Shown here: one piece after another, positions 1-32,244 of the stretch
Numbering within the stretch: position 1 is the first letter of the stretch
Layout: each line of letters opens with the position of its first letter
NCBI GenBank assembly: GCA_949422915.1
Contig: CASPLF010000009.1
Location: 1-32,244, forward strand
Direction of reading: 5' to 3'
Length of the DNA stretch: 32,244 nucleotides
Origin: an uncultured Mycoplasmatales bacterium
Lineage (GTDB): Bacteria; Bacillota_I; Bacilli_A; Mycoplasmatales; Mycoplasmoidaceae
Notes under the pieces: model-generated
Database searches by the model: none
What the model saw: the letters and a program-made list of their open reading frames with translations, nothing else
What the model was told of the DNA's origin: nothing
Translations under genes and position numbers: made by a program

Positions 1-2315
1 GAGAATATTTGATCTTCACGATATTTTGTAACTTGTCATTCAGAGAACTTTAACATATACAAAGAATAAAGAGAATTAGAAATATATATATTTCCATAAG
101 CTGAAATGTTAGGAAGACATGTTTCAGAAATATTGGTAACAATATTTATTTGGTTTGCATCCCAATTGAAATAAATCTTATCAAAAGCACCAGTATCTTT
201 AAAGGCATCAGTTCCAATTTTATAAACAGTAGCTGGAATATAAAAACTACCTGATAAACTTTTACATCCTTCAAAAGCACGAGCACCAATACCTACTAAG
301 TTATTGGAATCATCTATATCAACGTTTGATAATTTAACACACCCACTAAAAGCATCATCTTCTATGGTTTGTAATTTTGAATGTTCTAAAGTAGAAATAG
401 ATGTAATATTTGTCCCAGAAAACGAACGATTACCTATGCTTGTAATGGTGTTTGGGAATAATATATCACCAGTAATGTTTGTGCAATTATAAAAAAGATC
501 ATCTCCTATGTTTGTTAATTTATATTCAATACCATTATGAATAGCTGTTGGTTTAAATCCAGAAATTTGACCAACAATAGAAGTGTTTGAAATTTGGGCA
601 ATAGAGTAGGTTTGTGAGATAGGGTCAAATTCACATTTAGCAGTTACCGATTTAAAAGTAGTTTGAATATCAATAACATCTTCGATGTTAAATTCTTCTT
701 CTTCAAAAGAGAGAATATGATCAACATAATCAAGAGATCATTTATTAAAAAAATTAATATATGATTCATAGTTGTTTAATGGAACAGAAATATATGAAGA
801 AGGAATTTCATCATAATTTAAAACTGGGAAAGAATATGAATTACCAATTTCTAATGCATCTAATTGTGAATTATCTCAATTAAATGAAATAATAGTGAAT
901 TTACCTGAATTTTTAAAAGCATCATTTCCAATTTTATTTAAAGAAGATGGTATATCAAGTTTGCCAGCAAGATTAGAACAGTTTAAAAATGCAGATTCAC
1001 CAATTTCCAATAAATTTGAACAATTAGAAAAATCAATACTAGTGATTTTCATAGGAGAATTAGATAAACTTGAAGAAAAAGAATTATTACCAATTCTTTC
1101 TAAATATTTTGGAAAAACAATTTGTCCGTTAATATCTCTTTGATTTTCAAAGGCTTGATCTGCAATTTCTGTTATTTTATATTCTTCACCATCAATAAAG
1201 AAACTATTTTTGAACATCAAATCAAAAACAGTAATTTTTTTGTTAAGTTTTAATATTTTTGCTGTTTTCTGTGAATTAGAATCATTAATTTCAATGTCTA
1301 CATTGCAATCATCAGTTATAGAGTTAGAAACAAGTGTAGACAATTTACAAACATAGTCAGGACCAGAAAAATAGTCATACAAATTTTGGTAGGTTGTTAT
1401 GTTGTTTTTTTCAAAGAAAAGTTTGTATTCATATTTTGTACTATTTGGAACAGAGATAACTGGATTAGTAACAGTTGTGTCTAATATTGGTAAAGCGTTA
1501 GAGCCATCAATTGATAATGTTTTTAATTGAACTGAGTTTCAATTAAATGATATATTTGAAAAACCTTTAATATCTTTAAAAGCATCTGCTCCAATAACAT
1601 CAATGCTTTTTTCAAATGAAACATTACCAGAAAGATTTTTACAATTAGAAAATGCACCTGCTCCAATGTATTCAAGTGTTGAAATATCTTTACTTGGGAA
1701 AGTTACACCTTCAATACCTGAACCAGCAAAAGCTTTTGAACCAATTTTTTTAAGATAGTGATCTGTATAAAGGTTTAATGTTCCGTCCATATTTGGACAA
1801 TTATCAAAAGCAGAGTTTCCGATTTCCACAATGTTTTCTAAATTATTTAAGAAAAAATCACATCTTAAATTACTAAAAGCGTAATCACCAATGTATTTAA
1901 TTTTATTAGTAAAATTGATTGTTCCAACTAAATGTGAAGCAAGGTTGTTTCCATACGTTCCTGTACCGCTAAAACAAGAGTTTCCTATAGAAGTAATAGT
2001 GTATGTTGCTCCTTCATAAAGAAACGTTTGTTTAAACTGCATATTTAATGCGTTTTCGGTTAAATTACAATTTTTTAAAGAATCTATTGATGCAGTAAGG
2101 TTTGTTTTATCTATAGTACAACATGCATCAATTTGATTAAATGAAGGAGTTGCAATTTGATTATCTAAACTAGCTAAATTAAATAATTTAGTTTCTATTG
2201 CTTCAGTTGCATTAGTACTACTTTGTAAAGTATTAGATATAAAAGGAGCAGAAGAAAACAAAGGAATTCCGCAGCAAACAGTTAATAATTTAAAGAAAGT
2301 TTTATTTTTAACCAT
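1..2315 (-). CDS. BspA-like leucine-rich-repeat surface protein, C-terminus truncated by the window edge
   Basis: ORFs 1539..2315 and 876..1382 share one minus frame, with UGA=Trp joins at 1536 and 873, and the frame stays open to position 1. N-terminal signal-like segment MVKNKTFFKLLTVCCGIPLFSSAP. Repeated BspA/LRR_5 motifs such as ITSIGNSCFSGTG, YIGDYAFSNL, LEYIGAGAFSNCKNLSG, IGNRSFSGTNITSI. Confidence 0.85.
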
Positions 2316-4740
2316 GTTTTTTTACCTTCCTTTTTTTTGATAACGATAAAAATATAGGGATGAAAATGATGATTGGTGTAACAAATGAAACAGGGAAAAT
2401 AACATAGTCTCAGTTAAAGGTTTTTTTATTATCAGTATCAGGTAAAGGAGATGGTTCAGTTCCATCGTAAATAAATTCTGAAGGTATTCTTTCTTGTAAG
2501 TTATTTTTAGTAAAAAATTGAATGTATTGGTTCTTTGTACCATATGGAACAGAAACAAAAGGATGTTCATCATCAATGTAATCAAGAACAGGAAAAGAAT
2601 CGATATTTTCAATTTTGATGTCATTAAATTGGATATCATAAGCATCTCAATCTAAAGAGATTTTATTAATTTTTTGCGTTTGCTTAAAAGCATCTTTACC
2701 TATAAAAATTAATTGTTTTGGGAATGTTAAAGAATCGTTTTTGTTTTTAAAAAGATTAATGCAATCTTCAAAAGCAGATTGTCCTATGACAGACAAATAA
2801 TGTAAATTACCAAAGTCAATTGATTCAAGACTATTGCAATTAAAAAAACATTTTTGAGAAAGAGTGTTTAATAAACAATTATTTTTAAATTCCACACGAG
2901 AAATATTAGTTTTTGCAAAAGCATTTGCACCTATAAAAATAATAGATGAAGGAAGAGACAAAACACCAGAAATGTTATAAGAATTAAAGCAGTTATCAGC
3001 AACGCTGGTTAATTTATAAGAAACATTGTCAATTTTAATGTCTTCAAAAAATGATAGATTATTAAAATTATCTAATGTTTCATCGATTGACGCAAGTTGA
3101 CACTCATGAGTTAAATTGTTAGTTACACATATAGCATTAGGGTCAACTGAATTCGAACTTTCAAAATTACAAATTGTAGAAAGAGGAACAGTCTTGTATG
3201 AATCTTCAACATAGTCAGATGGCATATATTTAGTAATTTTTTTATCAATAAAATACTGTATGTAATTTTGAACATTTGCAGGAGGAACATAAATTTGACC
3301 ATTAGAAGTAATGTTCTTAGTCAAAGAAGGTAAAGAATTTGCGCCTTTTGCATCTAATCTTTGTAAATTTTCGTTTGTTCAATTAAAATGAATATATTTT
3401 GAAGAACCAGCATTAAGAAAGCAATCAATTCCTAAAAAAGATACAGATTTAGGAATTTCTAAATCGTCATTCGATATATTTGAACAATCCTTAAATGCAA
3501 AATCAGATATATTAGTTAAGTTTGTTGATTTTGAGAAATCAATAGACTGAACATTTGAACAACCAGAAAAAGAAGAAGGACCAATTTTTTTGATGTATTT
3601 TCCAAATGTTATTTTTCCAGAAATATTTTTATTGTCTTGAAAACAACCTTCATCAATACAAGTAATTTTTTTTCCATATATTTCATCTAAAAATTCTAAA
3701 TTAGTTGTTGAAACAGAGGGTGAAACACTTGCAATATGTAATCCACCATCTTCATGGTCATACTCTAAACTAACGTCGCCATCAGTTGTTACGGGATTTG
3801 ACACAAGTGAAGACATTTTTACTGAATAATTTTCACAAATTATGTTTTCTTCTTGATATTTAAATCCAATTTTTTTGAAAAAGCTAATGTATTGTTCTAT
3901 GCCTGATGGAATATAAATTAAAGATTCATTATAAAGGGTTGGTAAAGAAAAACTTATAGAAGGAATTTCTTCTGGTTGTCAAGGAAACATTATCGAAGGG
4001 ACACAAATTCCGCTTTCAGTACCTGAAAAAGCATCTTGAGAAATTCTTTTAATATTTTTTGGCACTTTAAACGTGTTTGTTAGATTTGCATTGTTATAAA
4101 AAGCATAACCATCAATGTAAGGCAAATTTTCAGGTAAAGATAGAGTTTTAAGGTTGTGTGTATTATCGTTATTGGTGTCTGAAAATGCTCTTGTACCAAT
4201 TCTTTTTAGATCTTGGCAATTTGACAAATTTATATCAGTTAAACCAGTACATCCACTAAAAGCTAAGTCTAAAATTTGTTGAAGCTCTAAACAATCTTCA
4301 AAATTAATTGAAGAAATATATGGTTGATTCATAAAAGCATTCTTATTGACTAGTTGTAAATGAGAGGGCAATGACAAAGAACCGAACATATGGACTGTAT
4401 CAGGTTGAAAAGCATTTGCTCCAATTTGAGTAATTGTGTAAGATTTGGAATTATAGTTAATTGTGTCATTGATTACTAAGTCTTTAATTTGAATTTGTAT
4501 TCCATAATCTTCACAGTAATTTAACGAAACAGTTGAATCTGAAAGAATTTCAAAAGAAAAACTAACAGCTCCAGAGACTTGACTAGCTGATGCAACTTCG
4601 GAAAATGGTAACAAAAATGAATTTGTTGAAGGGGAAGATATAACGTTTTCATTGTTATTTGAAAATGGTAAAAATATTCCCTGTGAACAAAATAGACAGA
4701 AAAAGCATTTTAGAAATTTTCTTTGTAGTATGTGTAGCAT
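2308..4740 (-). CDS. BspA-like leucine-rich-repeat surface protein with signal-like N-terminus and C-terminal TM anchor (~810 aa)
   Basis: ORFs 3979..4740, 3379..3816 and 2647..3324 are in the same frame and joined by UGA=Trp. LRR_5 motifs (ITQIGANAFQPD, LKRIGTRAFSDT, IKKIGPSSFSGCSN, LSVIGQSAFEDC). C-terminus FPVSFVTPIIIFIPIFLSLSKKRKVKKHG* is a TM segment plus basic tail. The stop overlaps the start of the next gene by 8 bp. Confidence 0.85.
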
Positions 4741-4744
4741 TAGA

Positions 4745-4754
4745 TATAATTATA
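4745..4754. promoter_or_regulatory. Candidate shared divergent -10 region (palindrome TATAATTATA)
   Basis: Self-complementary TATAATTATA in the 44-bp gap between the divergent starts at 4740 (-) and 4785 (+). It gives a TATAAT on each strand. Confidence 0.4.
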
Positions 4755-4784
4755 AAAATATTTTATATTTCAATAAGGAAAAAC

Positions 4785-7700
4785 ATGATTAGATCAAAAG
4801 CTAAGATAATTTATTCAACACTACTATCATCTGTTTTAGTTTCTACATTAGCGACTTCTACTTTATCGTCTTGTTGAAATAATAAAAATGTTAGTACATT
4901 TGTTGCTGATGACCACACATGGATTGATGTTGATTCTCAAAAAAATCAGATGATTAATGGGAATGAACATAAATCTAGAGTGCTTTATGAATCTTCTCCA
5001 CAAATTAGGAGTATGTATTCAGATGAGGAAAGTTTTGTTGAAGAACAAAAACAAGAATACCAATCTAATCTTGAATTAAAAGTTGAAACATACAAAAATC
5101 AAAAAGTTCGTGATTCAGAAGAAGTATACGAAATGTTGAGTGACTTATCAATTTCTGAAGATAACCCCACAATCGATTGAAGATCAACTAATAAAAATTT
5201 TGATTTAGTTAAAGATTCTATTTTATCTAATATTAATTCAATTCCTGGTTTGTCTGATGCAAAAAGATCTGAAATTTTTAATGAAACAAATATAGAACTA
5301 AATGAATTATTGTTAGAAGCACAAAATTCAAAATTATGTGAAGAAGAATCTGATTTATTTTTAACTGAAGGAATTAAAAAACTTATTCAAGAAAAACTTC
5401 ATGAAAAAGTTGAAAAAGCTCTTGCTTTTAACGAATTAGATGGTCTTTTAACAAACTCAGATTTTAAAATTTTATCAAATGCTATTAATCCAGAAGACTC
5501 AACAGACACAACATCATTGCACAAACTATATAGTGAATTGAATTCTTCATCAAATTTAAAAGCACAAACTGAAGATTCTCTTTTACCATTATTATTTCAA
5601 TATCGAAATTTACCATTGTCTAAGTCAACAATTTCAGGATATGAATTAGGTTTCGATGTCATAGATATGACATGGACTGATTGTGTTACAGCAAATATGA
5701 CGCTTGCTTTTTATTTATCAGATATTAATACTCATGAAAAATTAGCATCATACAAGTTTGAAGACATTTCTATTATTGACAATAAAAATGGTCAAATTGA
5801 AGCTGCGAATCAATATGTTGATTTAATAAATTTCACTTCACTTTCCAAAGAAAATCTTCCTGAATATTCTGCTTTTTTAAATTCTTCGAAACAATTTGAT
5901 CCATATTCAACAAATGCTTCATCAAATGAATATTTTATCTCTCAAACAAATTTAAATTCTTTAGGCGATATATCTATTTCAGAAACTGTTTCAAATTTAG
6001 ATACAAGTGCGTACGATGGAGCTATTGTAGATGGTGTTTTTGCTATTGGTGCTATAGTTGATTTTAATGAATCTGTATGTAATGTTTCAAAACAAATCAG
6101 TTTAAAATTATGTCTTTATAATCCGAATGTAGATTTACCAAAAGATTCTGTTTTATCAATAAAACCTAACACAATAAATTTAACTCTTAATGACGATTCT
6201 GATGATCAAGCAAAAGAAGTTGCTGTTAGTCAGCTTGAAATGACAGAGATTCAAGAAGGTTTTGCTTCATTTCTTGATATGTATAAATATTTAAATGATT
6301 CTTCTGTTAAGAAGCTACATGAAGAATCATCTGATAATGCTAATACATTGTCAACTCTTCATAAGGTAAAGTTTTGAATGGATATTGTTGTTTCTGCTAG
6401 TTCATTAATTCTTGATATTGTTACTCATAGTTTTCTATTTGCTATTGTAGATTTAGGTCTTGGTGCATTTGATTGTTGATTAACTAACAAAATAAAGAAA
6501 CAATTTTTTGAACAAAAATTGTTATATGATAAAAATCTGTCAAATTATAAGGAAGCTAAAAAATCAGACATTTACAAAGAAGTTGATCATTTACTTAATG
6601 ATAAATCTAAAAATTTTCAACAAGTTTTAAGAGAATTAACAAATGAATTAAATGAATTTACTACCCCATCAGATGAATTTGAAGGTGCTCGAAATCTAAT
6701 AAATGCAAACAAATTAATTCAAGAGTTTAAGGAAAAATATCATTTATTATCACCAGAAGAAGTTTTAAAAAAAGTTAAAGAAAAAACATCAAAATTTACT
6801 AGTATTGCAACTCATGCAATAGACGCATATACAGTTATCAATTCTAAAGTAAAAATTAATGCAATATCTTCTGCTACTCAATTTAATACAAAGATGAAGC
6901 AACTTGATTCAATGGTTAGTGGTTTTGATGATATTATTGTATGCTTGGCTGGTGGCACTTATAATCCATTAAAATCTTCTGATGTATTTAAAGGTTGATT
7001 TGGTAATGGGATTCAAAACGTTTCATTTATTTTAGGAAATGATGCATCGCAAACTTTATTTAAAGATTATGGTTTGTTGGTTTCCCCAAAAGAAATTAGA
7101 GATGCTTTTTCGTTAGACTGCAAAGTTATCGAAACAGCAAAAGATTTAAATCCGACGTTTAGAGAAACATTATTAACATATGCTGAAGGTTCTTTTCTAG
7201 GATTTGATAGTATGTGAGGTAAATTGTATAATGATTCTTCACAACTTATTAAAGAAACATGACGTGATTGAAACCAAATACTTCCAGCAAAATATTTAAT
7301 TGATGATACAGGTGTTTGTCAAACAGTAGCATTCGATATGTCTCGAAGAGGTATTAATTGTTTTGAATCTGATCAATTTTTACAACTTTATAAACAACAA
7401 ATGATAAATAATGTAAAGGCATCTGATACGATTGCTAGTACTCAAAGAGCTATTATTGCTACACAACCAGCTGAAATACTAAACAATTTATCACCAGAAC
7501 AATTTTTTAATAAATATTTTCCTAATCTTTCTAATTTAGACACAGCTATACCTGAAAAATATATTAGTAGAATAAAAGGTCTATCATCAGCTGATAAGGA
7601 ATTATTTAGAACTGAAATGATGATTTCTCTTCCTGGTTTTTATAATGACTGTCAGTATTCACGAAGCAGTACTATATTGCCTACAATTGCAAGCAACGGA

Positions 7701-8324
7701 GAGAACACTGTTCATTCGATTCCTGATTATGTTTTTAATGTTGATGAATTTAAACAAAATGTTAATAATTTTAACAATTCAACTAGAACTAGAGATTTAT
7801 CTGTGCAAAATTATTTAAATAAAAATGGAGTAAGTGCAAAAGCAAATCAAATATATATAGAAACTGCTTTTGATAAATCTCTAGATATTAATGAGGTAAC
7901 TAGAGTTAGTGTTAAACAATATAAAGAATCGACATCTACTACTTTTAAGAGAAAGTTTGCTAAAATTGTTTCAACTAGAGATTGTGCCTATAATGTTAAT
8001 GTAACAATTTTCTCTGAAGCTGACAAACAACTTATTGAAAGAATTCTTAATGATTCTACAATGCCTAAAGATTTAAAAGCAAAAAATCTTGCTGAAATTG
8101 CAGAAAGATACACTACTAAATATGCTGTTGTTGATTCAGGATTGTGTGCAGCTGATACCACACATTTAGATGCAATTCATATTGCTGAAACTACTACTAC
8201 TAATCTGGGTTGATTAAAAGTAACAAAAGCATTAATTTTTGTTTCTGTTGTTGGTTCAGTTATATTTATGTTTTATTCTCAAGCAGTAGATTTTATAACT
8301 GACATTTTCAATTTTTCAAAATAA
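4785..8324 (+). CDS. Large uncharacterised predicted lipoprotein / surface protein (~1179 aa) with C-terminal TM segment
   Basis: ORF fragments 4950, 5250, 6519 and 7338 are all in the same frame and joined by UGA=Trp. Start ATG 4785 is preceded by AAGGAA. N-terminus MIRSKAKIIYSTLLSSVLVSTLATSTLSSC-W has a lipobox-like LSSC. C-terminus contains ALIFVSVVGSVIFMFYS. No family recognised. Confidence 0.8.
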
Positions 8325-8337
8325 GATGTTTTAAACA

Positions 8338-8796
8338 ATGTCAATTTATTTAATCGGACAAGGATTTGATCAACATAGACTAATAAAAAAAATAAATTCA
8401 TCTATTGTTTTAGGTGGAATTAAAGTTAAATGTAACTATCAAATTATTGCTCATTCAGATGGAGATGTAATTTTGCATTCATTATCAAATGCTATCCTAG
8501 GAAGCATTCAACAAGGAGATATAGGAGAATATTTTAAGGATAATGATCCTAAAAACAAAAACTTAGATTCTAGAAAAATTTTAAACTTTTGTTTAAAGAA
8601 ATTAAATAAAGCAAAAATTGTTAATGTTGATTTAACTATTCAATGTGAGAATATTCTTTTTAAAGATATTAAAAAAGATATTCAAAATAATTTGATAAAA
8701 TTATTAAATTGCAAAAGAGTTAATGTAAAAGCTACAAGATTTGAAGAAAAATCTAATTTAATTGCTTGTCATTCAATTATTCTTATAAATAAATAA
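8338..8796 (+). CDS. ispF: 2-C-methyl-D-erythritol 2,4-cyclodiphosphate synthase
   Basis: IspF motifs: GQGFDQHR (D-x-H metal ligands), AHSDGDVILHSLSNAILGS, GDIGEYFKDNDP, DSRKIL, VDLTIQCE, VNVKAT. The C-terminal loop is atypical. Confidence 0.88.
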   Translation: MSIYLIGQGFDQHRLIKKINSSIVLGGIKVKCNYQIIAHSDGDVILHSLSNAILGSIQQGDIGEYFKDNDPKNKNLDSRKILNFCLKKLNKAKIVNVDLTIQCENILFKDIKKDIQNNLIKLLNCKRVNVKATRFEEKSNLIACHSIILINK

Positions 8797-8803
8797 TATA
8801 ATA

Positions 8804-9397
8804 ATGTATCCAATGAAGAACATTGACAAAAGAGTAGAAAGAATTCTTTTTACGAATAAGCAAATTATTACTGGCATTAAAAAAGCAGCAAGTTGAATAG
8901 ACAAAAACTACAAAGGTAAAAAACCTTTGTTAGTTGGTATCTTAAAAGGTGTGGTACCATTTTTTGGCCACTTAGTAGTTAATATCAAAATTGATATGAC
9001 TATTGATTTTATGGCTTATTCTAGTTACCATGGTAATGTTGTTGCAACTACTGAACCAACAATTGTTATGGATCTTAAAAATGATATAAAAGGTAAAGAT
9101 GTTATCATTGTTGAAGACATTGTAGATTCAGGTAGAACTTTAAGTGCTATAGTTAGAATGCTTAAAAAAAGAAATCCAAGAAGTTTAAAAGTATTAACTT
9201 TAGCTGACAAGAAAGATGCAAGAAGAGTTAAATTTGATCCAGATTACACAATCTTTCAAGTTCCTTCAAAATATATAGTCGGGTTCGGATTTGATTATGA
9301 TGAACAAATGAGAAACTTGCCTTACATTGGTATATTAAAGGAAGAAATATATAATAAGAATATTCATAAAATTAAAAGGAGTAAAAATGCTAAATAA
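8804..9397 (+). CDS. hpt: Hypoxanthine phosphoribosyltransferase
   Basis: PRTase signature VIIVEDIVDSGRTLSAIV. N-terminus RVERILFTNKQI, then GILKGVVPFFGHL, ending VGFGFDYDEQMRNLPYIGIL. One UGA=Trp. Confidence 0.92.
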
Positions 9398-11528
9398 AAA
9401 AATTAATAAATTTTCTGCTGATATTGGTTCTTCAGAAAATCATAATAATAAAAATCCTAAACACAAGGAAGAAAAACATCAAGTTTATGATGATGGTGAT
9501 TCTAAATCAAAAACAAAAGTTATTACTAAATGAGTTTTAACAATAGTTTGTCTTGGTTTATTAATTTTTCTATTCTGATATGCTTGTGCTCCTAAATCTA
9601 ATCCTATTTCAGTAAAAGAAGTTAGCATAAAAGATGAATCTGGTAAAAAATATGCTGTTTTAACTACAAATGGTGGAACACCAGTAGAAATTGATATTAC
9701 TAATCCAAATGCTAATGGATGGTCTACATATTATTTAAATACTGGAGCATCAATTGTATATACGGGTTATGCTACTTCAGTATCTAATGGAACTGTAAGT
9801 TTTAGAATTGAAAAATGAACCACTTTTGATTCAACAAGTCATCAACCAATTTTTACTTATCAAATAGGTTCTTTCTACACTTCTACATTAGATCCATCTT
9901 TAGAAGCTTGATTAAACTACACTACAACAGATGCTGCATCTGTTCAAAGCAATAACAACACATGAAGTTATATTCTTATTAATTTATTACCTACACTAAT
10001 CCTTGTAGGATTAATGATTTGAATGTATAGTCGTATGGCTAAACTTCAAGGTGGAGCAATGGGTGGAGAAGACTCAATCTTTGGTATGGGTAAATCACAA
10101 GCTAAGATTGCTCATTCAAATGTTAAGTTTAGTGATGTAGCAGGTATTGAAGAAGAAAAAGCTGAACTTATTGAAATTGTAGATTATTTAAAAAACCCAG
10201 ACAAATATGCTGCAATGGGTGCTCGTACACCACGTGGTGTTATCTTGTATGGACCTCCAGGAACTGGTAAAACATTATTAGCTAAGGCAGTTGCTGGTGA
10301 AGCTAAAGTTCCATTCTTTCAAGTATCAGGATCAGCTTTTGAAGATATGTTAGTAGGTGTTGGTGCTAAGAGAGTAAGAGACTTATTTAATAAAGCAAAA
10401 AAAGCAGCTCCTGCTATTATCTTTATTGATGAATTAGATTCAGTTGCTTCTAAACGTGGCAAATATGATGTATCAGGAAGCTCTGGATTAGCTGACCAAA
10501 CAATTAACCAATTATTAGCAGAGATGGATGGTTTCAGTACTAGAACAGGTGTTGTAGTAATGGCTGCTACAAACAGACTTGATGTTATTGATGATGCTAT
10601 TCTACGTCCAGGAAGATTCGATAGACACATTCAAGTAAATTTACCTGATATTAAAGAACGTGAAGCTATTTTAAAGATTCACGCTAGAAACAAGAATTTA
10701 TCTAGTCGTGTAGATTTAGCTGAAATAGCTAGACGTACACCAGGATTCTCTGGGGCACAATTAGAAAATGTTTTAAATGAAGCTACATTATTAGCAGTAA
10801 GACTTAATAAGTCTTCTGTTGGAATGTCTGAAATTGATGAAGCAATTGATCGTGTAATTGCTGGACCTGCAAAACATAGTCGTGTAATTACAGAAGCAGA
10901 AAAGAAACAAATAGCTTATCATGAAGCAGGACACGCTTTAGTTGGTTTACACCAACCAGGAAGTGATGTAGTAGAAAAAATTACTATTATTCCTCGTGGG
11001 CAAGCTGCGGGTTATACATTAGCTACACCTGAAAAACAAGAAATTCAAATTCAAAAGAAAACTGATTTACTTGCTATTATTACATCTACATTAGCAGGGC
11101 GTGCAGCAGAAGAAGTAATTTATGGAAAAGATTCTATTTCTACAGGAGCAGCTAACGATTTATACAAAGTAACTAACATTGTTAGATCAATGGTTACTCA
11201 ATTAGGTATGACTGAATTGGGTATGACTCAATTCATTCCATCAGAAGGTGTGATGAATCCTAACTCAATCAAGTTGTATTCTGATGATACAGCTAAGAAA
11301 ATAGATGCTCAAATTGAGAAAATTATTAAAACTCAATATGAAAAAGCAAAAGAAATTATTTCTAAAAACAAGAAAGAACTTGAATTAATAGTAACTTCAT
11401 TACTATTATTAGAAACAATTGTTAAGAGTCAAATTGATTACATTCACAAGAATTTAAAACTTCCAGAAGAAGCACTTAAGATTCAAAAAGAACTTGAGGC
11501 TTCTAAGGATAAAACTGAATCTAAATAA
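9387..11528 (+). CDS. ftsH: ATP-dependent zinc metalloprotease FtsH
   Basis: Two TM segments, Walker A GPPGTGKT, Walker [26 protein letters not shown] and HEXXH zinc site ([10 protein letters not shown]). In-frame UGA=Trp codons in the N-terminal part. Overlaps hpt by 11 bp. Confidence 0.97.
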
Positions 11529-11531
11529 TTT

Positions 11532-11945
11532 ATGAGCAGCGATTTAACAGGATTAATAATTTCTACGATTCTTGGTTGAATCGCTTTTTCATTTGGAATT
11601 GCTGGTTGCATTCCACAATCTGTTAGAGTATTAAAAACTAAAGACACTCAATCTATATCATTATCAATGTATGTTTTATATTGTATTGGTTGTGTAGTAT
11701 GAGTTATATGATCTATTGGTTATACATGCGAAGCATTAAGTAATTTAAGTGAAGGTCTATTTGCACATGATGTTACTAAAACAATTATTTGATTTGCAAA
11801 TTTACCAACATTATTTCTTAATGTTATTTGTTTAGCATTAGCTTCCATCATTTTAACTATTAAATTAATTAATTTTTTAGGAAGTAAAAAACTAAAAGTA
11901 TCAGAAAGAGACTTTGTTGAACAACGTTGAAAGAAACATGGGTAA
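11532..11945 (+). CDS. SemiSWEET/PQ-loop family transporter (copy 1, ~137 aa)
   Basis: UGA-recoded translation MSSDLTGLIISTILGWIAFSFGIAGCIPQSVRVLKTKDTQSISLSMYVLYCIGCVVWVIWSIG... shows a PQ-loop repeat and three hydrophobic segments. Confidence 0.85.
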
Positions 11946-12285
11946 TAGTTGATCTTGAGTATTTTATATAAATATGGTAGCTACAATAATTTGAATTATT
12001 GTATTGCTTCCTCAGTTTATAAAAACAATTACTACGAGAGACACATATTCAATTTCAATTTGAATGTATTTGTTTTATCCAATGTCTAATGTAATGTGGA
12101 TATCATATGAAATATCAATGATAATATCTGAGCAATCATTAAGCATTATCTTCATGCTAGTAAACGATATAGTTGGATTTATATTATCTTCAACCATTTT
12201 ATCAGTTAAATTATGGAATGTTTACCATGCTAAAAAAGTTGGTATGACAGAAGTAAACTACTATAATAAATACATAAAAAAATAG
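11938..12285 (+). CDS. SemiSWEET/PQ-loop family transporter (copy 2, ~115 aa)
   Basis: MGNSWSWVFYINMVATIIWIIVLLPQFIKTITTRDTYSISIWMYLFYPMSNVMWISYEI... keeps the PQ motif and TxDTxSIS. Start overlaps the end of copy 1 by 8 bp. Confidence 0.82.
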
Positions 12286-12298
12286 AAAGGAAAAAAAT

Positions 12299-12694
12299 AT
12301 GAGCGCTGCTAATATATTAACATGATCTGCATTTGCATTCTCTTTATTGGGTGCGGCAATCGCGATCTTCTGCTACATGCCTGGAGCACTAAAAACTCTT
12401 AAAACAAACGACACAAGAGGTATCTCTGAATGAATGTTTGGATTAACATGCTTTGGATGTTTAATTTGAGTAATTTACTCAATCTTAATGCTTTCAAGCT
12501 TTGGAGCATCTGGTGGAGTTAACAGTGAAAACTGATCAGGTTTCGTTGGTGGTTTTGCAACATTGATTTCAAACTTAGGCTTAGGTAGTTTTGGTGGAGT
12601 TATCTTATACAAAAAGATTAAAAACCTAATCGCTTCTAAAAAAGAAGGTTTGACAGAAGATCGATGATACAAGAAGCACTATGAAACTAAGTAA
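12299..12694 (+). CDS. SemiSWEET/PQ-loop family transporter (copy 3, ~131 aa)
   Basis: MSAANILTWSAFAFSLLGAAIAIFCYMPGALKTLKTNDTRGISEWMFGLTCFGCLIWVIYSI... has the same fold signature, with PQ replaced by PG. RBS-like AGAAAGG upstream. Confidence 0.82.
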
Positions 12695-13436
12695 GATATT
12701 ATCTATATCTTTAATAGGAGGAGGGTTCGCTTCTCCTATTTTTTTACAAACTTCTTGTTCTTGTAGTTCTTCTAAAGAAGAACCATGAGTTCCATATTTA
12801 GGTGAAGAAATATATAAATGAGATGTAGATACAACAACTAAAATCTCTTCATTAACTAATGAAGCAAAGACAAATATTGAACAATATATCACTGAACAAT
12901 ACAATTGTTTTGCTATCCCTAATCGTGTAACCGAAATTGCAGGTCAAGTATTTTCTGATCACGTTGGACAACTTAACTATTTACCAAAAAATATTAAATA
13001 TTTAAGTTTGGGTGATCCAAACAGTGATGAAGTTTCAAAGTGTTCTAGTGTTGCAGCATATAATTTTGAATACAATAGAAATTTAATTTCTGTAAACTTT
13101 TCAAAAGCAGAAAATTTACAAGTACTTGGTGCATATTTATTTAGAGATTGTTCAAACATTCAATCAATAACATTGCCAGGTAGTATAAAGAAAATTAATA
13201 ACGGTTGTTTTTATGGTTGCAAAAACCTTAAATCAATAACATTTAACAATTTAAATGAAATTATTAAATGAACTTTTGATGATTCAACATATAAAGCTCA
13301 ATTTGATGGATTACCTGAACACGGCACAATTTATATTCGTGGAACCGCTGATATACAAGAATTTAAAAACATGTTATTAGAAACATGTGACGGAGCACAA
13401 GTATTTAATACTTGAACATTTAAAAAGATAAAATAA
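12681..13436 (+). CDS. BspA-like LRR lipoprotein (~251 aa)
   Basis: MKLSKILSISLIGGGFASPIFLQTSC has a lipobox. LRR_5-type repeats (LQVLGAYLFRDCSNIQSITLPGSIKKINNGCFYGCKNLKSITF). Overlaps SemiSWEET copy 3 by 14 bp. Confidence 0.85.
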
Positions 13437-13441
13437 AAAAC

Positions 13442-13457
13442 CAGCCATAATTGGCTG
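13442..13457 (+). terminator. Hairpin terminator candidate
   Basis: CAGCCA-TAAT-TGGCTG perfect stem followed by ATTTTCT, just after the stop at 13436. Confidence 0.65.
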
Positions 13458-13503
13458 ATTTTCTAAATTGAAACATTAAATGTTGTGATTTATATTTCAA
13501 TTT

Positions 13504-13533
13504 TAAAAAAGTAGTAATCTAGCTACTTTTTTT
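13504..13533. terminator. Bidirectional terminator candidate between convergent genes
   Basis: AAAAAAGTAG...CTACTTTTTTT inverted repeat. It overlaps the 3' end of the minus-strand gene that stops at 13519. Confidence 0.5.
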
Positions 13534-14838
13534 GTATGCTCCGCTATTTAATTTACACATTCCATTAACAAGTGATAAATTAAATTTTCTTGAATTCTCT
13601 TTAGATAGCTTCTTAAAGATTCTTAATGTGATATTAATATCACCTGCAATAATTCCATCAAGCGGTTTTACAAAATAACCAACTTTTGCTAAGTTAATTA
13701 AATTAAATCCACCTAGCATTGCTGTACATATAGCTTGTGTACAACTTAGTTTTGCTCCATCACACATAGTGCAATTAAAAGAATGTAAACAAGATTCCAT
13801 AATTGATGTTAATTGTTTTGTATTCATATTCATTTGATAAGCAATTGCTGATATGACAGCAGTAACTGCTGCAATAACACTACCACACATACATGATAAG
13901 TTACCAATATTAGATTTAATTTTATAAACTATTAAGTTTGATAACAATAATGATCTTAAAAATTTGATTTTGCTAGTTTTTGCTAATTTATGATAAGTGA
14001 ATAAAGGAATAGACGCTGTTAATCCGTGATCTCCTGAACCGCATGAACTCATAACGGGTGGATTAGCTCCATTCATTCTAGCGTCAATAGCAGCTGCAGT
14101 ATCAATAATCATTTGATCATATATAGTTCTTTTTTTACAAGACTTAATATAACTTGCAGTATATGAGTTTTCAATTAAATGCTTCTTTCCGTATTCAGAG
14201 ATATTAACATTCATTTTAAATAATTTTTCTAAGAAATCAATATCAGAAATTTTACAAGTATCAACAAATTCGATAATCTCTTCAACTGATAAATTATTAA
14301 TTCATAATTTTTCAGGATTCTTAACTTCAAGAGATTTCATCTTTTTACCTTTATAGACTGTCTTATCATTAACTTTTACATAAGATAAGTTATTGTGAAC
14401 ACCTTCAATCAAGGCTTCGATTCTGTCTTGCTTTGTTTCAATAATGGTTTGAACATATACAGGGTCACACTTAGCCGGTATTTTAACATGCACTAAACTG
14501 TGATCATACAAATATTGACCTAATTCTTTTTGTTGTTTAGTAACACTAGAAAACATTTCTAGTTTTCTTGCTGGATCTGCAATTGCTGCTGCAGTTGCTG
14601 CAATAATATAAATACCACACACGCCTAAGTTCGGCACGCCAACTCTCATAACATTTCTAAAAATATAAGGAGAAACGTTCACGTGAATTCCTTTAACGTT
14701 TTTAATATCGCCTTTAACACATTTTGCAGCTGCTGCAACTGAATAACCTATTGACCCAATTTCTGTGCATCCATAAGCTGGAACACATAAAGCTTTTACT
14801 TGAGTTAAAATTTCGTGTTTAGTAATTTTGGTGTGCAT
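13519..14838 (-). CDS. cyuA: CyuA/YhaM (UPF0597) family L-cysteine desulfidase / L-serine dehydratase-like protein
   Basis: ORFs 14302..14838 and 13519..14214 are in one frame, joined by UGA=Trp (~439 aa). Motifs: VPAYGCTEIGSIGYSVAAAAK, AAIDARMNGANPPVMSSCGSGDHGLTASIPL, CTMCDGAKLSCTQA. These match remembered CyuA sequence ([48 protein letters not shown]). Confidence 0.85.
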
Positions 14839-14892
14839 AACAATTTCGTTTAATAAAAATAATCTTTATAAATATATAATAACACTTTAATT

Positions 14893-16290
14893 ATGCAAAA
14901 CTGACAAATAACATCTATATGTGTTAATATAGCAATCTTCTTATTAGTAATATTGCTTTCATACATTTTAATTAGAAAATTAAATTTTGAACAAAAGGGA
15001 TACAAATATTTATTTGTTTTATACACTATATTTTGAATTCCTTTAATGTTATTAAGGGCAGTTACTGGTACATTTGAAAATAATGCTTTAAATGATAGTA
15101 CATATTTATGAATTCCGTTAGCAGCATATGGGTTTATCGGAATATTTGCTAGAATATTTGCTGATTTATTAGGTTATCGTACTAAGTCAAGAAAAAGTTT
15201 TATATATTTTGCTGTTATTGTTCAAATAGTAACTTATATACCAATTATTATTTGGCCATGTACAACAACAAATGTTATTCAATCATTAGGTGTTGGTGTA
15301 GGAGCGTCAGCTATTGGTACATATCAATTATTGTTCAATGAACAATATGGAAAGTCTAGACAATTTTTAACTGTGTCAATTTTATCTATCCCTCCATTAT
15401 TAGCAGATTTTATTTCTAGTCCAATTCAATCATTAGTAGTTTCATTTTGTACAAGTCCAAGCGATACAGGAGAAGTTATTTGAGATAAAAATGTGATGAA
15501 ATATTTCTGATTGATTGGATTAGGATTTGTTTTAATTTGTTTAGTTATGTCTTACTTTGTAAAAGAAGATCGAGGATTATTTCAAAAAGATCTTCAATAC
15601 AAAGAAAAAATTCAAACAAAAAATGAATGAATTTACTATGTATTAATCTGTTTAATAGGTAGTTTAATCGCTTTTATTAAATTTGCAAACTCTGGTGCAA
15701 TTGCTCAATTGCACATTCAAAAGTTAGCAAAATTTTATGGAGAGGAAAAAGATCTTGTAAAAACATATTATGGATATTTGTCTGTAATGTTTAGTTTAGG
15801 ACAATTAGTGGGTGGTTTATTAACAGGATTAGTATTAGTAAAAAGAATTGGTAAAATTTATACAGTATTAATAGGATCTATTATTTGAATAATTTATCAT
15901 ATTTTAGCTCTATATGTAGTAAATCCATATGGATATTTAGCGGTTCATGTATTAAATGGGTTTGCATATGGTATTATTTACAATTTAATTTTAGGTTTTG
16001 TATTAATGAGAACATTTAATACTAAAAAGATAACACCAATGGGTGTGTACCAAGCAGTGTTATCTATCGGAATTACTTTTAGTAATTTCTTTACATCATG
16101 ATTAAAGAAAGACGTGTTATTAAGCGATGATAAGATTGCGTATTTTAATGCAGCTGACACAATCAACTATATCATTATTGGTGCATTAATTTTTACTTGA
16201 TTGATATTCTCATATACATGTTTTATTGAAAAGTGAGAATACAAACGCTTGTGATTTAAAAAAGAAGATTTTGTTAAAAAATCTATTTAA
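14893..16290 (+). CDS. Major facilitator superfamily-type transporter (~465 aa)
   Basis: Continuous ORF when UGA=Trp. Many hydrophobic helices; FARIFADLLGYRTKSRKS resembles the MFS loop 2-3 motif, and a second GQLVGGLLTGLVLVKRIGK stands in the second half. Confidence 0.75.
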
Positions 16291-16810
16291 CTGTACAAGC
16301 TGAATAAATTTGAGAAATAAATGATTTTAAACAATCAGGAAGTTTGTCAACGCTTGTAAACATCTTAGATGAATCAATATACACTTTATGTTCTTTAACT
16401 ATACACGCACTAACACTAGCACTAGTCACTCAATTTAATTGAGTTTCACCAGCTTTGCTAAATGAGATCTTTGGTGTTGCTTCGCTTGCATCATAGTTCA
16501 CATTACCGATTGTGTTATAGTTACTTCCTAATGCATATAGGAATTCTCAAAAACATGAATCATTTGATATTGGTTGAATAGCAGATGAATCAATTTGACT
16601 TGCTGGATAAACAGATAAGTGTTTTAATGAAACACTTTTAATGTTTGACGCATCCGCATTAGAGTTAATAGTAAAACTACCTTTTGCTACTAATGATGAA
16701 TATGATTGACCGCCATTACCAGCACAACTTGTAGTTGAAATGACTACAGGTGTAATTGCAATAGTAGCTAACACAACTGACGAAATTTTAAATATAGATT
16801 TAAGTTTCAT
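16283..16810 (-). CDS. Small predicted lipoprotein (~175 aa)
   Basis: MKLKSIFKISSVVLATIAITPVVISTTSC-AGNGG is a lipoprotein signal peptide. The ORF extends past the listed UGA (Trp) to TAG at 16283. Confidence 0.75.
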
Positions 16811-17049
16811 TATTTCTTGTTAGCTTTTTTAGCCAATCTAGATTTAATTCTATTAGCTTTGTTCTTGTGAATTTTTCCTTTTGCACAAGAAGAGTCTAAA
16901 CTCTTGTAAGCTGCACTTAAAGATTTAGCATCTTTAGAATTACGAGCTCTTTTAATGCTTGTTCTTGTAGCTGAAATGTTATTTTTATTAACTTTTGTTC
17001 TTTTTTCAGTCTTACGAATGTTTTTTATGTTTGCTTTAATATTTGCCAT
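16810..17049 (-). CDS. rpsT: 30S ribosomal protein S20
   Basis: MANIKANIKNIRKTEKRTKVNK...KGKIHKNKANRIKSRLAKKANKK is typical of S20. Confidence 0.93.
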   Translation of the reverse strand: MANIKANIKNIRKTEKRTKVNKNNISATRTSIKRARNSKDAKSLSAAYKSLDSSCAKGKIHKNKANRIKSRLAKKANKK

Positions 17050-17090
17050 ATTTAAATAGTATCAATATTATATATAATAAATAACAATAT

Positions 17091-17765
17091 ATGTCAAACA
17101 CTTTTCTAATAATAATTTTATTAATTGCATTGGCAGTTGGTATTCCTTGATGATTGAAAAAGAAAAAAGAGAAGAATAATGCTGGTATTATTTCTTCACG
17201 TCGTGATAAGGATGAAGTGTGAAAAACAGTTAAACAATTTCTTAAGGATGAAAATGATTATGGTAAAGAAATAGTTGATTCATATGTTGCAAAAAGAAAT
17301 CCAGTAGATTATATTAATCCTAATTCGCCTTCTTCTGTTAAGAAGAATCTTAAATATGTAAATAAAATTAGAGAAGAACAAGTAAAACAAGCTAATAGAG
17401 AGGCCAAGAAAACAGGAAATAAACCTAAATTCCAAAGACCAAAAGTAAGAGATTTGTATGTTGTGTGCTTTGTAACAAAAAGTATTAAGACAGGTAAATT
17501 AGATGCACCAAGAGCAATTGAAGTAGAAGTTGTTAATAATAAAATTTCTAAAAAAGAATGAGACCGTAAAATCTTAATCAATCAAAAATTAGATTATGAT
17601 ACCGAAATGGAATGAATCGCTCCTATTAGATTTGCTGAAGATTTAAAAACTAGAAAAGCAAACGAAGCTGCTGCTAAAAAAGAAGAAAAGGCAAAACAAA
17701 AAAGAATGGCTCGTGTTAAAAAGCAAGAAGCAAAAGTTAAAAAACAAAGAAGCAAAAAAAACTAG
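17091..17765 (+). CDS. Membrane-anchored basic protein of unknown function (~224 aa)
   Basis: MSNTFLIIILLIALAVGIPWWLKKKK... has an N-terminal TM and a very Lys-rich C-terminal tail. Reads through when UGA=Trp, to TAG at 17763-17765. Confidence 0.75.
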
Positions 17766-19480
17766 TCGAAAGCAATTCTGTTTATTTCACTAGCTTTTTT
17801 AATAATGTCTAGACTTTCAATTAAAATATTGATTGTTTCTTCGAATCTATTATTAAAATAATATTTTTCAGCAACATTTAATGCGTTATTGATATCTTCA
17901 TTTTCATTACGATATTTATTTAAAAAAATAAAAAGTCTTTGAGAATATAGTTTTAGTTCATTATCGAATGTACATGTTTTAATGATATCTACTACATGTT
18001 TTTTAATTTCTTGAATTTCACTAAATACTTTTGTGTAATTTATGAAGTAATTATCATCAATTAATTTTTCAAGATCATCAATTTTATTAATAGCTATTCT
18101 AATAGCTTTAATGGTTTCAGTATCATTTGAATTTAATTTAATTTTTGTTCCTAATAACTGAACAAGAATTAATTTGACAGTAGCGATTTCATCTAATAAG
18201 CTAATAGATGAACGATATTTTTTATAGATTTCATTACTTAGTGTTTCTAATTCAGACTTAAAGTTTCTAATTTGGTCTAATGCTTCTTTGATGCTGATAA
18301 TAAATTTATCTTTTTGGATACTATTGTATGAAGAATTGTATTGCTTTGTAATTCTTTCATAAGAGACAGCAATAGCTTTTAATTGAAAAGATAAATCATT
18401 AACTTTAGAAATAACAGATTCATCAGATTCATTGAATCTGTCTACTAATACCGAGAATGCATTTTGAATAATTTTAGTTTTTTTACTAATATCTTGGATT
18501 TGTTCATTTAAAAATTTAATGTTTTTTTGTACTAAAATGTTTAAACGATCGGTTTGAGAAATAATTTTACTTGCAAATTCAATGTGTTTAATAGCAACTA
18601 TTGCATAGTTGTTTGCTTCATTAATATTAATGTTTTTTAATTGCGCTTTAAGATCGCCTAGATTAACATTGGCATTAGCTATTCTTTTGTTGATTAAGAT
18701 AGTATCATCATTTGATAATAATGCTGATTTTTCTGAAAGTTGTTTTTTAATTTTTGCAATATAACTTGTCAAATAAGAATCAACTTTATCAAAAATATAT
18801 AAATGTTTTACAGTTTTGTAAAAAACAGTAATGTATCTATTTAATGAAGTCAATGATTTCATTAATTTATCATTATTAATTTTTAAAACATATTCAGAAA
18901 CATTTGCTAAAGATGTCTCGATAGATTCTCTAAAATTTTTAAAGATTTCATGTTTATAAGTGACTGATAAATTGTGTTCATAAAAATCAAATAATTCATC
19001 AGTAATTAATCTATATGAAGTTAATAAGTTAGCAACGTTTTTACTATAAATAGTTGTGTTAGAAATCGTCTTCTTTAATTTTTCAGACATGATTAAACAA
19101 AAGTTTAAATCTTGGTTAATTTCAGCTTTTAATGTATTGGCTGATAAGAATGAAAATTCCTCATTCATATCGGTTAGAGTAATAATCTTGTCTTTAACAA
19201 CATTTAATTGTTGTTCAAAAAATTCTTTTGATTGATTGACATCAATCATTAGATCTTTTAATATTGGGTTATTTTTAGATAACACTGTCAAATAACTAAA
19301 ATTATTAATGCTTGAAACGTGGTGAATGTCATTGTAAGTATCTTTTATTGAATATTCGCTATTAATTGTTTTTCTTTTAATGAAAAAGAAAATAAAAAAG
19401 ATTGCAAACGCAATAACAAATAGTATTTCAAATACTAATAAAGCTATAAATAAAGGCGATTGTAAAATAGGCGAATTCAT
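17762..19480 (-). CDS. EzrA-like septation-ring regulator (N-terminal TM plus long coiled coil, 572 aa)
   Basis: Single N-terminal TM followed by ~520 aa of heptad-rich helical sequence (NVVKDKIITLTDMNEEFSFL..., IDDLEKLIDDNYFINY...). Topology and length resemble EzrA. Confidence 0.6.
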   Translation of the reverse strand: MNSPILQSPLFIALLVFEILFVIAFAIFFIFFFIKRKTINSEYSIKDTYNDIHHVSSINNFSYLTVLSKNNPILKDLMIDVNQSKEFFEQQLNVVKDKIITLTDMNEEFSFLSANTLKAEINQDLNFCLIMSEKLKKTISNTTIYSKNVANLLTSYRLITDELFDFYEHNLSVTYKHEIFKNFRESIETSLANVSEYVLKINNDKLMKSLTSLNRYITVFYKTVKHLYIFDKVDSYLTSYIAKIKKQLSEKSALLSNDDTILINKRIANANVNLGDLKAQLKNININEANNYAIVAIKHIEFASKIISQTDRLNILVQKNIKFLNEQIQDISKKTKIIQNAFSVLVDRFNESDESVISKVNDLSFQLKAIAVSYERITKQYNSSYNSIQKDKFIISIKEALDQIRNFKSELETLSNEIYKKYRSSISLLDEIATVKLILVQLLGTKIKLNSNDTETIKAIRIAINKIDDLEKLIDDNYFINYTKVFSEIQEIKKHVVDIIKTCTFDNELKLYSQRLFIFLNKYRNENEDINNALNVAEKYYFNNRFEETINILIESLDIIKKASEINRIAFD

Positions 19481-20256
19481 TATTTAATTATTGTTAAATC
19501 TAATTTTGATGGATATTCTGTAAAAGCAATATCTTTGAATTTATTGGTTAATAAATTGGTTATTACACCAACAAATATATTTTCAGCATCATGTCCAATA
19601 TCTAATACATTAGCACGATAAGTTTTTGCGTATTGTCAATCATGTCATTTAACATCACCTGTGATAAATAATGTATCTTTATTGTTTTCTGATATCGGTT
19701 GTTTTAAGACGCTAAAACCACTACCTAAACACACAACAACTTTTTTAATTAAATCAGTTTTGTTACCAAAACCAATAGTTCTTGATGTTTTTAATGTTTT
19801 AGCAAATAATTTTTGAAGTTCATTAAGTGTAGTTGGACGATTCAAATCAGCTAATGCATAAGTTCCACAAGGAGTTTTTTGAAATTTAATATTTTTAAAA
19901 ATCTTGTATTTCTTCAAAAAAGAAACATTCATTCCATTAGGACTATTATCAAAACAAGTGTGTAGTGCGATGGAAGGTGTTTTAGTAGTTTTTAATAAGC
20001 TAATTAACCTTTTATCTTTTTTTTCTACTGGATGATCTTTAGTTGATTTAGTAAAGATTGGGTGATGAGAAACAATTAAATCATATTGTCCACTAATAGC
20101 ATTCATCACTGTTTCTTCATTAAGATCTAGACATACAAGGACTCTTTTAATAGGTTTATTAAAATAGACAATCTTTCCTGATTGATCTCATTTTTCTTGG
20201 AGTCTTAATGGATAGTTTTTAACTAAATAGCTATAAACATCACATGTTTTTGTCAT
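19480..20256 (-). CDS. Nif3-like dinuclear metal centre protein (YqfO/DUF34 family)
   Basis: Extended with UGA=Trp from ATG 20256. Motifs: QEKWDQSGKIV, VLVCLDLNEETV, DLIVSHHPIF, IALHTCFDNSPNGMN, and C-terminal DIGHDAENIF. Confidence 0.88.
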
Positions 20257-20284
20257 AGTACACTAATTATAAAATATATTATTT

Positions 20285-20321
20285 ATTAATTAAAAAAAGA
20301 AAACTCAACCATAAGGTTGAG
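20285..20321 (-). terminator. Rho-independent terminator downstream of tRNA-Trp
   Basis: On the minus strand: CTCAACC-TTAT-GGTTGAG followed by TTTTCTTTTTTT. Confidence 0.8.
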
Positions 20322-20332
20322 TGTTAGTTTAA

Positions 20333-20407
20333 TGGCAGGGGTGGCAGGACTCGAACCCACAACAGACGGTTTTGAAGACCGTAGTTCTACCTTTGAACTA
20401 CACCCCT
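20333..20407 (-). tRNA. tRNA-Trp, anticodon UCA (reads UGA)
   Basis: Cloverleaf: acceptor AGGGGTG/CACCCCT, anticodon stem ACGGT/ACCGT with loop CTTCAAA (anticodon TCA), T-arm GTGGG-TTCGAGT-CCTGC, encoded CCA. Confidence 0.93.
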
Positions 20408-20422
20408 AGAATAAATAAAGAA

Positions 20423-20665
20423 TTATTTATTTAGTAATTTTTTAAATTCTTGAACTAGATCGTTAATAGTTTTAATCTTATCTAATTCTTCATCAGGAAC
20501 TCTAACTCCTAATTCTTGTTCGATTGTAACAATGATGTTAAGAGATGTAAAAGAGTCTATCCCTAAGTCCTTTAATGGGACATCATACACCTCTGGTGTA
20601 ATGTCAATATTAATCTTTTGTTTTTTAGCTTCTCTAGTAATGATTTCTAAAATATCTTTAGCCAT
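20423..20665 (-). CDS. acpP: Acyl carrier protein
   Basis: 80 aa with phosphopantetheine site DLGIDSFTSLNIIV and EQELGVRVPDEEL. Confidence 0.88.
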   Translation of the reverse strand: MAKDILEIITREAKKQKINIDITPEVYDVPLKDLGIDSFTSLNIIVTIEQELGVRVPDEELDKIKTINDLVQEFKKLLNK

Positions 20666-20697
20666 AATATTTTAATTATAAAGATATCATAGATATT

Positions 20698-21522
20698 TTA
20701 TTTACGTTTTGGGTTAGTTGTTATTCAAGTGTAATAATCTTCGATTTGAAGTTTTAATTGTTCACGATATTTTAAAATCATTTCATCTTCAGGCATATAG
20801 AAAGTTCACATATATGCATAACATGTGCAAATATAGATTTGCTCTTTAACATCTTCTGGATTTAATTCGTTATCATATGCAATCATTCTAATTTTGTAAT
20901 GAGAAAGATTTAATTCTCTAATGTAATTAATAAGATCTCATCAAGGAGTGTTTAATCTTCCTCATTCATAATCAATTAAATTAATTGATTTTTTAGAGCC
21001 TAAAATAATGTTTAATGGGTTAATGTCATTGTGGCTCATAACATATGGACCATGACAATGGATATTAGTTAATTTTTGATATAAATTCATGTATTTTTCA
21101 GGTAAATCTGATTTTTTTACATATTCAAAATAATCATGAACTGGGATGTTATCATTAGGGGCAATGGCATGTAAATTCTCAATTTTTTCAACTAATTTGT
21201 TGATAAAAACAAGTTTAGAAGCTTGTTTAAAAGGAACGGTTTTTCCTTTGATTCAAACTTTAATTGCGTTACCAGTTTTTTCATCAAAATACTTGTAATC
21301 TTTATTGTTAATTGTTTTTAAAAATTCTAATTCAACTTTTCGATCTACATTTTTAGTTTGCTTAGAAATTCTTACTTGGTATTCATTAAAATCGCTAGTT
21401 TGAAAGTAATAGGAATAATTAGTATACCCATTATGAATACGTCTGGTTTTATTGATATCAGTGATAACGTAATGTGTATTTTTTAAGAATAAATCAATTG
21501 CTTTTTGCTTTAATTCTTTCAT
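20698..21522 (-). CDS. Choline/ethanolamine kinase (LicA-like aminoglycoside phosphotransferase fold)
   Basis: Extended with UGA=Trp from 21522 to TAA at 20698. Motifs: GYTNYSYYF..YQVRI, catalytic VMSHNDINPLNIIL and LIDYEWGRLNTPWWDLINYI. Confidence 0.85.
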
Positions 21523-21525
21523 ACA

Positions 21526-22857
21526 TTAATCTGTTTGGTTTTGCATTGCAATGTAACCATCAAGATCTGAAACTCTAGTTGTAGAAATCATACATTTTTT
21601 ATCAAAATGACGGATTATTTGGATAAATTCAGGTAATTCAACAAATTGCATAACACTTACAATGCTATTAACATCTTTGCCTGAATATCCACCTTTACAT
21701 CCTGAAATTGTTAATGGGTGAGTGTAGTTATATTTCTTTAATCCGTTTCTAATTTTAGTAACTGATTCTTTGCTGCAGAAAATTTCTACACGAACCATTT
21801 TTTGTCATGGGAACAATCTATCAATTAATGAACCGTGACATAGAACTCATACGAAAGAAGCCACTAAGTTAGCAGAAATTAAATACTGTCATCCAACATA
21901 TGGATTACCAGTTATTCCATCTTTTGCAATACTTGCAAATTCATTGCTAGCTCCGTAAGCTACACCTGAGAAATAACTACCACATGTAACACCTAAGAAC
22001 ATTAACACAGTATTGTAAATTATCATAATTGTGCCTAATTCTTTATGTTTCTTTTGTGAATAGTAGATAGTTACTATATCTCCACCAGCTGTTGAACCGC
22101 CAATCATGAATAAAATTGCAGCTGATAGAGAAGAGAATAGCGAGAATATTACAGCATAAATTAATAAAAGGAAGAATTCAACAATATTTTGGTTAGTAAT
22201 TGCAGTTCTAATAATGTCATTAGATGCTTTAATATCTGTGATTGTTGTTCAAATTAATATTGCATGCTCACTTCCACTAAATACTGGAAATACATTTGGT
22301 GAGAATGTAATAACTTGAATATTAAAATTTTTCAAGTTTTGGTCAATTGTAGTTGTATCACCAAATAACATAACGTTGTGAATATCTGGTATTAATGATC
22401 ACAAAAAACCACAAACTTGCATTGTCACTAAATAAGCTGCTGATAATAAAGCAAATCTTTTTGAAAGTTTTTTGTACGCAAAGATCAATAACGGAATGTT
22501 AACAACTAAATAAAAACCTCAGAACATTAAGTTGTAAATAATTGGTAATACTTTTTCAGAAACATTGCCAAAAACTTTTATTAATGAGTAAAACATTCTG
22601 GCTAATCCTTGAAAAAATGATGTTGTTCCACCGATATACAAACCTGTAACTTCAACTAAAAAGATAGTTGCAACACTCATAATAACACCGGCTAAAACAG
22701 CGATTAAGTATTTAGATCATTCATGTTTTACGGCATAAAAATTAGCAAATTTTACTAAATTTGTGTTAAATTTTACTTTAGATGTTGATCTACCAGTGAA
22801 GGTAAAATTTTTGTTCAAAGCACCTTCATTACATTCACATTTTCTAAATTTTCACAT
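21526..22857 (-). CDS. YitT family (DUF2179 C-terminal domain) membrane protein (~443 aa)
   Basis: Extended with UGA=Trp from ATG 22857. Multiple TMs, GGSTAGGDIV, C-terminal DUF2179-like VRVEIFCSKE...TISGCKGGYSGKD...TRVSDLDGY. Confidence 0.82.
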
Positions 22858-22921
22858 AATAGTTTTATCATAATCAAAATAAAAAGAAAATTAAAAAATA
22901 TTAATATTTTATAAATTTGAG

Positions 22922-22927
22922 TATAAT
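22922..22927 (+). promoter_or_regulatory. Candidate -10 box of rpoB promoter
   Basis: TATAAT 54 bp upstream of the rpoB ATG. No clear -35 seen. Confidence 0.5.
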
Positions 22928-22980
22928 GTATAGACGTATTGTCTATATTATTATAGATATATATAAATAGAAAGGTAAAA

Positions 22981-25900
22981 ATGAGTAGCGAAAAATTCAC
23001 ACAAAAAAAATATTCTAATCTTGCATCTCGTAGAGATTACTCAAAGATTAGTGTAGATTTTCAAGAACCAGATTTATTGGAATTCCAAAGAAAAAGTTAC
23101 AATCACTTTTTAAAATACGAAGTTAAAGATGTAATTAAATCTTACTTCCAACAAGATCCTGAAAATCCAGACAAACTTGTTATTTCACATCCAAAGAACA
23201 ACAAGTACTCTGTGGTTTACAATGACATTAGTTTTGCAAAACCATTGAGAACTGAAGAAGAAGCAAGAAATGAAGGTAAATCTTACGAACAAGCATTGTA
23301 CGTTGATTTATCTTTAGTTAACAACGAAACAGGTAATGTAAGTCGTGTTAAAGAAAACAAAAAGACTAAATGTCCTGGTATTATGTTTGCAAACATTCCA
23401 ATGATGACTTCAAAAGGAACGTTCATCGTTAACGGAATTGAAAAGTTTGTAATTTCACAAATTGTAAGATCGCCAGGTGCTTACATTCTTTCAAAATCAC
23501 AAATTAAATTAAACACTAAGAAAAAAATCAATACAGGTTATATTTGTGAAATTTTACCATCACGTGGTACTTTGATGAATTTCCAAATTGATGAACATAA
23601 CAACACAGTTATTGTTACAATGAGAAATTCATTAGGTGATAGTGCACCAAGCTTCCCTGCTACTCAGTTGCTAAAAGCGTTTGGTATGACTCAAGATGAA
23701 ATTCGTAGAATTTTCAGAGATGATGATTACATCTTGAATACTTTATTCTCTGAACCATACAATCATGAATCTATTCTTGATGATTTCGAAATTATTACTT
23801 TCAGAAAATTAATCAACACAAATAAAACATCAAAGATCAAAGCTTTTGGTTCACCAATTGATAACAAATTAAAAAGTGCTATTGAAAAATACGAAGAAGA
23901 AAAGACAATCGTTGCCGATCTTCGTGCAAAATATGAAGAAAAATTCGATCAATACAGCAATGGTGTTTCTTCAAATAAAACTGAAGTTGAAAAATTATTG
24001 AATAGTTTAAACTTCCATGAAAAGAATTTAAGAAAATTACTTGATACAATCATCACTGAAAAAGCTGCTAAGAATTTAATTCAACAATTGGCTATTTCTA
24101 CACGTGCTGTTGAAGCTAATGCATCAACTGCAACAAACCAAGTTTGTTATCAAGATGTTTTAGCTAACCACTTTATGTTAAACCGTCAATATGATTTAAC
24201 AAGTGCTGGTAGATATAAACTTTCAAGAAAATTAAGAGTATCTGAACGTTTATACCACAGAGTGTTAGCTCAAGACATTCATGATTTAAAAGGCAAATTA
24301 GTTTTACCTGCAGGTACTTTAATTAACAAAGAAGAATTGGATATCATTAAACAACATTTAGGTTCAAACAATTTAAACATTGTTGATGAAATTTCATTAA
24401 ACAACGAAGTTTCATGTGAACGTAGACAATCTAAGTTGATTGAAGCAATCACTGTTTATACTGACAACGATCAAAACGATGTATATACACCAATCATTGG
24501 ATACCACGGTGATGTTAAATCTAAAGCTTTAACAGTAGCTGATTTTGTATCTGTAATTTCATATACAATCAACTTACCTCGTGATATCGGTTCATATGAC
24601 GACATTGACCATTTAGGTAATAAACATTTACGTTTAATTCACGAACAATTACGTTCTAAATTATTAATTGGAATGGCTCGTGTTGAAAAACACATTAAAG
24701 ATAAATTAGCTTCTATTTCAATTGCTACTGCAAATGATGAACAACAAGCTAAGATTGCTAAACGTACAACAATTAAATCAGTTGTTAACACAAAAGCTTT
24801 CCAACTTGTTGTTAAAAACTTCTTTAACTCTTACCAATTAACTCAATTCTTAGATCAACAAAACCCATTATCTGAATTAACTAACAAACGTAGAATATCT
24901 GCGATGGGTGATGGTGGTATCTCTAGGGAAGACCCTAACTTGAACATCCGTGATGTTCATTATTCTCACTATGGAAGAATCTGTCCAATTGAAACTCCAG
25001 AAGGTATGAACATTGGTTTGATCATGTCATTATCTGCATTCACTAAGGTTGATGATAATGGTTTCTTAATTTCTCCATACCACAAAGTAGTAAATGGTGT
25101 TGTTCAAAAAGAAGTTGAATGATTAACAGCATTAAGAGAAGATGAATACATTATTGCAGAAGCTGCAACAAAGTGTAATGCTGAAGGTAAGATTATGGGT
25201 GATAAAGTTGTTGCTCGTTACCGTTCATCAATTGAAATGTATGATCCTAAGAAAGTTGACTACATTGACATTTCTCCAAGACAAGTAGTTTCAATTGCAA
25301 CAGGAAGTATTCCTTTCCTAGAACACGACGATACTGCTCGTGCATTGATGGGTGCAAACATGCAACGTCAAGCTGTTCCATTAATTCATCCATATGCTCC
25401 AATTATTGGTACAGGTACTGAATATAAAATTGCTCACGACTCAGGTGTTGCAGTAACTGCTGATGTAGATGGTACTGTAATTGCGGTAGATGGTACTTCA
25501 ATTAAAATTGAACCAAAAGATGGTGGCAAAAATCAATTTGCTAAATTAGTTAAATACCGTAAATCTAACCAAGACACATGTATTAACCAAACACCAATCG
25601 TTAAAGTTGGTCAAAAAGTTAAAGCAGGTGAAACAATTGCTGATGGACCAGCAATGTACAATGGTGAATTAGCTCTTGGACGTAACCCATTAGTTGCTTT
25701 CATGACTTGAAATGGTTACAACTTCGAAGATGCTGTTATTATTTCTGAACGTCTAGTAAAAGATGATGTATATACTTCAATTTGTATTGAAGAATATACA
25801 ATTAAATGTTTAAGAACTAAAAATGGTGATGAAGAAATCACTCGTGAAGTTCCAAATGTTTCTGATGAATCTAAACGTTACTTAGATGAAAACGGTATCA

Positions 25901-27210
25901 TCATGGTTGGTGCCGAAGTTAAAGAAGGTGATATTTTAGTTGGTAAAGTTTCTCCAAAAGGTCAAACTGATTACACAGCTGAAGAAAAATTATTACAAGC
26001 AATCTTTGGTAACAAAACTCGTAATTTCCGTGATTCATCATTAAAGGTTCCACATGGTGGAGAAGGTATTGTTGCTAAAATTCAAAGATTCTCAATTAGC
26101 AACAACGACGAATTAGATGATGATGTAATCGAATTAATTAAGATCTACGTAATTCAAAAACGTAAGATTCAAATCGGTGATAAAATGTCAGGTCGTCACG
26201 GTAACAAAGGTATTGTTTCAATCGTTGTTCCAGTTGAAGATATGCCATATTTAGAAGATGGTACACCGATTGATATTTTATTAAACCCATTAGGTGTTCC
26301 AAGCCGTATGAACATTGGTCAAATCTTTGAAATTCATTTAGGATATGCACTAAGACAAATTGCAATGAATAAAGCAATTCAAATGGCTGCAGAAAAAGCT
26401 CCACTTGCAGAAGTTATTTGCACATTTGGTTTAGAAGAAGCTAAAGCGAAAGCTTTAATGAGTGCTATTTCTTCTTACTTAACTAAGACAGGTAAGAAAC
26501 CATCTGAAGTTAAGAACTGTGAATTACTTGCTATCTTAAAAACAATTGGTTTACATTATGAAGATTTAAACTACAAAGCTGCTACTCCAGTATTTGCTGG
26601 TGCTGATATTAATGATATCAAAAATGCTTACAAAGAAATCGGCATTGATGTTAACAAAACATTAGGTAAATTCCAATTATATGATGGTAAAACTGGTGAA
26701 CCATTTGATGCTAAGACAACTGTTGGTGTTATGTACATGATGAAACTAGACCACATGGTTGATGATAAGGTACATGCACGTGCTGTTGGTCCTTATTCTA
26801 AGATCACTCAACAACCACTTGGTGGTAAATCACAAAACGGTGGTCAAAGATTCGGTGAAATGGAAGTTTGAGCACTTGAAGCATATGGTGCAGCTTACAA
26901 CTTACAAGAATTATTGACTATCAAGTCAGATGATGTTAAAGGACGTAATTTAACATACGCAGCAATTGTTAAGGGAAAACCATTCCCAACACCATCGCTT
27001 CCAGAATCATTTAAATTGTTAACAAAACAATTACAAGGTTTATGCTTACATGTTAATGTAATTAAGGAAGATGGTTCTGTTGAAGATATCAATGATTACA
27101 CATCAGTAATTTCTGATCGTGAATTAAAAGATACAATTCAATCTGATGATACAGTTACTGTTGAAACTATTGATGAAGGTGATTCATCAAGATTTGAAAA
27201 TAATTTCTAA
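22981..27210 (+). CDS. rpoB: DNA-directed RNA polymerase subunit beta (~1409 aa)
   Basis: ORFs 22981, 25195, 25903 and 26914 are in one frame with UGA=Trp. Signatures: [79 protein letters not shown]. Confidence 0.98.
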
Positions 27211-27227
27211 TTTGGAGGTAAATAAAT

Positions 27228-31049
<3,822 letters not shown>

Positions 31050-31088
31050 TAAATATAATCTATATACCTATATATAAGGAAAGTGCAT

Positions 31089-31538
31089 ATGCAAAAAACA
31101 ACAATGTTAAAAAAAGAAAAAGCTATGTCAGATCGCAAATGATACGAAATCGATGCGACTGGTTTAGTTTTAGGTAAACTTGCTGTTGAAGTTGCTAACA
31201 TTCTACGTGGTAAAAACAAACCTAGCTTTACTCCAAATGTTGATTGTGGAGATTACGTAATTGTAAGAAATGCTAGCAAAGTTGTTTTAACAGGCAACAA
31301 GGCTGAAAAAGAAAAGTGATATACTCATTCTCAATACATCGGTGGTTTAAGAACTAGAACCGGTAAAGAAATGATTACTAACTATTCAGTAGAATTAGTA
31401 ACAACTGCAGTTAAAGGTATGTTACCAAAAAATAGACTAGCTAAGGATATGTTGAAAAAACTTACAGTTTATTCAGATCAAGGTAAAGCTCACGAAGCTC
31501 AAAAACCAATCAAATTTGAAATAAGGGGTAAAAAATAA
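31089..31538 (+). CDS. rplM: 50S ribosomal protein L13
   Basis: UGA-recoded translation ...[56 protein letters not shown]...[17 protein letters not shown]... [18 protein letters not shown] is typical of L13. Confidence 0.96.
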
Positions 31539-31930
31539 TGGAACAAGTTTCATACAAAGGTTTAGGACGTAGAAAAACTTCTGTTGCTAAAGTTATCATC
31601 ACACCAGGAACTGGTAAGATCTTAATTAACAAAAGAACACCAGAAGAATACTTTCCAAATGCATTAGTAATTAAGGATATGAAACAACCTTTAGAAATTA
31701 CTGATAACTTAACTAAATTTGATATCAATGTTAAAGTTAGTGGTGGTGGTTTCAACGGACAAGCAGGTGCTATTCGTTTAGGAATTGCTCGTGCTTTAGT
31801 AGAAGCTAATAAAGATTGCAAGAGCGATCTAAAGAAAAAGAAAATGATGACTCGTGACTCACGTGTTAAAGAACGTAAGAAATACGGTAAATACGGTGCA
31901 CGTAGAAGTCCTCAATTCACAAAACGTTAA
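31538..31930 (+). CDS. rpsI: 30S ribosomal protein S9
   Basis: [21 protein letters not shown]..., [21 protein letters not shown]-terminal [17 protein letters not shown] overlap with rplM. Confidence 0.97.
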
Positions 31931-31954
31931 TTACAAAAAATTTTCGTTTTTTGT

Positions 31955-32031
31955 GGGAGTATAGCTCAGTTGGTTAGAGCACACCCCTGATAAGGGTGAG
32001 GTCGATGGTTCGAATCCATTTGCTCCCACCA
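31955..32031 (+). tRNA. tRNA-Ile, anticodon GAU
   Basis: Acceptor GGGAGTA/TGCTCCC, anticodon stem CACCC/GGGTG with loop CTGATAA, T-loop TTCGAAT, encoded ACCA. Confidence 0.95.
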
Positions 32032-32043
32032 TTAATAATTTCA

Positions 32044-32066
32044 ATAGGTGCAAACAAAGCACCTAT
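32044..32066 (+). other. Intergenic hairpin between tRNA-Ile and tRNA-Ala
   Basis: Perfect ATAGGTGC-(AAACAAA)-GCACCTAT inverted repeat. Confidence 0.75.
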
Positions 32067-32072
32067 CCCATT

Positions 32073-32148
32073 GGGGAATTAGCGCAATTGATAGAGCATC
32101 TGATTTGCACTCAGAAGGTTGTGGGTTTGAGTCCCATATTCTCCACCA
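32073..32148 (+). tRNA. tRNA-Ala, anticodon UGC
   Basis: Acceptor GGGGAAT/ATTCTCC with the G3:U70 identity pair, anticodon stem TCTGA/TCAGA with loop TTTGCAC, encoded ACCA. Confidence 0.95.
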
Positions 32149-32152
32149 TGTA

Positions 32153-32187
32153 AAAAGCACTAGGCTAAACCTGGTGCTTTTTTAATT
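32153..32187 (+). terminator. Rho-independent terminator downstream of tRNA-Ala
   Basis: AAAAGCACTAGG-CTAAA-CCTGGTGCTTTTTT stem with U-tract. Confidence 0.85.
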
Positions 32188-32244
32188 TTTTAGACTGTAA
32201 AACCTATTTTACGCCACTTTGGAGTAAATATGGGGAAATGACAC

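What the first reader, a model, noticed from the sequence alone, without database searches (positions are those of the whole stretch)
1..4740. Two adjacent BspA-like LRR proteins built from ~200-245-aa super-modules marked by a terminal [F/L/P]-x-W
Within both minus-strand proteins the same order recurs. An LRR_5 block ends in AFK...I-x-F-N-W. A linker of the form LPxLx...Y/SVPxxxxxxYIxFF follows, then a beta-like segment such as LSTLVSNSITDDCNVDIEIN or MSSLVSNPVTTDGDVSLEYD. Boundary Trp codons lie at about 160, 873, 1536, 2644, 3376 and 3976, giving spacings of roughly 600-730 bp within each protein. Most of these boundary Trp codons are UGA. BspA-like LRR proteins are established adhesin-type surface proteins in oral bacteria and trichomonads. 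The spacer domain may be an undescribed repeat partner suited to module shuffling and antigenic variation.
Basis: partly seen in the sequence, partly recalled or inferred. Interest (0 to 1): 0.6.

Follow-up and report, generated by a model that had tools for sequence, protein, structure and literature searches.

The report
Triple-headed leucine-rich surface protein pair
A tiny uncultured wall-less bacterium makes two neighbouring surface proteins, each predicted to be three complete leucine-rich-repeat domains strung in a row, probably to grip host or microbial surfaces; they belong to a known kind with an unusual layout, and show no sign of module shuffling.

Summary
The recurring order is real. 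The window is an entire 32,244-bp contig of an uncultured Mycoplasmataceae genome (TGA=Trp). P2 (2308-4740, minus, complete) and P1 (3-2315, minus, cut off by the contig end) each carry three LRR_5 (BspA-type) blocks. Every block ends at a Trp followed by the same roughly 50-aa element (W..P..[IV]P..Y..F), which recurs significantly between module positions. The beta segment recurs weakly by sequence but clearly in structure prediction. AlphaFold2 models one module at pLDDT 91/pTM 0.87: multi-strand N-cap, LRR stack, helix-strand-helix C-cap. The 'linker' and 'beta segment' thus appear to be end caps of complete BspA-type domains, not an exotic spacer. An orthologous overlapping gene pair in another species keeps the same module order, and modules mostly pair by position in a tree. 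Modules are not near-identical at DNA level. 'Module shuffling / antigenic variation' is not supported for this pair; divergence, LRR-number change and whole-locus gain or loss are (a sister genome lacks the locus). UGA at the boundary Trp is ordinary (95% of Trp codons elsewhere are TGA). Most likely role, inferred: membrane-anchored, three-domain adhesin pair. New variant of a known kind.

The parts
2308..4740 (-). P2: complete 810-aa protein; signal-peptide-like N-terminus, three capped LRR_5 modules, C-terminal TM helix and basic tail
4657..4740 (-). P2 N-terminal hydrophobic signal-like segment
   Evidence: hydropathy; low pLDDT 1-39
4432..4620 (-). P2 module 1 N-cap (beta strands)
3982..4431 (-). 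P2 module 1 LRR block
3844..3981 (-). P2 module 1 C-cap, boundary Trp 3979-3981 (TGA)
3664..3843 (-). P2 module 2 N-cap
3382..3663 (-). P2 module 2 LRR block
3244..3381 (-). P2 module 2 C-cap, boundary Trp 3379-3381 (TGA)
3010..3198 (-). P2 module 3 N-cap
2650..3009 (-). P2 module 3 LRR block
2512..2649 (-). P2 module 3 C-cap, boundary Trp 2647-2649 (TGA)
2311..2403 (-). P2 C-terminal TM helix and basic tail KKRKVKKHG
   Evidence: hydropathy 2.54; helix 784-800 (low pLDDT)
2325..2331 (-). Shine-Dalgarno-like AGGAAGG inside the P2 3' end, upstream of the P1 ATG; P2 stop and P1 start overlap by 8 nt (2308-2315)
   Evidence: sequence; a 14-nt overlap is present in the G032 ortholog pair
3..2315 (-). 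P1: at least 771 aa, signal-like N-terminus, three capped LRR_5 modules; 3' end beyond the contig
1995..2195 (-). P1 module 1 N-cap
   Evidence: alignment to the modelled module
1542..1994 (-). P1 module 1 LRR block
1404..1541 (-). P1 module 1 C-cap, boundary Trp 1539-1541 (TGA)
1173..1358 (-). P1 module 2 N-cap (in the single-module model)
879..1172 (-). P1 module 2 LRR block
741..878 (-). P1 module 2 C-cap, boundary Trp 876-878 (TGA)
516..698 (-). P1 module 3 N-cap
165..515 (-). P1 module 3 LRR block
27..164 (-). P1 module 3 C-cap, boundary Trp 162-164 (TGG)

Best explanation
P2 and P1 are a translationally coupled pair of exported BspA-type (LRR_5/TpLRR) surface proteins. Each is a chain of three separately capped LRR domains: beta N-cap, a few LRR coils, helix-strand-helix C-cap marked by W..P..Y. 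P2 is anchored in the membrane by a C-terminal TM helix with a basic tail. The caps close each short solenoid, so the protein would present three binding surfaces on a jointed rod. The most likely job is adhesion to or recognition of eukaryotic (animal mucosa or protist) or bacterial surfaces. The pair changes by point divergence, change of LRR number and whole-locus gain or loss, not by exchanging modules. Shown: reading frames, modules, cap recurrence, conserved order and overlap, presence/absence. Predicted: the fold. Inferred: export, coupling, adhesion.
For: LRR_5 at 2e-50 and 1e-45. C-cap recurrence. Single-module AF2 pLDDT 90.9/pTM 0.87 and full P2 pLDDT 80/pTM 0.47 with three N-cap/LRR/C-cap units. 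Foldseek and HMMER top hits are solved BspA-type LRR proteins 4gt6, 4fs7, 4cp6, 4oju, 6mlx. Ortholog pair in G032 with the same order, three modules each and overlapping genes; modules mostly pair by position. Sister genome G060 (rpoB 99%) has no match to P1 above generic LRR level and has other genes at this place. A third gene of the genome (contig C7, 1146 aa, TM anchor) carries the same cap class, E = 7e-8. LRR_5 matched in 36 of 36 genomes of the genus. BspA-like proteins with a C-terminal TM are expanded in the trichomonad symbiont Ca. M. girerdii: 26 proteins, 23 with TM (PMC4206474), 24 of them expressed in symbiosis (PMC9239101).
Against: No ligand, export or expression data. The P1 C-terminus is unknown. 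N-cap recurrence is weak by sequence. Foldseek TM-scores over a whole module are modest (TMq 0.27-0.45), so cap-for-cap structural identity with the solved proteins is not shown. Alignments for AF2 were shallow (4 and 12 sequences).
Confidence: 0.72

Rival explanations
1. Antigenic-variation system: the cap segments are recombination points at which LRR modules are shuffled between genes.
For: The genome has 49 LRR_5 matches; other LRR lipoprotein loci share long DNA stretches, e.g. 181 bp at 98% near contig ends and 1262 bp at 94%. P1 and its ortholog both run off contig ends near the same point, as at assembly-breaking repeats.
Against: P1/P2 have no DNA match of 60 bp or more to the other LRR loci fetched; within-pair DNA repeats are short and 64-81%; modules mostly group by position with the ortholog pair; the first 200 bp of the contig are unique in the assembly.
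Confidence: 0.08
2. The two proteins form a hetero-oligomer in which TM-anchored P2 holds P1, acting as one receptor rather than two independent adhesins.
For: Overlapping genes kept in both species; P1 and P2 both retained across deep divergence (42% and 33% identity); only P2 and its ortholog have a seen TM anchor.
Against: The P1 C-terminus lies beyond the contig and may have its own TM helix; no complex was modelled.
Confidence: 0.3
3. Nutrient-capture (for example haem-binding) LRR receptors rather than adhesins, as in streptococcal HupY/LrrG.
For: Weak match of P2 to NCBIfam HupY, 53 bits, E 1e-14.
Against: Curated cut-off is 1250 bits; the match lies over LRRs and reflects the shared repeat. 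No recognisable transport gene adjoins the pair in the window.
Confidence: 0.05
4. A single irregular BspA solenoid; the apparent modules are just degenerate repeats.
For: LRR proteins often have irregular coils (general knowledge).
Against: Invariant W/P/Y in 12 of 12 modules; predicted helix-strand-helix and multi-strand sheet between blocks at high pLDDT.
Confidence: 0.04

Closest known systems
BspA-like / TpLRR (Pfam LRR_5, PF13306) surface proteins, incl. the Ca. Mycoplasma girerdii BspA family
   Same: LRR_5 repeats, C-terminal TM anchor, expanded family in Mycoplasmataceae (PMC4206474)
   Different: three separately capped domains per protein; a lineage-specific W..P..Y C-cap found only in this pair and its one ortholog pair at the thresholds used; overlapping gene pair
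Solved BspA-type LRR proteins 4gt6 (F. prausnitzii), 4fs7 (B. ovatus), 4cp6 (pneumococcal PcpA), 4oju, 6mlx (TpLRR)
   Same: LRR coil type and the strand leading into the first LRR
   Different: shorter chains with one LRR domain as far as the matches show; C-cap only partly aligned (4gt6, to about 12 residues past the Trp)
Second LRR family of the same genome (lipoprotein type; cap ITWNAWNG..GGTVTVTNP..ELLQYL..GLPxSW)
   Same: tandem capped LRR_5 modules, Trp near the C-cap start
   Different: caps not detectably related (hhalign E 0.2); lipoprotein-like, no TM anchor seen; copies similar at DNA level

Membership tests
BspA-like (LRR_5, PF13306) | LRR_5 score above the curated cut-off | tested here: met
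   170 and 155 bits against cut-off 27.7; all 12 modules match LRR_5
BspA-like (LRR_5, PF13306) | Surface export and anchoring | tested here: inconclusive
   Hydrophobic N-termini in P1 and P2 and a C-terminal TM with basic tail in P2 and its ortholog; P1 end missing; no signal-peptide predictor run
BspA-like (LRR_5, PF13306) | Fold like solved BspA-type LRR proteins | tested here: met
   Top Foldseek hits, E 1e-10 (P2) and 1e-5 (one module), are all BspA-type; global TM-scores modest
BspA-like adhesin | Binds host or microbial surface | not testable with these tools
   needs binding assays
Module-shuffling antigenic variation system | Near-identical cassettes or mosaic modules between loci | tested here: not met
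   no DNA match of 60 bp or more to the other LRR loci fetched; order conserved with ortholog
HupY/LrrG haem-binding adhesin | NCBIfam equivalog score | tested here: not met
   53 bits against 1250

The most novel reading that the evidence does not exclude
The paired C-cap/N-cap junction is an undescribed, lineage-specific inter-solenoid connector that does more than cap: it sets a fixed geometry of three LRR heads or mediates P1-P2 pairing, making a multi-headed receptor for a particular (possibly protist) partner.
Probability: 0.15. Interest if true: 0.45.

Novelty: new variant of a known kind. Interest (0 to 1): 0.3.

Why it matters
BspA-like families are among the large surface-protein families of some reduced mycoplasma genomes and are suspected of mediating contact with trichomonads and host mucosa. 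Recognising the unit as a complete capped domain gives clean borders for expression and binding tests, and shows that this pair evolves by vertical divergence and gene gain or loss rather than by module shuffling.

Tried and rejected
Special role of UGA at boundaries: rejected, TGA is 79 of 83 Trp codons in the other window genes. Module shuffling: tested by tree, DNA self-comparison and genome comparison, not supported. Finding the rest of P1: the first 200 bp of the contig occur nowhere else in the assembly; the sister genome lacks the gene; the G032 ortholog also ends at its contig end. The C-cap profile in about 700 genomes of the order and class found only the 12 known copies plus three marginal matches (E 4e-4 to 9e-4), judged chance and not followed up. 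The N-cap fold on its own was not searched (no prediction jobs left).

Full report
What the window is. The window is contig C9, complete at 32,244 bp, of a 724-kb, 56-contig genome of about 91% completeness. Long frames open only with TGA read as Trp and a tRNA with anticodon TCA is present. By RpoB the nearest named records are uncultured Mycoplasmataceae/Mycoplasmatota MAGs: 99% (L084, here called G060), then 80-81% (L082, L083), then MAGs at about 65%. Two adjacent minus-strand genes occupy 3-4740: P2 (810 aa, complete) and P1 (771 aa read, cut by the contig end).

Checking the repeat. P1 and P2 align end to end at 33% identity, three modules against three. The 12 modules (six here, six from the ortholog pair described below) share invariant W, P and Y in the segment after the LRR block. 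With the LRRs excluded, this segment recurs between positions 1, 2 and 3 at profile-profile E-values of 1e-11, 1e-9 and 8e-11, while the beta segment before each LRR block recurs only weakly (2e-5, 0.03, 0.003). Pairwise shuffles agree: median z 5.6 for the first, 1.0 for the second. One control (ccap1 against ncap2) is void because those two slices overlap in sequence.

Structure. AlphaFold2 on P2 with a four-sequence alignment gives pLDDT 80 and pTM 0.47. Each of the three units reads: several beta strands, LRR strands, then a short helix right after the Trp, a strand (around [IV]xVP) and a longer helix (around YIxFF). One P1 module with 12 sequences gives pLDDT 90.9 and pTM 0.87 with the same layout. 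The much lower pTM of the whole chain fits freely jointed domains, but this is inference; no aligned-error map was available. Foldseek's best hits are BspA-type LRR structures, and the module profile aligns with the strand leading into the first LRR in 4fs7, 4gt6 and PcpA 4cp6, and partly past the end of the LRRs in 4gt6. The C-cap sequence itself is lineage-specific: at the thresholds used a profile finds only the six copies here and six in G032 among roughly 700 genomes of the order and class, plus three marginal matches. A more distant version occurs in a third gene of this genome (contig C7, two modules, TM anchor; hhalign E 7e-8).

Orthologs and change. Genome G032 (the genome of locus L083) carries the same pair, 900 aa and at least 798 aa, again with overlapping genes (14 nt; 8 nt here). 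Identities are 42% (P1) and 33% (P2). In the module tree P1m1, P1m2 and P1m3 pair with the same position in the ortholog with strong support, P2m2 and P2m3 with moderate support, and P2m1 with its counterpart is unresolved because of long branches. The ortholog of P2 is about 75 aa longer in the LRR block of module 1. G060, 91-96% identical in most of the flanking DNA, has other genes in place of P1/P2 and, in about 600 kb, no match to P1 beyond generic LRR level. The neighbours of the pair in G032 are different genes. So the pair is kept as a unit but gained or lost between close relatives, and no exchange of modules is visible: no DNA match of 60 bp or more with other fetched LRR loci and only short, imperfect DNA repeats within the pair.

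How it most likely works. Shown: frames, modules, caps, order, overlap, presence/absence. Predicted: fold. Inferred: both proteins are exported (hydrophobic N-termini), P2 is held by its C-terminal TM helix and basic tail, and P1 is translated by coupling to P2 (Shine-Dalgarno-like AGGAAGG within the P2 end). Short capped solenoids in a chain would give several binding faces at set distances from the membrane, as suits an adhesin. BspA-like proteins of Ca. M. girerdii, a symbiont of Trichomonas, form a 26-member family, 23 with a C-terminal TM (PMC4206474), and 24 of 26 are expressed in the symbiosis (PMC9239101); a role in recognition between mycoplasma and protist has been proposed (PMC10557491). 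Whether the lineage of this window meets protists is unknown.

Verdict. It is a new variant of a known kind, of modest interest.

Noticed in passing
window 12681-13436 (+): A separate LRR_5 lipoprotein-like gene whose whole extent (about 12691-13502) is missing in sister genome G060, where the flanks join with only about 13 bp between the aligned blocks: a clean single-gene gain or loss.
   Followed up: partly
window 4698-8324; L174:12330-13152: The 1179-1221-aa protein of no Pfam family next to the pair has, in G060, a second 77%-identical copy of its 3' end directly upstream, where P1/P2 sit in the window.
   Followed up: no
L032:4735-4915 and L040:4516-4696; L038:3855-5116 and L048:338-1599: In the other LRR family of this genome, different loci share 181 bp at 98% (the L040 copy at a contig end) and 1262 bp at 94%; recombination between these lipoprotein-type genes looks possible.
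   Followed up: partly
window 1-30; L081:9700-9740: P1 and its ortholog in G032 both run off the contig end shortly after module 3, which may mean a sequence just downstream that breaks assemblies.
   Followed up: partly
window 11532-12694 (+): Three consecutive PQ-loop (SemiSWEET-like) genes in tandem, overlapping or nearly so.
   Followed up: no
genus of the window (36 genomes): LRR_5 matches range from 2 to 89 per genome across genomes of 0.5-1.3 Mb: very uneven expansion within one genus.
   Followed up: no
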